DNA from: Afipia sp.
GTDB taxonomy: Bacteria > Pseudomonadota > Alphaproteobacteria > Rhizobiales > Xanthobacteraceae
Reading direction: 5' to 3'
DNA length: 64,000 nt
Assembly: GCA_024707075.1 (NCBI GenBank)
Contig: JANQAK010000003.1
Location: 682,001 to 746,000, forward strand
Shown here: piece after piece, positions 1-64,000 of the stretch
Layout: each line of letters begins with the position of its first letter
Numbering within the stretch: the first letter of the stretch is position 1
The notes under the pieces: model-generated
Databases searched by the model: none
Told to the model about the DNA's origin: nothing
What the model saw: the letters and a program-made list of their open reading frames with translations, nothing else
Made by a program: the position numbers and the translations under genes

Positions 1-444
1 TTCCACCGGACCCGCTCGAGCCCTGACGGCAAGCCGATCGTCGGATGCGTAAACAATGCGCTGTCGGATGCCGGCATGGGCACCGATCAGATCGACTACA
101 TCAACGCCCACGGCACCGGCACGCCAGAGAACGACAAGATGGAGTATCTCGGCATCTCGATGGTGTTCGGTGAGCGCGCCAAGCAGATTCCGGTCTCAAG
201 CAACAAGTCGATGGTCGGTCATACGCTGTCGGCGGCGGGCGCGGTAGAAGCCGTGTTCTCTCTGCTGACGCTGGAGCATCAGCGCATCCCGCCGACGATC
301 AATTACGACGTGCCCGATCCGGCGATCCCGTTCGACGTGGTGCCGAACAAGGCCCGCGATGCGCGCGTGACCGCGGTGATGTCGAATTCGTTCGGTTTCG
401 GCGGCCAGAACGCATCCCTGATCCTGACCCGCGAGCCGGTCTAG
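1..444 (+). CDS. fabF1XL: Beta-ketoacyl-ACP synthase, 3' part only (lipid A very-long-chain acyl cluster)
   Basis: The open frame enters from the left edge, so only the last 147 codons are present. The segment is the C-terminal half of a KAS II (FabF) thiolase fold. It shows the active-site histidine loop NAHGTGT and the second histidine in GHTLSAAGA, followed by the usual C-terminal NSFGFGGQNASLIL. These enzymes condense malonyl-ACP with a growing acyl-ACP in the cytoplasm. The downstream genes, a medium-chain dehydrogenase and an HtrB-like acyltransferase, reproduce the rhizobial order acpXL-fabZXL-fabF2XL-fabF1XL-adh2XL-lpxXL. I therefore infer that it elongates the C26-C28 hydroxy fatty acid of lipid A rather than bulk membrane lipid. 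The family call is firm; the XL assignment rests on context, and the upstream cluster genes lie outside the window. Confidence 0.82.
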   Translation, partial: FHRTRSSPDGKPIVGCVNNALSDAGMGTDQIDYINAHGTGTPENDKMEYLGISMVFGERAKQIPVSSNKSMVGHTLSAAGAVEAVFSLLTLEHQRIPPTINYDVPDPAIPFDVVPNKARDARVTAVMSNSFGFGGQNASLILTREPV

Positions 445-530
445 CGGCCCGGCCGGCGGTTGACGCCACCGGCCGAACCGGCGATACGCAGCCCAACAGT
501 CCATACCTTTTGTACCGGAGACGCGATATT

Positions 531-1553
531 ATGCGTGCGCTCAGTCTTGTTGCCGACCGCCAGCTTGTGGTCGCGGACGTCCCGCCTCCCCCGCCACCGG
601 GCGCTGGCGAAGTGCAGATCCGCGTCAAGGCCGTCGCGCTCAACCATATCGACGTCTGGGGCTATCGCGGCATGGCCTTCGCCAAGCGCAAGCTCCCCCT
701 CGTGGTCGGCGCGGAAGCCTCTGGCGAAATCGCGTCCGTTGGTGACGGCGTAACACGCTTCAAGCCGGGGCAGAAGGTCGTCATGTATGGCGCGCTGACC
801 TGCGGCGTCTGTCCTGCCTGCAAGGCCGGGCGTGACAACCTCTGCGAAAACGTCGCCGGCATCATGGGCTTCCATGTCGATGGTTTCGCGCGCGAGTTGA
901 TGAACCTCAACGAGCGGCTTGTTATCCCGGTCCCGGACGGCGTGTCCGATCGCGACGCCGCCTGCGCGCCGATTGCGTTCTCCACCGTGCAGCACATGCT
1001 GTTCGACAACGCCAAGCTGCTGCCCGGCGAAACGATCCTGGTGCATGCCGGCGGCTCCGGCATCGGCACAGTCGCGATCATGATGGCCAAGGCCATCGGC
1101 TGCACGGTCATCACCACGGTCGGCGACGATTCCAAGATCGAAGGCGTGAAGGCGCTCGGCGCGGATTACGTCATCAACTATCGCAAGGACCGTTTCGAGC
1201 ACGAGACGCGCAAGATCACCAAGAAGAAAGGCGTCGATGTCGTGTTCGAGCACGTCGGTGCGGACACCTTCAACGGCTCGCTGCTGTCTCTCAAGCGCGG
1301 GGGACGGCTGGTCACCTGTGGCTCGACTTCAGGCCCGACCACGACCATCAACCTGATGCAACTGTTTCAGCAGCAGTACCGCATCTTCGGATCGTTCGGC
1401 GCGACGATGAAGAATATCGCCGAAAGCCTCGATAAGATGGCCGCAGGCATGAAGCCGGTGATCGACACCGAGGTGCCGATTGACGACGTCGCTGCCGCGC
1501 TGAAACGCATGGAAAGCCGGCAGGTGTTCGGCAAGATCGTCGTCACCTTCTGA
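531..1553 (+). CDS. adh2XL: Medium-chain zinc-type dehydrogenase/reductase of the lipid A VLCFA cluster
   Basis: A 340-residue MDR-family oxidoreductase. The GroES-like N-terminal half carries the structural-zinc lobe cysteines C91, C94, C97 and C105. The Rossmann half has a glycine-rich stretch around GGSGIGTVAI. The catalytic-zinc cysteine of classical alcohol dehydrogenases is absent: that region reads NHIDVWGYRG. A quinone-reductase or enoyl-reductase type reaction is therefore more likely than zinc-dependent alcohol oxidation. ATG at 531 is chosen over an in-frame TTG seven codons upstream because GGAG sits 10 bases before it. Its stop shares one base with the next start (TGATG), so the two are translationally coupled. 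Context suggests a reduction step in very-long-chain acyl synthesis for lipid A; the exact substrate is not evident. Confidence 0.8.
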   Translation: MRALSLVADRQLVVADVPPPPPPGAGEVQIRVKAVALNHIDVWGYRGMAFAKRKLPLVVGAEASGEIASVGDGVTRFKPGQKVVMYGALTCGVCPACKAGRDNLCENVAGIMGFHVDGFARELMNLNERLVIPVPDGVSDRDAACAPIAFSTVQHMLFDNAKLLPGETILVHAGGSGIGTVAIMMAKAIGCTVITTVGDDSKIEGVKALGADYVINYRKDRFEHETRKITKKKGVDVVFEHVGADTFNGSLLSLKRGGRLVTCGSTSGPTTTINLMQLFQQQYRIFGSFGATMKNIAESLDKMAAGMKPVIDTEVPIDDVAAALKRMESRQVFGKIVVTF

Positions 1554-2485
1554 TGCGCCGCCTGTTCCTCCGCACGAAAGCTGTTCTGCGTGAGGCGCTC
1601 AAGCCCGTGACGGGGGCGATCCTCGGCGCCATCGCAGTCGGCCTGTTGCGTGGCACTCGATACTTCAATCCAGACCGCACGGCCGACTTTTTTGCGTCGA
1701 TCACGCGCGCCATCGGCCCCTGGCTGCCGGAACACAAGATCGGCCGCGCCAATCTGACCGCCGCATTCCCGGAGAAATCCCCGGCCGAGGTTGACGCCAT
1801 TCTCAACGGCGTATGGGACAATCTCGGGCGCGTCGGAGCGGAATTTGCCCATCTCGATCATCTGTGGGACCTCGATCCAGAGCATTGGGAGAACCGGCGC
1901 ATCGAGCCAGCCCCCGGTGCCATCGAAAAATTCCTCGCGCTGCGCGACGACGGCAAGGGCGCGCTGATATTCGCCAGCCATCTCGGCAACTGGGAGTTAC
2001 CGGCCCTCGCTGCCCCTGCCTATGGCCTTGAGTCAGCGATTCTGTTCCGCCGCCCGAACATTGCCGCCGTCGATCGCGCGATTCAGGATATTCGTTCCGT
2101 CAACATGGGCACGATGATCGCCACCACCCATGACGCGCCGCTGCGGTTGGCGCAGGCGCTGCAAAAAGGCGTTCATGTCGGCATGCTGGTGGACCAGCAT
2201 TTCAGCCGTGGCGTCGATGTGACGTTCTTCGGACGCAATGCAAAGGCCAATCCCCTCCTCGCTCGCCTCGCGCGTCAGGTCGAATGTCCGATTCACGGCG
2301 TGCGAGTCATCCGGCTGCCAAACCACCGCTTCCGCATCGAAATCTCCGATGAGGTCAAGCCGGTGCGCGACGCCGATGGCAAGATCGATGTGCAGGGCAC
2401 AACGCAGGCGATCAACACCGTGATCGAGGGATGGGTTCGCGAGCATCCCGAGCAATGGCTGTGGCTGCACCGCCGCTGGCGGTGA
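1553..2485 (+). CDS. lpxXL: Lipid A very-long-chain acyltransferase, LpxXL (HtrB/LpxL family)
   Basis: A 310-residue member of the lysophospholipid/lipid A late acyltransferase family. The catalytic HX4E motif is at residues 143-148 (HLGNWE), after a short hydrophobic N-terminal stretch (about residues 20-32) that should anchor it to the inner membrane. The family moves an acyl chain from ACP to the 2'-linked hydroxyacyl group of Kdo2-lipid A. Its place directly after the dehydrogenase, overlapping by one base, and at the end of the acpXL-type cluster argues that the donor is the very-long-chain acyl-AcpXL. The alternative is an ordinary lauroyl transferase, which context makes less likely. 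A palindromic repeat pair follows the stop codon. Confidence 0.82.
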   Translation: MRRLFLRTKAVLREALKPVTGAILGAIAVGLLRGTRYFNPDRTADFFASITRAIGPWLPEHKIGRANLTAAFPEKSPAEVDAILNGVWDNLGRVGAEFAHLDHLWDLDPEHWENRRIEPAPGAIEKFLALRDDGKGALIFASHLGNWELPALAAPAYGLESAILFRRPNIAAVDRAIQDIRSVNMGTMIATTHDAPLRLAQALQKGVHVGMLVDQHFSRGVDVTFFGRNAKANPLLARLARQVECPIHGVRVIRLPNHRFRIEISDEVKPVRDADGKIDVQGTTQAINTVIEGWVREHPEQWLWLHRRWR

Positions 2486-2498
2486 CACAACGGGCCGC

Positions 2499-2598
2499 AT
2501 GGCGAGGAGCGCGCTTTTGCGCGCGTCTCGAACCATGAGGCATACACCGCGCCCCATCCTTCGAGACGCAACGCTTCGCGTTGCTCCTCAGGATGAGG
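2499..2598. repeat. BIME-like palindromic repeat pair, copy 1
   Basis: Two palindromic units lie head to head in the lpxXL/binding-protein convergent gap. The first (about 2499-2540) has arms ending in CATGG...CCATGAGG around GAGGAGCGCGC. The second (about 2555-2598) is ATCCTTCGAGACGC... paired with ...GCTCCTCAGGATGAGG. The same sequences recur near 19.9, 20.3, 37.2 and 48.4 kb, always outside genes except for one read-through into a broken gene. Each unit can fold into a long GC-rich stem and may act as a bidirectional terminator or mRNA 3' stabiliser. No transposase is nearby. Confidence 0.85.
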
Positions 2599-2620
2599 CT
2601 TGTCGGCGCATCTGATCTTG

Positions 2621-3730
2621 CTACCGCCCCGTCTTCACCCGCGTCCAAAGACGGTTGATGACCCGCTGGGTGGCCGCGTCGCGGGCCGTGATGACGAACA
2701 GACGATTCAGCGTCGCCTCATCGGGATAGACCGTCTTGTCGTTGAAGATTTTGGGGTCGATCAGCTTCTGGCTAGCGAGGTTGCCGTTCGCATAGGACAG
2801 AAAATCCGAATTCTTCGCAGCGACGTCGGGCCGGTAAAGATAATTGATCAGCTCGTGGGCTTCGGCGACATTCTGTGCATCCGCCGGGATCGCGAGGTTG
2901 TCGAAGAACATCTGCGCGCCCTCCTTGGGGATCGCGTAGCCGATCTCCACGCCGTTCTTCGCCTCAGCCGCGCGGCTCTGTGCCTGCTTGATGTCGCCGG
3001 ACCAGCCGACCACGAAACAGATTTCACCTGTCGCCAGCGCGCTCAAATACTCGGATGAGTGAAACTTGCGCACATAGGGCCGCACCTTGCTGACCAGATC
3101 AGCGGCCTTGTCGAGATCGGCCTGCTTGGTCGAGTTGGGATCGAGACCGAGATAGTTCAGCGCCGCCGGAAGAATGTCGTCGGCGGAATCCAGCATGTGA
3201 ATCCCGCAATCCTTGAACTTCGCGAGGCTCTCCGGCTTGAATACGATGGACCACGAGTCGATCTTCGCGTCCTCGCCAAGAATCTCCTGCACCTTCCTGA
3301 CGTTGTAGCCGATCCCCGTGGTGCCCCACATGTAGTTGGCGGCGAAGGTGTTGCCCGGATCATAGACCGCGAGGCGCTTGGTCACTTCGGGCCATGCGTT
3401 GGCGAGGTTGGGCAGCTTCGACTTGTCGAGCTTCTGGAAGATATTCGCGGCGATCTGGCGTTGCAGGAAATACGCCGTCGGCACCACGACATCGTAACCG
3501 GACTTTCCGGCAAGCAGACGCGTCTCCAGCGTCTCATTGGCGTCGAACGTGTCGTAGGTGACCTTGATTCCGGTCTCTTTGGTGAACTGTTCAAGGACGC
3601 CGGGCGCCATGTAATTCGACCAGTTGTAGAAGTTCACGCTGCGCTGCTGCGCCTGCGCGGCGCCCCCTGCCGCCAGCAAACCCGCGACGACGACTGCCGC
3701 CCGCATCACTCTCGTCAAGACCGTGCCCAT
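2621..3730 (-). CDS. Spermidine/putrescine-type ABC transporter periplasmic binding protein (PotF/PotD family)
   Basis: A 369-residue periplasmic solute-binding protein. It has an N-terminal signal peptide (hydrophobic run AAVVVAGLLAAGG, cleavage near AQAQ). The mature start FYNWSNYMAPGVLEQF is the hallmark of polyamine-binding proteins, followed by TYDTFDANETLETRLL and the VVPTAYFLQRQI strand that lines the ligand cleft. ATG at 3730 is chosen so that the signal peptide begins about eight residues in; the frame stays open further upstream but only across the neighbouring gene's 3' end. No ABC permease or ATPase gene is adjacent. It lies 16 bp after an aminotransferase and a rhodanese gene, so it may be an orphan receptor sharing a distant permease. 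Exact ligand unknown. Confidence 0.85.
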   Translation of the reverse strand: MGTVLTRVMRAAVVVAGLLAAGGAAQAQQRSVNFYNWSNYMAPGVLEQFTKETGIKVTYDTFDANETLETRLLAGKSGYDVVVPTAYFLQRQIAANIFQKLDKSKLPNLANAWPEVTKRLAVYDPGNTFAANYMWGTTGIGYNVRKVQEILGEDAKIDSWSIVFKPESLAKFKDCGIHMLDSADDILPAALNYLGLDPNSTKQADLDKAADLVSKVRPYVRKFHSSEYLSALATGEICFVVGWSGDIKQAQSRAAEAKNGVEIGYAIPKEGAQMFFDNLAIPADAQNVAEAHELINYLYRPDVAAKNSDFLSYANGNLASQKLIDPKIFNDKTVYPDEATLNRLFVITARDAATQRVINRLWTRVKTGR

Positions 3731-3746
3731 CAATCCGTCTCTCGCT

Positions 3747-4898
3747 TCAGCGATGGAGAACGTGCGACAGCCGTTCGAGCGCGGTGTCGAGCGTCGCATC
3801 CTTTTTCGAAAAGCAGAACCGAACCACCGAGGTCACGTGGTTTTCCTCGTAGAAGGCCGACACCGGAATGGCCGCGACCTTGTGCTCATGCACCAGACGC
3901 TTGCAGAAGGCTTCATCGGTTTCGTTCAGCCCGAGCGGCGCGAGATCGACATTCAGAAAATAAGTGCCCTGGGAGTCAAGAACAGGAAATCCGATGCCGG
4001 ACAGACCCCTGCTCAGGCGGTCGCGGCTGCGCGCCAGATCGGTGCGCATCTGGAGGAAATACTCGTCCGGCTTGCCGAGACCGTAGGCGACCGCGACCTG
4101 AAGGTTCGGCGCGGTCGTAAACGTGATGAACTGATGCGCTTTTGCAAGCACGCGCAGGATATGCGGCGCGGCGCAGACAAAGCCGATCTTCCAGCCGGTC
4201 AGCCCGAACATTTTTCCGGCCGAGCCGATCTTGACCGTGCGGTCGCGCATGCCCGGAATCGAAATCAGCGGAATATGTTTGCGGCCATCGAATACGACGT
4301 GCTCCCAGACCTCGTCGCAAATGGCGATCAGGTCGAACTCCTGACAGATGCGCGCCAGCATCTCGAGGTCTTCGCGCGGATAAACCACCGCTGCCGGATT
4401 AAGCGGATTGTTGAGGATCACATAGCGGGTCTTCGGCGTAATCGCCTTGCGGATCGCTTCTTCCGGCAAGCGCCAGTGCGGTGGCTCCAGGCGGAGGAAT
4501 TTCGGAGTACCCCCGGCGAGCCGGATGATCGGCACATAGGAGTCGTACATCGGCTGGAAGACCAGCACCTCGTCTCCGGGCTCGACCAACCCGAGAATTG
4601 ATCCGGTCAGCGCTTCCGTGGCACCGGAGGTCACCATCACCTCGCTCATCGGATCGAGCGTGACGCCGTGCCAGTGGCCATAGTGGGTGGCGATGGCCTG
4701 ACGCAGTTCCGGAATCCCCATCATCGACGGGTATTGGTTGTAGCCATTCAGGACAGCATCGGCGGCCTTCTCGCGAATGTCGAGCGGCCCCGGATCGTCC
4801 GGAAAGCCCTGGCCGAGATTGATCGCATTGAGATCGCGCGCGGCCTGCGACATCACGTCGAAAATGGTGTTCGGCAGATCCGCGAAAATCTTGTTCAT
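3747..4898 (-). CDS. PLP-dependent class I/II aminotransferase
   Basis: A 383-residue fold-type I aminotransferase of the subgroup that includes methionine and kynurenine aminotransferases. Visible landmarks are NLGQGFPDDP near residue 27, the YPSMMGIPELRQAIA substrate loop, ICDEVWEHVVFDG (residues 193-205) and the Schiff-base lysine K229 in KIGSAGKMFGLTGWK. The usual NPHNPTG loop reads NNPLNPAAVVY, so the Thr-Gly is replaced; this could alter PLP or substrate contacts. ATG at 4898 matches the conserved N-terminus MNKIFADLPNTIF and lies 7 bp after the rhodanese stop, suggesting co-transcription. It converts an amino acid and a 2-oxoacid in the cytoplasm; amino donor unresolved. Confidence 0.85.
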   Translation of the reverse strand: MNKIFADLPNTIFDVMSQAARDLNAINLGQGFPDDPGPLDIREKAADAVLNGYNQYPSMMGIPELRQAIATHYGHWHGVTLDPMSEVMVTSGATEALTGSILGLVEPGDEVLVFQPMYDSYVPIIRLAGGTPKFLRLEPPHWRLPEEAIRKAITPKTRYVILNNPLNPAAVVYPREDLEMLARICQEFDLIAICDEVWEHVVFDGRKHIPLISIPGMRDRTVKIGSAGKMFGLTGWKIGFVCAAPHILRVLAKAHQFITFTTAPNLQVAVAYGLGKPDEYFLQMRTDLARSRDRLSRGLSGIGFPVLDSQGTYFLNVDLAPLGLNETDEAFCKRLVHEHKVAAIPVSAFYEENHVTSVVRFCFSKKDATLDTALERLSHVLHR

Positions 4899-4905
4899 CG
4901 GCAGA

Positions 4906-5229
4906 TCAGCCGCCGGTCTTGGATGGCAGTCCGGCAGCCTTCCACGCCAGCATTCCGCCCGCGAGATGCGAGTCGTAGGGCTTGCCGGCGACCTGCGCGG
5001 CAAGCGATGCCGTCACCGAGCGCTTGCCGGAGCGGCAGGCGAAGACGACCGTCTTGCCCTGCGGATCGGGAATTTGCGCCGGATCGAAGGTGGAGAGCGG
5101 CACCACCACCGCGTCCGGGTAGGCTTCCGCCGCGACTTCATTCGGCTCGCGCACGTCGACCAGCAGATAGCGCCCTTGCGCGATCCCGGCGGCCACTTCC
5201 TCCGGCGTCAAATCGTGAACTCTCGACAC
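4906..5229 (-). CDS. Single-domain rhodanese-like sulfurtransferase
   Basis: A 107-residue single rhodanese domain. The strand LLVDVREPNEV starts near residue 22, and the active-site loop is C65-RSGKR, whose six-residue length is typical of sulfurtransferases rather than Cdc25-like phosphatases. The start is GTG at 5229: a perfect AGGAGG lies five bases upstream (5235-5240), whereas the longer in-frame TTG at 5265 has no ribosome-binding site. It has no signal peptide, so it should be cytoplasmic. It is first in a minus-strand run with the aminotransferase and binding-protein genes. Sulfur donor and acceptor cannot be told from sequence. Confidence 0.85.
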   Translation of the reverse strand: MSRVHDLTPEEVAAGIAQGRYLLVDVREPNEVAAEAYPDAVVVPLSTFDPAQIPDPQGKTVVFACRSGKRSVTASLAAQVAGKPYDSHLAGGMLAWKAAGLPSKTGG

Positions 5230-5315
5230 ATCGACCTCCTGGGCGTTATCCCAAACGGCGGACAACCTCCCTTTTTACAAGGAGAAAATCAAGCACCGGC
5301 AGCAGATGGCCGGGA

Positions 5316-7217
5316 TCAAATCGTGATCTGGGTACCCACTTCCACGACCCGGCCGGTGGGGATCTGGAAGTAATCGGTGGCGTCGTTGGCCGACCGGCTG
5401 AGCGCGATAAACAAGTGATCCTGCCAGCGCGGCATTCCCGAGTGAGCCGCAGGTTTCAGGGCACGGCGCGACAGGAAGAACGACGTCGACATGATGTCGA
5501 ATTGCCAGCCGAGCTTGCGCGCGATCGCCAGCGCCTTCGGCACATTCGGCGACTCCATGAAGCCGAATGTCAGCCGCACCGTCGAGAACTTGTCGCTGAT
5601 GTTTTCCATGCGCACCCGGTCGGCCACATCGACGCGCGGCGTCTCGGCAGTGCGGATGGTCAGGATCACATTGTGCTCGTGAAGCACCTTGTTGTGCTTG
5701 AGATTGTGCAGCAAGGCGGTGGGAACATAGTCGGGATCGCTGGTGAGAAAGACCGCGGTGCCCTTCACGATATGCGGCGGACGTTTTTCCAGGCTCTTGA
5801 TGAGATCGACCAGCGGCACTTCCGTGCGCCGAGTCTTGTTGAAAAGGATCGCAGTGCCACGCCGCCACGTCCAGATCAGGCCCGCCATCAGGATTCCGAA
5901 CAGCACCGGCACCCATGCGCCCTGGAGCAGCTTCAGCAGATTCGCGGTCAGGAATGTCAGATCGACGATCACCAGGGGGATGATCAGTGCGGCTGCGGTC
6001 GCTGCGCGCCAGTTCCAGAGCTTCCAGATCACGACGAAGCACATGATGCCATCGCAAACCATCGTCGTGGACACCGCGATGCCATAGGCCGAAGCCAGAC
6101 CGCTTGAGGTGCGGAACAGACCGACGAGCAGCAGAACGCCGATCAGCAGCAGCACATTGACGCGCGGCAGATAGATCTGCCCGGCATGTGACTCGGATGT
6201 GTAGCGCACCTCGAACCGCGGCAGCAGTCCGAGCTGGATGGCTTGACGCACCAGCGAGAACGCGCCCGTGATAACCGCCTGGCTCGCGATCACGGTCGCC
6301 GCCGTCGCAAGACAGATCAGCGGCACCAGGAATTTATCCGGCACCATGCGGTAGAACGGGTTCTCGATCGCCTCCGGATGCGACAGCACCAGGGCACCCT
6401 GCCCGAAATAATTCAGCAGCAAGCACGGCAGCACGAAGTAGAACCACGCCGCCTGGATAGGCTTGCGGCCGAAATGGCCGAGATCGGCGTACAGCGCCTC
6501 GCCGCCGGTCACCGCCAGAAACACCGCACCGAGAATCACCAATCCGATCACGCCGTGCGTCAGCAGGAACTGGACGGCGAAGATAGGATTGATGGCATGC
6601 ACAATGCCGGGATCGTCGCTGATATGCATCAGCCCCATGACGCCGAGCGTCAGGAACCAGACGATCATGACCGGGCCGAAGGCGTTGGCGACCATCGCCG
6701 TCCCGCGGCTTTGTACCGCGAACAGACCGGCTAGAATCACGACCGCCAGCGGCACGACGTAATGTTCGAGCGCGGGCGCGGCGATCTTCAAACCTTCAAC
6801 GGCCGAGAGCACGGAAATGGCCGGCGTGATCATCGCATCGCCGAGGAACATCGACCCGCCGATGACGCCGAGCGCCAGCAGCATCCAGCTCCGCCGACCC
6901 AGCGCCCGCTGACCGAGGGCCATCAGCGACAGGGTGCCGCCTTCGCCGTTGTTGTCGGCGCGCAGCAGCAGCAGCACGTATTTGATGGTGACGACGACGA
7001 TCAGCGACCACAGGATCAGCGACAGCACGCCGAGCACGATGTCCCGCGAGACCGGCCCGCCGTGCGTTGCGTTGTGAACGGCTTCGCGAAAGGCATATAG
7101 CGGCGAGGTGCCGATGTCGCCGAAGACCACGCCGATGCTTCCAAGTGTAAGGGCCCAAAAGCCGGTGCTTACCGGCACCTCTTGGGGCGTATCGGCAGGT
7201 GTGTCGCTGGCAGCCAT
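5316..7217 (-). CDS. kup: Kup/TrkD low-affinity potassium uptake transporter
   Basis: A 633-residue K+/H+ symporter of the KUP/HAK/KT family. The diagnostic N-terminal motif [18 protein letters not shown] is near residue 30, about twelve hydrophobic segments follow, and there is a hydrophilic C-terminal domain of about 150 residues. It acts in the inner membrane. ATG at 7217 ([12 protein letters not shown]) gives the normal family length; a frame extension of 34 codons toward 7319 is open but lacks family-like sequence. No good Shine-Dalgarno precedes 7217, so the start is uncertain by a few codons. It stands alone between motB and the rhodanese gene. An AT-rich 12-bp palindrome lies about 140 bp upstream. 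Confidence 0.92.
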
Positions 7218-7353
7218 GATCGAGGGAACGCCCTGACGGAGTCTTTGATCCCGGCACGCCCGGTAATCGTTTCGAGTGGCGCTTCTTATATCACTGCCAT
7301 CTGATGTCCACTGCGACACATCAAGGGAACCGCAGAAACATACCTGTGTAAAG

Positions 7354-7365
7354 GTATTATAATAC
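7354..7365. promoter_or_regulatory. AT-rich palindrome in the motB-kup gap
   Basis: The 12-base perfect palindrome gtattataatac sits in a short AT-rich island in a very GC-rich region, upstream of kup and just past the motB stop. It contains a TATAAT-like core readable on either strand and could be a -10 element or an operator for kup. No convincing -35 partner was identified. Confidence 0.3.
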
Positions 7366-7373
7366 AGATAACT

Positions 7374-8204
7374 TTAAGGCTTGAGATTGGGAGGCAATGG
7401 CGGGTCTTCCCGCATCAATGTGATGGTCACGCGCCGGTTTGCGGCAAGCGACGGATCGTCCGGAAAGAGCGGCTGGGTGTCAGCCTTGCCCGTCACAGAG
7501 GCGATATGGGAGGTCGGCAGGCCCTCCTGTTCGAGGATCTGGCGGACCACATTGGCCCGGTCCGCCGACAGGTCGAAGCCGCCATAGCCGGATCGCGACG
7601 GGATAAAGTTGGCGGAGGTATGCCCGACAATGGCGATCGGCAGCGGCGTCGCCTTGAGCGGCCCGGCAAGTTTCTGGATCAGGCGCCGGGTCCGCTCCAG
7701 CGGCTGCTTGGAGCCGTCGGCGAACATCGAACGGCCGTCCTGATCGACGATCTCGAGATTGAGCCCCTGCTTGTTTTCCTCGAACATGATGTGCTTGGAC
7801 AGTTCGGTGATTTCCGGCAGATCCTGCAACGCCTGACGCAGCGAGGCGGAAGCCAGCGCAAATTCGCGATCGGTCTTCATACGCGCGCCGGCCGTCTTGT
7901 TCTTGTCTTCCTGATCGGGGGTCGGCGTGTTGGACGCCTCCTCCGGCGGAATATGTGCAACGTTCCGCATCTTGGGACGCGTCGGCAAGCCGTCGGATTC
8001 GATGAGGCCCGAGAAGCGCGAAGCGTTCTGAACGCCGAAAGCGTCGCGCATCGAACCGGCGACGATTTTCAGCTTCTGCTGATCCTGGGTCGAGAAAGCG
8101 ACGAGCATCACGAAGAAGCTCATCATGAGCGCCATCAGATCGGCGAAGGTCACGAACCAGCCGTGACCTCCTGCGTGTGCCCCGCCCTTCTTTTTCTTGG
8201 CCAT
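7374..8204 (-). CDS. motB: Flagellar stator protein MotB (OmpA-family C-terminus)
   Basis: A 276-residue protein with the lysine-rich start MAKKKKGG and one N-terminal membrane segment (about residues 16-37). That segment carries the essential proton-carrying aspartate D22 in TFADLMALMMSFFVMLVAFS. A linker leads to an OmpA-like peptidoglycan-binding domain in the C-terminal half, recognisable by GHTSANFIPSRSGYGGFDLSADRANVVRQ and AANRRVTITL. With MotA, 32 bp upstream on the same strand, it forms the ion channel that drives flagellar rotation. No other flagellar gene lies in the window, so the pair is detached from any flagellar cluster here. A non-flagellar MotAB-like role cannot be excluded. 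Confidence 0.88.
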   Translation of the reverse strand: MAKKKKGGAHAGGHGWFVTFADLMALMMSFFVMLVAFSTQDQQKLKIVAGSMRDAFGVQNASRFSGLIESDGLPTRPKMRNVAHIPPEEASNTPTPDQEDKNKTAGARMKTDREFALASASLRQALQDLPEITELSKHIMFEENKQGLNLEIVDQDGRSMFADGSKQPLERTRRLIQKLAGPLKATPLPIAIVGHTSANFIPSRSGYGGFDLSADRANVVRQILEQEGLPTSHIASVTGKADTQPLFPDDPSLAANRRVTITLMREDPPLPPNLKP

Positions 8205-8236
8205 CGCGTATGCCGCCCTACATCAGACGTGAAAGA

Positions 8237-9010
8237 TCAAGCCGGAACCGGCTCGCCCTCTTCATGGCGATGCTTTTCGGGCAGGTAAGCCAGCAGCATT
8301 TCGCGAACGAGCGTCGGGGATTTCGCATCGCGGATCATCAGGATGCCGTCGATGATCAGAGTGCGGTTGGTATCCTCATCGCTTAGCTTCACATGCAGCT
8401 TGTCGGCGATCGGCAAACAAAACAGGTTCGCGACAAGCGCGCCGTAAAGCGTCGCCAGCAGCGAGATCGCCATGAACGGACCGAGTTTCGACGGGTCGGC
8501 CATGTTGGAGAACATCTGCACCATGCCGATCAGCGTGCCGACCATGCCGAAGGCCGGTGCGCAGTCGCCGATGGCGCGATAGATCTTCTGGCCTTCGTCG
8601 AGATGAAGCAAAAAGTTGTCGCGATCGCGCTCCAGATTGTCGCGGATGAAATCCATGTCGTAGCCGTCGGCGACATAGCGGATGCCCTTGGCGAGGAATG
8701 GATCGTCGGTCTCGACCTTCTCAAGTCCGACCGGCCCCTGCTTGCGCGCAACTTCAGCAAGGCGCGCCAATTCATCCACCAGTTCGCGCGACGTCGTGCG
8801 GCGCATGGTGAACGCGTATTTCAGGCCCAGCGGCATGCCATGCATGATGGCGATAAAGGGAAATCGGATCAGCGTTGCCGCGAACGAACCGCCAAAGATA
8901 ATGATGATGGCGTGGCTGTCGTAGAAAATCCGGAAATCGCCGCCCATCAGGACGAGAGTGGTAAGAACAGCAATGCCGATGAGAATGCCAGCCCCGGTGG
9001 CGATATCCAT
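8237..9010 (-). CDS. motA: Flagellar motor stator protein MotA
   Basis: A 257-residue inner-membrane protein of the MotA/TolQ/ExbB proton-channel family. It has two N-terminal membrane segments (about residues 5-22 and 33-50), a cytoplasmic domain of about 100 residues containing FLAKGIRYVADGYD and DEGQKIYRAIGDCAPAFGMVGTLIGMV, and two further membrane helices. ATG at 9010 (MDIATGAGILIG) is the conserved start; the open extension upstream lacks hydrophobic sequence and a ribosome-binding site. It heads a two-gene operon with motB. Length and sequence resemble the shorter PomA-like MotA class. The gap to pssA (9011-9237) holds AT-richer sequence but no recognisable gene. Confidence 0.88.
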   Translation of the reverse strand: MDIATGAGILIGIAVLTTLVLMGGDFRIFYDSHAIIIIFGGSFAATLIRFPFIAIMHGMPLGLKYAFTMRRTTSRELVDELARLAEVARKQGPVGLEKVETDDPFLAKGIRYVADGYDMDFIRDNLERDRDNFLLHLDEGQKIYRAIGDCAPAFGMVGTLIGMVQMFSNMADPSKLGPFMAISLLATLYGALVANLFCLPIADKLHVKLSDEDTNRTLIIDGILMIRDAKSPTLVREMLLAYLPEKHRHEEGEPVPA

Positions 9011-9237
9011 GTCAAACTCCGACGCAACGCTACAGCGCGGCTCGTTCTGAGGCGCGCACCGGAACCCTAGCGTCGGGGCCATTAAATTCGCGTAAAGGTT
9101 ATCGAATTTGTCGTGCAAACGGCGAGGCCGGCTCAAGGAACTGGATGTGATGCCAATTCTTGTCCAGCGTGGCGACCGATCGCAACAAATGACAGGATTT
9201 TTTAACCATAACGCCGCGCGAGATCCGCGTAACGGCG

Positions 9238-10122
9238 CTAGTTCAGCCGCGGCGGGCGCTCATCCTCGGTGGCGTCAACGGTCGTCGGAAAATTCGACGC
9301 CGCGCCGGTATAGCCGGGCGCCGCTTCGCTCGCCGCCGCAGCGACGCGCGCCCGGCGCTCGTGTTCGCGATAAGACGCCCACCCTATCGGTAGACTAAAG
9401 AGATAAACCAGCGAACCGCCGGTCAGCAGATGCCACGGGTAGCTGATCAGGACGGCAATGAACAGAACGACCAGCACGACCACCGGCAGCACCATGTCCG
9501 GCGCGATCTTGCCGCCGATCATCTTTCCCGAGAAAACCGGCAGACGCGACACCATCAGGAATGCGATCGAGAGCGTGAACAGCGCCGTGATCGGAGCCGG
9601 CAGTTGCGGTGCCCCGATAAGCACAAGATACATCGGCAGCAACACGCAGATCGCACCCAGCGGAGCCGGTACGCCGGTAAAGTAGTTCGCGGCGAATGGC
9701 GGCTTGTTCGGATCGTCCATGGTGGCGTTGAAGCGCGCCAGCCGCAGTCCGCCGCTGATCGCAAAGATCATCGCCGCGATCCAGCCGACATTGTTCAGGT
9801 CGTGCAACTGCCAGAAATACAGAATGAGCGCAGGCGCAACACCGAAGTTGACGAAATCCGCGAGACTGTCGAGTTCGGCGCCGAAACGGGACTGGCCCTT
9901 GATCATGCGCGCGACGCGGCCGTCAATGCCGTCGAGCACAGCGGCGAACACGATCGCAGCTAGCGCCAGTTCGTTACGGCCCTCAATGGACAGCCTGATT
10001 GCGGTTAGGCCGGCGCAGATCGCCAGCAGTGTGATGACGTTGGGCACCAGCATCCGGATCGGAATCTGGCGAAACCGGCGGCGGCGCAGATCGGGCGTTC
10101 TGGGGTCGGGAAGCATGTCCAT
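9238..10122 (-). CDS. pssA: CDP-diacylglycerol-serine O-phosphatidyltransferase
   Basis: A 294-residue CDP-alcohol phosphatidyltransferase with about seven hydrophobic segments. The family active-site signature DGxxARx8Gx3Dx3D is complete: D67, G68, A71, R72, G81, D85 and D89. It condenses CDP-diacylglycerol with serine to phosphatidylserine in the inner membrane. The psd gene lies upstream on the same strand, separated by a two-hairpin repeat element, so the two consecutive steps to phosphatidylethanolamine are encoded together. The start at 10122 has a second ATG two codons later (10116), and either could be used. The last ~40 residues are Ala-rich and poorly conserved in appearance. Confidence 0.9.
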   Translation of the reverse strand: MDMLPDPRTPDLRRRRFRQIPIRMLVPNVITLLAICAGLTAIRLSIEGRNELALAAIVFAAVLDGIDGRVARMIKGQSRFGAELDSLADFVNFGVAPALILYFWQLHDLNNVGWIAAMIFAISGGLRLARFNATMDDPNKPPFAANYFTGVPAPLGAICVLLPMYLVLIGAPQLPAPITALFTLSIAFLMVSRLPVFSGKMIGGKIAPDMVLPVVVLVVLFIAVLISYPWHLLTGGSLVYLFSLPIGWASYREHERRARVAAAASEAAPGYTGAASNFPTTVDATEDERPPRLN

Positions 10123-10178
10123 AGGATCTTATATAACAGGCCCCACCCTGCGCCGCCATTGTGGCGAAAAGCCCCGCG

Positions 10179-10340
10179 AGTGTCCTGAATCCGAAGTTCG
10201 CCTGATTTTGCGGCACGCTCCATAGCGAACTTCGGATTCAAAAGGACACTAGAAATCATGATTCTAGTGTGGTTTCGGTTCGCAAGTCCGCAAATGGACG
10301 TGCCGAGAAAGTATGGCGGGCTTGCGAACCACCACACTAG
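10179..10340. repeat. Bipartite two-hairpin repeat element, copy A
   Basis: Two long imperfect hairpins follow each other. Hairpin 1 pairs 10179-10201 with 10225-10250 (core TGAATCCGAAGTTCGC and its complement). Hairpin 2 pairs 10264-10291 with 10315-10340 (core CTAGTGTGGT and GGTTCGCAAG). They are joined by a small palindrome AATCATGATT. A second copy with the same two hairpins in the opposite orientation lies at 24027-24191. It fills the pssA-psd gap. No open frame or transposase is inside. It resembles a small non-autonomous (MITE-like) or REP-type element. Confidence 0.85.
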
Positions 10341-10355
10341 AGATCTTGGGCGTGG

Positions 10356-11054
10356 TTAATCCACCCGGTAGCTGCGCCCGCCGTCACCGAGCTTGAAATC
10401 GGCCAGCACGGTCTCGCCCGCGATGGCGGTCTGGCCTTCCGACACCAGCGCCTTGGCGCCTTCGGGAAGGAAGACGTCGAGCCGCGAGCCGAAGCGGATC
10501 AATCCGAACCGCTCGCCCGCCCCCAGCACCTGGCCCTCTTTCACGAACGACACGATGCGGCGGGCCACCAGCCCCGCGATCTGGATGACACCGATCCGGC
10601 CAGCCGGCGTCGAGATCACCAGCGAGTTACGCTCATTGTCCTCGCTCGCCTTGTCGAGATCGGCATTGAGAAACTTGCCGGGACGGTAGGCGATGCGGTC
10701 GACGCGGCCCGCCACCGGGCTGCGATTCACGTGGCAATTGAACACGCTCATGAAGATCGAGATGCGCGGCAGTGGCTTGTCGCCGAGCCCCAGTTCGGCG
10801 GGCGGTACGACCTGGACCACCATCGACACACGGCCGTCGGCCGGCGACACCACGATGCCCTCGCGCACCGGCGTCACCCGCACAGGATCGCGGAAAAACA
10901 GCGCGCACCATACGGTCAACCCGCACCCGATCCAGCCGAGCGGCGTCCAGATCCAGAACAGGATCAGGCTGGCGAAAGCAAAGGCGCCAATGAACGGGTA
11001 GCCTTCCGGATGGATCGGCGGAATTTGCGCGCGAATGGAATTGACGACGGACAT
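10356..11054 (-). CDS. psd: Phosphatidylserine decarboxylase proenzyme (short form)
   Basis: A 232-residue proenzyme with two hydrophobic segments near residues 20-52, then the decarboxylase domain with SPADGRV (residues 70-76) and [13 protein letters not shown]. The autocleavage site is G189-S190 in RFGSRLDVF; cleavage makes the serine into the pyruvoyl cofactor of the small alpha chain. It converts phosphatidylserine to phosphatidylethanolamine at the inner membrane, following PssA, whose gene is downstream on the same strand. The length fits the short Psd class common in alphaproteobacteria. It lies 36 bp after the ABC exporter gene on the same strand. Confidence 0.92.
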
Positions 11055-11090
11055 GAGTTCACGGACCTGCGGTTAAAACTTGATCTAAAA

Positions 11091-13064
11091 CTATTCAGCG
11101 GCTTCCGGCGCTGCCAGCGGATCGTCAACCGGCGGCGGCACGCGATTGGGCGCGATGTTCTCGTCGGCCATCATGGCCAGCTTTTCCCGCGCTTCCTGAG
11201 CCTCACGTTGCCTGTTCCACATGCTGGCGTAAAGGCCGTTCGCCGCCAGAAGCTGTGAATGGGTACCACGCTCGGCGATGCGGCCCTGATCCAGCACAAT
11301 GATTTCATCGGCGCCCACGATGGTGGACAGCCGGTGCGCGATCACCAGCGACGTCCGGCCGCGCGACACCTTTTCCAACTCGTCCTGGATTTCCTGTTCG
11401 GTGTGGCTGTCGAGCGCCGATGTCGCCTCGTCCAGCACAAGGATTGGAGGCGCTTTCAATATGGTGCGCGCAATCGCGACGCGCTGCTTCTCGCCGCCGG
11501 AGAGTTTCAGCCCGCGCTCACCGACTTCCGTTTCGTAGCCGTGCGGCGACATGCGGATGAAGCCGTCGATCTGCGCCATTGCCGCAGCCGCCTCCACTTC
11601 CGCGTCAGTTGCGTCCCAGCGCCCATAGCGGATGTTGTAGCGGATGGTGTCGTTGAACAGCACAGTGTCCTGCGGCACCATGCCGATGGACGCACGCAAC
11701 GACGCCTGCGTAACATCGCGGATGTTCTGGCCGTCGATGGTAATCCTGCCTGCGCTGACATCGTACAGGCGGAACAGCAGCCGCGAGATCGTGGACTTGC
11801 CCGCGCCGGACGGGCCGACGATGGCAACGGTCTTGCCGGCAGGCACTTCGAAGCTCAGCCCCTTCAGAATGGGCCGCTCCGGATCGTAGGAGAATTTCAC
11901 ATCGTCGAAGCGCACGGTCCCGGCGGACACCTGCAACGGCTGCGCACCGGGGAGATCCTTCACCTCGGGATTTTTCGACAGCACGCCGAACATCTTCTCG
12001 ATGTCGATGATTGCCTGTTTAATTTCCCGGTAGACCATGCCCATGAAGTTCAGCGGCTGGTAAAGCTGGATCATCATGGCGTTGACCATGACGAAATCGC
12101 CCACCGTATTGGTGCCGTTGCGCACGCCGACAGCGCACATCAGCATGGTCGCCGTCAGCCCGATAGTGAAGATCACCGCCTGCCCGGTGTTCAGCAGCGC
12201 GAGCGACGTATAGGTGCTTACACTGGCGCGCTCATAGCGCTGCATGGATTTGTCGTAGCGCCCCGCCTCGCGCTCCTCGGCGCTGAAATACTTCACCGTC
12301 TCGTAGTTGAGCAGCGAGTCGATCGCCTTGGTGTTGGCCTCGGTGTCGGAATCGTTCATCCGGCGGCGAATCTCGATCCGCCATTCCGTCGCGTAATAAG
12401 TAAAGAGCATGTAGATGACGACGGTGACGAAGGTCACCAGCACGTAGCGCCAGTCGAACTGCCACAGCAGCACGCCCATCATCAGCACCAGTTCGACAAT
12501 GGTCGGCGCAAGCTGAAGGATCACCATGCGCACCATGGTCTCGATGCCGGTGCGGCCGCGCTCCAGGACGCGGGTCAGGCCGCCGGTCTTGCGCTCCAGA
12601 TGAAAGCGCAGCGACAGTTCGTGCATGTGGACGAAGGTGAGATAGGCGAGCCGACGCACCGCATGCATCGCGACACTGGCGAAGATACCGTCGCGCCACT
12701 GCGTCAGCACCATCATGATGATGCGGATGGCACCGTAGCTCAGCGTCATGATGAGCGGCGACGCGATCAGCCACAGCATCCAGTTCGACGACTGAACCGG
12801 CGCGGTGTCCGCCCCGGTCAGGGCATCAACGGCCCACTTGAAGGTGAACGGCACGAACAGCGTCGCGGCCTTGGCGACCAGCAGCAGCACCATCGACCAG
12901 ACGACGCGCATCTTGAGATCGGCGCGCTCGCCCGGCCAGATGAACGGCCACAGATGCGCGAGCGTTCCGAACAGCGTCGCTTTTTCGGCGTTCAGATCGG
13001 CGGCTTCCGGCAGCTTGGCGTCGTGCAACGCCTCGTCGGGTTCGGCAGGATAGAGGTCGGCCAT
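11091..13064 (-). CDS. Atm1/HMT1-type ABC exporter (fused permease and ATPase)
   Basis: A 657-residue half-transporter. After a ~55-residue cytoplasmic N-terminus comes a six-helix ABC-exporter membrane domain (to about residue 340), then a nucleotide-binding domain with Walker A GPSGAGKST (about 415), the signature LSGGEKQR (about 520) and Walker B ILVLDEATSALD (about 538). The membrane-domain sequences (LERGRTGIETMVR, IDSLLNYETVKYFSAE, YQPLNFMGMVYREIKQ) are those of the Atm1/ABCB7 class. Members export glutathione-linked sulfur or heavy-metal conjugates and homodimerise in the inner membrane. It precedes psd and pssA on the same strand and may share a transcript with them. Substrate inferred from family only. 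Confidence 0.88.
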   Translation of the reverse strand: MADLYPAEPDEALHDAKLPEAADLNAEKATLFGTLAHLWPFIWPGERADLKMRVVWSMVLLLVAKAATLFVPFTFKWAVDALTGADTAPVQSSNWMLWLIASPLIMTLSYGAIRIIMMVLTQWRDGIFASVAMHAVRRLAYLTFVHMHELSLRFHLERKTGGLTRVLERGRTGIETMVRMVILQLAPTIVELVLMMGVLLWQFDWRYVLVTFVTVVIYMLFTYYATEWRIEIRRRMNDSDTEANTKAIDSLLNYETVKYFSAEEREAGRYDKSMQRYERASVSTYTSLALLNTGQAVIFTIGLTATMLMCAVGVRNGTNTVGDFVMVNAMMIQLYQPLNFMGMVYREIKQAIIDIEKMFGVLSKNPEVKDLPGAQPLQVSAGTVRFDDVKFSYDPERPILKGLSFEVPAGKTVAIVGPSGAGKSTISRLLFRLYDVSAGRITIDGQNIRDVTQASLRASIGMVPQDTVLFNDTIRYNIRYGRWDATDAEVEAAAAMAQIDGFIRMSPHGYETEVGERGLKLSGGEKQRVAIARTILKAPPILVLDEATSALDSHTEQEIQDELEKVSRGRTSLVIAHRLSTIVGADEIIVLDQGRIAERGTHSQLLAANGLYASMWNRQREAQEAREKLAMMADENIAPNRVPPPVDDPLAAPEAAE

Positions 13065-13279
13065 TAAACGTCAGTCACCTTGAGGCCACATGCGGCCTGA
13101 TGCTGCGCCGGGCGTCTTTTCTTGTGTGCGGTCATGACCGGTATATAGAGCGTTTGAGTGCTTTTCGCACCCTTCCCCGGCGATTCTTTTCCCCGGAAGG
13201 CCTGTTCTGCGAAACTATCGACCTTGCACCGCAAGAGGTCGTCTTGACGATGTCGCATTGCAGTGCCACATCGCCCGAT

Positions 13280-13885
13280 ATGAGTACGATCAAGAACGTC
13301 TGTGTCTATTGCGGTTCCGGCCCCGGCACCAATCCTGAATTCGTCAAGGCGGCGACAGCCTTCGGCAAGATCCTCGCCGAAAACGGCGTCGGCCTGGTTT
13401 ATGGCGGGGGCTCCATCGGCCTGATGGGCGCGGTGGCCGCCGGTGCGCTCGACCATGGCGGCAAGGTCACCGGCATCATCCCGACGTTCCTGACGAAACG
13501 GGAGCATGTGCTGAAAGAAGCGCAGGAGCTGATCGTCACCAAGGACATGCACGAGCGCAAGCGACTGATGTTCGAACATTCCGATGCCTTCGTGGCATTT
13601 CCCGGCGGCGTCGGCACCCTGGAAGAACTGGTCGAGCAGATGACATGGTCGCAGCTCGGCCACCACAGCAAGCCGATCCTGCTCGCCAATATCGACGGGT
13701 TCTGGAATCCCCTGCTCGTGCTGATCGATCACATGAAGCAGACGGCGTTCATCCGCGCCAACCTGTGGGTGGATGTCCTGACCGCCGATCGCGTGGAGGA
13801 TATCCTGCCGAAGCTCGAGGAAGCCGCAGCGCAGGTCCCTGAATCCGCCAAGCTGATGGACGAAACGGTCGCAAGCCGGCTGTAA
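13280..13885 (+). CDS. LOG-family nucleotide phosphoribohydrolase
   Basis: A 201-residue protein of the LOG ('lysine decarboxylase-like') family. It has the N-terminal CVYCGSGPG, GLVYGGGSIGLMG (39-51), MHERKRLM (90-97) and the diagnostic PGGVGTLEE at 108-116. LOG enzymes cleave the N-glycosidic bond of cytokinin riboside 5'-monophosphate or related nucleotides (AMP, GMP, IMP) in the cytoplasm. Older annotations call this family lysine decarboxylase, which is wrong. ATG at 13280 gives the conserved N-terminus; an in-frame ATG at 13250 has an AGAGGT far upstream, so ten extra residues are possible. It is transcribed divergently from the ABC exporter. Confidence 0.86.
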   Translation: MSTIKNVCVYCGSGPGTNPEFVKAATAFGKILAENGVGLVYGGGSIGLMGAVAAGALDHGGKVTGIIPTFLTKREHVLKEAQELIVTKDMHERKRLMFEHSDAFVAFPGGVGTLEELVEQMTWSQLGHHSKPILLANIDGFWNPLLVLIDHMKQTAFIRANLWVDVLTADRVEDILPKLEEAAAQVPESAKLMDETVASRL

Positions 13886-13899
13886 GCTAGCTGCCCGGA

Positions 13900-14292
13900 T
13901 CACGCCTGCGGAGGAACATCCTTCAGGAACGTCACCGCCTCGATGCGGTTACCGTCAGGGTCAGCAACAAAGGCCGCGAAGTATTTCACGCTGAAATGCG
14001 GACGCAGACCGGGCGGTCCGTCATCGGTGCCGCCTGCCTTCAACGCCGCTGCATAAAACGCCTCGATGTCGGCGGGCGTTCTGGCGCGCAGGCAAATATG
14101 CGTACCGCTCTCCGGCGGGACCGGCGTCATGCCCGCACGCAGGTTGATCCAGAACTCCGGATAATCCTTGCCGAACCCGACGGTGGCGGGCAGCGCGACG
14201 ATCTTTTTCAATCCGAGCGGCGCGAACGCCGCCTCATAGAAGCGCGCGGCCCGATCGAGGTCAGCCACGCCTACCGATACGTGATCGATCAT
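13900..14292 (-). CDS. VOC (glyoxalase/bleomycin-resistance) family protein
   Basis: A 130-residue vicinal-oxygen-chelate protein with the paired beta-alpha-beta-beta-beta modules. HVSVGVADLDRAARFYEAAF opens module one, and FAAFVADPDGNRIEAV closes module two. Candidate metal ligands are H4, the histidine of GTHICLRA and the glutamate in NRIEAV. Members bind a divalent metal and act as isomerases, dioxygenases or resistance proteins; substrate cannot be assigned. The gene is convergent with the LOG gene and is separated from cimA by a hairpin repeat. Confidence 0.8.
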   Translation of the reverse strand: MIDHVSVGVADLDRAARFYEAAFAPLGLKKIVALPATVGFGKDYPEFWINLRAGMTPVPPESGTHICLRARTPADIEAFYAAALKAGGTDDGPPGLRPHFSVKYFAAFVADPDGNRIEAVTFLKDVPPQA

Positions 14293-14314
14293 ACCTTCCC
14301 CGCCTTTTGTTCGT

Positions 14315-14359
14315 GCACGATCTGATCCGAAAACCGGTTCAGATTTTTTGGGATCGTGC
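14315..14359. repeat. Palindromic hairpin between cimA and the VOC gene
   Basis: An imperfect inverted repeat with outer arms gcacgatc/gatcgtgc (14315-14322 and 14352-14359) and an inner ccgaaaaccgg. Similar short palindromes are common in intergenic DNA of Bradyrhizobium relatives. It immediately follows the cimA stop codon on the minus strand and may limit read-through, but there is no U-tract in that direction. Confidence 0.55.
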
Positions 14360-14361
14360 GG

Positions 14362-15960
14362 CTAAGCTGGAGCGTTGGACTTCACCAGCTTGTAGATCAC
14401 CGAATCCATCAGCGCCTGAAACGACGCGTCGATGATATTGGGCGACACGCCGATCGTGGTCCAGCGCTCGCCCGTCTCGTCCTCACTCTCGATCAGCACG
14501 CGCGTCACCGCCTCGGTGCCTCCGTTCAGGATACGCACGCGATAGTCAGCCAGCTTCAGGCCTTCGATGTATTTCTGGTACTTGCCGAGATCCTTGCGCA
14601 GCGCAACGTCCAGCGCGTTGACCGGGCCGTTGCCTTCCGCCGCCGAGATCAGCATCTCACCATCGACATCGACCTTCACCACCGCCATCGCCACAGTGAC
14701 ACGCTGGGCCAGCGCGTTGTAACGCTGCTCGACATTGACGTCGAACTGCACGACCTTGAAATAATCCGGCACCTTGCCAAGCGTGCGCCGCGCCAGCAGG
14801 TCGAACGATGCGTCCGCCGACTCGTAGGCGTAACCGGCAGCTTCCTTCTCCTTCATCTCCTCAACGAGCCGCGTCAGCTTCGGATCGTCCCTGTCGAACG
14901 GAATGCCCGCGCGCTCCAGTTCGGCGATGACGTTGGAGCGCCCCGCCTGATCGGACACCAGCACCTTGCGGTGATTACCGACGGATTCGGGGGCGATGTG
15001 CTCGTAGGTGTGCGGGTCTTTCAGCACCGCGGACGCGTGGATGCCGGTCTTGGTGACGAAAGCGCTCTCCCCGACATACGGCGCATGGCGGTCCGGCGCG
15101 CGATTGAGAATGTTGTCGAGCGTGCGCGAAGCATGGACCAGCGTCGCGAGTTTTTCTTCCGACACACCAATCTCGAATCTATCGGCGAATTCCTTCTTCA
15201 GTTTGAGAGTCGGGATCAGTGAACAGAGGTTGGCGTTGCCGCAGCGCTCGCCGAGACCGTTCAGCGTGCCCTGAATCTGCCGCGCACCCGCGCGCACCGC
15301 CGCCAGCGAATTCGCCACCGCCTGCTCGGTATCGTTATGGGTGTGGATGCCGACATGGTCACCGGGGATGTGTTTCACCACCTCGCCCACGATGGCTTCG
15401 ATCTCGTTCGGCATGGTGCCGCCGTTGGTGTCGCATAGCACCACCCAGCGCGCGCCGGAGTCATACGCGGCCTTCGCACAGGACAGCGCGAACTGCGGAT
15501 TTTCCTTGTAGCCGTCGAAGAAATGTTCGCAATCGAGCATCACTTCCCGGCCCGCGGCTTTCGCAGCACCAACGCTGTCGCGGATCGAAGCAAGGTTTTC
15601 CTCGTTGGTGGTCTCCAGCGCCACCCGCACCTGATACTCAGACGATTTCGCCACGAAGCAGATCGCGTCCGCCCTGGCCTCGATCAGCGCGGCAAGCCCC
15701 GGATCGTTCGACGCCGAACGGCCGGGACGGCGCGTCATGCCAAACGCCGTGAACTTCGCATGATCGAACTTCGGCTTGGCCGCGAAGAATTCCGTGTCGG
15801 ATGGATTGGCGCCCGGGTAGCCGCCCTCGACATAGTCGATGCCGAGATCGTCGAGCATATCGGCAATGATCTGCTTGTCATGCAGCGTGAAATCGACGCC
15901 GTTGGTCTGCGCACCGTCGCGCAACGTGGTGTCGAACAGGTAGAGGCGCTCGCGGCTCAT
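14362..15960 (-). CDS. cimA: (R)-citramalate synthase
   Basis: A 532-residue member of the DRE-TIM metallolyase / isopropylmalate-synthase family. The catalytic FDTTLRDGAQ is near residues 8-17, IHTHNDTEQAVANSLAAV carries the metal-binding histidines, and there is a C-terminal LeuA-type allosteric domain (about residue 400 on). The sequence follows the CimA pattern (NGVDFTLHDKQIIADMLDDLGIDYVEGGYPGANPSD) rather than LeuA. It condenses pyruvate with acetyl-CoA to citramalate, opening a threonine-independent route to 2-oxobutyrate and isoleucine. ATG at 15960 overlaps the GNAT gene stop by four bases (ATGA), so the pair is coupled. Feedback control by isoleucine through the C-terminal domain is known for the family. 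Confidence 0.9.
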   Translation of the reverse strand: MSRERLYLFDTTLRDGAQTNGVDFTLHDKQIIADMLDDLGIDYVEGGYPGANPSDTEFFAAKPKFDHAKFTAFGMTRRPGRSASNDPGLAALIEARADAICFVAKSSEYQVRVALETTNEENLASIRDSVGAAKAAGREVMLDCEHFFDGYKENPQFALSCAKAAYDSGARWVVLCDTNGGTMPNEIEAIVGEVVKHIPGDHVGIHTHNDTEQAVANSLAAVRAGARQIQGTLNGLGERCGNANLCSLIPTLKLKKEFADRFEIGVSEEKLATLVHASRTLDNILNRAPDRHAPYVGESAFVTKTGIHASAVLKDPHTYEHIAPESVGNHRKVLVSDQAGRSNVIAELERAGIPFDRDDPKLTRLVEEMKEKEAAGYAYESADASFDLLARRTLGKVPDYFKVVQFDVNVEQRYNALAQRVTVAMAVVKVDVDGEMLISAAEGNGPVNALDVALRKDLGKYQKYIEGLKLADYRVRILNGGTEAVTRVLIESEDETGERWTTIGVSPNIIDASFQALMDSVIYKLVKSNAPA

Positions 15961-16481
15961 GATGGCCTTCCCGGCATCTCGCCTCGCGGCGCATCGCCGC
16001 CGAGGGACTTCTTCATTGTGGTGTTGGCGAGCCACTCGTCGCCTACCGTCACCGTACTGCGCTGCTGGCCGGCGTAACCCCGCTGAACGAAGAACGGCTC
16101 GGCGGTATCGCTTGCTTCAACCGTCAGTGCTGTCGCACCGCGCGCAGCGGCCAATTTCTCCAGCGCGTCGCACAGCGCCGTGGCGACGCCCTGCCGCGCA
16201 AAGCCCGGATGCACGTAAAGCAGATCGAGATGATCCCCGCCTTTCAGTGAAGCGAAGCCGACCGGCGAACTTTCGATGGTCGCCACCAGCGTGAGCTGGC
16301 CCGCAAGCCGCTTGCCGAATTTGCCCTCGTCCTCCGCAGCGCCGGCCCAGGCCTCGCGCTGCGCGTCCGAATAATCCTCCTCGGCCAGTTCATCAATACT
16401 GGCGACGAAGATCGCCGCAAGCACCGGTGTGTCCTCGGGGAGAAACGGCCGCAGGCCGACTTTGGGAATGGATTGGCCCAT
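15957..16481 (-). CDS. GNAT-family N-acetyltransferase
   Basis: A 174-residue GNAT acetyltransferase. The acetyl-CoA motif A is visible as LDLLYVHPGFARQGVATALCDALE (pyrophosphate loop ARQGVA), followed by motif B around AEPFFVQRGYAGQQRSTV. The C-terminal ~25 residues are extra and lie close to the start of cimA, which this gene overlaps by four bases. It is likely cytoplasmic; acceptor unknown. Genes order as cysS, a 37-residue membrane protein, this gene and cimA, with overlaps or tiny gaps throughout, so one transcript is likely. Confidence 0.82.
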   Translation of the reverse strand: MGQSIPKVGLRPFLPEDTPVLAAIFVASIDELAEEDYSDAQREAWAGAAEDEGKFGKRLAGQLTLVATIESSPVGFASLKGGDHLDLLYVHPGFARQGVATALCDALEKLAAARGATALTVEASDTAEPFFVQRGYAGQQRSTVTVGDEWLANTTMKKSLGGDAPRGEMPGRPS

Positions 16482-16485
16482 CGCG

Positions 16486-16599
16486 TCAAAACACTCCGAA
16501 CAGCTTGAGCGCGATCACGACAGCCGCCGCGATCACGAGCCACTTCACCACGATGTAATAACGCCAGTGCTTCGGAAACGGCGTGTCAGGTTTCGTCAT
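16486..16599 (-). CDS. 37-residue single-span membrane protein
   Basis: A short frame starts with ATG at 16599 and ends with TGA at 16486. It encodes a basic, aromatic N-terminus ([20 protein letters not shown]) followed by about 15 hydrophobic residues ([17 protein letters not shown]), giving one likely transmembrane helix with an N-in orientation. Its ATG overlaps the cysS stop as ATGA, the coupling used by its neighbours, and its stop lies four bases before the GNAT start. Spacing, strand and composition support a real small gene. I do not recognise a family. Confidence 0.6.
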
Positions 16600-18008
16600 C
16601 GCGCGATCTCCCATGTCGTCACAGGCTTACCGTCGGCATCCTTGCCGTCCTTCAACACAATGCCTCTGGCTGCGAGTTCATCGCGAATGCGGTCAGATTC
16701 CTTGAAATCCTTTCGCGCACGTGCTGCTGCACGAGCGGCAATCAGGTCATCGACCTTTCCGGCGCTGGACAAGACACCGGCATCGGCCGTTGCCACCCAT
16801 GCGGAAAAACGCTCAGCATCGAGTCCCAGAAACGAGAGCGCATTGCCGAGCGCCACCGAAGCCTCATCGCCGGCGTCGCGGATTTGCCTGCGCAGCGCAT
16901 GCAATTCAGTGATCGCCCTGGACGTGTTCAGATCGTCAGCCAGCGCGTCGACAATGGACGCAGGCGGATCTGCCGCTGTCGGCGCAGCAGCGACGCTGAA
17001 AAAATCCTTCAGCGTATTGAATGCGTTGTCGCACGCCGCCAATGACCAATCGATGGGCGAGCGATAGTGCGTCTGCATCATTGCAAACCGCAGCGCATCG
17101 CCCGGCCACGAGCGGCCCCGCCAGCCTGTCAGCAATTCACGGATCGTGACGAAGTTGCCGAGGCTCTTCGACATCTTCTCGCCTTCGACCTGAAGGAAGC
17201 CGTTGTGCATCCAGACATTCGCCATGCGCTCTTCGTGGAACGCGCAGCATGATTGCGCGAGTTCGTTCTCGTGATGCGGAAACACGAGATCGATGCCGCC
17301 GCCGTGAATATCAAACTGCTCGCCGAGATGCTTCCACGCCATCGCCGAGCATTCGATATGCCAACCCGGACGCCCCTCGACATTGATGCCACCCGGCGAC
17401 GGCCACGACGGCTCGCCCGGTTTCGACGGCTTCCACAGCACGAAGTCCATCGCATCGTGCTTGTAGGGCGCGACATCGACGCGCGCGCCGGCCAGCATCT
17501 CGTCGAGCGAGCGCCGCGCCAGCTTGCCGTAGTTCGGGTCGGACGCCACCTTGAACAGGACGTGATCCTGCTCGACATAGGCGTTGCCGTTCTTGACGAG
17601 CTTCTCGATAATCGCACGCATCTCCGCGATATGTTCGGTGGCGCGCGGCTCGACGGTGGGCCGCAGGCAGCCCAGCGCATCGACGTCGTCGTGAAACTGT
17701 TTCTCGGTCTGCTCCGTGACTTTCCGAATGGCCTCGTTCAGCGGCAGACCGGGATAATCGCGCAGGGCGCGATCGTTGATCTTGTCGTCAACGTCGGTGA
17801 TGTTGCGCACATATTTGACGTGGCTTTCGCCATAGACATGCCGCAGCACCCGGAACAGCACGTCGAACACGATGACGGGACGCGCGTTGCCGATATGGGC
17901 GAAGTCATAGACCGTCGGCCCGCACACATACATGCGTACGTTCTTCGGATCGAGCGGCCGGAACGGCTGCTTATCCTTCGTCAGCGTGTCGTAGAGCTTG
18001 AGCTCCAT
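16596..18008 (-). CDS. cysS: Cysteinyl-tRNA synthetase
   Basis: A 470-residue class I aminoacyl-tRNA synthetase. It has the zinc/cysteine-binding C29 in [10 protein letters not shown], the HIGN signature at 38-41, the [19 protein letters not shown] zinc site and KMSKS at about 277-281, followed by the DALR-type anticodon-binding C-terminus. It charges tRNA-Cys in the cytoplasm. Start at 18008 gives MELKLYDTL, the conserved N-terminus. It heads the minus-strand run that continues into a 37-residue membrane protein, a GNAT and cimA. Confidence 0.95.
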
Positions 18009-18301
18009 GGAAAATACAATCCCTTGCCTTGCGGCCGGGTCGTCCCATGATCTCGATTGAGAAAAGACGGCTCCAGCCAGCGAATCGCTAGCTAATAATC
18101 TCGCGGCAGATGCCGAAAATGGAGCGAGAACCGTTCATGGGCGGCACAATGGTCCAGCCGAGGGGACCGCGTCAAGGTGATCCGGCAGCTATTTTCAGCA
18201 TGTCCTTAAGCGGTTGCCGCCCCGAAATTGCCGTCCTTAATCATTCTTAACCGTTCGGGCTTATTGGTGTAAGCACTCGCCCCTCCCGATCCGGTGCATC
18301 C

Positions 18302-18601
18302 ATGCGATTCGTGTCCACGCTGTCTGCCTGCGTCTTGATGATCCTGGCAACCGAAAGCCGCGCCGACAGCCGTGTGTTCATCGTGGCGAACCAGCCGGAT
18401 GGCTATGGCATCGATGAATGCCTTGCCAAGGGCGAGCGCTGCGGTGCGCCGGCCGCGCGGGCCTATTGCCAGTCGCGCGAATTTGCACAGGCTACCGGTT
18501 ACCGCCGCGTCGATCCCGATGAAGTGACCGGCGCAATCCCGGCATCCGCCCGCGGTTCGAATGGCAACAGCGAATATATCGCCATCACCTGCCAGCGTTG
18601 A
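18302..18601 (+). CDS. Small secreted protein of unknown function, four cysteines
   Basis: A 99-residue protein with a clear signal peptide (MRFVSTLSACVLMILATESRA, cleavage near residue 21). The mature part is ~78 residues with four cysteines in the pattern DECLAKGERCGAP...AYCQS...ITCQR, consistent with two disulfides in the periplasm. I do not recognise the family. It lies just before a second secreted protein (DUF2865) on the same strand, separated by ~155 bp. The 293-bp gap upstream (18009-18301) holds no gene I can support; it carries an AT-richer stretch that probably includes this gene's promoter. Confidence 0.7.
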   Translation: MRFVSTLSACVLMILATESRADSRVFIVANQPDGYGIDECLAKGERCGAPAARAYCQSREFAQATGYRRVDPDEVTGAIPASARGSNGNSEYIAITCQR

Positions 18602-18757
18602 CCGGCCCAGCGCCGGTTCCCCCAAATACCCAGGCTTCTTTTTCGTCACGATTGTCTGCCTTATCTCGGCCCGTGAATCGACGTGACCTTGCCGCCGGAA
18701 GCTAGTATGTGAGCGACCGTCGGCCGCGCTGCGGTCAGCCACCCGGATCGTGACAGC

Positions 18758-19894
18758 TTGCCGAATTTCTCTTATCTGCGATGGATCGTTGCCAGCGCTG
18801 CGCTCGTGAGCGCGGCGGTGCTGAACCATGGCGCAATGGCGCAGGGATTTCCGCCGCCGCCCGGCCAGCAACCTGGCGGCGCCAATCCGATCTGTCAGCG
18901 GCTGGTCGGGCAATTGTCGGCAATTGATTCCGGCGCGGCTGGCGGCGACAGCGCCAGGGCGGACCAGATCCGGCGTTACGAAGAAGCCCAGAGCCGCCAG
19001 CAATCCGAACTCGAGCGCGTGCAGGGCCAGGCCAAACGGCAGGGCTGCGACAGTTCGGGATTTTTCTCGCTGTTCAGCGGGCAATCGGCGCAGTGCGGTC
19101 CGATCAACACGCAGATCCAGCAGATGCGGTCGAACCTCGACCAGATCACCACCAATCTTGAGCGCTTGCGCGGCGGCGCGGGCGGTAACCCCGACCGCGA
19201 TAACCAGCGCCGCTCGGTGCTGATGGCGCTCGCGCAGAACAATTGCGGTCCGCAATATGCCGGTATGCTCCGCAACAGTGGCGGCGGCTTCCTCGAAAAC
19301 CTGTTCGGCGGCAATAACAACAACGGCGCCCCGCCGCTCGACAACGGAGCCGCGTCCGGCACCTATCGCACGGTCTGCGCACGAAGCTGCGACGGTTTCT
19401 ACTTCCCGATTTCCTTCGCCACCGTGCCAAGCCGCTTCCCGGATGACGAACGCGTCTGCAAGAGCCTCTGCCCGGCATCGGATGCGACGCTGTTTACCTA
19501 TCGCAATCCCGGCGAGGACATGAATCAGGCGGTCTCGATCAACGGCCAGCCCTATTCACAGTCCCCCAACGCCTTCAAATATCGCCAGAGCTTCGACAAG
19601 TCGTGCAGTTGCAAGGCGGCGGGCCAGACATGGTCCGACGCGCTGAAGAACATCGATGACAAGGCTGCCGCCGCGCAGCAAGGCGACATCATCGTCACGG
19701 ATGAAAGCTCGAAGAAAATGTCACAGCCCGTTCGCGTTCCTGCGGCCGCTCAAAAGAAGGGCGCGGTCGCAACGCCCGCCGGCGCACAGCCGTTGCCGAC
19801 TGGCGCAGTGCCGACAGCCCCGGCTGCAGATGCTTCCGCCTCCGGCGACAAGCCGATCCGCTCGGTGGGACCAACGTTTATTCCGGCGAGATAA
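18758..19894 (+). CDS. DUF2865 secreted protein
   Basis: A 378-residue exported protein. From TTG at 18758 the N-terminus is a signal peptide (LRWIVASAALVSAAVLNHGAMAQG). Next comes a Gln/Arg-rich probable coiled coil (about residues 50-150, with CQRLVGQLSAID, RYEEAQSRQQSELERV and INTQIQQMRSNLDQITTNLERL). A cysteine-containing conserved core follows (YRTVCARSCDGFYFPISF...CKSLCP), and then a low-complexity Ala/Pro tail. The core matches the DUF2865 family of Rhizobiales, whose function is unknown. The TTG start is chosen because no other in-frame start retains the signal peptide. Paired cysteines and export suggest a periplasmic or surface location. Confidence 0.78.
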   Translation: MPNFSYLRWIVASAALVSAAVLNHGAMAQGFPPPPGQQPGGANPICQRLVGQLSAIDSGAAGGDSARADQIRRYEEAQSRQQSELERVQGQAKRQGCDSSGFFSLFSGQSAQCGPINTQIQQMRSNLDQITTNLERLRGGAGGNPDRDNQRRSVLMALAQNNCGPQYAGMLRNSGGGFLENLFGGNNNNGAPPLDNGAASGTYRTVCARSCDGFYFPISFATVPSRFPDDERVCKSLCPASDATLFTYRNPGEDMNQAVSINGQPYSQSPNAFKYRQSFDKSCSCKAAGQTWSDALKNIDDKAAAAQQGDIIVTDESSKKMSQPVRVPAAAQKKGAVATPAGAQPLPTGAVPTAPAADASASGDKPIRSVGPTFIPAR

Positions 19895-19907
19895 CTCCAC
19901 TGGGGAA

Positions 19908-20032
19908 CCTCATCCTGAGGAGCGGCCTCTTGGCCGCGTCTCGAGGGATGAGGTGGTACAATCCTTTCTTGACAGTCCAATCTGATTTCTCATCCTGAGG
20001 AGGCTGCGTAGCAGCCGTCCCGAAGGATGAGG
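19908..20032. repeat. BIME-like palindromic repeats, copy 2 (two units)
   Basis: Units at 19908-19953 and 19989-20032 each begin CTCATCCTGAGGAG and end with (GA)AGGATGAGG or GAGGGATGAGG, with different stem tops (GCGGCC and GGCTGC). They are in the same family as those at 2.5, 20.3, 37.2 and 48.4 kb. They lie between the DUF2865 stop and the broken GIY-YIG gene. Confidence 0.85.
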
Positions 20033-20042
20033 GACCATTGAA

Positions 20043-20380
20043 ATGCCTGACGGCGCGTATCTCTATATCGTTCGGTGCGCCGACGGCAGCTTGTACACGG
20101 CACTAACCGCACATCCCTTGAGATGAGAATCGCGGAGCATAACGCCGGCACCTTCAAAGGCTACACGGAGTCACGTCGGCCGGTCGTTTTGATCTTTTCC
20201 GAGTGGTTCGAACGCGTTACTGACGCAATCGAAAACGAGCGAAGGCTCAAGAAGTGGTCTCGTCAAAAGAAGGAAGTATTTATTCGCGGGGATGCCGATA
20301 CTTTGCGGAGACTGGCGCGGCGAAAAACGCCTCATCCTTCGAGACGCCCGCAAGAGCGGGCTCCTCAGGATGAGGTTTAG
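20043..20380 (+). pseudogene. GIY-YIG endonuclease-domain gene, frameshifted
   Basis: ATG at 20043 begins MPDGAYLYIVRCADGSLYT, the first strand of the YhbQ-type GIY-YIG nuclease family. The frame then runs into a stop within a few codons. The rest continues in another frame as GTNRTSLEMRIAEHNAGTF...NERRLKKWSRQKKEVF, up to 20380. Restoring one G at about 20098-20100 (ACGGCAC to ACGGGCAC) gives a 112-residue protein with YTGTNRTSLEMRI, the expected helix with the catalytic arginine. The last ~17 codons are read from a palindromic repeat (20330-20375). It may be a true pseudogene or a consensus error. Confidence 0.75.
20330..20375. repeat. BIME-like palindromic repeat, copy 3
   Basis: A single unit, CCTCATCCTTCGAGACGC...GCTCCTCAGGATGAGG. 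It overlaps the 3' end of the GIY-YIG reading frame and supplies its final codons. It separates that gene from the convergent nadE. Confidence 0.85.
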
Positions 20381-20390
20381 AGGGTGTTTC

Positions 20391-22145
20391 TCACCCCTCG
20401 AACGCTTCCGCCGAGCCGCGGCTGGATCGCGTCACCAGCGAATGATCGGGCGCAGCCGGTGGCTTGCCGGTATCGCGGAATTTGTTGACGATCGGATAGC
20501 GGCGGTCGCGACCGAAATTCCGCCGCGTCACCTTCACGCCCGGCGCGGCCTGGCGGCGCTTGTACTCGGCGATGTTCAGCAAGCGATCGATGCGCGCAAC
20601 GATGTCGCGATCGAATCCTTCGGCCACGATCGACGCCAACGGCTCCTCTCGCTCCACCAGCCGTTCCAGAATGGCGTCGAGCATATCGTAGGGCGGCAGC
20701 GAGTCCTGGTCAGTCTGGTTCTCGCGCAACTCCGCCGTCGGCGGACGCGTGATGATGTTCGGCGGGATGACTTCGCCAGAAGGGCCGAGCGCGCCTTCAG
20801 GCTTCCAGGAATTGCGCAAGGTGGACAGCCGGAACACTTCGGTCTTGTAGATGTCCTTGATCGGATTGAAGCCACCGTTCATGTCGCCATAGAGCGTGGC
20901 GTATCCCACCGACATTTCGGACTTGTTGCCGGTCGTCACCAGCATCGAGCCGAACTTGTTGGAAACCGCCATCAGCAGCACGCCGCGCGTGCGCGCCTGA
21001 AGGTTCTCCTCGGTGACGTCGCGTTCTTTTCCGGCGAAGACCGGCTGCAATATCTCCTCAAGACCATGCACGGCGGGCGCAATCGGCAGCACGTCGTACT
21101 TGATGCCAAGTGCCTTGGTCAGCTTGGCTGCGTCATCGAGCGATTCCTGCGCGGTAAAGCGGAACGGCAGCATGATGCCGCGCACCTTGTCCGCGCCAAG
21201 CGCATCGACCGCAATCGCCGCACACAGTGCTGAATCGATGCCGCCCGATACGCCGAGCAGCACGCCCGGAAAGCCGGTCTTCGTCACATAGTCGCGCAGG
21301 CCGAGCACGCAGGCGGCATAATCACCCTTGTCGCCGTCAAGCACCGGCGCAACCGGGCCCTTGCAGCTCCAGCCACCCTCGCCTTTGGTCCAGCGCACCG
21401 TCGTGATGTTCTCGACAAAGCCCGGAAGTTGAAACGCCAGCGATCGATCCGCATTCAATGCAAACGACGAACCGTCGAACACCAGTTCGTCCTGTCCACC
21501 GACCTGATTAAGGTAGATCAGCGGCAATCCGCTTTCCGCGACCCGCGCGACCGACACCGACAGCCGCATGTCGTTCTTCTCGCGGGTATAGGGCGAGCCG
21601 TTCGGCACGATCAGAATCTCCGCGCCGGTCTCCGCAAGACACTCGACAACGTTCTCGTACTCCGTCGATTCCTCCATCCAGGTGTCTTCACAGATCGGAA
21701 TGCCGACCCGCACCCCGCGGATCGTGACGGGCCCGGAGACGGGTCCCCGCGCGAACACGCGTTTCTCGTCGAACACGCCGTAGTTCGGAAGATTGACCTT
21801 GAAACGCAGCGCGGCAATGCGGCCTGCGTTGAGCAGCGCGCAGGCGTTGTAGAGCTTTCCATCCTCCACCCACGGCGTGCCGATCAGCACGGCGGGGCCG
21901 CCGTCGCTGGTCTCCCGCGCCAGTGTCTCGATTTCGGCGCGGCACGCCGCCTGGAACGATGGTTTCAGCACGAGGTCTTCGGGGGGATAGCCGGCGATGA
22001 ACAGTTCCGGGAGCACCAGCAGATCGGCGCCGTCGGCTTTCGCCTTCACCCGCGCGGCGCGGGCCTTGGCGGCGTTGCCTGTGACGTCACCGACCACGGG
22101 ATTGAGCTGCGCAAGAGTGATCGTGAGTTCAGTGGACTGGGTCAT
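20391..22145 (-). CDS. nadE: Glutamine-dependent NAD+ synthetase
   Basis: A 584-residue two-domain enzyme. The N-terminal carbon-nitrogen hydrolase (glutaminase) domain has the catalytic triad: E47 in LLVLPELF, the lysine in RFKVNLPNYGVFDEKRVF and the cysteine in GIPICEDTWME. The C-terminal ATP-pyrophosphatase domain has the P-loop GVSGGIDSALCAAI and the NKSEMSVGYATLYGDMNGGF stretch. It amidates deamido-NAD+ using ammonia from glutamine, the last step of NAD+ synthesis, in the cytoplasm. Length and domain order match bacterial glutamine-dependent NadE. It is on the same strand as, and just after, the dgkA and aroG genes (55-bp gap). Confidence 0.94.
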   Translation of the reverse strand: MTQSTELTITLAQLNPVVGDVTGNAAKARAARVKAKADGADLLVLPELFIAGYPPEDLVLKPSFQAACRAEIETLARETSDGGPAVLIGTPWVEDGKLYNACALLNAGRIAALRFKVNLPNYGVFDEKRVFARGPVSGPVTIRGVRVGIPICEDTWMEESTEYENVVECLAETGAEILIVPNGSPYTREKNDMRLSVSVARVAESGLPLIYLNQVGGQDELVFDGSSFALNADRSLAFQLPGFVENITTVRWTKGEGGWSCKGPVAPVLDGDKGDYAACVLGLRDYVTKTGFPGVLLGVSGGIDSALCAAIAVDALGADKVRGIMLPFRFTAQESLDDAAKLTKALGIKYDVLPIAPAVHGLEEILQPVFAGKERDVTEENLQARTRGVLLMAVSNKFGSMLVTTGNKSEMSVGYATLYGDMNGGFNPIKDIYKTEVFRLSTLRNSWKPEGALGPSGEVIPPNIITRPPTAELRENQTDQDSLPPYDMLDAILERLVEREEPLASIVAEGFDRDIVARIDRLLNIAEYKRRQAAPGVKVTRRNFGRDRRYPIVNKFRDTGKPPAAPDHSLVTRSSRGSAEAFEG

Positions 22146-22200
22146 GACCGCTTTTAGCCCGGCGGACGCGGCATCCGCAATTGCTCAATATGAGCATAAA

Positions 22201-22569
22201 TCAGATGAGACCCATGCGTTCGGCGATGGCAAACAGCCATGTCGCCCCGGCCATGAGCAAGGTGACGCCGACGGCGGCCGATCCCATATCCTTGACACGG
22301 CCGATCTGCGGATCGTGGTCGGTCGTGAGACGGTCCGACAGCTTCTCGATAGCGGTATTGAGCAGTTCGACAACCATCAGCAGCAGCACGACGAAGATCA
22401 GTTCAATCGTGCGCGCCGCCGTGACGCCAATCAGCCACGCCAGCGGCACGGCCAGAACCAGCGCGACAAACTCTTCGCGGAAGGCCTGTTCGGAACGGAA
22501 GGCAAACGCCAATCCGTTCCGGCTATTGATGGTGGCGCGCCACATCCGCGACAGCACCACACGAACCAT
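22201..22569 (-). CDS. dgkA: Diacylglycerol kinase
   Basis: A 122-residue trimeric-type integral-membrane kinase. It has an N-terminal amphipathic stretch (RMWRATINSRNGLAFAFRSEQAFREE) and three predicted transmembrane helices. The signature VVELLNTAIEKLSDRLT contains the catalytic glutamate. It phosphorylates diacylglycerol to phosphatidate in the inner membrane, recycling lipid from glucan or lipopolysaccharide modification. ATG at 22569 overlaps the last base of the DAHP synthase stop (TGATG), so it is translated by coupling. Normal family length. Confidence 0.93.
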   Translation of the reverse strand: MVRVVLSRMWRATINSRNGLAFAFRSEQAFREEFVALVLAVPLAWLIGVTAARTIELIFVVLLLMVVELLNTAIEKLSDRLTTDHDPQIGRVKDMGSAAVGVTLLMAGATWLFAIAERMGLI

Positions 22570-23957
22570 CAGAACCCCGCGACGGCCGGCATCGGCTTCA
22601 CCTTGCCCGAACGGTCCTGCTTGAGCAGTTCGGCGATCAGGAAAGCCATGTCGATGGACTGCTCGGCGTTCAGGCGCGGATCGCAGACCGTGTGATAACG
22701 GTCGTTGAGATCCTCGTCGGTGATCGCGCGCGCGCCGCCGATACATTCGGTGACATCCTGCCCGGTCATTTCCAGATGGACCCCGCCGGCATGGGTGCCC
22801 TCCGCCGCATGGATCGTGAAGAACGACTTCACTTCCGACAGCACGCGGTCGAACGGCCGGGTCTTGTAGCCGCTTGTCGAGGTAATGGTGTTGCCGTGCA
22901 TCGGATCGCACGACCAGACCACAACACGGCCCTCGCGCTGCACGGCACGGATCAGTTGCGGCAGATGCGCGTCGATCTTGTCCGAACCGAAGCGGTTGAT
23001 GAGCGTGAGGCGCCCCGGCTCGTTGTCCGGATTGAGCACGTCGATCAGCTTGATGAGTTCATCGGGCTTCAGCGACGGGCCACACTTCAAGCCGATCGGA
23101 TTCTTGATGCCGCGGAAATATTCGACATGGCCATGATCGAGCTGCCGGGTGCGGTCGCCGATCCAGATCATGTGGCCGGAGGTCGCATACCAGTCGCCGG
23201 TGGTGGAATCGACGCGCGTGAAGGCCTGCTCGTAGCCAAGCAGCAGCGCCTCGTGGCTGGTGTAGAAATCCGTCGCGCGCAGTTCCGGATGGCTCTCGAG
23301 ATCGAGGCCGCAAGCGCGCATGAAGTTGAGCGCGTCGGAAATACGGTCGGCCAGCTCCTTGTAACGGCGCGACTGCGGCGAATCCTTCAGGAAGCCGAGC
23401 ATCCACTGATGCACGCTGCCGAGATTGGCGAAGCCGCCGGTCGCAAACGCGCGCAGCAGATTGAGCGTCGCCGCCGACTGCCGGTAGGCCATCAACTGGC
23501 GCTGCGGATCGGGGGTGCGTGCTTCAGGCGTGAAGGCGATGTCGTTGACGATGTCGCCGCGATAGCTCGGCAGTTCGACGCCGTTGATCTTCTCCGTCGG
23601 CGACGAGCGCGGCTTGGCGAATTGTCCGGCGATGCGGCCGACCTTCACCACCGGCAGCGCACCGGCATAGGTCAGCACCACCGCCATTTGCAGCAGCACG
23701 CGGAAGAAATCGCGAATGTTGTTGGCGCCATGCTCGGCGAAGCTCTCGGCGCAATCGCCACCCTGCAACAGGAAGGCTTCGCCGGCCGCGACCCGCGCGA
23801 GTTGCTTCTTCAGATTGCGCGCTTCACCTGCAAAAACCAGCGGCGGAAACGTTGCAAGCTGTGCCTCGACATCGGCCAATGCTTTCGCATCGGGATATTC
23901 GGGCACTTGCATGACTGGCTTCTTGCGCCAGCTATCGGGCGTCCACCGCTCGGACAT
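22569..23957 (-). CDS. aroG: Class II 3-deoxy-7-phosphoheptulonate (DAHP) synthase
   Basis: A 462-residue class II (plant-like) DAHP synthase. Family sequences are plain: [15 protein letters not shown] at the start, [77 protein letters not shown] and [12 protein letters not shown]. It condenses erythrose-4-phosphate and phosphoenolpyruvate, the first step of aromatic amino acid synthesis. ATG at 23957 has GAGGAG eight bases upstream, which fixes the start although the frame is open further. It is translationally coupled to dgkA. The unrelated class I enzymes share no sequence, so the class call is firm. Confidence 0.93.
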
Positions 23958-24311
23958 GGTTGAAACTCCTCGGGAAACGGCAATCTGGTGATAGCGCCGG
24001 GTTATACACAGGTGGTCCCGGTCTTGCCAGTGTGGTGGTTCGCAGGTCCGCAACACCATCTCAGCAGGCCCAATTGCGGACCTGCGAACCAAAACCACAC
24101 TGGAATCATAGGATTGCTGGTGTCCCTCGATTCCGAAGTTCGTATCCGAGCGCGCCGCAAACCCTTACGAACTTCGGAATCGGGACACCAGTTGCAAATC
24201 GGCATGACGGATCAGGGGCTTGGCCCGGCCTGATGCATTCCGGCACTGTCTTGAGGGTTTTGGCCCTGACGGCGGCGAACTCAGCCCCTGCTCCATCCGG
24301 CGCGCAAGCGC
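23958..24311. other. 354-bp gap between aroG and gor
   Basis: The gap is dominated by copy B of the two-hairpin element (24027-24191). The remaining ~120 bp before gor reads GC-rich, with no open frame or start site that I can support. A promoter for aroG should lie in 23958-24026 on the minus strand. Confidence 0.6.
24027..24191. repeat. Bipartite two-hairpin repeat element, copy B (opposite orientation)
   Basis: Hairpin 2 comes first (24027-24053 with 24074-24103; CCAGTGTGGTGGTTCGCAGG). A small palindrome AATCATAGGATT joins it to hairpin 1 (24117-24144 with 24166-24191; ATTCCGAAGTTCGTA). The order and the sequences of the arms are those of copy A at 10179-10340 read from the other strand. 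The loops differ, so the arms are the conserved part. Confidence 0.85.
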
Positions 24312-25697
24312 CTACTCCGCTGCCTGCCGGACATGGCGCGCGCTCGGCGTGCGCAGGGTCACCAGTTCTTCGGCGGCGGTCGGATGCACCGCCATGGTGG
24401 CGTCGAAGTCCGCCTTGGTCGCCTTCATCTTCACCGCGATGCCGACCACCTGGATCAGTTCGCCCGCCTCCGGCCCGACGATATGGCAGCCGAGGATGCG
24501 ATCGGTGACCCCATCGACGATCAGCTTCATCATGACGCGGGACTCGCTTCCCGACATCGTCGATTTCAGCGACCGGAAATCGGTCTTGTAGATGTCGACG
24601 TGGGTATGTTGCGCCCGCGCCTCGGCCTCATTCAGCCCAACGGTGCCGACCTCGGGCTGCGTGAACACCGCCGTCGGAATGTCGGCGTGATCGACCCGCG
24701 TCGGCCGGTTGCCGAACACAGTATCGGCGAACGCATGGCCCTCGCGGATGGCGACGGGGGTCAGATTGATGCGGTGCGTGACATCGCCCACCGCGTAGAT
24801 GTGCGGCACATTTGTCCGCGAGAAGCCATCGACCGCGACACCACCGTTCATCGGGTTCAGCGCAACACCAGCCTTCTCAAGGCCTAGGCCTTTGACATTC
24901 GGATGCCGTCCGACGGCGAACATCACCTGATCGGACGCGATGCTCGATCCGTTCGACAAGTGCGTCGTGAAGGCCTCGCCATGCTTTTCGACCTTGGTGA
25001 CGATGCAGCCGGTCAGCACCGTAATGCCGGACTTCTCCATTTCGCTGCGCACATGAGCGCGCACATCGTTGTCGAAGCCGCGCAGGATATTCTCACCGCG
25101 ATAGATCACCGTCACATCGGCACCAAGCCCGGCGAAGATGCAGGCGAATTCCAGCGCGATGTAGCCGCCGCCCTGAACCACAATCCGCTTCGGAAATTTG
25201 GGAAGGTGAAACACTTCGTTGGAGGAGATCACATGCTCGATGCCGGGAATTGCATCGCCATGATTCGGCGCACCGCCGGTCGCGATCAGGATGTATTTTG
25301 CCTTGACGGTTTCGCCGGTCGAAAGGCGCAGCGTGTGCGCATCCTCGAACGTCGCGCGGGCCTTTACAATTTTGGCGCCGGCCTTCTCGACGTTGAAGGT
25401 GTAGGCAGCTTCCAGCCGGGCGATTTCCCGATCCTTGTTGGCGATCAGCGCCGGCCAGTCGAAGGTCGCAGGCGGAATGGTCCAGCCGAAGCCCGCGGCG
25501 TCGTCCAGTTCGTGACGGACATGGGACGCATAGACCATCAGCTTCTTCGGCACGCACCCGCGGATCACGCAGGTGCCGCCCATCCGGTATTCCTCGGCGA
25601 CGAGGACGCTTGCACCGTAACCGGCGGCGATCCGGGCCGCGCGTACGCCGCCCGAGCCACCGCCAATCACAAACAGATCAACGTTCAGGTCCGCCAT
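24312..25697 (-). CDS. gor: Glutathione-disulfide reductase
   Basis: A 461-residue flavoprotein disulfide reductase. It has an N-terminal FAD-binding GGGSGGVRAAR, the redox-active pair C43/C48 in GGTCVIRGCVPKK (the spacing and IRG are typical of glutathione reductase), a second GxGxxG in VVQGGGYIALEFA, YAVGDVTHRINLTPVAIREG and the C-terminal catalytic HPTAAEE. It reduces GSSG to GSH with NADPH in the cytoplasm. The start MADLNVDLFVIGGGSGG is standard. It lies 19 bp after the DUF2059 stop, downstream on the opposite side, and is probably co-transcribed with rpiA and the DUF2059 gene. Confidence 0.93.
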   Translation of the reverse strand: MADLNVDLFVIGGGSGGVRAARIAAGYGASVLVAEEYRMGGTCVIRGCVPKKLMVYASHVRHELDDAAGFGWTIPPATFDWPALIANKDREIARLEAAYTFNVEKAGAKIVKARATFEDAHTLRLSTGETVKAKYILIATGGAPNHGDAIPGIEHVISSNEVFHLPKFPKRIVVQGGGYIALEFACIFAGLGADVTVIYRGENILRGFDNDVRAHVRSEMEKSGITVLTGCIVTKVEKHGEAFTTHLSNGSSIASDQVMFAVGRHPNVKGLGLEKAGVALNPMNGGVAVDGFSRTNVPHIYAVGDVTHRINLTPVAIREGHAFADTVFGNRPTRVDHADIPTAVFTQPEVGTVGLNEAEARAQHTHVDIYKTDFRSLKSTMSGSESRVMMKLIVDGVTDRILGCHIVGPEAGELIQVVGIAVKMKATKADFDATMAVHPTAAEELVTLRTPSARHVRQAAE

Positions 25698-25716
25698 CTG
25701 GAATATCCGATAATGC

Positions 25717-26229
25717 TCAGATCTCTTTGCCGCGCTTCTTCATTTCAGCACGAAACTTGCCGTTGATTTCTTCGCCGAACTTCTGCGCCCACTGGTCCAT
25801 ATATTGACGCGCTTGGTTGAAAGCCACAGGCTCCTGCGCGATGACCTTTGCGCCAAGCGGCGACTTGTAGAACGCGGCAAGCTCCTTCAACTCCTGCTCG
25901 GTAAAGACGGTGGCGTAAATCCGCGCCATTTCCTCGCCGATTTCCTTTTCGCGGCCGGCAAGATCCTTCGCGACCTGGAGCGCGACCTCGTTGAGATCCT
26001 TCTGGTAGTTCAGGTTGGACTGCAACAGCACGTCCTTGGTCCGTTGCACGAGACCCGGGACCGCGCCCTGATAGATCGTGCTGACATTCTTGGATGCCAG
26101 AATGTCCTTGGCATAGCCGATGGCTGCTGCCGATGGCGGTTTCGCCGCGGGCGTCTGCGCCGTCGCGCTGCCCAGCATCAGGCCCAGCGCCGCACCGGCC
26201 GCCAGCAACACGTTCAAGAGCTTCTTCAT
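25717..26229 (-). CDS. DUF2059 exported protein
   Basis: A 170-residue exported protein with a signal peptide (MKKLLNVLLAAGAALGLMLGSATA). A helical DUF2059 domain follows, seen in YATVFTEQELKELAAFYKSPLGAKVIAQEP and YMDQWAQKFGEEINGKF. DUF2059 proteins are probably periplasmic; no biochemical function is established. ATG at 26229 is chosen because it begins the signal peptide. The gene sits between rpiA and gor on the same strand with short gaps (34 and 19 bp), implying one operon; there is no obvious functional link. Confidence 0.85.
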   Translation of the reverse strand: MKKLLNVLLAAGAALGLMLGSATAQTPAAKPPSAAAIGYAKDILASKNVSTIYQGAVPGLVQRTKDVLLQSNLNYQKDLNEVALQVAKDLAGREKEIGEEMARIYATVFTEQELKELAAFYKSPLGAKVIAQEPVAFNQARQYMDQWAQKFGEEINGKFRAEMKKRGKEI

Positions 26230-26263
26230 TTCAATTCTCCTCAATTGCGGCGCGAAGGCCGCT

Positions 26264-26974
26264 TCAATCGCGGCGCGAAGGCCGTTCAACAACGCGAATA
26301 CCCTGCGGTCCGGCCAGCACAGCCGTGCGCGCGAGACCGATAAACAAGCCATGCTCCACCACGCCCGGAATTGAATTCAATGCCGCCGCCAGTCCGGGGG
26401 GATCCGGTATTTGCCCAAGGTGAGCATCCACAATCCAGTGGCCGCCATCGGTGACGAAAGCATGGCCGTCCTTGGCCTTGCGGAGATCCATTTGCCCGGA
26501 AACGCCATTTTCCGCATAGACCGTCTCGATGGCCCGGCGGGTGGCGCCGAGACCGAACGGGATCACCTCGATCGGAAGTGGAAAACGGCCCAGCGTTTGA
26601 ACCCACTTGGTCTCGTCGGCGATCACGATCATCCGGTCCGAAGCAGCCGCGACGATCTTTTCGCGCAACAGCGCCCCGCCCCCGCCCTTGATGAGTTCGA
26701 GGTTGGGGTCGATCTCATCGGCGCCGTCCACCGTGAGGTCGAGCCGGTCAACCAGATCCAGTGTCGTGAGCGGCACGGCGCAACGTTCGGCATCGGCGCG
26801 CGTTGCTTCCGATGTCGGCACACCGATCACCTTCAATCCCGCGCGCACCCGCTCGCCGAGCAATTCGACAAAATGCTTGGCCGTCGACCCCGTGCCGAGT
26901 CCGAGTTTCATGCCGTCGCGCACCTGTTCAAGGGCGCGCGCCGCCGCCTGTCTTTTCAGATCGTCCATCGACAT
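26264..26974 (-). CDS. rpiA: Ribose-5-phosphate isomerase A
   Basis: A 236-residue RpiA. The landmarks are [14 protein letters not shown] (phosphate-binding), [42 protein letters not shown] with the catalytic Asp and Glu, and the C-terminal [14 protein letters not shown]. It interconverts ribose-5-phosphate and ribulose-5-phosphate in the pentose phosphate pathway. ATG at 26974 has a GAGGG about six bases upstream; a second ATG two codons in (26968) is possible. It is divergent from gph, whose start lies 158 bp away. It is first in the rpiA-DUF2059-gor run. Confidence 0.94.
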
Positions 26975-27132
26975 GATTGCCCTCAACGCGCCGGTCCTCC
27001 GGAACGCGAGGCATATAGCGCGTATTCCGCGGCGATGGATACGGATTTTGCGGTTTGAATTGCCCCAAAAGCACGCGAAATGCCCCGGCCTTGGTGCTTG
27101 CATGATCGCTCTGCGCCCGCTAGCGATCCGGC

Positions 27133-27816
27133 ATGACATCCTCGCCCCTGATCATCTTCGATCTCGACGGTACGCTGGTCGATACCGCGCCCGATCTGGT
27201 CAGCGCGCTGAATTTCGTGCTCCAGCGCGAAGGGCTGCCGCTGGTCCCGATGGCGTCGGCACGCAACATGATCGGCGCCGGTGCGCGCAGACTGATCGAG
27301 CGCGGACTGGAGCTCGACGACCGCACCATGAGCGTGCGGGACATCGACCGGCTTACCGCGGATTTCATCGCCTACTACAAGGCCCACATCGCCGACGCGT
27401 CGCGCCCGTTCGACGGGCTGTTTGCGGCGCTCGACGACCTGGAAGACCGCGGATTCAGGTTCGCAGTCTGCACCAACAAGCTGGAGGGACTTTCGAAACT
27501 CCTGCTCGACAGGCTCGATATGACGAAACGATTTGCGGCGATCTGCGGGGCAGACACGTTCGGCGTCTCGAAGCCAGATCCCGCCATCCTCCGCCAGACC
27601 ATCGCGCAGGCTGGTGGCGAGATGTCCGCAGCCATCATGGTGGGCGATGCCGGACCTGATGTCGGCGTCGCGCGGCGTGCCGGCATCCCGGTGATCGGGG
27701 TTGAGTTCGGCTACACCGAGATTCCCATTGCCGACCTGAACCCGGACATCGTCATTGGTCATATGCGTGAGTTGCCGGGCGCGATCGACAATCTCAAGGT
27801 CCGGTTCTCGCGATAG
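27133..27816 (+). CDS. gph: Phosphoglycolate phosphatase (HAD family)
   Basis: A 227-residue HAD-superfamily phosphatase. Motif [12 protein letters not shown] carries the nucleophile and general-acid aspartates, motif II is VCTNK, motif III is the lysine in GVSKPDP, and motif IV is [16 protein letters not shown]. An alpha-helical cap lies between motifs I and II. The sequence pattern fits Gph, which dephosphorylates 2-phosphoglycolate from DNA repair or oxygenase activity. Close HAD relatives act on other small phosphates, so the substrate is by homology. It is transcribed divergently from rpiA. Confidence 0.85.
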
Positions 27817-27843
27817 CAAGCTGCTGATAAATCTTGCTTTTTC
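27815..27843 (+). terminator. Possible intrinsic terminator after gph
   Basis: Six-base arms agcaag/cttgct with a 12-base loop, overlapping the gph stop codon and followed by a short T-run (TTTTTCC). The stem is short, so it would be weak. Confidence 0.35.
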
Positions 27844-27979
27844 CTGCTGTTTGGATTGGCGGCGCGACGTTAACCTTCTCTTAACGAGAGCAATTCGACC
27901 AGTTGCACGCCCGTTAGGACGCTTCTAAGGTTCGCGCGGGGACTATGCGGCTAAACCCGCATCACTTAGCGGATGCATC

Positions 27980-28438
27980 ATGCGTATCATCGTTGTCGTC
28001 GCGGCGGGCCTTGGCCTGGCGGGCTGCTCGTCGTTTTCAATGCCTGACATGTTCAAAACGGCGCCGCCTGTCGTCACTGTGCAGCTCAGATCGCTACCGC
28101 CCGGCGCAGAGGCGCGCACCTCCACCGGCCAAAGCTGCAAGACCCCCTGCTCGGTCTCTGTGTCAGCCGAAAACAATTTTACGGTGACCTTCGCGCTTCC
28201 CAAGTATCAGCCGGAAACAGTTCCCGTTCAGGTCGTTCGCGACCCGGCGAATCCCGGCAGCAGTGTCGTCGACCCCAATCCCGTCTACGCGGAATTGCAA
28301 CTGGCGCCCCCTGCCGCGAGGGGCCGCAAGGCGGCCCCGAAGCCGGCTGCTCCAAAGGCCAAGCGGCCAAAGGCTGCCCCCGCAGCAGAAGCCCCTGCCC
28401 AGGACACATCGCCGTTCCCGCCGCCGCCCGGCCGCTAG
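27980..28438 (+). CDS. Outer- or inner-membrane lipoprotein of unknown function
   Basis: A 152-residue lipoprotein. A lipobox LAGC places the lipid-modified cysteine at residue 16. The middle (about residues 30-105) has a PEGA-like beta-rich pattern, VVTVQLRSLPPGAEARTSTGQSCKTPCSVSV, which in other proteins marks a small surface or periplasmic fold. The last ~45 residues are a Lys/Ala/Pro tail. I do not recognise a named family. Just upstream, a small hairpin ATGCGG/CCCGCAT precedes the start. It lies between gph and moaA, apparently as an independent unit. Confidence 0.75.
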   Translation: MRIIVVVAAGLGLAGCSSFSMPDMFKTAPPVVTVQLRSLPPGAEARTSTGQSCKTPCSVSVSAENNFTVTFALPKYQPETVPVQVVRDPANPGSSVVDPNPVYAELQLAPPAARGRKAAPKPAAPKAKRPKAAPAAEAPAQDTSPFPPPPGR

Positions 28439-28549
28439 GTTCCCCAGACAGATTCATTGTGCCCGCGCCCCATCATGCCTAGATTGGGGTGTGGGATGCC
28501 ACGGCTTGCGCGACCGGCCGCGGATGAAATGACAATCAGGGCACGCTGA

Positions 28550-29587
28550 ATGAGCGGACCTCTTATGGGTTCTCCGGCGAAATCGACCTCTTCTGCGATG
28601 ATCGATCCTTTCGGACGGTCGATCAGCTATCTGCGCGTCTCGGTGACCGACCGCTGCGACCTGCGCTGCTTCTACTGCATGTCCGAGGACATGACGTTTC
28701 TGCCGAAGTCCGACCTGCTCACCCTCGAAGAACTCGACCGGCTTTGCTCGGCCTTCATCGCCAAGGGCGTCCGCAAGCTGCGACTGACCGGCGGCGAACC
28801 GCTGGTCCGGCGCAATGTGATGTCGCTGGTGCGATCCCTGTCCCGCCATCTTGATAGCGGCGCGCTCGATGAATTGACGCTAACCACCAACGGTTCGCTG
28901 CTTGAGAAATTCGCCGCCGAACTGAAGGACAATGGTGTCCGCCGCATCAACGTTTCGCTCGATACCCTCGACGCAGCGAAATTCCGCGACATCACGCGGT
29001 GGGGTGACCTTAGCAAGGTTCTGCGCGGCATCGAGGCCGCTCGCGCCGCCGGCCTCAAGGTCAAGATCAATGCGGTGGCGCTCAAGAATCTGAACGAGGA
29101 CGAGATTCCCGCGCTGCTGGAATGGGCCCACGGCAAGGACATGGACCTGACCCTGATCGAGGTCATGCCGATGGGCGACATCGGCGAAGGCCGGATCGAT
29201 CAGTACCTGCCGCTGTCGCTACTGCGCGCCCGTCTCGCGAGCCGCTACACCCTGACCGATCTCCCGGACGATACCGGCGGACCGGCGCGCTACGTTCGCG
29301 TCGCCGAGACCGGGGGGCGGCTCGGCTTTATCACGCCGATGACCCACAATTTCTGCAGATCGTGCAACCGCGTCCGCATCACCTGCACCGGCACGCTCCA
29401 CACCTGCCTCGGTCAGGAGGATGCCTCCGATTTGCGCAAGCCGCTCCGCGCCTCACCCGACAATGACCTGCTGAGCGACACGATCGACCGCGCCATCGGC
29501 CTTAAGCCGAAGGGGCACGACTTCGTCATCGACCGCCGCCACAATCGGCCAAGCGTCAGCCGCCACATGAGCGTGACCGGCGGCTGA
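28550..29587 (+). CDS. moaA: GTP 3',8-cyclase (molybdenum cofactor biosynthesis)
   Basis: A 345-residue radical-SAM enzyme. The N-terminal 4Fe-4S cluster ligands are C36, C40 and C43 in [13 protein letters not shown]-binding [10 protein letters not shown] follows, and the C-terminal substrate-binding cluster ligands are C269, C272 and C286. The C-terminal Gly-Gly needed for activity is present (VTGG). It converts GTP to 3',8-cyclo-7,8-dihydro-GTP, the first committed step of molybdopterin synthesis. The N-terminus is ~16 residues longer than the conserved [13 protein letters not shown], so an internal start at 28598 is possible. No other Moco gene is adjacent. Confidence 0.94.
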
Positions 29588-29632
29588 ACGTTACGAAAAT
29601 TGCCGGATCGAACCGCCTCCCAACCATAAATT

Positions 29633-29669
29633 GCGGAAAACGCCCGATGGCGCATGATCCGCCTTTTTT
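29633..29669 (+). terminator. Probable intrinsic terminator after moaA
   Basis: A GC-rich nested stem (gcgga...tccgc around cgcccgatggcg) is followed by TTTTTT at 29664-29669, about 45 bases after the moaA stop. Confidence 0.55.
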
Positions 29670-29826
29670 CCTTCATGAAATCTCCAAACTTCCAATTGAC
29701 GGCAGCGTAACCCGCTGATTTGGTTCGGCAGCTTTATGCGCCCCCGGCTGGAAAAGCCGGCATGCCGTCACCCTCTCGGTCCCGGCAGAGCCAAGCAACG
29801 CAGGGGCACGTTCGGGAGGATGGGGT

Positions 29827-30422
29827 TTGCAATCGCTTCTCAAATTGAGCCGCGCGATCGACGCGTTCACGACGCTTGTCGGCCGCTGGGTATCATGGCT
29901 GATCGTGCTCGCCGTGATCATTTCAGCGACCAATGCTACCATTCGAAAGGTCTTCGACGTCTCGTCGAATGCCTATCTCGAATTGCAGTGGGTTCTCTTC
30001 AGCGTCGTGTTCCTGCTCTGCTCGCCGTGGACGCTGCTCAACGGCGAACACATCAAGATCGACATCATCAATCACACGCTGCCGCTGAAGGTCGAAGCTG
30101 GATCGACATGGTCGGCCATGTGCTCTTCCTCGTCCCCTTCTGCATCATCCTGATCTGGACCTCGGTTCCCTTCTTCCTGGTCTCCTTTCACCAGAACGAA
30201 CAGTCTTTCAGCGCCGGCGGACTGCCGCAATGGCCCGCCAAGTCGCTGATCATGATCGGCCTTGCGCTGCTGCTGGTTCAGGCGGTCTCGGAAATCATCA
30301 AGCGCGCCGCCGTGATGCAGGGCCTGCTGCCGGATCCGAACGCGCACGCGCTGAGCGCGCACGAGATTGCCGAGCTTGAAGCCCTGAAGCTGGCCCAGGC
30401 CATCACCCCCGACAAACCATGA
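29827..30422 (+). pseudogene. dctQ: TRAP transporter small permease DctQ, frameshifted
   Basis: TTG at 29827 is preceded by GGGAGGA seven bases upstream. The reading frame encodes the first two membrane helices of a DctQ protein (SWLIVLAVIISATNATIRKVF, YLELQWVLFSVVFLL, GEHIKIDIINHTLPLKV). It then leaves frame at about 30093. Sequence continues correctly one frame over (RSWIDMVGHVLFLVPFCIILIWTS...WPAKSLIMIGLALLLVQAVSEIIKR) to the stop at 30422. Adding one base in GGTCGAAGC restores a 198-residue four-helix protein of normal length. It should pair with DctM below. As written, the product lacks half of its membrane helices. Confidence 0.8.
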
Positions 30423-30462
30423 CCGGCTTCGCCGTCACAGCCCGCAACGAGAGAGATTCCTG

Positions 30463-32306
30463 ATGGCGGCTATGTTCATCCACTACATGGCGCCGATCAT
30501 GTTCGCGTCGCTCGTGTTGTTCCTGCTTCTCGGATACCCGGTCGCGTTCTCGCTGGCCGCCAACGGCCTGCTGTTCGCCTTCATCGGCATCGAGCTCGGA
30601 TTGTTCCGCCCTGACTTCCTCCAGGCACTGCCCGAACGCGTCTACGGCGTCATGAACAACGAGACGCTGCTGGCAATTCCATTCTTCACGTTCATGGGAT
30701 TGATCCTCGAACGATCCGGCATGGCCGAGGATTTGCTCGAGACCATCGGGCAATTGTTCGGCAGCATCCGGGGCGGCATCGCCTATGCGGTGATCTTCGT
30801 CGGTGCATTGCTGGCTGCGACCACCGGCGTTGTCGCGGCGTCCGTGATCTCGATGGGCCTGATCTCGCTGCCGATCATGCTGCGCTACGGCTACGACCGC
30901 CGTGTCGCCACTGGCGTCATCGCCGCCTCCGGCACGCTGGCCCAGATCATTCCACCGTCACTGGTGCTGATCGTGATGGCCGACCAACTCGGCCGCTCCG
31001 TCGGCGACATGTACGAAGGCGCATTCATCCCGGAATCGTGCTGTCGATTCTCTATGCCGTCTATATCTTCCTTGTTGCAACATTCTTTCCGCAGGCAACG
31101 CCCGGTCTGCCGCTCGAAGCGCAAACCCTGCGCGAGCCGGAAACGGCAAAGCATCCGGTGATCCTGCCGCTCGCGGCAATTTCCGCCGCCGCGACCGCCT
31201 ACTTTTTCGTGGTCAAGCTCGGATTGTTCGACTGGACTTCGCCCGTCTTCAACAAGATTTCCGAAAACCCGACGGTGCTGCATGGTTTCTGGTTCATCAT
31301 TCTGATGGGCCTGTTCTTCAAGCCGTTCATCGGCATCATCCGCACCATGACGCTGTCGCTGTTCCTCGTGCTGGTCGGCGCCACCGCCATCGCGCTCGAA
31401 ATCATGCGCTTCACCGACGTCAAGGCCGGCGCGGATTATGTCGTGCTCACCATGTCGATTGTGGTGGCGATGTCCTTCGTGCTGGCCGTCATCAACCGCA
31501 TCTCCGGCCTCAAACTACTGTCGAAACTCGCCGAGCAGGTCGTGTTCGTGATGGTGCCGCCGCTCGGTCTGATCTTTCTCGTGCTTGGCACGATCTTCAT
31601 CGGCGTTGCGACGCCGACCGAAGGCGGTGCGATGGGCGCGGCTGGCGCGATGATCCTCGCCATCATGAAGCGCCGCCTGTCGTTCGATCTGACGCGGCAG
31701 GCCGCAGAATCCACCGCGAAGCTATCTGCTTTCGTGATCTTTATTCTGGTGGGCGCTCGCGTGTTCTCGCTTACCTTCTACGGCGTCGACGGTCATCGCT
31801 GGGTCGAGGAACTGCTGGTCTCCCTGCCCGGTGGCCAGACCGGCTTCCTGATCTTCGTCAACGCGTTCGTGTTTGTTCTCGCCTTCTTCCTCGACTTCTT
31901 CGAACTCGCCTTCATCGTCATCCCGTTGCTTGGCCCCGCCGCCGAAAAGCTGGGAATCGATTTGATCTGGTTCGGCGTCATCCTCGGCGTGAACATGCAG
32001 ACCTCCTTCATGCACCCGCCGTTCGGTTTCGCGCTGTTCTACCTGCGCTCCGTCGCGCCGAAGGAAGCCTACACGGATCGCGTCAGCGGCAAGCGGATGG
32101 AGCCAGTCACCACCGGCCAGATTTACTGGGGCTCGGTGCCGTTCGTCATCATTCAGGTCATCATGGTCGGACTTGTCATCGCCTTCCCGGCGATGGTGAT
32201 GCACTACAAAGGCGCGCTATCGACGGTCGATCCGAACAAGGTCGACATCCAGATTCAACAACAGGAAATGCCGGCGCTCGATTTCGGTCCACCGAGTATC
32301 AAGTAA
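30463..32306 (+). pseudogene. dctM: TRAP transporter large permease DctM, frameshifted, with an enlarged middle
   Basis: The first ~190 codons from ATG 30463 encode DctM helices (FHYMAPIMFASLVLF-type start, ETLLAIPFFTFMGLILERSGMAEDLL, VVAASVISMGLISLPIMLRYGYDRRVATGVIAASGTLAQIIPPSLVLIVMADQLG). The frame breaks at about 31032, where CATCCCGGAATC needs one extra G to read IPGIVLSILYAVYIF. Restored, it is 614 residues, ~190 more than classical DctM. The extra part (about 31100-31550) carries several additional hydrophobic segments. The C-terminal half (VATPTEGGAMGAAGA, LGVNMQTSFMHPPFGFALFYLRSVAP) is canonical. It would form the transport channel with DctQ. Confidence 0.8.
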
Positions 32307-32333
32307 GGCTTCGATCCTGACCGTTTCCAGCGA

Positions 32334-32366
32334 AAAGCCCGGCCTCATCGAGGCCGGGCTTTCTTG
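32334..32366. terminator. Bidirectional terminator between dctM and dctP2
   Basis: A strong stem, aaagcccggcct/aggccgggcttt with loop CATCG, sits between the convergent dctM and dctP2. A-runs on the left and T-runs on the right allow it to act in both directions. Confidence 0.75.
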
Positions 32367-32392
32367 TTGTACGGTCCGTAACCAACAGACGA

Positions 32393-33643
<1,251 letters not shown>

Positions 33644-33657
33644 TTATTGCTGTACGA

Positions 33658-34800
<1,143 letters not shown>

Positions 34801-34900
34801 CTAGCACGGAAGTCAGGTTTCGGAAAATGCTGGAATGTCAGCCTTTTGCAGAATTGAACGAAAGTCGAATGAGTGCCGGAAAGGCCGGATTCGCGACTGG

Positions 34901-36049
34901 TTAGCCGCTTATGCCGGTACCGCCCCCCGAAAGCTGGGCTTTGATTTTGCTGCTGATCTCCCGGTAGATCGCCGCATGAACGCCGCCGGGCTCGCTGTTC
35001 ACCACGGGCGTGCCCGCATCCGACGAGGTGCGGATCGACATATGCAGCGGGATTTCGCCGAGGAAAGGAACCTTGAGCCGCTCGGCCTCGTGCCGCGCGC
35101 CGCCATGCCCGAAGATGTCCGAGCGCGTGCCACACTCGGGACACTGGAAATAGCTCATGTTCTCGATGATGCCGAGCGTCGGCACATTGACCTTCTCGAA
35201 CATCGCGATCCCGCGCCGCGCGTCGATCAAGGCCAGATCCTGCGGCGTGGACACGATCACCACCCCCTTCAGCGGCACCTGCTGGGCCAGCGTCAGTTGC
35301 GCATCACCGGTGCCGGGCGGCATGTCCACCACCAGCACATCCAGTTCGCCCCAGGCGACATCCCACAGCATCTGCCGGATCGCGGACATCACCATTGGCC
35401 CGCGCCACACCATCGCGGTGTCTTCCGCAACCAGAAAGCCGATCGACATCAGCGGCAGTCCGAACCGCACGATCGGAATCATTTTCTTCTCGTCGTTGAG
35501 CGCCGGCTTTTGCTGAACGCCGGTCAGACGCGGCACCGACGGGCCGTAGATGTCCGCGTCGAGCAAGCCAACACGGAGACCGAGATCACGCAACCCCAGC
35601 GCCAGATTGAGCGCGGTGGTCGATTTGCCGACACCGCCCTTGCCTGATGCCACCGCGATGATGGAGGTAATGCCGGGAATCGCGGCCTGCTTGCCCATCG
35701 GGGAATCTGCTGGCGCGCCTTGCGGACGGTGCTGCGCGACAGGCTTCACGCCATGTGCGTGCTGATGCGAATGTTGATGCTGCGCCGGAGGCACGGAACC
35801 CGGCCTGCGCTCAGCCGTCAGCGCGACCAGCGCCGTGGTGACGCCCGGAATGGCGCGAACAGCGGCCTCCGCCCTGGCGCGCACGTCTTCCCATGCCCGC
35901 GCCTCATTGGCATCGACATTGATCGAGAAGAACACCTTGCCGTCCGAGGCGGTGATCTCCGACAGCACCCGTGCATCGGTGAGCGAAACGCCGCGCGGCG
36001 ATACCACAGCGCGCAGGGCCGCAAGAACCTGATCTTTATCGACAGCCAC
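34901..36049 (-). CDS. apbC: Mrp/ApbC/NBP35-type iron-sulfur carrier ATPase
   Basis: A 382-residue P-loop ATPase. An N-terminal DUF59-like domain (residues 1-95, VLAALRAVVSPRGVSLTDARVLSEI) is joined by a His-rich linker (QHQHSHQHAHG). The MinD/Mrp domain has a deviant Walker A GKGGVGKSTTALNLALGL, and the CPEC pair in MSYFQCPECGTRSDIFG that binds a bridging 4Fe-4S cluster. It loads clusters into target proteins. GTG at 36049 is used because GGGAG sits eight bases upstream. The His-rich linker might bind metal but could be a variable spacer. It is divergent from the beta-hydroxyacid dehydrogenase gene. Confidence 0.9.
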   Translation of the reverse strand: MAVDKDQVLAALRAVVSPRGVSLTDARVLSEITASDGKVFFSINVDANEARAWEDVRARAEAAVRAIPGVTTALVALTAERRPGSVPPAQHQHSHQHAHGVKPVAQHRPQGAPADSPMGKQAAIPGITSIIAVASGKGGVGKSTTALNLALGLRDLGLRVGLLDADIYGPSVPRLTGVQQKPALNDEKKMIPIVRFGLPLMSIGFLVAEDTAMVWRGPMVMSAIRQMLWDVAWGELDVLVVDMPPGTGDAQLTLAQQVPLKGVVIVSTPQDLALIDARRGIAMFEKVNVPTLGIIENMSYFQCPECGTRSDIFGHGGARHEAERLKVPFLGEIPLHMSIRTSSDAGTPVVNSEPGGVHAAIYREISSKIKAQLSGGGTGISG

Positions 36050-36218
36050 AACACATCTCCCTGCACGCGGTCATGTTCCGCAGTCGCTTGGCGGCCTTCA
36101 TACGCGCGTCACCTGCGCCGTCAACGCCCTTGCGTAGAGGCATTCTGATCGCATAGCTGTTGCCGTCCCCGGCCCGTCAGATCCGGTCAACATCCCTGCA
36201 ATTCAAAGAGTTCACGAT

Positions 36219-37088
36219 ATGGCAAAAGTCGCATTTCTCGGTCTCGGCGTCATGGGATTCCCCATGGCGGGGCATCTCGCCGCCAAAGGCGGCCACGAGG
36301 TGACGGTCTACAATCGCACTGCGGCAAAATCGAAGGCCTGGGCCGAGAAATTCGGCGGTCGTGCCGCGGCGACGCCGAAGGCGGCGGCAGAAGGTCAGGA
36401 TTTCGTGATGGCCTGCGTCGGCAACGATGACGATCTGCGCGCGGTCACGATTGGTGCCGATGGCGCATTCGCCGCCATGAAGTCCGGAGCTGTTTTCGTC
36501 GATCACACCACCGCCTCGGCCGAGGTCGCCCGGCAGCTTGACGCCGAAGCAACCAGGCGCGGCTTTCAGTTCGTCGATGCACCGGTCTCCGGCGGCCAGG
36601 CGGGTGCGGAAAATGGCGCGCTGACCGTGATGTGCGGCGGCACTGAAGCGGCCTACAACAAAGCCGAGCCCGTGATCGCGTCCTATGCCCGGATGTGCAA
36701 GCTGCTCGGCCCCGCCGGCTCCGGCCAACTCACCAAGATGGTCAACCAGATCTGCATCGCGGGTCTTGTCGAGGGTCTGGCCGAAGGGATTCACTTCGCC
36801 AAGAAGGCCGGCCTCGACGTTCAGGCGGTGATCGACACGATCTCGAAGGGTGCGGCGCAATCCTGGCAGATGGAGAACCGCTACAAGACCATGAACGAGG
36901 GCAAGTTCGATTTCGGTTTTGCCGTCGAATGGATGCGCAAGGATCTGTCGATCTGTCTCGCGGAAGCCCGCCGCAACGGTGCGAGCCTGCCGGTGACCGC
37001 ACTGGTCGACAACTTCTACTCCGAGGTCGAGACCATGGGCGGCAAGCGCTGGGACACGTCGAGCCTGCTGGCCCGGTTACAGCGATAG
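36219..37088 (+). CDS. Beta-hydroxyacid dehydrogenase (3-hydroxyisobutyrate / tartronate-semialdehyde reductase type)
   Basis: A 289-residue NAD(P)-dependent beta-hydroxyacid dehydrogenase. The N-terminal Rossmann signature GLGVMGFPMAGHLAAKGGHEVTVYNR is followed by the substrate motif DAPVSGGQAGAENGALTVMCGG and the catalytic lysine in GSGQLTKMVNQ. The all-helical C-terminal domain is complete. Members oxidise 3-hydroxyisobutyrate or reduce tartronate or succinate semialdehyde. An aromatic-free WAEKFGGRAA region does not settle the coenzyme. The true substrate cannot be told from sequence; context (Mrp on one side, a histidine kinase on the other) does not help. Confidence 0.85.
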   Translation: MAKVAFLGLGVMGFPMAGHLAAKGGHEVTVYNRTAAKSKAWAEKFGGRAAATPKAAAEGQDFVMACVGNDDDLRAVTIGADGAFAAMKSGAVFVDHTTASAEVARQLDAEATRRGFQFVDAPVSGGQAGAENGALTVMCGGTEAAYNKAEPVIASYARMCKLLGPAGSGQLTKMVNQICIAGLVEGLAEGIHFAKKAGLDVQAVIDTISKGAAQSWQMENRYKTMNEGKFDFGFAVEWMRKDLSICLAEARRNGASLPVTALVDNFYSEVETMGGKRWDTSSLLARLQR

Positions 37089-37449
37089 GCGGCTTTAAAC
37101 CGATCTCCCAAGATTGAGGCAATGGAAGCCTCATGGTGAGGAGGCGCTTCTTCAGCGCCGTCTCGAACCATGAGGCACATCTCGCGACGAAATCCCCTGC
37201 CTATCCTTCGAGACGCGCGCGAAAAGCGCGCTCCTCAGGATGAGGCCCCGCGCCGATCCGGTCTCCATACTCCCCGACGCATCACCTTACCGCCAGCGCA
37301 GCCCTAGCGCCGAAATTCATACTTTCTTAACCCGATTAAATTGATCTTTAAGCCACCTCTTAATGATTTAGCGCCAGAAATAGCAGGCGGCAGTATGCGC
37401 GTGCGGCCCGGGCGCAGCATTCGCGTTGTTCAGGAATTTGTTGCGTAAA
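37089..37449. other. 361-bp gap with repeat and AT-rich promoter-like stretch
   Basis: The left part holds the two repeat units described separately. From about 37318 to 37380 the sequence is AT-rich (TTTCTTAACCCGATTAAATTGATCTTTAAG in two stretches) and probably contains the promoter of the histidine kinase gene. No open frame there is supported. Confidence 0.5.
37129..37245. repeat. BIME-like palindromic repeats, copy 4 (two units)
   Basis: Unit 37129-37174 is the CCTCATGG...CCATGAGG subtype and unit 37203-37245 is the ATCCTTCGAGAC...CAGGATGAGG subtype, separated by 28 bases. This is the same subtype pairing as copies 1 and 5. Confidence 0.85.
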
Positions 37450-39033
37450 ATGAGCGAGTCCGCCGACAGGAAAGAGCCCGCCGCGACCTCAGCGGACACA
37501 CCGGCGCGCAACCGGCGGGCGGCTTCCCAGCGCGTGCGCGAAGCCCGCGACAGGCTGACATCGAGCAGCGGAACCCGGCCGGCCTTCGATCACGAACTGC
37601 TGCGGCAATACGCGCAGACCCGCATCTCGGCTTCTCTCGTCGTCATCCTGCTTGTGGTGGCATCCGGCATCCTGTGCAGCTTCTGGATTCCTCCGGTCGC
37701 CGCGGTGATCTGGACTGCGGGAATTCTCACGATCCACGCCATCGTCATCCGCTTCTGTTCGAAATTTCTTGCGGTCACGTCATCCACTCCCGCCGTCACC
37801 CGAACCTGGCGCATACGTTTCGTTGCTCTCGATCTGATTTACGGGCTGGCATGGACGGTCGTCCTGATCCATCCATCCGGCATCGATGTCGTCTCGAACA
37901 CGCTGATGCTGTTCGTGATGCTGCTGGTCATTGCCGTCTCCAGCATGCTGGCGGCAAGCCTGCCGATCGCAGCTTTTGCAGCAACGATCCCGGTGTCGGC
38001 GGCCATCGCCGTGAATTTCATTCTGCGCGGCACCTTCGACGACTACATTCTTGCGGCTCTCGCGGTCACGGCGGAAGGCTACTTCGCCTTGCTCGCCCAC
38101 CGCCTGCATTCGACGACGCTCGCAACGCTGGAAGCGCGCGCCGAGAAGGATGCACTGATCGGCGAACTCGAACAAGCCAAGGCGATCTCGGATGAAGCGC
38201 GCCATCGCGCCGAATCCGCCAACGTCTCGAAGTCGCGCTTCCTTGCGCAGATGAGCCACGAACTGCGCACGCCGCTGAACGCCATTCTCGGATTCTCCGA
38301 AGTGATGAAGAGCGAGATTTTCGGCCCGCACGCCGTCGAGGTCTACAAGGACTATTCCGCCGACATTCACAACTCCGGCGTCCACCTGCTCAATCTCATC
38401 AACGAGATTCTCGATCTGTCGCGCATCGAAGCCGGCCGCTACGAACTCAACGAGGAGCCGGTGTCGCTGGTCCACGTGGTGGCGGACTGCCATCACCTCT
38501 TGAAGCTGCGCGCCTCCAGTCGTGGCATCACCATTCACGAAGTCTTCGAGCAGGACATGCCGAAGCTGTGGGGCGACGAGCGCGCCACCCGGCAGGTCGT
38601 GCTCAACCTGCTGTCGAACTCGATCAAGTTCACGCCGCCCGGCGGCGAAATCTGGCTCAAGGTCGGCTGGACCGCCTCCGGCGGACAGTATCTCAGCGTC
38701 AAGGACACCGGCTCCGGCATCGCCGAGGATGAAATCCCGGTGGTGCTGGCCTCATTCGGCCAAGGATCGAACTCGATCAAATCCGCCGAACAGGGCGCGG
38801 GCCTCGGTCTTCCGATCGCCAAAAGCCTGATCGACATGCACGGCGGCACCTTCACGCTCAAGTCGACGTTGCGCGTGGGCACTGAGGTGATCGTCACTTA
38901 TCCGCCGGAGCGCGTGATGACGGCGCTGGCGCCGATGCGAGAGGACTCGCCGCCACTGCAACCCGAAGGAATGGCCGGCGACAAGAGCCGCCCCCGTTAC
39001 AAGCCGATCATGAATGCGGGAACAGGCCTGTAG
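37450..39033 (+). CDS. Multi-span membrane sensor histidine kinase (DivJ/PleC-like transmitter)
   Basis: A 527-residue kinase. After a hydrophilic N-terminus (1-55) there are about six membrane helices (about 60-215), a short coiled coil (EKDALIGELEQAKAISDEARHRAESA), then the dimerisation helix with phospho-accepting H270 in FLAQMSHELRTPLNAILGFSEVM. ATPase motifs follow: N-box NLLSNSIKFTP, G1 DTGSGI and G2 GAGLGLPIAKS. The transmitter resembles the DivJ/PleC/PdhS class of alphaproteobacteria that controls cell-cycle regulators. The input is membrane-integral with no PAS domain. No response regulator is adjacent. ATG at 37450 is my choice; in-frame TTG codons lie upstream at 37426. Confidence 0.82.
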   Translation: MSESADRKEPAATSADTPARNRRAASQRVREARDRLTSSSGTRPAFDHELLRQYAQTRISASLVVILLVVASGILCSFWIPPVAAVIWTAGILTIHAIVIRFCSKFLAVTSSTPAVTRTWRIRFVALDLIYGLAWTVVLIHPSGIDVVSNTLMLFVMLLVIAVSSMLAASLPIAAFAATIPVSAAIAVNFILRGTFDDYILAALAVTAEGYFALLAHRLHSTTLATLEARAEKDALIGELEQAKAISDEARHRAESANVSKSRFLAQMSHELRTPLNAILGFSEVMKSEIFGPHAVEVYKDYSADIHNSGVHLLNLINEILDLSRIEAGRYELNEEPVSLVHVVADCHHLLKLRASSRGITIHEVFEQDMPKLWGDERATRQVVLNLLSNSIKFTPPGGEIWLKVGWTASGGQYLSVKDTGSGIAEDEIPVVLASFGQGSNSIKSAEQGAGLGLPIAKSLIDMHGGTFTLKSTLRVGTEVIVTYPPERVMTALAPMREDSPPLQPEGMAGDKSRPRYKPIMNAGTGL

Positions 39034-39075
39034 AGTATCTTGCGCGAGCGATGAAAATGTCCATCAGTACCAGGC

Positions 39076-39288
39076 ATGAAACCAGAAACGCCGTGTATCG
39101 CCGTCTGCTTCATCGATCCGAAGGCCAAGCTCTGTCTGGGGTGCGGGCGCACCCTGCCCGAGATCGCGCGCTGGCACGCGATGGACAGCGCGGAGCGGCT
39201 GGCCGTGATGGCGACGCTGCATCAGCGCATGCAGGACGCGGGGCTGCCGATTCCCGCGCCACGGGCCGAACGCAAGATCGGCTCCTGA
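39076..39288 (+). CDS. DUF1289 small cysteine protein
   Basis: A 70-residue DUF1289 protein. The four-cysteine pattern TPCIAVCFIDPKAKLCLGCGRTLPEIARWHAM is intact (C7, C11, C20, C23), and the family is suspected to bind zinc or an iron-sulfur cluster. It lies 42 bp after the histidine kinase stop and 16 bp before the protease gene; the three likely share a transcript. Molecular role unknown. Confidence 0.82.
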   Translation: MKPETPCIAVCFIDPKAKLCLGCGRTLPEIARWHAMDSAERLAVMATLHQRMQDAGLPIPAPRAERKIGS

Positions 39289-39304
39289 CCGCTGCGGGTG
39301 CCGC

Positions 39305-39820
39305 ATGATGCGGGCACTCACAATCCTCGCCATCGTTATGACGACCGTGGGCTTCCTGCTGTCGATGTCGCACCCCGTGGCATTCGCCAGCATGAAGGGC
39401 GCGCTGATCCGCGCCACGGACCGTACCCTGGGCGCCAAGCCTGCGCGCGCCGTCGAAGTCGCCCGCAGCGACAACGGAGAATTCTCGCTGCGCGCGAAGA
39501 TCAACGGCGTCAGCACGCCGATGGTGATCGACACCGGTGCGACCTCCGTGGTGCTGACCTATGAGACGGCGAAGGCCGCGGGATTGCCGCTGGAATTGCT
39601 GGACTACAATGTGGATGTCGAGACTGCTGGCGGCCGCGTGCGCGCGGCGCGGCTGACGCTCGATCGTCTCTCCGTCGGAAAACTGGTGGAGCGCTCGGTG
39701 CCCGCGCTCGTGGTGCCGCGCGGCCAGATGAAGACCAACCTGCTCGGCATGAGCTTTCTCAACCGGCTGGAAAGCTGGGAGGTCCGCCCCGACAAGCTGA
39801 TGCTGCGCGGGTATCCTTAA
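39305..39820 (+). CDS. TIGR02281-type retropepsin-like aspartic protease, membrane-anchored
   Basis: A 171-residue protein. One N-terminal membrane helix (about residues 4-26) leads to a single retropepsin-like domain with the catalytic VIDTGATSVVLT triad (DTG at about 77-79), a flap-like region and the second motif NLLGMSFLNRL. It is an anchored, periplasm-facing aspartic protease, which should act as a dimer. The substrate is unknown. Such genes are widespread in alphaproteobacteria next to DUF1289. A second ATG immediately after the first (39308) is an equivalent start. Confidence 0.82.
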   Translation: MMRALTILAIVMTTVGFLLSMSHPVAFASMKGALIRATDRTLGAKPARAVEVARSDNGEFSLRAKINGVSTPMVIDTGATSVVLTYETAKAAGLPLELLDYNVDVETAGGRVRAARLTLDRLSVGKLVERSVPALVVPRGQMKTNLLGMSFLNRLESWEVRPDKLMLRGYP

Positions 39821-39821
39821 C

Positions 39822-40857
39822 TCAAGCGGCGATCGACGCGATCGCGCGCGGCTCAACAATCCGTAGCGCCTCCGCAAGCTGCTCCGTGCCGGCATCCGGC
39901 TTCGTGCAGACCTCGGCGAGATAACGGCGGAACGCCCGCGCGCCGGGCACGCCATGAAACGCGCCGACCAGATGCCGCGTGATCGAATGCAGCCGCGTCC
40001 CGGCGGACAACTCGCGCTCGATATAGGGCATCAGCGCCTCGATGGCGTCATGCATGGTTGCATGCGGCGGCGCTTCACCGAACAATTCCGGATCGACGCT
40101 CAATAACCTCCACGGCTCCTGATAGGCCGCGCGACCCAGCATCACGCCATCGACATGATCGAGATGCGCCTTCGCATCCGCGATGGTGGCGATGCCGCCG
40201 TTGATCGAGATCGGCACATGCGGCAACGCGGCCTTGAGGCGATACACCCGGTCATAGTCCAGCGGCGGGATGTCGCGGTTTTCCTTCGGCGACAAACCGT
40301 TGAGCCACGCCTTGCGCGCGTGAACCACCAGCGCATCCGCGCCAGCATCGACCACCGCGCGGCTCAGCGTATCCAGCGCAATTTCTGGATCCTGATCATC
40401 GATGCCGATGCGGCATTTCACGGTGACCGGAATTTTGACAGCCTGCTTCATCGCGGCAACGCAGTCGGCGACAAGCTGCGGCTCCGCCATCAGGCACGCG
40501 CCGAAATTTCCGCCCTTTACACGATCGGACGGGCAACCGACGTTCATGTTGATTTCGTTGTAGCCGAAGCCCTCGCCGATCCGCGCGCTTTCCGCGAGAT
40601 CGCGCGGATCTCGATCCGCCAAGCTGGAGCGCGACGGGATGTTCGCTGGCATCGAAGCCAAGCAACCGCTGGCGGTCGCCGTGGATGATCGCGCCCGTGG
40701 TCACCATCTCGGTATAGAGCCGGGCGCGACGCGACAGCAGACGATGGAACGCCCGACAATAGCTATCGGTCCAGTCCATCATCGGGGCGACCGAGAATCT
40801 GTGCTGCTGAAAATCCTGCATTTTACCTGATAACGCTGCGGCGACACCGGCACTCAT
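39822..40857 (-). pseudogene. dusA: tRNA-dihydrouridine synthase DusA, frameshifted
   Basis: From ATG 40857 the frame gives [19 protein letters not shown] and then the Dus core [22 protein letters not shown]...[23 protein letters not shown]. At about 40611 one extra base moves the sequence out of frame. The rest ([41 protein letters not shown], with the catalytic cysteine) reads in the next frame to the stop at 39822. Removing the base gives 344 residues, the normal DusA length. It reduces U20 and U20a in tRNA. Either the gene is dead or the base is a sequence error; the coding sequence is otherwise undamaged. Confidence 0.82.
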
Positions 40858-41013
40858 ACGACAGAAAATAATGGTTTTCGACCTGTTTCGACGCCGGAAA
40901 GCGGTAACAAAGGACTGATATTCAGGAGCAGCGATCGACCTCCGGCCCGGATTTGGCTATGAGATGCGGTACATCATCCCGGTCACTGGTTCAACAAGCC
41001 GGCTCAACTCGTC

Positions 41014-42138
41014 ATGACCAGCCAACGACTGACCGCCCTGGACGGCCTGCGAGGCGTCGCCATCCTGCTGGTGATGGGCTTTCATTATTTTTATCATCTT
41101 GAATCATTTTACTACAAATCGACGCTCTATCCCTATGGCGAGACGTTCAGCAACGTCGTGATCTTCAAGTACGGCTACATGGGCGTCGAGCTGTTCTTCA
41201 TCATCTCGGGCTTCGTCATCGCCATGACGCTGGAGTCCTCGAAGTCGCTGCTCGATTTTGCAATCCGGCGCTTTGTCCGCATCTGGCCGGCGCTGATCGT
41301 TTCAGCGATCGTCACTTTCTTTCTGCTGAACTGGTCCGACGCGCCGTTCGCCCTCACCCGGCGGCAATTCTGGCCGAACTTCCTGCCCTCGCTGACGCTG
41401 ACACCGACATCGCTCTGGTCCGGACTGTTTCCGAAAGTCGATTTCGTCACCGGTGTCTACTGGTCGCTGGTGGTCGAGATCCGCTTCTACATGATCGCAT
41501 TGATCCTGTACTGGCTGTTCGCGCGGCAGAATCTGGCGCGCAATCTCGTCGTCTTCACAGTGCTGATCTACGTCGTCCGCGCGCTGCTGCGGCGCTGGCT
41601 GCCCGGCTACAACGGCGTCTATGACGGCTTTTTCATTCCGGACTACATGCCGTGGTTCGCGGCGGGCGCAGTATTCTATGAAGTGTACAGGGAACGCCTC
41701 GCGAAAGGCGCTGCCCTCGTCCTGCTCGCGGTGGCGTATGCAATGATCGCGCGGATCAGCCTCAACTATGCGCCCATTGGCCGCGATCCCGTCATCGCCA
41801 GCAGCTTCGCCCTGCTGTCTCTGGTGCTGTTCTGGTTTCTATCCACCAGACCCGCATCGATGCGCATCTTCGAGGTGCGACCACTGGTCTGGATCGGCGA
41901 GTGCAGCTATTCGATCTATCTCTACCACTATGCGGTAGGGATGATCTTGATCTCGCAGGTCTCCAAGACCGTCAGTCTTGGATCGCAACTTTTGCTGGTG
42001 GCCGGAGTTTATCTGCTGGTATTCGCGGTCGGACGCATTTCCTACGTCACCGTGGAAAATCCCGCCCGCCGCTGGCTGACCAAGCTGCTGATCGGTCCGC
42101 CGCAGAAACCTGCGGCGGCGACCTCCCCGGCGGCGTAG
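41014..42138 (+). CDS. Acyltransferase 3 family membrane protein (OafA/YrhL type)
   Basis: A 374-residue integral membrane protein with about ten hydrophobic segments. The family signature is present: LTALDGLRGVAILLVMGFHYFYH (catalytic histidine), then YMGVELFFIISGFVIAMTLESS and FAIRRFVRIWPALIV. Members transfer acetyl or other acyl groups onto cell-surface sugars such as O-antigen, Nod factors or exopolysaccharide. There is no fused SGNH domain. The target here is unknown and no polysaccharide cluster surrounds it. The 156-bp gap upstream to dusA carries no gene. Confidence 0.85.
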   Translation: MTSQRLTALDGLRGVAILLVMGFHYFYHLESFYYKSTLYPYGETFSNVVIFKYGYMGVELFFIISGFVIAMTLESSKSLLDFAIRRFVRIWPALIVSAIVTFFLLNWSDAPFALTRRQFWPNFLPSLTLTPTSLWSGLFPKVDFVTGVYWSLVVEIRFYMIALILYWLFARQNLARNLVVFTVLIYVVRALLRRWLPGYNGVYDGFFIPDYMPWFAAGAVFYEVYRERLAKGAALVLLAVAYAMIARISLNYAPIGRDPVIASSFALLSLVLFWFLSTRPASMRIFEVRPLVWIGECSYSIYLYHYAVGMILISQVSKTVSLGSQLLLVAGVYLLVFAVGRISYVTVENPARRWLTKLLIGPPQKPAAATSPAA

Positions 42139-42161
42139 CAGCTAGACGATGGCAAACAGCT

Positions 42162-42950
42162 TCACTTGCCGGTGAATGTCGGCTGACGCTTGGCGAGAAA
42201 CGCGCCGACGCCCTCCGCGAAATCTTTCGTGCCGATGCATGCGCCAAATCCCGCCGCCTCGGCGGCAAGCTGATCGTGCAGCGAATTGTCCAGTGAGGCG
42301 CGCAGCAGCGCCTTGGTCCTGCCGAACGCGAAGGTGGGGCCATCGGCGAGACGGCGCGCGAGCTTTTCGGTCTCGGCCGCAAGATCGGCGGCGGGGACCA
42401 TACGATTGATAAGGCCCAGCCGGAGCGCCTCGGGTGCATCGTAGACATCCGACAGCAGCGCGATCTCCATCGCCCTGCGCAGGCCGACGAGGCGCGGCAA
42501 CGACCACGATCCCGATCCGTCCGGGCTGGTGCCGAGCTTCGCATAGGCCAGTGTGAAGATCGCATTGTCCGCGGCGATCGCAAGATCGGTAGAGAGCGCG
42601 ATGCTCATCCCCGCCCCGGCGACTGCACCTTGCAGGCTGGCAACGACAGGCTGTGGCAACCCGGCTAGAATCTCAAGAGCTTCGTGCAACGGCTCCATGA
42701 TCGTCGGCACGCGCTTGCGCACCTCGTCCGCCGGGCCCTGGAACGCGGAGATGTCGCCGCCCGCCATGAAGGCGCGGCCCTCGCCGGCGATGATGACGAC
42801 GCGATTGCCTGTATCGGCGGCCACGCTCTTGCAGGCGTCAAGAAACGCATCTGCGGCTTCCACGCTCAGCGCGTTCAGGACTTTGGGACGATTGAAGACG
42901 ATGCGCGCGACAGGCCCATCGGTTTTCAGAAGCACTGGCTGATCGGACAC
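42162..42950 (-). CDS. Enoyl-CoA hydratase/isomerase family protein
   Basis: A 262-residue crotonase-fold protein. The CoA-binding and oxyanion-hole sequences are GRAFMAGGDISAF and QGAVAGAGMSIALSTDLAIAA. The catalytic glutamates of true enoyl-CoA hydratases are not both obvious, since TLAYAKLGTSPDGSGSWSLPRLVG carries a Gly/Ser-rich loop where one glutamate usually sits. Isomerase or thioesterase activities are therefore possible. GTG at 42950 has GGGGAG seven bases upstream, making it a better start than the TTG eleven codons earlier. Confidence 0.8.
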   Translation of the reverse strand: MSDQPVLLKTDGPVARIVFNRPKVLNALSVEAADAFLDACKSVAADTGNRVVIIAGEGRAFMAGGDISAFQGPADEVRKRVPTIMEPLHEALEILAGLPQPVVASLQGAVAGAGMSIALSTDLAIAADNAIFTLAYAKLGTSPDGSGSWSLPRLVGLRRAMEIALLSDVYDAPEALRLGLINRMVPAADLAAETEKLARRLADGPTFAFGRTKALLRASLDNSLHDQLAAEAAGFGACIGTKDFAEGVGAFLAKRQPTFTGK

Positions 42951-43008
42951 GGATGGTCTCCCCAAAATTGTTGCTTTGAACAATCGGTAAGACGGAAAGT
43001 CCGGAGCG

Positions 43009-44382
43009 TCAACGGACCGTCAGGCGCAGGAAACTCATGATGCAGCCGACGGCGGCAAAGCCTGCCCCGAGCGCCAGGGCCCACGTCGCGCCCCCGTGTC
43101 CGGCAAGGGCGAAGCACAGTGCCGCAAGCGCCGCGCCGGTGGTCTGGCCGATCAGCCGCCCGGTCGCCACGAGACCGCTGGCGCCGCCGCTGCGGCCCGG
43201 CGGCGCGGCGGCCATGATGGCTTTCATATTCGGCGACTGGAAGAAACCGAATCCGCAGCCGCAGATCGCCATGCGCCAGACGATGTCGGCGACACTCGGC
43301 GATGCCGGGAGCATCGCCAGCAGCGCCATTCCAATGCCGAGCAATACGAGTCCCAACCCGCCCAGCACACCGGCGGAGTGGCGATCCGACAATCTTCCTG
43401 CGATCGGCGCCATGATCGCGACCACGATCGACCATGGCGTCATGAAGAATCCGGTCTCGACCTGGGTGCGATGAAGGACGTCCTCGAAATAGAACGGCAG
43501 CGACACGAAGGCGAGCCCCTGCACCGCGAACGAACAGACGGCGGTTGCAACGGACAATGTGAACATCGGCCTGCGGAACAGATCGATGGGCAGCATCGGC
43601 GCCGGATGATCGGCCTGCCGGCGCAGCAGCAACGCGCCGAAGATCACCGCCCCCACCAACTCGGCAACGACGATGACAGCCGAGGCCCCATGCGCGGCGC
43701 TGCCGATTCCGAGAATGAAGAGACACAGGCAGATCGCCGTCAGCAGCGCGCCGAGAACATCGAAGGCATGGCGCGCGCGCGGCGTCTGCGGCAGGGTCCT
43801 GATGCCGATCAGCATCGCGGCAACGCCGAACGGAATGTTGATGGCGAACAGCCACGGCCACGATGCGACCGACAGAATGCCCGATGCGATCGCCGGGCCC
43901 AGCGTGAATGCGGTGGCGACGACGAGCGCATTGTTGCCGAACCCGCGCCCGTGCAGCTGCGAGGGATAGACGAACCGGACCAGCGCCGTGTTCACGCTCA
44001 TGACCCCGGCGGCGCCGAGTCCTTGCAGAACGCGCGCGGCCAGCAACGTCGGCAACGACCACGCCAGCGCGCAGGCCAGCGACGCCAGCGTGAACAACAG
44101 CAGTCCGCCGAGATAGATGCGCTGATGGCCGACGATCTCGCCGAGCGCCGCCAGCGGCAGCAGCGTTGCGACCATGGCGATCTGGTAGACGTTCACGACC
44201 CAGATGACATCGGCGGGCGTCGTGTGCAGGTCGGCGGCGATGGCCGGGAGCGCGATATTGGCGATGGCGGTATCGAGCGCCGCCATCGCGAGCGCCGTGA
44301 AGATCGCCAAAACCGCCCACCGCCTGCGCTCAGGAGGAAGGCCGTCGGTGATGGGCGCGAGCGTCGGCGAAGTGGCGTCCAT
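43009..44382 (-). CDS. MFS drug/metabolite exporter, DHA2-like
   Basis: A 457-residue major facilitator with 12-14 hydrophobic segments. MFS features are LDTAIANIALPAIAADL (the DHA2 family motif in helix 1), the A-motif-like loop LGEIVGHQRIYLGG, RVLQGLGAAGVMSVNTALV and the repeat GRLSDRHSAGVLGG in the second half. It probably exports drugs or metabolites with proton influx across the inner membrane. ATG at 44382 (MDATSPTLAP) is chosen; a longer open frame upstream lacks hydrophobic sequence. Confidence 0.82.
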   Translation of the reverse strand: MDATSPTLAPITDGLPPERRRWAVLAIFTALAMAALDTAIANIALPAIAADLHTTPADVIWVVNVYQIAMVATLLPLAALGEIVGHQRIYLGGLLLFTLASLACALAWSLPTLLAARVLQGLGAAGVMSVNTALVRFVYPSQLHGRGFGNNALVVATAFTLGPAIASGILSVASWPWLFAINIPFGVAAMLIGIRTLPQTPRARHAFDVLGALLTAICLCLFILGIGSAAHGASAVIVVAELVGAVIFGALLLRRQADHPAPMLPIDLFRRPMFTLSVATAVCSFAVQGLAFVSLPFYFEDVLHRTQVETGFFMTPWSIVVAIMAPIAGRLSDRHSAGVLGGLGLVLLGIGMALLAMLPASPSVADIVWRMAICGCGFGFFQSPNMKAIMAAAPPGRSGGASGLVATGRLIGQTTGAALAALCFALAGHGGATWALALGAGFAAVGCIMSFLRLTVR

Positions 44383-44552
44383 CGTGCCGGATATCCTGAA
44401 AGAGGCTGGGAATCGTGCCCTGCATATAGACGGGATGCCTTCCGCCCTGCACTGCCCGCGCTGCATGCGGCATATGCGCGACGCAGGAATCCGGTGAAAC
44501 CAGCCGCCCTCACGAAAGCGTTACGCTTTGCCGGTTGCTCCACCGCCGGTCA

Positions 44553-45656
44553 TCACGGCGAACTCAGCGAGTCCTCTCCGAGATAGCGGATTCGCGCCTC
44601 GTTCCATGCCTCCTTCTGGATCGCGTCGAGGATCGCGATCGACAACGATTTCCGAAGTCGGCTGTCCGGCGGCAGCGCGAAGGCATAGTTCTGCGTCTCG
44701 ATGGAAATATCGAGCAGCTTGAGCCGCGAGGCGTAGCCCTGACGGATGGCCCACGCGAGCAAGGGCTTGTCGTAGACGAACGCATCGATGCGGCCTGCGC
44801 GCAGCGCCTTCAGTCCGTCGCCGGGCGTCTCAAAGGTTTGGAACTTGATCTTGCGCCGCAGGAGATCGCCTTCGGACGATGTTCCCTTCACCGTGCCGAC
44901 CCGAACCGATGCAAGGTCTGCGACGCCATAGATCGTTCCCTGGATTTGCGACGTCGTCAGCACCGAGGTCACACCGGCGGTGAAGACCGCAATGGTAATC
45001 ACCGACACCACCAGCCATATCACCGCCACGGCGCGGCCCAGAATGGTCTGCGGGCCTTTCTCCGCCGACGATCGCTGGGTCATCGCCAGCGTCGACCACC
45101 ACACGCTGGAGCTGATGCCCTTGGTGATGCTGCCGCCGAAATAGTCGTTCTGCCGCCGCTCCAGCAGCCAGACCAGAATGCCGGCGCCCAGCGTCAGCGC
45201 AATCAGTACAGAGATCGCTTGCAGAAAATTGAACGAGGTCAGCGCGCGGCGCAGCGTGCCCCAGTTCATCACGCTGACGATGGGAACGGCGATGCCCGTG
45301 CCGGTCGAATAATAGGACTGCGTGAAATCGAGAACCTTCTCGCGATCGACGGTGACGGTGATCGCGCCGACGGCGACGTCGAGACGTCCGGACGCCGTTT
45401 CCTCGATCAACTGAGGCATATCTCGGGCTTCGACGAAACGGAATGTCTGGTTCGTCGCCTTCGCAACCTGCCGCCACAGTTCGATGCTGAGGCCCGACCA
45501 CGCGCCGTCCGACCCTTTCAGCGCAAACGGCGGCGCGTCCTTGACGCCAACCACAAGCTCGCGCTTCTGAGGCACCGCCGCCTTCTGCGTTTGCGCGTAG
45601 GCAAACGGCAGGACAGACACCCACATGAGCACCACACAAAATATCCGCAGGATCAT
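44553..45656 (-). CDS. Ionotropic glutamate receptor-like protein (GluR0-type ligand-gated channel)
   Basis: A 367-residue protein arranged as signal peptide (1-21), amino-acid-binding lobe 1 (about 33-127, ELVVGVKDAPPFALK), membrane helix (about 146-166), pore-loop region (ISSSVWWSTLAMTQRSS, 181-197), a second long helix (about 207-235) with FTAGVTSVLTTSQI (225-238), then binding lobe 2 (about 240-345). This split of a periplasmic binding protein by a two-helix, one-pore-loop channel is the defining layout of ionotropic glutamate receptors. FTAGVTSVLTTSQI resembles the pore-lining SYTASLTSILT of plant receptors. The TVGYG potassium filter of cyanobacterial GluR0 is absent. Ion and ligand unknown. 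It is divergent from the quinone oxidoreductase. Confidence 0.8.
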   Translation of the reverse strand: MILRIFCVVLMWVSVLPFAYAQTQKAAVPQKRELVVGVKDAPPFALKGSDGAWSGLSIELWRQVAKATNQTFRFVEARDMPQLIEETASGRLDVAVGAITVTVDREKVLDFTQSYYSTGTGIAVPIVSVMNWGTLRRALTSFNFLQAISVLIALTLGAGILVWLLERRQNDYFGGSITKGISSSVWWSTLAMTQRSSAEKGPQTILGRAVAVIWLVVSVITIAVFTAGVTSVLTTSQIQGTIYGVADLASVRVGTVKGTSSEGDLLRRKIKFQTFETPGDGLKALRAGRIDAFVYDKPLLAWAIRQGYASRLKLLDISIETQNYAFALPPDSRLRKSLSIAILDAIQKEAWNEARIRYLGEDSLSSP

Positions 45657-45871
45657 CGTCTTTTCCGCAAATCCGGCTCCATCCGCAAGCCAAGGCTGGA
45701 AATCCAATGACGCGTTTGTGACAGATTCTGCTGAGCGGCGCGTTATCAAAAAGCCCGGCTTTGTCAGCGATTTGCGGCAAGAGACCACCCGGATCGGCTT
45801 TTGTGGCCCGGCGAAAGCACTGCTATACCTGCACACTTCATCCCTGCCCGCATGTCTGAAAGAACAATCCC

Positions 45872-46841
45872 ATGAAAGCCTATGTCTACGGCGCGAATGG
45901 CGCCGCGATCACCGATGTGCCGAAGCCCTCGCCCCGGGGGCCGCAGGTGCTGGTGAAGGTCCATGCCTGCGGCATGAACCGCGCTGATCTGGGCATGATC
46001 AAGGGCCACGTTCACGGCTCGGCGGGAGGCGTCGGTACCGTGCTCGGCATGGAATGGGCCGGAGAGATCGTCGAACTCGGGCCTGATGCGAAGGGCGTGA
46101 AAGTTGGCGATCGCGTGATGGGCTCGGGCGCGGGAGGTTACGCGGAATATGCCGTGACGGATTACGGCCGCCTGTTCCCCATCCCCACAGGAATGGACTT
46201 CGAGCAGGCCGCCTCACTGACGCTGGCGCTGACCACCATGCACAACGCCGTGGTGACCAATGGCGCGCTCCAGCCGGGCCAGAGCCTTCTGGTGCAAGGC
46301 GCGAGTTCGGGCGTCGGGCTGATGGCGCAGCAGATTGCGAAGCTCAAAGGCGCGAAGCTGGTGATCGGCTCATCCACCGATCCGAAGCGCCGCGCGCAGC
46401 TCACGGACCACGGCGCGGACCTGGCCATCGATTCTGAATGATCCGGCGTGGGTCGATCAGGTGTTGAAGGCGACCGGCGGTGCCGGCGTCGATGTCATCA
46501 TCGATCAGGTGTCCGGTAAACTCGTGAGCCAGAACCTCGCCGCAACGAAGGTGCTCGGCCGCATCGTCAACGTCGGCCGTCTCGGCGGCACCCACGGCGA
46601 TTTCGACTTCGATCTCCACGCCGCGCGGCGTATCAGCTACATCGGCGTGACGTTCCGCACGCGGTCGATCGAGGAGATCCGCGACATCTTCACTGCGGTG
46701 AAACAGGACATCTGGCCTGCGGTTGAATCCGGCAAATTGAAACTACCGATCGACCGCGTGTTCCCGTTCGGCGATATCGCACAGGCCGTGGAGTATATGT
46801 CGGCCAACAAGCACTTCGGTAAGATTGTCCTGAGGTTCTGA
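45872..46841 (+). pseudogene. Zinc-independent quinone oxidoreductase (MDR family), frameshifted
   Basis: ATG 45872 starts a medium-chain reductase (MKAYVYGANGAAITDVPKPSPRGPQVLVKVHACGMNRADLG, GTVLGMEWAGEIVELG, LLVQGASSGVGLMAQQIAKLKGAK). A stop appears at 46439-46441. The family sequence goes on one frame over (NDPAWVDQVLKATGGAGVDVIIDQVSGKL...FPFGDIAQAVEYMSANKHFGKIVLRF) to 46841. Deleting one base in ATTCTGAATG gives 322 residues. No structural zinc lobe is present, as in NADPH:quinone reductases. As written, the product lacks part of the nucleotide-binding domain. Confidence 0.82.
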
Positions 46842-46943
46842 CCCGACTTGATCTTCCTGCGAATGACACGCATTTCAAAGGACAATTCCGGATTGACGCT
46901 TGGCAGCGGACCGTGACAAGACCCGCGCATTGACGAGGGGCCG

Positions 46944-48311
46944 ATGAGCGCAGTCAAGCAACAGGTAGCCGCGATTTCAATCGTCGCCAGCGCAGGCATG
47001 GCGGCGATCAAGTTCGCCGTGGGCATCGCCATCGGCAGTATCGCGCTGATCTCGGAAGCGCTGCACTCCTCGGTCGATCTCGTCGCCACGGTCATCACCT
47101 GGATCGTGGTGCGGATTTCCGACCGGCCCGCCGACGCGGAACATCATTACGGCCACGGCAAGCTGGAAAGCCTCTCCGCGCTCGGCGTGATCGCCCTGCT
47201 CTACATTCTGGCCGGCGGCATCGTGGTCGAGGCCTACGGTCGGCTGCGCGAGGGCGCAGCGCCGCCAACGCTGTCGGCACTGCCATTCGTCGTGCTGGTG
47301 GTGGACATCGTCGTGAATTTCTGGCGCGCGCGGGCGCTCCACAAGACCGCGATGGATACCAGGAGCCAGGCGCTGGAAGCCGACGCGCTGCATTTCGCGT
47401 CCGACGTGCTCGGCTCCTTCGCCGTCATCGCCGGCCTCGGCCTCACCGCGCTGGGCTACGCGTGGGGTGATTCCGGCGCCGCCATCGCGGTCGCTGTGCT
47501 GATCTCGATCCTGGGCCTGCGGCTCGGCAAGTCCACCATCGAGACGCTGCTGGACCGCGCACCGGACGGCGCATCCGAGAAGGCCGAGGCGGCCATCCGC
47601 GGAATTCCCGGCGTGGTCGATGTGGAACGGCTGCGGGTGCGGATGGTCGGCGCGCGGCATTTCGTCGATGCCACGGTGCATGTGCCCCGCACCTACCCGA
47701 TCGACCGCATCGACGACATCAAGCGCAAGGCGCAGGATGCGGTGAGCGAGGCCCTTCACGACGCCGACCTGACCTTCACCGCCACGCCGGTCGCGCACAG
47801 CAATGAGAGCGTGCGCGAGCGAATCATGGTGATCGCCCGCAACTCCGGCCTCGCCATCCATCATGTGACGGTGCACGACCTCGGCGAAAAGCTGACCGTC
47901 AGCATTGACCTCGAGGTCGATGGCGACATGCCACTGAAGGACGCCCACGATATTGCGCATCGGCTGGAGGCCGCGATCCGCGAGGAGTTCGGCGCCGACG
48001 CCGAGGTCGATACCCACATCGAACCGCTCGAGCCGGAGCTCCCGCTCGGCAGCGACGCCGCACCGGCGCGAGTCGAGACCGTTCAGCAGGCACTGTCGCG
48101 CTTCGCCGCCGAGGGCGGCGTGATCCACGACGTGCACAATGTGCGGGTCCGCGACACCGACGCGGGCGAGATCGTCAATTTTCACTGCCGCGCCGCGCCT
48201 TCGATGAGCGTCATCGACGTGCATGAAAAAGTCGACGAGATCGAGCGCGCCCTGCGCCATGCGTTCCCATCCGTGAAGCGCGTCATCAGCCACGCCGAGC
48301 CCGCGCGTTAA
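46944..48311 (+). CDS. Cation diffusion facilitator (CDF) transporter with a long cytoplasmic C-terminus
   Basis: A 455-residue CDF metal exporter. Six membrane helices occupy about residues 1-205, including SEALHSSVDLVATVITWIVVRISDRPADAEHHYGHGKLESL, where the HYGHGK motif and the D/H metal site of helices 2 and 5 are visible (ADALHFASDVLGS). The usual ~80-residue cytoplasmic ZT-dimer domain follows (about 208-290), but two more similar blocks come after it (about 293-375 and 380-455), making it ~150 residues longer than a standard CDF. It probably removes Zn, Fe, Mn or Co from the cytoplasm with proton antiport. A GAGGGG lies four bases before the start. Confidence 0.88.
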   Translation: MSAVKQQVAAISIVASAGMAAIKFAVGIAIGSIALISEALHSSVDLVATVITWIVVRISDRPADAEHHYGHGKLESLSALGVIALLYILAGGIVVEAYGRLREGAAPPTLSALPFVVLVVDIVVNFWRARALHKTAMDTRSQALEADALHFASDVLGSFAVIAGLGLTALGYAWGDSGAAIAVAVLISILGLRLGKSTIETLLDRAPDGASEKAEAAIRGIPGVVDVERLRVRMVGARHFVDATVHVPRTYPIDRIDDIKRKAQDAVSEALHDADLTFTATPVAHSNESVRERIMVIARNSGLAIHHVTVHDLGEKLTVSIDLEVDGDMPLKDAHDIAHRLEAAIREEFGADAEVDTHIEPLEPELPLGSDAAPARVETVQQALSRFAAEGGVIHDVHNVRVRDTDAGEIVNFHCRAAPSMSVIDVHEKVDEIERALRHAFPSVKRVISHAEPAR

Positions 48312-48644
48312 CCTCCCGCCGTCCTGTGAAACCCTATCCTGAGGAGCGCGCTCTTGCGCGCGTCTCGAAGGATGAGGAAACGCGATGCCCTCATGGTTCG
48401 AGACGCGCAAAGATGCGCTCCTCACCATGAGGACTCCTTGTCCAGACGCGGCGTTCTCGTTTCGGACTCAACTCAGCGCTCAAAAACGAGTCCAAATTTC
48501 CTTGGGACAACATTTATTTTGCATTAACGATCTGTTGACTCTCGACAGCGTGGGAAAAGTGGATTCAAATCGACTTGTGATTCGGAAAGGATGGGGAAAG
48601 CCTTACCGAATGGGGTGCAGACAAGAAAATACGAGGGGCGAGGA
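48312..48644. other. 333-bp gap with two repeat units and AT-rich stretch
   Basis: Two palindromic repeat units (48333-48378, 48389-48432) occupy the left third. The right part becomes AT-richer (TTTATTTTGCATTAACGATC near 48510-48530) and probably includes the kinase promoter. No gene is supported. Confidence 0.5.
48333..48432. repeat. BIME-like palindromic repeats, copy 5 (two units)
   Basis: Unit 48333-48378 is the ATCCTGAGGAGCGCGC...AAGGATGAGG subtype and unit 48389-48432 is the CCTCATGGTTCGAGAC...CACCATGAGG subtype. Subtypes pair as in copies 1 and 4, but in the opposite order. Confidence 0.85.
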
Positions 48645-51104
48645 ATGGCGCGTTCGCACGCAGCGACGACGTGTGTCCAATCCGATTCGATCAAGGGAAT
48701 GGCACAGTCGATTGCGAAGCCGGCTTACCACCGCCTGCTGATCGCGGAGTCGACTCTCCGCCGCGCCGTCCCCGCCCTCATCATCGCCTTCCTCTTCACC
48801 ATCTGCATCGGCGCTTTCGTCCAGGTTCTCGACCAGACCCGACAGAAGCGCGCATCGGTCAAGCGCGACCTCTCGGCATTGGCGGACGTACTGGCAGAAC
48901 GCCTCGACCGTGTCGTCCTGACGCGGCAGGACCGGGCGGCGCCGGGTGAGCGGCTTCAGAACGTATTACCCGGCCTGATGCCCGCGTGGGGCATTGCCGC
49001 CGGACGCCATGTCATCGTCACCGGCGAAGGCCAGCGCATCATCGCGCGCATTCCCATTGAAGAGAACGCCGAGGAACCCGGCCGCCTGCTTGATGTCCTG
49101 AGCGCCACGCAACTGCTCACCCTGCAAGGAAGTCAGACCGGCGTGGTCGACGTCGAGGTGCCGGGCGCTCCCCGCGCCCTCGCCACCCAGCGCGCGGTCA
49201 AATCGCTGCCCGGTCAGGTCGTCGTCGTTCAGGAGCAGACCGAATCGCCGTGGCGCTCCGACGCGGCACTGCAAATCACGCTGTCCGCCACCACCGGCTT
49301 CGTGGTGCTGATCCTCGGCTTCGCGTTTCACTGGCAGTCGACCCGCGCACGCGAAGGCGACCTCATTAACGACGCCGTGCGCGCGCAGATCGATACCGCG
49401 CTCAACCGCGGCCGCTGCGGATTGTGGGATTGGGACCTGTCGCGGGGGCGGATTTTCTGGTCGCAGTCGATGTTCGAACTGCTGGGGCTCGAAGGCCGCA
49501 GCGATCTGCTGACCTTCGGCGAGGTCAACGCGCTGGTGATGTCGGAGGACATCGACCTGTTCGTGATCGCCGATCAACTGGTCTCAGGCAAGCTCGACCA
49601 CATCGACCAGACTTTCCGGATGCGCCACGCCAGCGGCCACTGGATCTGGCTGCGCGTGCGCTGCGAACTCAGCCAAGGACCGAACGACAACGGCAGCCAC
49701 CTGATTGGCATCGCGGTGGACATCACCGAGCAGAAAAGCCTCGCCGAGAAAACCGTCGAGGCCGACCTGCGGCTGCGCGACGCCATCGAGACCATCCCGG
49801 AAGCGTTCGTGCTGTGGGACGCCGACAACCGCCTCGTGCTCTGCAACTCGCACTTCAAGCGCCTGCACAAGCTCCCCGACTCCGCCGTCAGGCAAGGCAC
49901 CTCCTACGAGACCGTCATCAAGGTCGGCAGGATGCCGGAAATCCGCACCCGGTTGCCGAACGCGCCGGAGCCCGGCGCGCGCACCTTCGAAGCGCAACTG
50001 GACGACGGAAGCTGGCTTAATATCAGCGAGCGCCGCACCAAGGACGGCGGCTACGTCTCGGTCGGCACCGACATCACGCAGATCAAGCTGCACGAGCAGA
50101 AGCTGATCGACAACGACCTCCGCCTCACCGCCAACGTCATTGATCTCAAGCGCTCGCAGACCGAACTCGAACGTCAGGCCCAGTTGCTCGCCGAGCTTGC
50201 GCAGAAATATGCCGACGAGAAAACCCGCGCCGAGGAAGCCAACCAGACCAAATCAAAGTTCCTGGCCAACATGAGCCACGAACTGCGCACGCCGCTGAAC
50301 GCGATCATCGGCTTCTCGGAAGTGATGGGCAGCGGGATGTTCGGTGCGCTCGGCTCCGAAAAATATCAGGAATACTGCCACGACATCATGACCAGCGGAA
50401 ATTACCTGCTGGAAGTCATCAACGACATCCTCGACATGTCGAAGATCGAAGCGGGCCGCATGAAGCTCGATTACGAACCGCTCGATCTCGCACAGACGCT
50501 CACCGAATCCCTGCGGGTGGTTTCGGGCCGCGCCGAGAACAAGAATCTGACGGTGAATGCGGATATTCGCGGCGCGATCCCAATTCTCGCCGATCGCCGC
50601 GCCATGAAGCAGATCGCGGTCAACCTCTTGTCGAATGCAGTGAAATTCACACCGGACGGCGGTAAGATCACCGTGCGCAGCCGTGTGATCGACAATTCAG
50701 TGGTGCTCACCATCGCCGACAGCGGCATCGGCATCGCACCGCAGTCGCTGGTGAAGCTCGGCCGCCCCTTCGAGCAGGTCGAAAGCCAGTTGACCAAGAG
50801 CTATCACGGCTCGGGGCTTGGGCTTGCCATCGCCAAGTCGCTCGCCAACCTGCACGGCGGATCGATGAAGCTGCGCTCGAAGCTCGGCGCGGGCACCATC
50901 GTGTGCGTGACGCTGCCGTGCGGACACCGCGAGCATGCCGCGCCCAGCATTATAGCCGAGGCCGCCCCTCAAGCAGCGCCAGGAAAACCTCGCGCACGCC
51001 GGTCTGCGTCTCCCGCACGCGCGCCTCGAGCGCAGAAAAATCCGGAGCGTCTCCAGCCCGCGTCAGCACGCGCAGAAGATCCTCCCCGGCTGTTTCCGGT
51101 TTGA
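48645..51104 (+). CDS. pleC: PleC-like PAS sensor histidine kinase
   Basis: An 819-residue kinase. It has one N-terminal membrane helix (around AVPALIIAFLFTICIG), a ~180-residue periplasmic part, a second helix (TTGFVVLILGFAFHW), two PAS domains (GLWDWDLSRGRIFWSQSMFELLGL..., then IPEAFVLWDADNRLVLCNSHF) and a coiled coil. The transmitter has H545 in FLANMSHELRTPLNAIIGFSEVM, NLLSNAVKFTPDGG, DSGIGI and HGSGLGLAIAKSLA. PleC is a cell-cycle kinase/phosphatase of DivK and PleD; the assignment rests on sequence and the glnE neighbour. ATG 48645 has GAGGGG six bases upstream. The last ~50 residues are a Pro/Ala/Arg tail lying antisense over the glnE 3' end. Confidence 0.78.
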   Translation: MARSHAATTCVQSDSIKGMAQSIAKPAYHRLLIAESTLRRAVPALIIAFLFTICIGAFVQVLDQTRQKRASVKRDLSALADVLAERLDRVVLTRQDRAAPGERLQNVLPGLMPAWGIAAGRHVIVTGEGQRIIARIPIEENAEEPGRLLDVLSATQLLTLQGSQTGVVDVEVPGAPRALATQRAVKSLPGQVVVVQEQTESPWRSDAALQITLSATTGFVVLILGFAFHWQSTRAREGDLINDAVRAQIDTALNRGRCGLWDWDLSRGRIFWSQSMFELLGLEGRSDLLTFGEVNALVMSEDIDLFVIADQLVSGKLDHIDQTFRMRHASGHWIWLRVRCELSQGPNDNGSHLIGIAVDITEQKSLAEKTVEADLRLRDAIETIPEAFVLWDADNRLVLCNSHFKRLHKLPDSAVRQGTSYETVIKVGRMPEIRTRLPNAPEPGARTFEAQLDDGSWLNISERRTKDGGYVSVGTDITQIKLHEQKLIDNDLRLTANVIDLKRSQTELERQAQLLAELAQKYADEKTRAEEANQTKSKFLANMSHELRTPLNAIIGFSEVMGSGMFGALGSEKYQEYCHDIMTSGNYLLEVINDILDMSKIEAGRMKLDYEPLDLAQTLTESLRVVSGRAENKNLTVNADIRGAIPILADRRAMKQIAVNLLSNAVKFTPDGGKITVRSRVIDNSVVLTIADSGIGIAPQSLVKLGRPFEQVESQLTKSYHGSGLGLAIAKSLANLHGGSMKLRSKLGAGTIVCVTLPCGHREHAAPSIIAEAAPQAAPGKPRARRSASPARAPRAQKNPERLQPASARAEDPPRLFPV

Positions 51105-53922
51105 ATTTTCCGATCACGCAAAGCCGGATGATTTGCGTGAGGTCGTGATAAAGCCGTGACGCAGCGCGCAGGATGTCGGCGTCGGACTGCGGCAGCACCC
51201 CGAGCCGCGCCGCGTTGTCCAGCACCTGCACCGTGCTGACGTTCAGAATCCCGGGCTTGTCCGCCGCGTGGATGAGCTGAAGATACTGCGCGATAAACTC
51301 GATATCGACCATGCCGCCGGCGGCGTTCTTCAGATCCCAGATGTCATCCTCGCCCCTTTCCTCCGCAATGGCGCGGCGCATTTCCAGAACGTCATTGGCG
51401 ATGACGCGAGTGTCGCGCCTGCGCGTCAGCACGTCGCGGATGACGGCTTCGATCTTGCCGCGGAACTGTGGCGACGCGGAAATCACGCGGGCGCGGGTCA
51501 GCGCCATGTGCTCCCATGTCCAGGCCTCGTGCTCCTGATATTCGGCGAAGGAATCAATGCGCGACGCCAGCGGCCCCGCGCGGCCCGAGGGCCGCAGCCG
51601 CATGTCCACGTCGTACAGCACGCCGTAGTTGGTGCGCGTCGTAAAGGCGCTGATGAGCCGCTGCGTCAGCCGCGCGAAATACTGCGAACCGTGCAGCGGG
51701 CGCGCGCCGTCAGAATCCGGAGCCTCGTGGTCGAAATCGTAGATCAGGATCAGGTCGAGATCGGAGGACGCCGTCATCTCGCGGCTGCCGAGCTTGCCCA
51801 TCGCCACGATGGCGGTTTCCTGATCCTTGATGCGGCCATGCTGGGCGGCAAACTGGTCCATCACCAGACGGTCCACCGTATGCGCGATACCCTCCGCAAC
51901 ATCCGCGAAGGCGATGCCCGCCTGCTGCGCCGACACCGTGCCGGACAGGATGCGCGTGCCGATCAGGAACAGACTCTCCTGCCCGAACAGCCGCAGGCGA
52001 TCCAGGAACTCCTCATAGGAATTGGCGTCGGACAACGTTGCCGCGAGTCGCGCCGACAACTCGTCCTGATCCGGCATCGCGCCGAAGAAACGCGGATCGA
52101 TCAGGCCGTCCATGATCTGCGGCTGGCGCGCCAGCATGTCGCTCAGGCGTGGCGCTGCACCAAGCACGAGCGCCACCAGCGCGACCAGTTCCTTGTTCTG
52201 GCTCAGGAGCGAAATCAGCCGCCCGCCCCGCTGCAACGCTTGCAGGAAGCGATCGAACGCCACCACGCCGTCGTCCGGCTCCTCGGCGTGCGACAGGCCG
52301 CGCATCAGGTCGGGAACGAACTCCTGAAACGCCTGCCGCGTCGCGTCCACCTTGAACACGCGATATTCACCGCTCATCCAGCAGCGGACGGTTTCCGCCA
52401 CCATCTTCGGCTTCTTGAAACCGAGGGCGACAAGATGCTCCAGCAATGCCCTGTCGTCCGGCCCCGCGCCGTAGTTGATGTCCGGCAGCTTCTCCGTACC
52501 GGTCGGATCACCCTCGAACAGGCGGCCGTAGTGGTTCTGCACGCAATTGAGATGCGCCAGCAGTTCCTTTGCAAACGACGCGCGATCGTCGTAGCCGAAG
52601 AAGCGGGCGAAACGCTCGACGGCCTCGACCTCATCCGGCAGCGCATGGGTCTGCTCATCCGCCACCATCTGCAACCGATGCTCGACCCGGCGCAGGAAAT
52701 CGTAGGCCGATGTCAGTTCATCGCGCGCCTGATAGGTGATCCAGTTGCTTTGGGCGAGAATATCGAGCGCCTCCAGCGTCGGGCGCACGCGCAATTCCGG
52801 ATGCCGCCCGCCCGCGATCAGTTGCTGGGTCTGGGCGAAGAACTCGATCTCGCGAATACCGCCGCGGCCGACCTTGACGTTATGGCCTTCAACGGAAATT
52901 TCGTTCTGGCCGCGAAACGTCTGCATCTGGCGCTTCATGTCATGCACATCCGCGAGCGCGGCGAAATCCAGATGCTTGCGCCAGACGAACGGCGCAATCT
53001 CCGCGAGCAGCGCGTTACCGGCTTTCAGGTCGCCCGCGCAGGGCAGCGCCTTGATCATCGCAGCGCGTTCCCAAGTCCGTCCTTCGCGCTCGTAGTAGTG
53101 CAGCGCCGCCGCCGTCGAGATCGCAACCGGCGTCGATGCCGGATCTGGCCGCAGCCGCAGATCGACACGGAACACATAGCCGTCGGCGGTGCGCTGTTGC
53201 AGCAGCCGCGACAGGCCCTGCGCGACCTTGACGAAGAATGGCGATGGCTCGATGCCGTCGGCCAGTGTCGTTGCATCCAGCTCGTAGAAAACGATCAGGT
53301 CGATGTCGCTGGAATAATTCAGCTCGCCCGCGCCCATCTTGCCCATGGCGAGAACAACAAGACCGCTGCCCTCTTCCGGATGCTCGGCATCGGGCGGCAG
53401 CAAACGGCCGCGCGCGGCTTCCTGCTGCAACAGGAAACGGATCGCGCATTGCACGGACGTCACCGCAAGGTCGGTGAGCACCCGCGTCACCTTCATCACC
53501 GGCCACATGCCGCCGATGTCGCACAGCGCGATCAGCAGCGCCGCCTCGGATTTCATCCGGCGGAGCGACGTCATGACATCGGCTTCGCTTGCGGCAGCAG
53601 CGACATCGGCCACCGTCTTGTCGATCAGCGCCGCCAGATGATCGTCCGGATCGCATTGAAGTAGCCGCACCGCGCGGCCGGCGTCCGCGCGCATCAGATC
53701 GAACAGATAGGGCGAGGCTTCCGCGATGCCTTCAAGGATCGCTTTCGCCTGCGGGAATGAAGCTGAAATGTCCCCGAGCGCGTTCGCGGCTTCAATGGGA
53801 CAATCAGCCAGCCAGTCCGCCAGCCGGCGCTCGGCGTCGGAGGCTGCGGACAATTTCGGTCCGGCCACGAAGCGGGCCGCCAAGGTGGGACGGCCTGCGC
53901 CGCCCATCGTGGGTGAAGTCAT
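50950..53922 (-). CDS. glnE: Bifunctional glutamine-synthetase adenylyltransferase/deadenylase
   Basis: A 990-residue GlnE with two nucleotidyltransferase domains. The N-terminal (deadenylase) one has GKMGAGELNYSSDIDLIVFYE and the C-terminal (adenylylating) one has GKLGSREMTASSDLDLILIYD; each carries the metal-binding D-x-D. Regulatory helical regions separate them, including a GlnD_UR_UTase-like segment. It adenylylates and deadenylylates glutamine synthetase in response to PII and glutamine, tuning nitrogen assimilation. ATG 53922 overlaps the kinase stop by four bases. Its 3' end overlaps the antisense tail of the PleC-like gene. Length and domains are normal. Confidence 0.94.
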   Translation of the reverse strand: MTSPTMGGAGRPTLAARFVAGPKLSAASDAERRLADWLADCPIEAANALGDISASFPQAKAILEGIAEASPYLFDLMRADAGRAVRLLQCDPDDHLAALIDKTVADVAAAASEADVMTSLRRMKSEAALLIALCDIGGMWPVMKVTRVLTDLAVTSVQCAIRFLLQQEAARGRLLPPDAEHPEEGSGLVVLAMGKMGAGELNYSSDIDLIVFYELDATTLADGIEPSPFFVKVAQGLSRLLQQRTADGYVFRVDLRLRPDPASTPVAISTAAALHYYEREGRTWERAAMIKALPCAGDLKAGNALLAEIAPFVWRKHLDFAALADVHDMKRQMQTFRGQNEISVEGHNVKVGRGGIREIEFFAQTQQLIAGGRHPELRVRPTLEALDILAQSNWITYQARDELTSAYDFLRRVEHRLQMVADEQTHALPDEVEAVERFARFFGYDDRASFAKELLAHLNCVQNHYGRLFEGDPTGTEKLPDINYGAGPDDRALLEHLVALGFKKPKMVAETVRCWMSGEYRVFKVDATRQAFQEFVPDLMRGLSHAEEPDDGVVAFDRFLQALQRGGRLISLLSQNKELVALVALVLGAAPRLSDMLARQPQIMDGLIDPRFFGAMPDQDELSARLAATLSDANSYEEFLDRLRLFGQESLFLIGTRILSGTVSAQQAGIAFADVAEGIAHTVDRLVMDQFAAQHGRIKDQETAIVAMGKLGSREMTASSDLDLILIYDFDHEAPDSDGARPLHGSQYFARLTQRLISAFTTRTNYGVLYDVDMRLRPSGRAGPLASRIDSFAEYQEHEAWTWEHMALTRARVISASPQFRGKIEAVIRDVLTRRRDTRVIANDVLEMRRAIAEERGEDDIWDLKNAAGGMVDIEFIAQYLQLIHAADKPGILNVSTVQVLDNAARLGVLPQSDADILRAASRLYHDLTQIIRLCVIGKFKPETAGEDLLRVLTRAGDAPDFSALEARVRETQTGVREVFLALLEGRPRL

Positions 53923-55363
53923 ACGCTCTTTTGTTCCACGCCCCGGCTCGGGATCACAAGCGTCACGCGCAGCCCCGGCTGGCTGTCGGCGAGTCGCAGG
54001 CCGCCACCATGCAACGTCGCGACAGCCGATGCCAGACTCAAACCGAGCCCCGATCCGGGCTGGGTGCGGCTCGCTTCCAGCCGGACAAACCGCTCCACCG
54101 CGCGCTGGCGGTCGGCCTCCGGAATGCCGGGCCCGTGGTCTGTGACACTGAGAAGAACCTGGTCGCCCTCGCGCCGCGCCTCGATCAGAATATCGGGGGC
54201 TTTGCCACGCCGTCCGGCCCGCCGGCGGCGCTTTCCAGCGGCGTGGCCACCGGCTGGCCATACTTGATGGCGTTTTCAACGAGGTTCGCGAGCGCCTGAC
54301 TAATGAGTTCGCGGTTGCCGTGGATCGTCGCGGTGTCAGCCGTGACGGCGAGCGTCATGCCCTTGTCTTCCGCGAGCGGTTCGTAAAGCTCTTGGATGCC
54401 GTGGGCGACTTCGGCTGTATCGAAATCGGTCATGTTGTCGCGGGCCTGGCCGGATTCCGCGCGCGCAATCATCAACAGCGCATTGAAGGTGCGGATCAGG
54501 CCGTCGGATTCCTCGATGGTCCGTTCCAGCGCCGCGCGGTACTCGCCCTCGTTGCTGGATTTCGCCAGCGCATCCTCGGCGCGGTTGCGCAGTCGCGTCA
54601 GCGGCGTCTTGAGGTCGTGGGCGATGTTGTCGGACACTTCCTTGAGGCCCGCCATCAGCGCCTCGATCCGCTCCAGCATGGCGTTGAGATTTTCCGCGAG
54701 CCGGTCGATCTCGTCGCCGCTGCGGCCCACCGGCAACCGTTCGGCGAGATCGCCCGCCATGATCCGCTGCGTGGTGCCGGTCATGGCGTCGATCCGGTGC
54801 AGCACACGGCGCGCGACGAAAATGCCGCCGCCGAGACCGAGTACAACCACGATCAGCACCGACCATTGCGCGGCCTTGGCGACGATGCCGAACAGCCGAC
54901 GCCGCTCTTCGAGATCGCGGCCCACCAGAATCCGGAAGCCGCCGGAGAGCTGCGCCACCTTCACCAGCGCGAAATGACTTTTGGTATTGGCATCGTTTTC
55001 TTCCAGCCGCTTGTAGAACGTCTCGGCCCAGCCGGGATGATCCATGATGCCCGGCGCCAGCGAGGCGACGTTGCCGGCGACGCCCTGTCCCTGCGGCGTG
55101 GTGACGAGATAGAGATTGGCACCGGGACGCAGCGCGCGGCCTTCGACGGCGGACACAAGCCCGCGCAGGCCGCTGCGCGTATACTGGTCGGTGAGTTCGC
55201 TGAGTTCGGAATTGACGGTTTCGGCAATCTGCTCGGTGATCATGCGCCGCGTGTTCCAGGCGAAGTAGCCCAGCAGCGACGCCGCGAACAGCGCGAACAG
55301 GAACAGATAGACCAGCGTCAGCCGGAATGCCGTGGTCCGGACGAGTTTACCGAATGCCGTCAC
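53919..55363 (-). pseudogene. Sensor histidine kinase paired with the OmpR-type regulator, frameshifted
   Basis: GTG 55363 overlaps the regulator stop by 17 bases. The frame gives two membrane helices (about 14-34 and 165-185), a periplasmic sensor part, a HAMP region, H249 in NIAHDLKTPLTRLRNR and the N-box ALANLVENAIKYG. It then ends at a stop after PDGVAKPPIF near 54190. One C missing from the run at 54195-54199 explains this. In the next frame the rest reads DILIEARREGDQVLLSVTDHGPGIPEADRQ...SGLGLSLASAVATLHGG, containing G1 and G2, down to the stop at 53919. Restored length 481. As written, it lacks the ATP lid. The repaired stop overlaps glnE (ATGA). Confidence 0.85.
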
Positions 55364-56027
55364 GGATCATGTATCCGGCACCACGAATGGTGTGCAGCAG
55401 CGGACGATCGTGTCCCTTGTCGATCTTGGAACGCAGCCGCGAGATATGCACGTCGATCACGTTGGTCTGCGGATCAAAGTGATAGTCCCACACGTTTTCG
55501 AGCAGCATGGTGCGGGTCACCACCTGCCCCGAATGCTTCATCAGATATTCGAGCAACCGGAATTCGCGCGGTTGCAGCGTGATCTCGGTGGCGCCGCGCT
55601 TGACCTGATGCGACAGCCTGTCGAGTTCGAGATCGCCAACGCGGTAGGTAGTTTCCTCCGACGGGCCGCCGTGACGGCGCGACAAGACTTCGACACGCGC
55701 CAGCAGTTCCGCGAATGAATAAGGCTTCGGCAGATAGTCGTCGCCGCCGGCGCGCAGGCCCTTGATCCGGTCATCGACCTGGCCGAGCGCGGAGAGGATC
55801 AGCGCCGGCGTGTGGTTGCCCTTGCCGCGCAGGGTGCCGATGATCGAAAGCCCGTCGCGCTTCGGCAGCATGCGGTCGATCACGAGCACGTCATATTCGC
55901 CGGACTCGGCCAGCGCGAGACCCTCCTCGCCGTCGCTGGCGAGATCGGCGACATGGCCGACCTCGCGAAACGCCTTCACGAGATAGTCGGCCGACTCGCG
56001 GTCGTCTTCAACGATGAGCAATCGCAT
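55347..56027 (-). CDS. OmpR/PhoB-family response regulator
   Basis: A 226-residue regulator. The receiver domain has acidic residues E7/D8/D9, phospho-acceptor D51 and K101 in YLPKPYSF. A winged-helix DNA-binding domain follows (GDLELDRLSHQVKRGATEITLQPREFRLLEYLMKHSGQVVTR... and VDVHISRLRSKID). ATG 56027 is the conserved start MRLLIVEDDRES; the frame is open upstream but non-homologous. The gene order (degP, regulator, kinase, glnE) is conserved in Rhizobiales. Upstream lies a strong minus-strand terminator and a set of palindromes (see separate entry). Target genes unknown; degP is a candidate. Confidence 0.9.
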   Translation of the reverse strand: MRLLIVEDDRESADYLVKAFREVGHVADLASDGEEGLALAESGEYDVLVIDRMLPKRDGLSIIGTLRGKGNHTPALILSALGQVDDRIKGLRAGGDDYLPKPYSFAELLARVEVLSRRHGGPSEETTYRVGDLELDRLSHQVKRGATEITLQPREFRLLEYLMKHSGQVVTRTMLLENVWDYHFDPQTNVIDVHISRLRSKIDKGHDRPLLHTIRGAGYMIRDGIR

Positions 56028-56134
56028 CTGTGATTCGGTCTGGGTCGGAACAACGGAGCTTTGTAACACCATGGCGCGATGACCGTCCTCATGCAAGGCA
56101 ACCTGTTCGGCCTTGCCGTGGTTCACCCCGGCAG

Positions 56135-56171
56135 AAAAACGGGCGGTGAAGCTGGGGGACTTCACCGCCCG
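56135..56171 (-). terminator. Strong intrinsic terminator upstream of the response regulator
   Basis: On the minus strand GGGCGGTGAAG pairs with CTTCACCGCCC across a short C-rich loop and is followed directly by GTTTTTCTG. It lies about 110 bases before the regulator ATG and about 280 after the degP stop. It could end degP (or a leader/small RNA) and limit read-through into the two-component genes. Confidence 0.75.
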
Positions 56172-56248
56172 CACTGCACGACCGACTGGAGTGCGATCGT
56201 GCCTGCACTCGACGGAGGGGGCGTTTTCCATCGAGAGCAACGTCTCGC

Positions 56249-56260
56249 ATGACGCGTCAT
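56249..56260. promoter_or_regulatory. Palindromic operator-like site ATGACGCGTCAT
   Basis: A perfect 12-base palindrome within a segment repeating TGACG/CGTCA (56247-56279: gcatgacgc, tgacgta, gcgtcatgc). The arrangement is typical of a transcription-factor binding region. The neighbouring response regulator is a candidate binder, but OmpR-family sites are usually direct repeats, so this is a guess. Confidence 0.45.
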
Positions 56261-56450
56261 TTGACGTATTGCGTCATGCTCTGATTTCAAGGGACGGGCT
56301 TTGAGGCCCGTCCCCGGGAAGGAGCCGTCGGCGGGGGCGAATGTGCCGGCGACAACTCCCCATCTCGTCCCTCGCCTAGCGGCGAGAATTAAGTGGTTGC
56401 CGAAATGTGCCCACCCTCGGGTCAAACGCCCGAGGGCATGCTTTTCGAGA

Positions 56451-58043
56451 TCAGCCCTTCACGACCGGCATCGCGACGAAGCGCGACGAGTCGCCGGACT
56501 TTACGCGCACCAGCACGCTGTTCTTGTTGTCGGCGCGCGCGGCGGTGATCGCATCGCGAACCTCGCCCGGCGTTGCGACCAGCTTGCCCGCGACCTCGAC
56601 AATGACGTCGCCTTCCTTGAAGCCGCGCTCGGCCGACGGGCTGTTCGGATCGACATTGGTCACCACCACGCCTTCCTTGCCAGCACCTGCGACACTGTTG
56701 GCCGGAGCCAGCGTCAGACCGAGATTCGGCACGGTCACGCTACCCTTCGTGGCCTTGCCGCCGCTGTCGTCGTTCTGGTCGGTGTCCGCCTTGGCCTGCC
56801 TGGCGTTCGGCAATTCGCCGAGCGTCATGCTGAGGATCTTGTCCTGACCCTTGTGGACCACGACGAGTTTGACAGTCTGGCCGGGCGCCATGCCGCCGAT
56901 AGTCCGCGCCAGTTCGCGCGCGTCCTTGACGGGCTGATCATTGACCCGGGTGATGACGTCGCCGGATTCAACACCAGCCTTCGCGGCCGGGCCATTGGCC
57001 TGCGGCTCGGCGACCAGCGCGCCTTCTGTCTTTTTCAAACCAAGGCTGTCAGCGATCTCAGGCGTCACCTGCTGGATCTGGACACCGATCCAGCCGCGGC
57101 TGACCGAGCCCTTGTCCTGCAACTGCTTGACCACGCTCTTCACCGTGGAGGCCGGAATGGCGAAGGCGATGCCGACACTGCCGCCCGACGGCGAATAGAT
57201 CGCCGTGTTGACGCCGACGACGTCCCCTTCGGTGTTGAAGGTCGGGCCGCCCGAGTTGCCCTTGTTCACGGGCGCGTCGATCTGGATGAAATCATCATAG
57301 GGTCCGTTGCCGATGTCGCGGCCGCGTGCCGAGACGATGCCCGCGGTCACGGTGCCGCCGAGGCCGAACGGATTGCCGACCGCCAGCACCCAGTCGCCGA
57401 TGCGCGGCTGACCGTCGGAGAGCTTGGCGAACGGCATGTTGCTGACGCCATCGACCTTGATGAGCGCGAGGTCGGTGCGCGGATCGGTGCCGATCACCTT
57501 CGCGGTGTGGACCTTGCCGTCGTCGGTCGTCACTTCAACCTTGTCCGCGCCGTCGACGACATGGTTGTTGGTCACAGCGAAACCGTCAGCCGAGATAAAG
57601 AAGCCCGAGCCCTGGCCGGTCACCTGACCGCCGCCGCGTCCGCCACGGCCGCCGCGCCCGCCGGGGAATCCATCCGGACCGCCGAAGCGCTTGAAGAAGC
57701 GCTCCATCGGCGAGCCGGGCGGGAACGGGTTGTCGCCGTCGGTATCGTTCGCGTTCGCCTTCTCGGTCATCTTCACGCGCACCGAAATCACCGAGGGCTT
57801 CACGCGCTCGACGATGTCGGCGAAGCCGACCGGCTGCTGAACCTGACGAACTTCCTTGTTGACCTGCGCATGAGCGGTCGTGGTCAGCAGGTCGAAGTTG
57901 TTGGATGGGGTCAGGTCATAGGCGGCGACGCCAAGGCCCGCGACGACCGAAGCCATCAGCGCGAACTTCCGCGCGGAGAAAATGGAACGGCGCGGCACGG
58001 TATAGGACGGGAGCTTCGAAAAGTCGGTCGGGCGGTCGGTCAT
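56451..58043 (-). CDS. degP: Periplasmic Do-like serine protease/chaperone DegP
   Basis: A 530-residue HtrA/Do protease. An N-terminal membrane segment or uncleaved signal (about residues 26-42) and a periplasmic linker precede a trypsin-like domain with H161 in NNHVVDG, D191 in TDLALIKV and S264 in GNSGGPTFN. Two PDZ domains follow (LVAEPQANGPAAKAGVESGDVITRV and VVVTNVDPNSPSAERGFKEGDVIV). An unusual Gly/Arg-rich insert sits before the protease core (about 128-139). It degrades or refolds damaged envelope proteins. ATG 58043 has GGAG eight bases upstream. It lies between the ccm operon and the two-component pair, all on one strand. Confidence 0.93.
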   Translation of the reverse strand: MTDRPTDFSKLPSYTVPRRSIFSARKFALMASVVAGLGVAAYDLTPSNNFDLLTTTAHAQVNKEVRQVQQPVGFADIVERVKPSVISVRVKMTEKANANDTDGDNPFPPGSPMERFFKRFGGPDGFPGGRGGRGGRGGGQVTGQGSGFFISADGFAVTNNHVVDGADKVEVTTDDGKVHTAKVIGTDPRTDLALIKVDGVSNMPFAKLSDGQPRIGDWVLAVGNPFGLGGTVTAGIVSARGRDIGNGPYDDFIQIDAPVNKGNSGGPTFNTEGDVVGVNTAIYSPSGGSVGIAFAIPASTVKSVVKQLQDKGSVSRGWIGVQIQQVTPEIADSLGLKKTEGALVAEPQANGPAAKAGVESGDVITRVNDQPVKDARELARTIGGMAPGQTVKLVVVHKGQDKILSMTLGELPNARQAKADTDQNDDSGGKATKGSVTVPNLGLTLAPANSVAGAGKEGVVVTNVDPNSPSAERGFKEGDVIVEVAGKLVATPGEVRDAITAARADNKNSVLVRVKSGDSSRFVAMPVVKG

Positions 58044-58212
58044 GAAACATCTCCAAGAGGACGAAACGAGGGACGGGAAATCTCGCGGTGCGTGCTGCAC
58101 CTGTGCTCTGGAAGATGGAGGACGCGGCCTTACCGCGCTCTGACGGGGGAATTAATGTTTTGTAATAAAAACGCGACCCGAAACGGCCTTCGCAACGCGC
58201 GCTAAATGCCTG

Positions 58213-58714
58213 TCAAACCGGCTTTTTCGCGGGTTCCTCACCGGCGATCAGCTTCTCGATCCGCGCCTCTTCCTCGGGGGTGAGTTGGAATGACGCACCC
58301 TCCTCGCTTGCAACTCTTTGCTTGCGGCGGCGATTGCCGAGCCACAGCGCGAGATCCGCCGCCGAGAAGCGCCAGCGGCGGGATCAGCCACAGAATCAGC
58401 GTCTGGCCTTCCACGCGCGGCTTGAGCAGCACGAACTCGCCGTAGCGCGCGACAAGGAAATCCATCACCTGCTGATCGGTAAAGCCTGCGGCGATGCGCT
58501 CGCGCACCAGCAGGCGCAGATCGCGTGCCAGTGGCGCGTCGGAATCGTCGATGGATTGATTCTGGCAGACCATGCAGCGCAATTCGCGCGACAGGTTGCG
58601 CGCCCTCGCCTCCTGCGCGGGATCGGCCATGATCTCGTCGGGCTGCACGGCATGAGATACTGACGGCATCAGCGCCAGCATGATCGCAAACAGCGCAAGA
58701 CGTATGCGTTGCAT
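58213..58714 (-). pseudogene. ccmH: Cytochrome c maturation protein CcmH (CycL), frameshifted near its C-terminus
   Basis: ATG 58714 begins a signal peptide (RLALFAIMLALMPSVSHA), then the periplasmic CcmH domain with the heme-ligation motif LRCMVCQNQSI (C47, C50), VRERIAAGFTDQQVMDFLVARYGEFVLLKP and the membrane helix LILWLIPPLALL. At about 58354-58360 one extra base throws the last ~50 residues out of frame. Removing it gives LALWLGNRRRKQRV...LTPEEEARIEKLI and a stop at 58213, 166 residues in all. The N-terminal functional part is intact in either reading. It follows ccmF by 6 bp. Confidence 0.85.
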
Positions 58715-58719
58715 CGCGG

Positions 58720-60711
58720 CTACTCCGCCGCCTGCAACGCGCCGGCGGCTTTTGCTGCTTTCGCGGGCTTCGGCGCGCCGACGCGCAACCGCCGGTCGGT
58801 CAGCGACAGGAAACCGCCGAACGCCATCAGCACTGGCCCAAACCAGATCAGCAGCACCAATGGCTTGTGATAGATGCGCACCGCCACCGAGCCGTCCGCA
58901 TTGCTGTCGCCGAGCGAAATATAGAGCTGGCTGACGCCGCGCGTCAGCAGCGCCGCCTCGCTGGTGGACATTCCGCGCGTCGTGAAGCTGCGTTTCGACG
59001 GCGACATCACGCCGACGGTCCTGCCGTCCAGCGTCACCGTGAAGCGCGAGATGGCCTCGCGATAGTTCGGTCCCTGCTGCTGCGTCAGGCCGTCGAGTTT
59101 GACCTGATAGCCGCCGACAGTAACCACATCGTTCGGGCGCATCGAGGCAATGCTCTCGCTGTTCCATGTCGTCTCGCAGACGATACCGATCAGCGCGATG
59201 CCGAGTCCCGCATGGGCAAAGGCCGCGCCCCATGTGGAGCGCGGCAGCCCCCGCGCGCGGCTCCATGAGGTGGCGGGCGGCGCACGGAACAGTTGAATGC
59301 GCTCGACGATGTCGGTCACGGCACCAAGCACGACGAAAACCGCGATGCCGATCATCAGCGGCGCGAAGGCGCCGCCGCCGCGGGTCCATGCCCACAGCAC
59401 GGCAACGATGACCAACGACACGATGCCCGCCGCCGTGAGCCGCTGCGCCGCGCCGACAATGTCGCCGCGCTTCCACGCCAGTTGCGTGCCGAACGGCACC
59501 GCCAGCAGCAGCGGCAGGAACAACGGCGCGAAGGTCAGGTTGAAGAATGGCGCACCGACCGAGATCTTGTCGCCGGTGAGGACTTCCAGCGCCAGCGGAT
59601 ACAGCGTGCCGACCAGCACCGTGGCGCACGCCGTGGTCAGCAAGAGATTGTTCAGCACCAGTGCGCCCTCGCGCGAGATCGGCGCGAACAGCCCGCCCTG
59701 CTTCAACGCGGTGGCACGCCACGCATAGAGACTGAGGCTGCCGCCGATGAACAGGCAGAGGATCATCAGGATGAACACGCCGCGCGCGGGATCGCTGGCG
59801 AAGGTGTGCACCGATGTCAGCACGCCGGACCGCACGAGGAACGTACCGAGCAGCGACAGCGAGAACGTCAGGATCGCAAGGAGTATCGTCCAGACCTTGA
59901 GCGCCTCGCGCTTTTCCATCACCACCGCCGAATGCAAGAGCGCGGTGCCGGCGAGCCACGGCATCAGCGAGGCGTTCTCCACCGGGTCCCAGAACCACCA
60001 TCCGCCCCAGCCGAGTTCGTAATAGGCCCAGTATGAGCCCATCGCGATGCCGAGCGTGAGGAATATCCACGCCATCAGCGTCCACGGCCGCACCCAGCGC
60101 GCCCATGCCGCGTCGATACGGCCTTCGATCAGCGCCGCCACCGCGAAGGAGAACGAGATCGAGAACCCGACATAGCCGAGATAGAGCATCGGCGGATGGA
60201 TCGCGAGGCCGATGTCCTGAAGGATCGGATTGAGATCGCGGCCCTCGATCGGCGGATTGGCGATGCGCAGGAACGGATTCGAGGTGGCGATGATGAAGAG
60301 ATAAAACGCGGTGCCGACCCACGCCTGCACCGCCAGCACATGAGCGCGCAGCGATCGCGGCAGGTTATTGCCGAATGCCGCCACCAGCGCGCCGAACAGG
60401 GAAAGGATCAGCACCCATAGCAGCATCGAGCCTTCGTGGTTTCCCCACACGCCGGTAATTTTATAGAGCAACGGCTTCAGCGAATGCGAGTTCTCGTAGA
60501 CATTCGCGACCGAGAAATCCGAGGTGATGTGCAGCCAGGTTAGCGCGGCGAACGAGAAGGCCGCGAACACGAACTGCACCAGCGCGGTGGAGCGCGCGAC
60601 ATTCATCAGCGCCGGATCACGCAGCCGTGCGCCGATCACCGGCACCACCGACTGGATCAGCGCCAGCGCCAGCGCAAGAACGAGCGCGAAATGTCCGGCT
60701 TCGGCGATCAT
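58720..60711 (-). CDS. ccmF: Heme lyase subunit CcmF (CycK)
   Basis: A 663-residue integral membrane protein with about 15 hydrophobic segments. The tryptophan-rich heme-handling loop [19 protein letters not shown] and the family [15 protein letters not shown] are both present, with conserved periplasmic histidines. It forms the heme lyase with CcmH and CcmI that attaches heme to apocytochrome c CXXCH motifs in the periplasm. It overlaps ccmE by four bases (ATGA) and precedes ccmH by 6 bp, so the operon is ccmI-ccmE-ccmF-ccmH. Length normal. Confidence 0.96.
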
Positions 60712-61181
60712 CTCGCGCTGCCCTGCACATTGGGCGACTTCTTCCCGTAGTCGTCCTTCCAGTGCCCGGTCTTTTTCAATTCCTCCGCGACGGCCTTCGG
60801 CATGTAGGTTTCGTCGTGCTTGGCGAGAACCGTGTCGGCCTTGAACACGCCGCCGGCATCGAGCGCGCCTTCGGAGACGATGCCCTGCCCTTCGCGGAAC
60901 AAATCCGGCAGAATGCCCTGATAAGCCACGGGCAGCGTGGCGTTTCCGTCGGTCACTTCAAACTTCACGTGAAGCTGGTCGCCGCGCACCAGCGATCCCT
61001 CGCGCACCATGCCGCCGAGACGAAAGCGCTGACCCGGCTGGAGATGCTTTTCCACGGCCATGGTCGGCGTCGAGAAGAACAGGATGGAATCGCGCAAGGC
61101 GTTGAGCACCAGCCCTGCCGCGATCGCCAGCACCGCGAGCGAACACCCGATCAACGTCAGTCGCCGCTGTTTGCGCGTCAT
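60708..61181 (-). CDS. ccmE: Periplasmic heme chaperone CcmE (CycJ)
   Basis: A 157-residue heme chaperone. An N-terminal cytoplasmic stub and one membrane helix (about 8-29) are followed by an OB-fold domain ([34 protein letters not shown]). The heme-binding histidine is H122 in [11 protein letters not shown], with Y126. It carries heme from CcmC to CcmF. Start 61181 lies 5 bp after the ccmI stop; the gene overlaps ccmF. Intact and of normal length. Confidence 0.95.
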
Positions 61182-61186
61182 ATGAA

Positions 61187-62287
61187 TTATCCGTCCAGTC
61201 CGAGATTCTTGAGGCCGTCGTTCAACTGCTGCAACCGCGCGGCGTCGCTGCCGACTGCCTGCCGTGCGTCGCCGCGCGCCGCCTGCGCCTTGTCGCGCTC
61301 GCCGAGAACCATATAGGCACGCACCAGCCGCAACCAACCATCCACGTCGTTGCCGTTGTCCTTCAACCGCGTGGCGAGGCGATCCACCATGCCGCGGATC
61401 ATCGTATTGCGGTCGCCCTCGTTCATGCCCCTGGCGGCTGCGACATCCTCGTCGGACACCTTGGGCGCGGCAACGCCGACGCGCGCCAGCGCCTCCAGTA
61501 CCAGCGGGCGCCACGGCGCATCGGCCGGCGCAGAAGCCAGCATCGCGCGCCATACATTCGCGGCATCGTCCTTGCGGCCATCCTGCTCGGCGGCGAGGCC
61601 CACGAAGTAGCGCGCCTTCACTTCATTCGGATCGAGCGCAATGGCGCGGTCGAACTCCGCCTTCGCCTCGGCCGTGACGACGCCGCCGCTCGCCGCCGCG
61701 ATCGCCTCGCCGAGATCGGCGCGGCGCGAGGCGCTCTCACCATTATAGGCAATGGCATTGCGCCAGGCGCGCACCGCGTCGTCGAAGCGGCCGATCTTCA
61801 CCAGCACCGGCGCCAGCACCTCCCAGCCGCGGCCGTCGGTCGGATTCTTTTCGAGATGGGTTTCGACCTGCGCGACCAGCTTGTCCATCGACGCGGTCGC
61901 CACCGATGTGCGGGCGCGCTCCGCCAGCGGAAAGTCGCCGAGCGAGGGCGAGCCGAACCGCGCGTAAAACATCACTGCAACCAGCGGCAACATGGTCAGC
62001 GCGATCACGGCGACAGCGCGGCGAAACACGATGTTCGACGATGACGACGCGCCGGTCTCGGCATCCGAGGCCGCGAGCAGACGGCGGCTGATTTCGACGC
62101 GCGCGGCTTCCGCCTCGTTCGCCCCAATCATCCCGGCCGCCACGTCCCGCTGCACTTCGGCGAGTTGATCCGTGTAGACAACCGTCTCGCTTCCCCCGGA
62201 CGCGCGCCCCGCGCCACGCCCAAGCGGCCACAGCACGGCAAATACCGCTGCGGCCGTCATCAGCGCGAACACGAACCAGAGCGTCAT
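61187..62287 (-). CDS. ccmI: Cytochrome c maturation protein CcmI (CycH), TPR domain
   Basis: A 366-residue apocytochrome c chaperone. It has two N-terminal membrane helices (about 2-22 and 88-108) with a cytoplasmic loop ([32 protein letters not shown]), then a periplasmic tetratricopeptide domain with repeats seen around [26 protein letters not shown] and [32 protein letters not shown]. It holds apocytochrome c for the CcmF/CcmH heme lyase. It is first in the ccm operon. The 196-bp gap upstream (62288-62483) carries no gene and is likely to hold the operon promoter. Confidence 0.93.
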
Positions 62288-62483
62288 TCCACAGGGTTCC
62301 CGGCAGGATTAGAACCACTCAAAGCGGCCATTCCGGGCCGGGTTACACCACGGCTGGCGGAAGCGTGCAATTGACATTTCCGGCACGAATTCAATGGGAT
62401 TCCGGAACCACTTTGCGGCTTTTCGATATGAGCGACCGTGGGGTGGGAATAGTGCGCGAAGCCGCAGCGGACGTTGCGCTGGA

Positions 62484-63899
62484 TCAACCCGCGCGCGAAG
62501 GCTTGCGCTCGGCGGACTTTGCGTCCTCGGCGGCCTTGCGCTCGACCGGCCGCGCCATTTCGGCGGCCTTGCTCATCAGCGAGGCATAATCCGGGCCGAA
62601 CAGCACGTCGCAGAAGCGGATCGCGGCCTGCATCTGCATCAGGCGGTAAGCCCTCACCCGCTGATCGTGGGTGCGCAGCGATTCCACCAGCGTTTCAGTG
62701 GCCTTCTCGACGTAGTGCTGCAATTCGGTATAGGCGCGGAGCGACACTTCGTTGATCGCCAGTTCGCTGGCATAGGTGCGGCACACCGCGACGAAATCGA
62801 TCAGCGCGGCGGTCTCCTCGACATCCACCGGATCGATCCGGTTGGCCGAGGTCACGTCCTTGTCCGGCCCCTGCCGCAACAGCCGGCGCACGCGGCCGGG
62901 CACGCTGTCGATTTCCGATTGCAGCGAATTGGAAATCTCGGAGCGGATCGAGGCCAATTGCTTGCCCCACGCGGATTCGGAGCGAATGTCGAGTTCGGTG
63001 CGCAGGCCGCGAACGCCGTCATGCAGCGTCTTGAGATTGTTGGAAGTGTCGTTGAAGTGGCCGCGCTTGATGTCGCTGCGCAGCTCGGAGGCCAGGCGCG
63101 ACAGATCGTGGATCGCCATGGTCACGGTGACACCGAACGGCGTGCCCGCAACGCGAATCTCGTCGTCGGACGCCGCCACCATGATGCCGAGGCGGACGAT
63201 CTGCCAGGGCGCGGCGAGCCGGTGCATCACCAGGGAAATCGCGAACGGCAGCACCTGCGGCGTTTGCAGCGAGGGCAGATTGAGCGCCGCCATCACCGAG
63301 CGGATCTGGGATTCGGCGAACGCCCGCATCTGGCCGGGCAGCTTATGATTGAGCTGTTCCAGCGCGTCGCAGGCGCTCAGCACGGCACCGATCGAGGCAA
63401 TGTCCTCCACCACGCTGGTGGCGCCGAGACGGCCAAGCGTGCGCTGGCGCTCGCCGCCTGTCAGGTTGCCGGTGACGCTGGCGATCGCTTCCGCGGCGGC
63501 AAGCTGGAAGGTGCGGACGGCGGCCTTGTCCGCCGCGCCGCCGGTCACCGCCGCCTCGAAGGCGCGGAAGGCTTCGGGACAGCCCTCGCGGCCGAGCCAG
63601 AGCCAGACCGGGCCGAGCGACGTGCGCCGGATCTGGCCGGGCCGGACGTGGGGCACGTTTTCAACGAGAAACGGCTCAAGCGGACGAAACGCCCGCCGCA
63701 TTGGATCTTCGGTGCGCGGCGTGATGTCCTCGCTCGAGGCGCGGACGATGCTGCGCAACTGTTCGAGCACGAAATTGGCGACGGCGACGTCCTCGCCGCG
63801 CTCGATCGCACGCTCGAACTCGCGCATCAGCAGGGCCTGCGCCTTCGGCGGCAACTGCCCGAGATAGTCCCTCAACCGCTCGATCGACGATTGGCTCAT
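62484..63899 (-). CDS. Conserved alpha-helical protein of unknown function
   Basis: A 471-residue, soluble, almost wholly helical protein with no signal peptide or membrane helix. Parts are recognisable only as conserved in appearance: LPPKAQALLMREFERAIERGED near the N-terminus, RPLEPFLVENVPHVRPGQIRR and a Lys/Arg/Glu-rich C-terminal tail (EMARPVERKAAEDAKSAERKPSR). I cannot assign a domain. ATG 63899 (MSQSSIERLRDY) is chosen over a GTG four codons upstream. It lies upstream of ccmI on the same strand, but 196 bp away, so it is probably separate. The remaining ~100 bases to the window edge show no gene. Confidence 0.65.
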   Translation of the reverse strand: MSQSSIERLRDYLGQLPPKAQALLMREFERAIERGEDVAVANFVLEQLRSIVRASSEDITPRTEDPMRRAFRPLEPFLVENVPHVRPGQIRRTSLGPVWLWLGREGCPEAFRAFEAAVTGGAADKAAVRTFQLAAAEAIASVTGNLTGGERQRTLGRLGATSVVEDIASIGAVLSACDALEQLNHKLPGQMRAFAESQIRSVMAALNLPSLQTPQVLPFAISLVMHRLAAPWQIVRLGIMVAASDDEIRVAGTPFGVTVTMAIHDLSRLASELRSDIKRGHFNDTSNNLKTLHDGVRGLRTELDIRSESAWGKQLASIRSEISNSLQSEIDSVPGRVRRLLRQGPDKDVTSANRIDPVDVEETAALIDFVAVCRTYASELAINEVSLRAYTELQHYVEKATETLVESLRTHDQRVRAYRLMQMQAAIRFCDVLFGPDYASLMSKAAEMARPVERKAAEDAKSAERKPSRAG

Positions 63900-64000
63900 G
63901 CGCCCAAACACTCACCCCGGCCGCCGAAAGGCGTCCCACCGGGTTTGATAGCCGGAGCGTCGTTAATTTGAGGTTGAGGGTGGATTGGGATGGGAAGTTT

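Follow-up and report, generated by a model that had tools for sequence, protein, structure and literature searches.

Described prokaryotic receptors

Among the prokaryotic ionotropic glutamate receptors, 22 proteins were described by Ger et al. (2010, PMC2950845), 12 of which have a K+ filter, whereas 10 ('Group 2') are without it and have been termed 'putative glutamate-sensitive ion channel'. According to the same source, the α-carboxyl and α-amino groups of the ligand are held by an arginine of lobe S1 and an aspartate of lobe S2. GluR0 is reported to be a K+ channel whose ends are located in the periplasm and which plays a role in cell volume under KCl stress (PMC13099474). Among the receptors discussed in PMC11479355, GluR0 and the rotifer receptor AvGluR1 are the nearest to the bacterial type for which selectivity has been measured, and both are K+-selective. 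Ionotropic glutamate receptors have an acidic residue four positions past the Q/R/N site, for which GluR0 is stated to have a '+4 aspartate equivalent' (PMC12226733). In animal receptors, Q-to-R editing leads to Ca2+-impermeable channels with a slight chloride permeability (PMC11479355). How the non-selective filters of animals and plants arose from a K+ filter is still an open question.

The protein described here is encoded in Afipia sp. (GenBank assembly GCA_024707075.1, contig JANQAK010000003.1) within a stretch of 64,000 nucleotides, which was analyzed as a whole and is referred to as the window. It is proposed, with good though not full confidence, to be an ionotropic glutamate receptor with two membrane helices and a P-loop, which is located in the inner membrane and has both ends in the periplasm. 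This proposal draws on the fold, the order of the topology, the amino-acid-binding residues, the constrained pore loop and a QRSSAE filter aligned with TVGYGD, as read from the sequence and from a structural model.

Gene and domain order

The gene of the receptor-like protein is located at positions 44553-45656 on the minus strand of the window, as indicated by its open reading frame and by homology. The frame runs from 45656 to 44553, starts with ATG and encodes 367 residues, in exact agreement with the coordinates of an earlier note on this DNA, which had not given the strand. A GTG at 45836 is a possible longer start. Directly after the ATG follows a hydrophobic stretch ending in AYA/Q, which is signal-peptide-like by eye, and residues 1-21 (45594-45656) are the likely signal peptide; model confidence is below 50 at residues 16-29.

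The following parts are arranged in the order ligand lobe 1, M1, pore loop, M3, ligand lobe 2. The ligand-binding lobes S1 (residues 33-128; 45273-45560) and S2 (residues 240-361; 44574-44939) were delimited by Pfam and by sequence and structure matches in the PDB. Three helices of the AlphaFold2 model correspond to the membrane helix M1 (residues 142-166; 45159-45233), to the pore helix with VWWSTLAMT at its end (residues 177-193; 45078-45128), which is also marked by sequence constraint, and, after a loop, to M3 together with the gating region VFTAGVTSVLT (residues 205-239; 44940-45044), which was also placed by alignment. The filter loop QRSSAEKGPQT (residues 194-204; 45045-45077) takes the place of TVGYGD according to ungapped alignments with TVGYG relatives and K+ channels. 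M4 and an amino-terminal domain are absent, as the protein begins with S1 and stops after S2.

A plus-strand ORF at 44535-45710 overlaps the receptor gene and most likely represents its shadow. Scans of 44380-45900 for promoters and terminators found none of either, and no sigma-70-like promoter was found upstream of the gene at 45657-45760. A short part of this upstream region (roughly TTTTGGTAA ... GTCACA) is conserved in most of the 12 genus sequences aligned.

Homology and predicted structure

Three Pfam families match the Afipia protein above their cut-offs, namely Lig_chan at residues 151-252 (E-value 4.7e-16, 59.3 bits against a cut-off of 30.8), SBP_bac_3 (1.9e-19) and Lig_chan-Glu_bd (1e-7). 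In sequence searches of the PDB, for which the best 60 of a larger number of matches were tabulated, the phmmer matches listed include the GluR0 ligand core (8.4e-20), the plant receptor AtGLR3.4 (7lzh; 2.4e-19) and GluA2 (9.3e-14). The match to AtGLR3.4 is a single alignment of residues 82-346, which spans both lobes and the pore. A profile of 16 relatives (alignment A1) extends over both the ligand and the membrane portions of AMPA receptors, with 1e-25 as the best value among the PDB matches listed. When the pore segment (residues 130-242) was searched alone, the PDB matches listed comprised the receptors GLR3.4 (7.5e-8) and GluA2 (8.3e-5) as well as the K+ channels Kv2.1 and KCNQ2 (2.2e-4 each) and KcsA (0.0042). 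PADLOC gave no match, and NCBIfam gave only matches below the cut-off, mostly to substrate-binding proteins.

A monomer was modelled with AlphaFold2, for which the window protein was aligned with loci from named genome contigs (48 rows in all). The model has a mean pLDDT of 83.8 and a pTM of 0.66, and the filter loop is its least certain pore part, with a mean pLDDT of 64 at residues 191-200. Foldseek found 1468 PDB matches at an E-value of 0.001 or better, the best 50 of which are AMPA-receptor chains matching over the ligand and membrane domains (365-395 columns) with a best E-value of 2e-21, TM-scores of 0.50-0.64 by query and rmsd values of 5.7-11.0 Å; these rmsd values presumably result from a differing placement of the ligand domain relative to the membrane domain. 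In a second comparison with VIA-align, two GluR0-type ligand cores came out closest, 2pyy with a Z value of 29.5 and an rmsd of 1.6 over 212 aligned positions and 1ii5 with a Z value of 29.0 and an rmsd of 2.0 over 219, each containing L-glutamate, followed by glutamine-binding proteins with Z values of 26.9-28.6. As these are so near to the GluR0-type cores, the fold of the ligand domain alone cannot separate a receptor from a binding protein; it is the P-loop unit that tells the two apart.

By sequence homology, the Afipia protein is a prokaryotic ionotropic glutamate receptor, and the assignment as ionotropic glutamate receptor-like made in the earlier note is borne out by the Pfam matches over cut-off, the GLR3.4 alignment, the AlphaFold2 model and the matches to AMPA-receptor structures. 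The same holds for the claim of an amino-acid-binding fold split by a membrane unit, since the lobes flank the helices and the P-loop in Pfam, in the alignment and in the model. A missing pore loop had been named as evidence to the contrary; the model has a pore helix and a loop between the membrane helices. FTAGVTSVLTTSQI is present at residues 225-238. The suggested match of M3 to the SYTxxLxxxLT region of plant and animal receptors held in part: in VFTAGVTSVLT, the T and the final LT are kept, whereas S, Y and L are replaced by V, F and V.

Ligand-binding site

Conservation was assessed in a class of 74 rows, whose identity to the protein of the window is 42% or more. A member with a broken frame (L126) was excluded, and the relative L024 falls just below the threshold with 40% identity; in L024 the ligand residues are intact and the pore loop is degraded, with neither WW nor MTQ. 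The scan that yielded most of the class members required a pattern with W186-W187 or F225-T226-A227, and the constancy of these positions is therefore partly by construction and is not taken as evidence.

R105 (45342-45344) is predicted to bind the α-carboxylate and D296 (44769-44771) the α-amino group of the ligand. Both align with the corresponding arginine and aspartate of GluR0 in the phmmer alignment and both are present in all 74 class rows; the loss of these lobe residues, which had been named as a second piece of contrary evidence, has thus not occurred. T102 is found in 74 and T100 in 70 rows (Ser in the other 4). These residues of the binding site would fit an α-amino acid as ligand. 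S260 and S261 vary within the class and the identity of the ligand is therefore not fixed.

Pore loop and filter

The sequence VWWSTLAMTQ, regarded earlier as the pore loop, is present at residues 185-194, but mostly forms the pore helix, and the filter proper is QRSSAE, which comes after it. The absence of the TVGYG motif was recognized correctly. Between W187 and P202, the protein aligns without gaps to TVGYG relatives (WSTLAMTQRSSAEKGP compared with, for example, WTVVTISTVGYGDKTP), and KCNQ2 and Kv2.1 align to the filter in the same ungapped way. TTVGYGD is thereby placed on TQRSSAE, and the positions of TVGYGD are taken by Q194, R195, S196, S197, A198 and E199. None of the three GYG residues is retained, and an arginine is located within the loop.

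T193 and P202 occur in 74 of 74 class rows each, and Q194 in 70, with Arg in the remaining 4. Position 195 (45072-45074), which aligns with the V of TVGYG, is Ala in 39 rows and Arg in 35 and nothing else. Six class members from Mesorhizobium read TQASTGD and have retained GD, and TQAGAAQ is found in 15 rows, the named ones of which belong to Bradyrhizobium. On a 79-row tree, a single change suffices to explain the 35 Arg rows, with a support of 94 from a quick method that gave long-branch warnings; in a more careful 58-row tree, the branch of the Arg rows (16 rows) has a support of 99/94.

In the phmmer alignment with GluA2, Q194 is placed on the first Q of MQQGCD, which is the Q/R site, and E199 on the D, with one inserted residue. 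In the ungapped alignment with K+ filters, R195 is located at the Q/R/N site and E199 represents the +4 acid. Accordingly, either Q194 or R195 would be the Q/R/N site, with the other one adjacent to it.

Filter classes and phylogeny

The window protein has 34-41% identity to nine TVGYG receptors compared with 20-31% to receptors without a K+ filter outside its own class, which is called the MTQ class in the following. Unrooted trees of 61, 58 and 79 rows were calculated from rows chosen by the authors among 131 distinct ones; the long-branch rows L059, L128 and L134 were left out of the tree of 58. When the filter columns were masked in the tree of 58 receptors, the MTQ class and the pore-degenerate L024 formed a clade (99/98) within a larger group (100/99), which further includes 10 TVGYG proteins as well as the two Vibrio-like rows and whose internal branching order has bootstrap values of 80-94 and is weakly supported. 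The other common class without K+ filter, named ATQ, is a clade of its own (100/98) and is placed beside two other TVGYG proteins (95/84). Thus, the receptors without K+ filter do not form one clade in the filter-masked tree.

Placing all TVGYG rows on one side of a branch was rejected for the full-length, filter-masked alignment (p 2e-92), and so was placing MTQ and ATQ together on one side (p 1.6e-7), a grouping that was named after the tree had been seen. A single TVGYG clade was also rejected for the ligand lobes alone (p 1.5e-6) but stayed compatible with the membrane part alone (91 columns; p 0.22). Because the lobes and the membrane part differ in this test, either there was more than one in-place change of the filter, for which the unrooted tree is compatible with both directions, or pores have been exchanged; swapping of pores between receptors would thus be possible.

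The ATQ class (L027, L032-L036, L038, L039 and L041) has a filter two residues shorter than that of the MTQ class, and its M3 reads YTAQLAATLTVQQI, which by eye is nearer to the eukaryotic SYTANLAAF region. Among the PDB matches listed, an ATQ profile reaches up to 116 bits with AMPA receptors compared with 94 bits for an MTQ profile. GLR3.4 has 104 bits with the MTQ profile and is not among the best 60 matches listed for the ATQ profile. The Nostoc core 2pyy has 294 bits with the ATQ and 131 bits with the MTQ profile among the matches listed, and this solved core is therefore nearer to the ATQ class.

Further filters without GYG are TSGK/TSGR (L163, L164, L168, L169, L171, L172, L179, L183 and L184) and NGGF (L132, L133 and L165); in the tree, TSGK is a firm and NGGF a weakly supported group. 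Relatives with other filters were found in Paracoccus, Vibrio, Photobacterium, Roseibium and one cyanobacterium. Four clustered receptor-like genes (L135, L145, L149 and L150) are located at 3951-9769 on contig C64 of an alphaproteobacterium of 1.9 Mb (G372), and neither TVGYG nor the usual arginine motif of S1 is present in their aligned rows.

Distribution and gene neighborhood

A full-length copy with at least 76% identity is encoded in 15 of 29 Afipia genomes including that of the window, whereas 8 other genomes have a more distant class member (48-52% identity) and 6 have neither. Within the family, Lig_chan was found in 30 of 198 genomes, in 29 of them over the cut-off. Receptors with a membrane part are present in at least 13 of 385 genomes of the class Alphaproteobacteria and at least 28 of 398 of the phylum, which are lower bounds as at most 5 candidates per genome were scored with alignment A2; in one of these genomes (G170), the gene is split over two frames. 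Relatives occur in Afipia, Bradyrhizobium, Mesorhizobium, Kaistia, Ancylobacter, Aureimonas and metagenome bins, and a plasmid of Rhizobium tumorigenes carries a class member. The 67 loci considered include one with a broken frame (L126) and one TVGYG protein (L128). Weak relatives (H34, H36-H38; 25-27% identity over 81-84% of the query) are encoded on four Salmonella plasmids, where they are labelled transporter substrate-binding proteins.

Eight scanned neighbors of the gene in the window were assigned by Pfam to a dihydrouridine synthase, an acyltransferase, an enoyl-CoA hydratase, an MFS carrier, a zinc-type dehydrogenase in two frames, a cation-efflux carrier (CDF), a histidine kinase and GlnE. 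In the 12 close loci (at least 75% identity), the CDF and MFS genes are found in 12, the histidine kinase in 11, the enoyl-CoA hydratase in 10 and the dehydrogenase in 9. None of the window's neighbor genes is located beside the receptor gene in any of the 55 more distant loci, as would be expected of a stand-alone receptor. These 55 include at least three loci from Afipia-named genomes with copies of 47-50% identity; these copies thus have another genomic location and are possibly not orthologues. In a survey of 54 distant loci, in which ORFs were chosen greedily and the 25 largest families were inspected, families recurred at a fixed place only among close relatives, for example in Kaistia.

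In all 12 close loci, the receptor gene is followed on the same strand by the MFS gene, which could point to an operon; as the gap ranges from less than 100 bases to about 1 kb, an operon is not claimed. The divergent zinc-type dehydrogenase gene adjoining the receptor gene (45872-46841, plus strand) is split into two frames in the window, whereas both parts are in a single frame in the nine close loci that have it, as judged from match positions; the window copy is frameshifted or carries a sequence error.

Proposed function and alternative readings

The Afipia protein is predicted to be an amino-acid-gated channel that is not K+-selective, and this reading is considered the probable one. Four copies would make one pore, and a periplasmic α-amino acid would close both lobes, which would pull M3 and open the pore for ions to pass without K+ selectivity. 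From the arginine at or next to the Q/R/N site and the effects of Q-to-R editing in animals, a low Ca2+ permeability is predicted for the homomer; by this analogy the channel is possibly poorly Ca2+-permeable, probably passing little Ca2+, and perhaps of low conductance or with some anion leak. Amino acids outside the cell could thereby lead to a brief shift in membrane potential or ionic state, much as proposed for GluR0.

As a second reading, the protein could be a degenerate, non-conducting sensor, the membrane unit of which merely anchors the amino-acid-binding domain. The missing TVGYG and the intact binding residues would agree with this, and so would L024, which has lost the pore motif and kept the ligand residues, so that non-conducting members can exist; L024 itself is perhaps a true non-conducting sensor. 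However, of all regions compared, the pore loop shows the strongest purifying selection. In a simple pairwise count over 14 genus orthologues (the window and 13 others), dN/dS is 0.025 for P-loop residues 178-204, where 26 of 27 positions are invariant, compared with 0.088 for M1, 0.096 for M3, 0.19 for S1, 0.13 for S2 and 0.50 for the signal peptide. A dead pore is not expected to be constrained more than the ligand lobes, and the loop residues T193 and P202, constant throughout the class, as well as the lack of a kinase, methyl-accepting or cyclase domain in the Pfam scan of the protein also speak against a sensor. This reading is therefore regarded as unlikely, and of the two alternatives left by the earlier note, the predicted ligand-gated channel is favored by the P-loop dN/dS and by the close copies in 15 and the more distant class members in 8 other genomes of the genus.

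That the protein serves an ABC transporter for amino acids as its substrate-binding protein is very improbable. This function is suggested by the SBP_bac_3 match and by the public label 'transporter substrate-binding domain-containing protein', seen on the plasmid relatives, and glutamine-binding proteins share the fold of the ligand domain, but the binding domain is interrupted by a P-loop unit matching Lig_chan. Furthermore, none of the 8 scanned neighbor genes encodes an ABC permease or ATPase, and one large family, taken by eye for ABC-like, lies no more than four genes away in 10 of 54 other loci, where its positions are scattered and on both strands. The label thus hides a likely channel and is corrected here. 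That the protein is K+-selective like GluR0 despite its altered filter is hardly credible, for although the filter loop retains the length and register of TVGYGD and the tree places the MTQ class together with TVGYG proteins, no residue of GYG is kept and an arginine is located inside the loop.

For the predicted non-selective channel, a tentative evolutionary scenario, which is somewhat more doubtful than probable, is that an alphaproteobacterial lineage altered the K+ filter in place (from TTVGYGD via a TQAxxGD-like form to TQR..E), separately from the other common class without K+ filter, and that one clade fixed an arginine where animals edit the RNA of the Q/R site. If true, this would be a natively 'edited-like', homomeric amino-acid-gated channel, Ca2+-poor and perhaps anion-leaky, and a second, independent experiment in making a K+ filter non-selective. 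The MTQ class combines the length and register of the old filter with new residues, TVGYG relatives for comparison and a natural Ala/Arg switch. Owing to these features, both the change from K+-selective to non-selective and the effect of a filter arginine could be tested in small bacterial proteins.

Comparison with known receptors

As far as the description of 'Group 2' by Ger et al. goes, the Afipia protein answers to it, and the kind of protein is already known. It has the topology, a P region of no known selectivity and the retained arginine and aspartate in common with this group; in the filter-masked tree, the MTQ class and the other common class without K+ filter are separate. In a literature search, mostly outside subscription journals, no paper was found that deals with the MTQ class or reports recordings of bacterial receptors without K+ filter. 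New here, at the level of aligned sequences, would be the gapless alignment of TQRSSAE with TTVGYGD, the grouping of the MTQ class with TVGYG receptors and the Ala/Arg switch.

With GluR0 from Synechocystis (Slr1257; 'Group 1'), the Afipia protein shares the order S1-M1-P-M3-S2, the absence of M4 and of an amino-terminal domain, and the ligand-binding arginine and aspartate, and the GluR0 core is among the two closest solved ligand-core folds. The TVGYG filter of Group 1 is absent, and TQRSSAE is found in the aligned position. GluR0 carries the K+ filter and is described as K+-conducting (PMC13099474), whereas the Afipia protein reads QRSSAE.

AtGLR3.4 (7lzh) is the best sequence match among eukaryotic receptors in the PDB matches listed. 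An arginine in the filter region is also described for plant receptors (PMC11479355). The plant filter (FFSHRE) is two residues shorter than the Afipia filter in the alignment and the plant Arg666 is located elsewhere in the loop; M4 and an amino-terminal domain, both missing from the Afipia protein, are part of the plant receptors.

AMPA receptors, which also differ by having M4 and an amino-terminal domain, are the best structural match over the ligand and membrane domains among the best 50 of the 1468 matches. Q/R-edited GluA2 has an arginine at or beside the Q/R site as well, and its +4 aspartate is aligned with E199. In contrast to edited GluA2, the arginine of the Afipia protein is genome-encoded and would be present in every subunit of a homomer.
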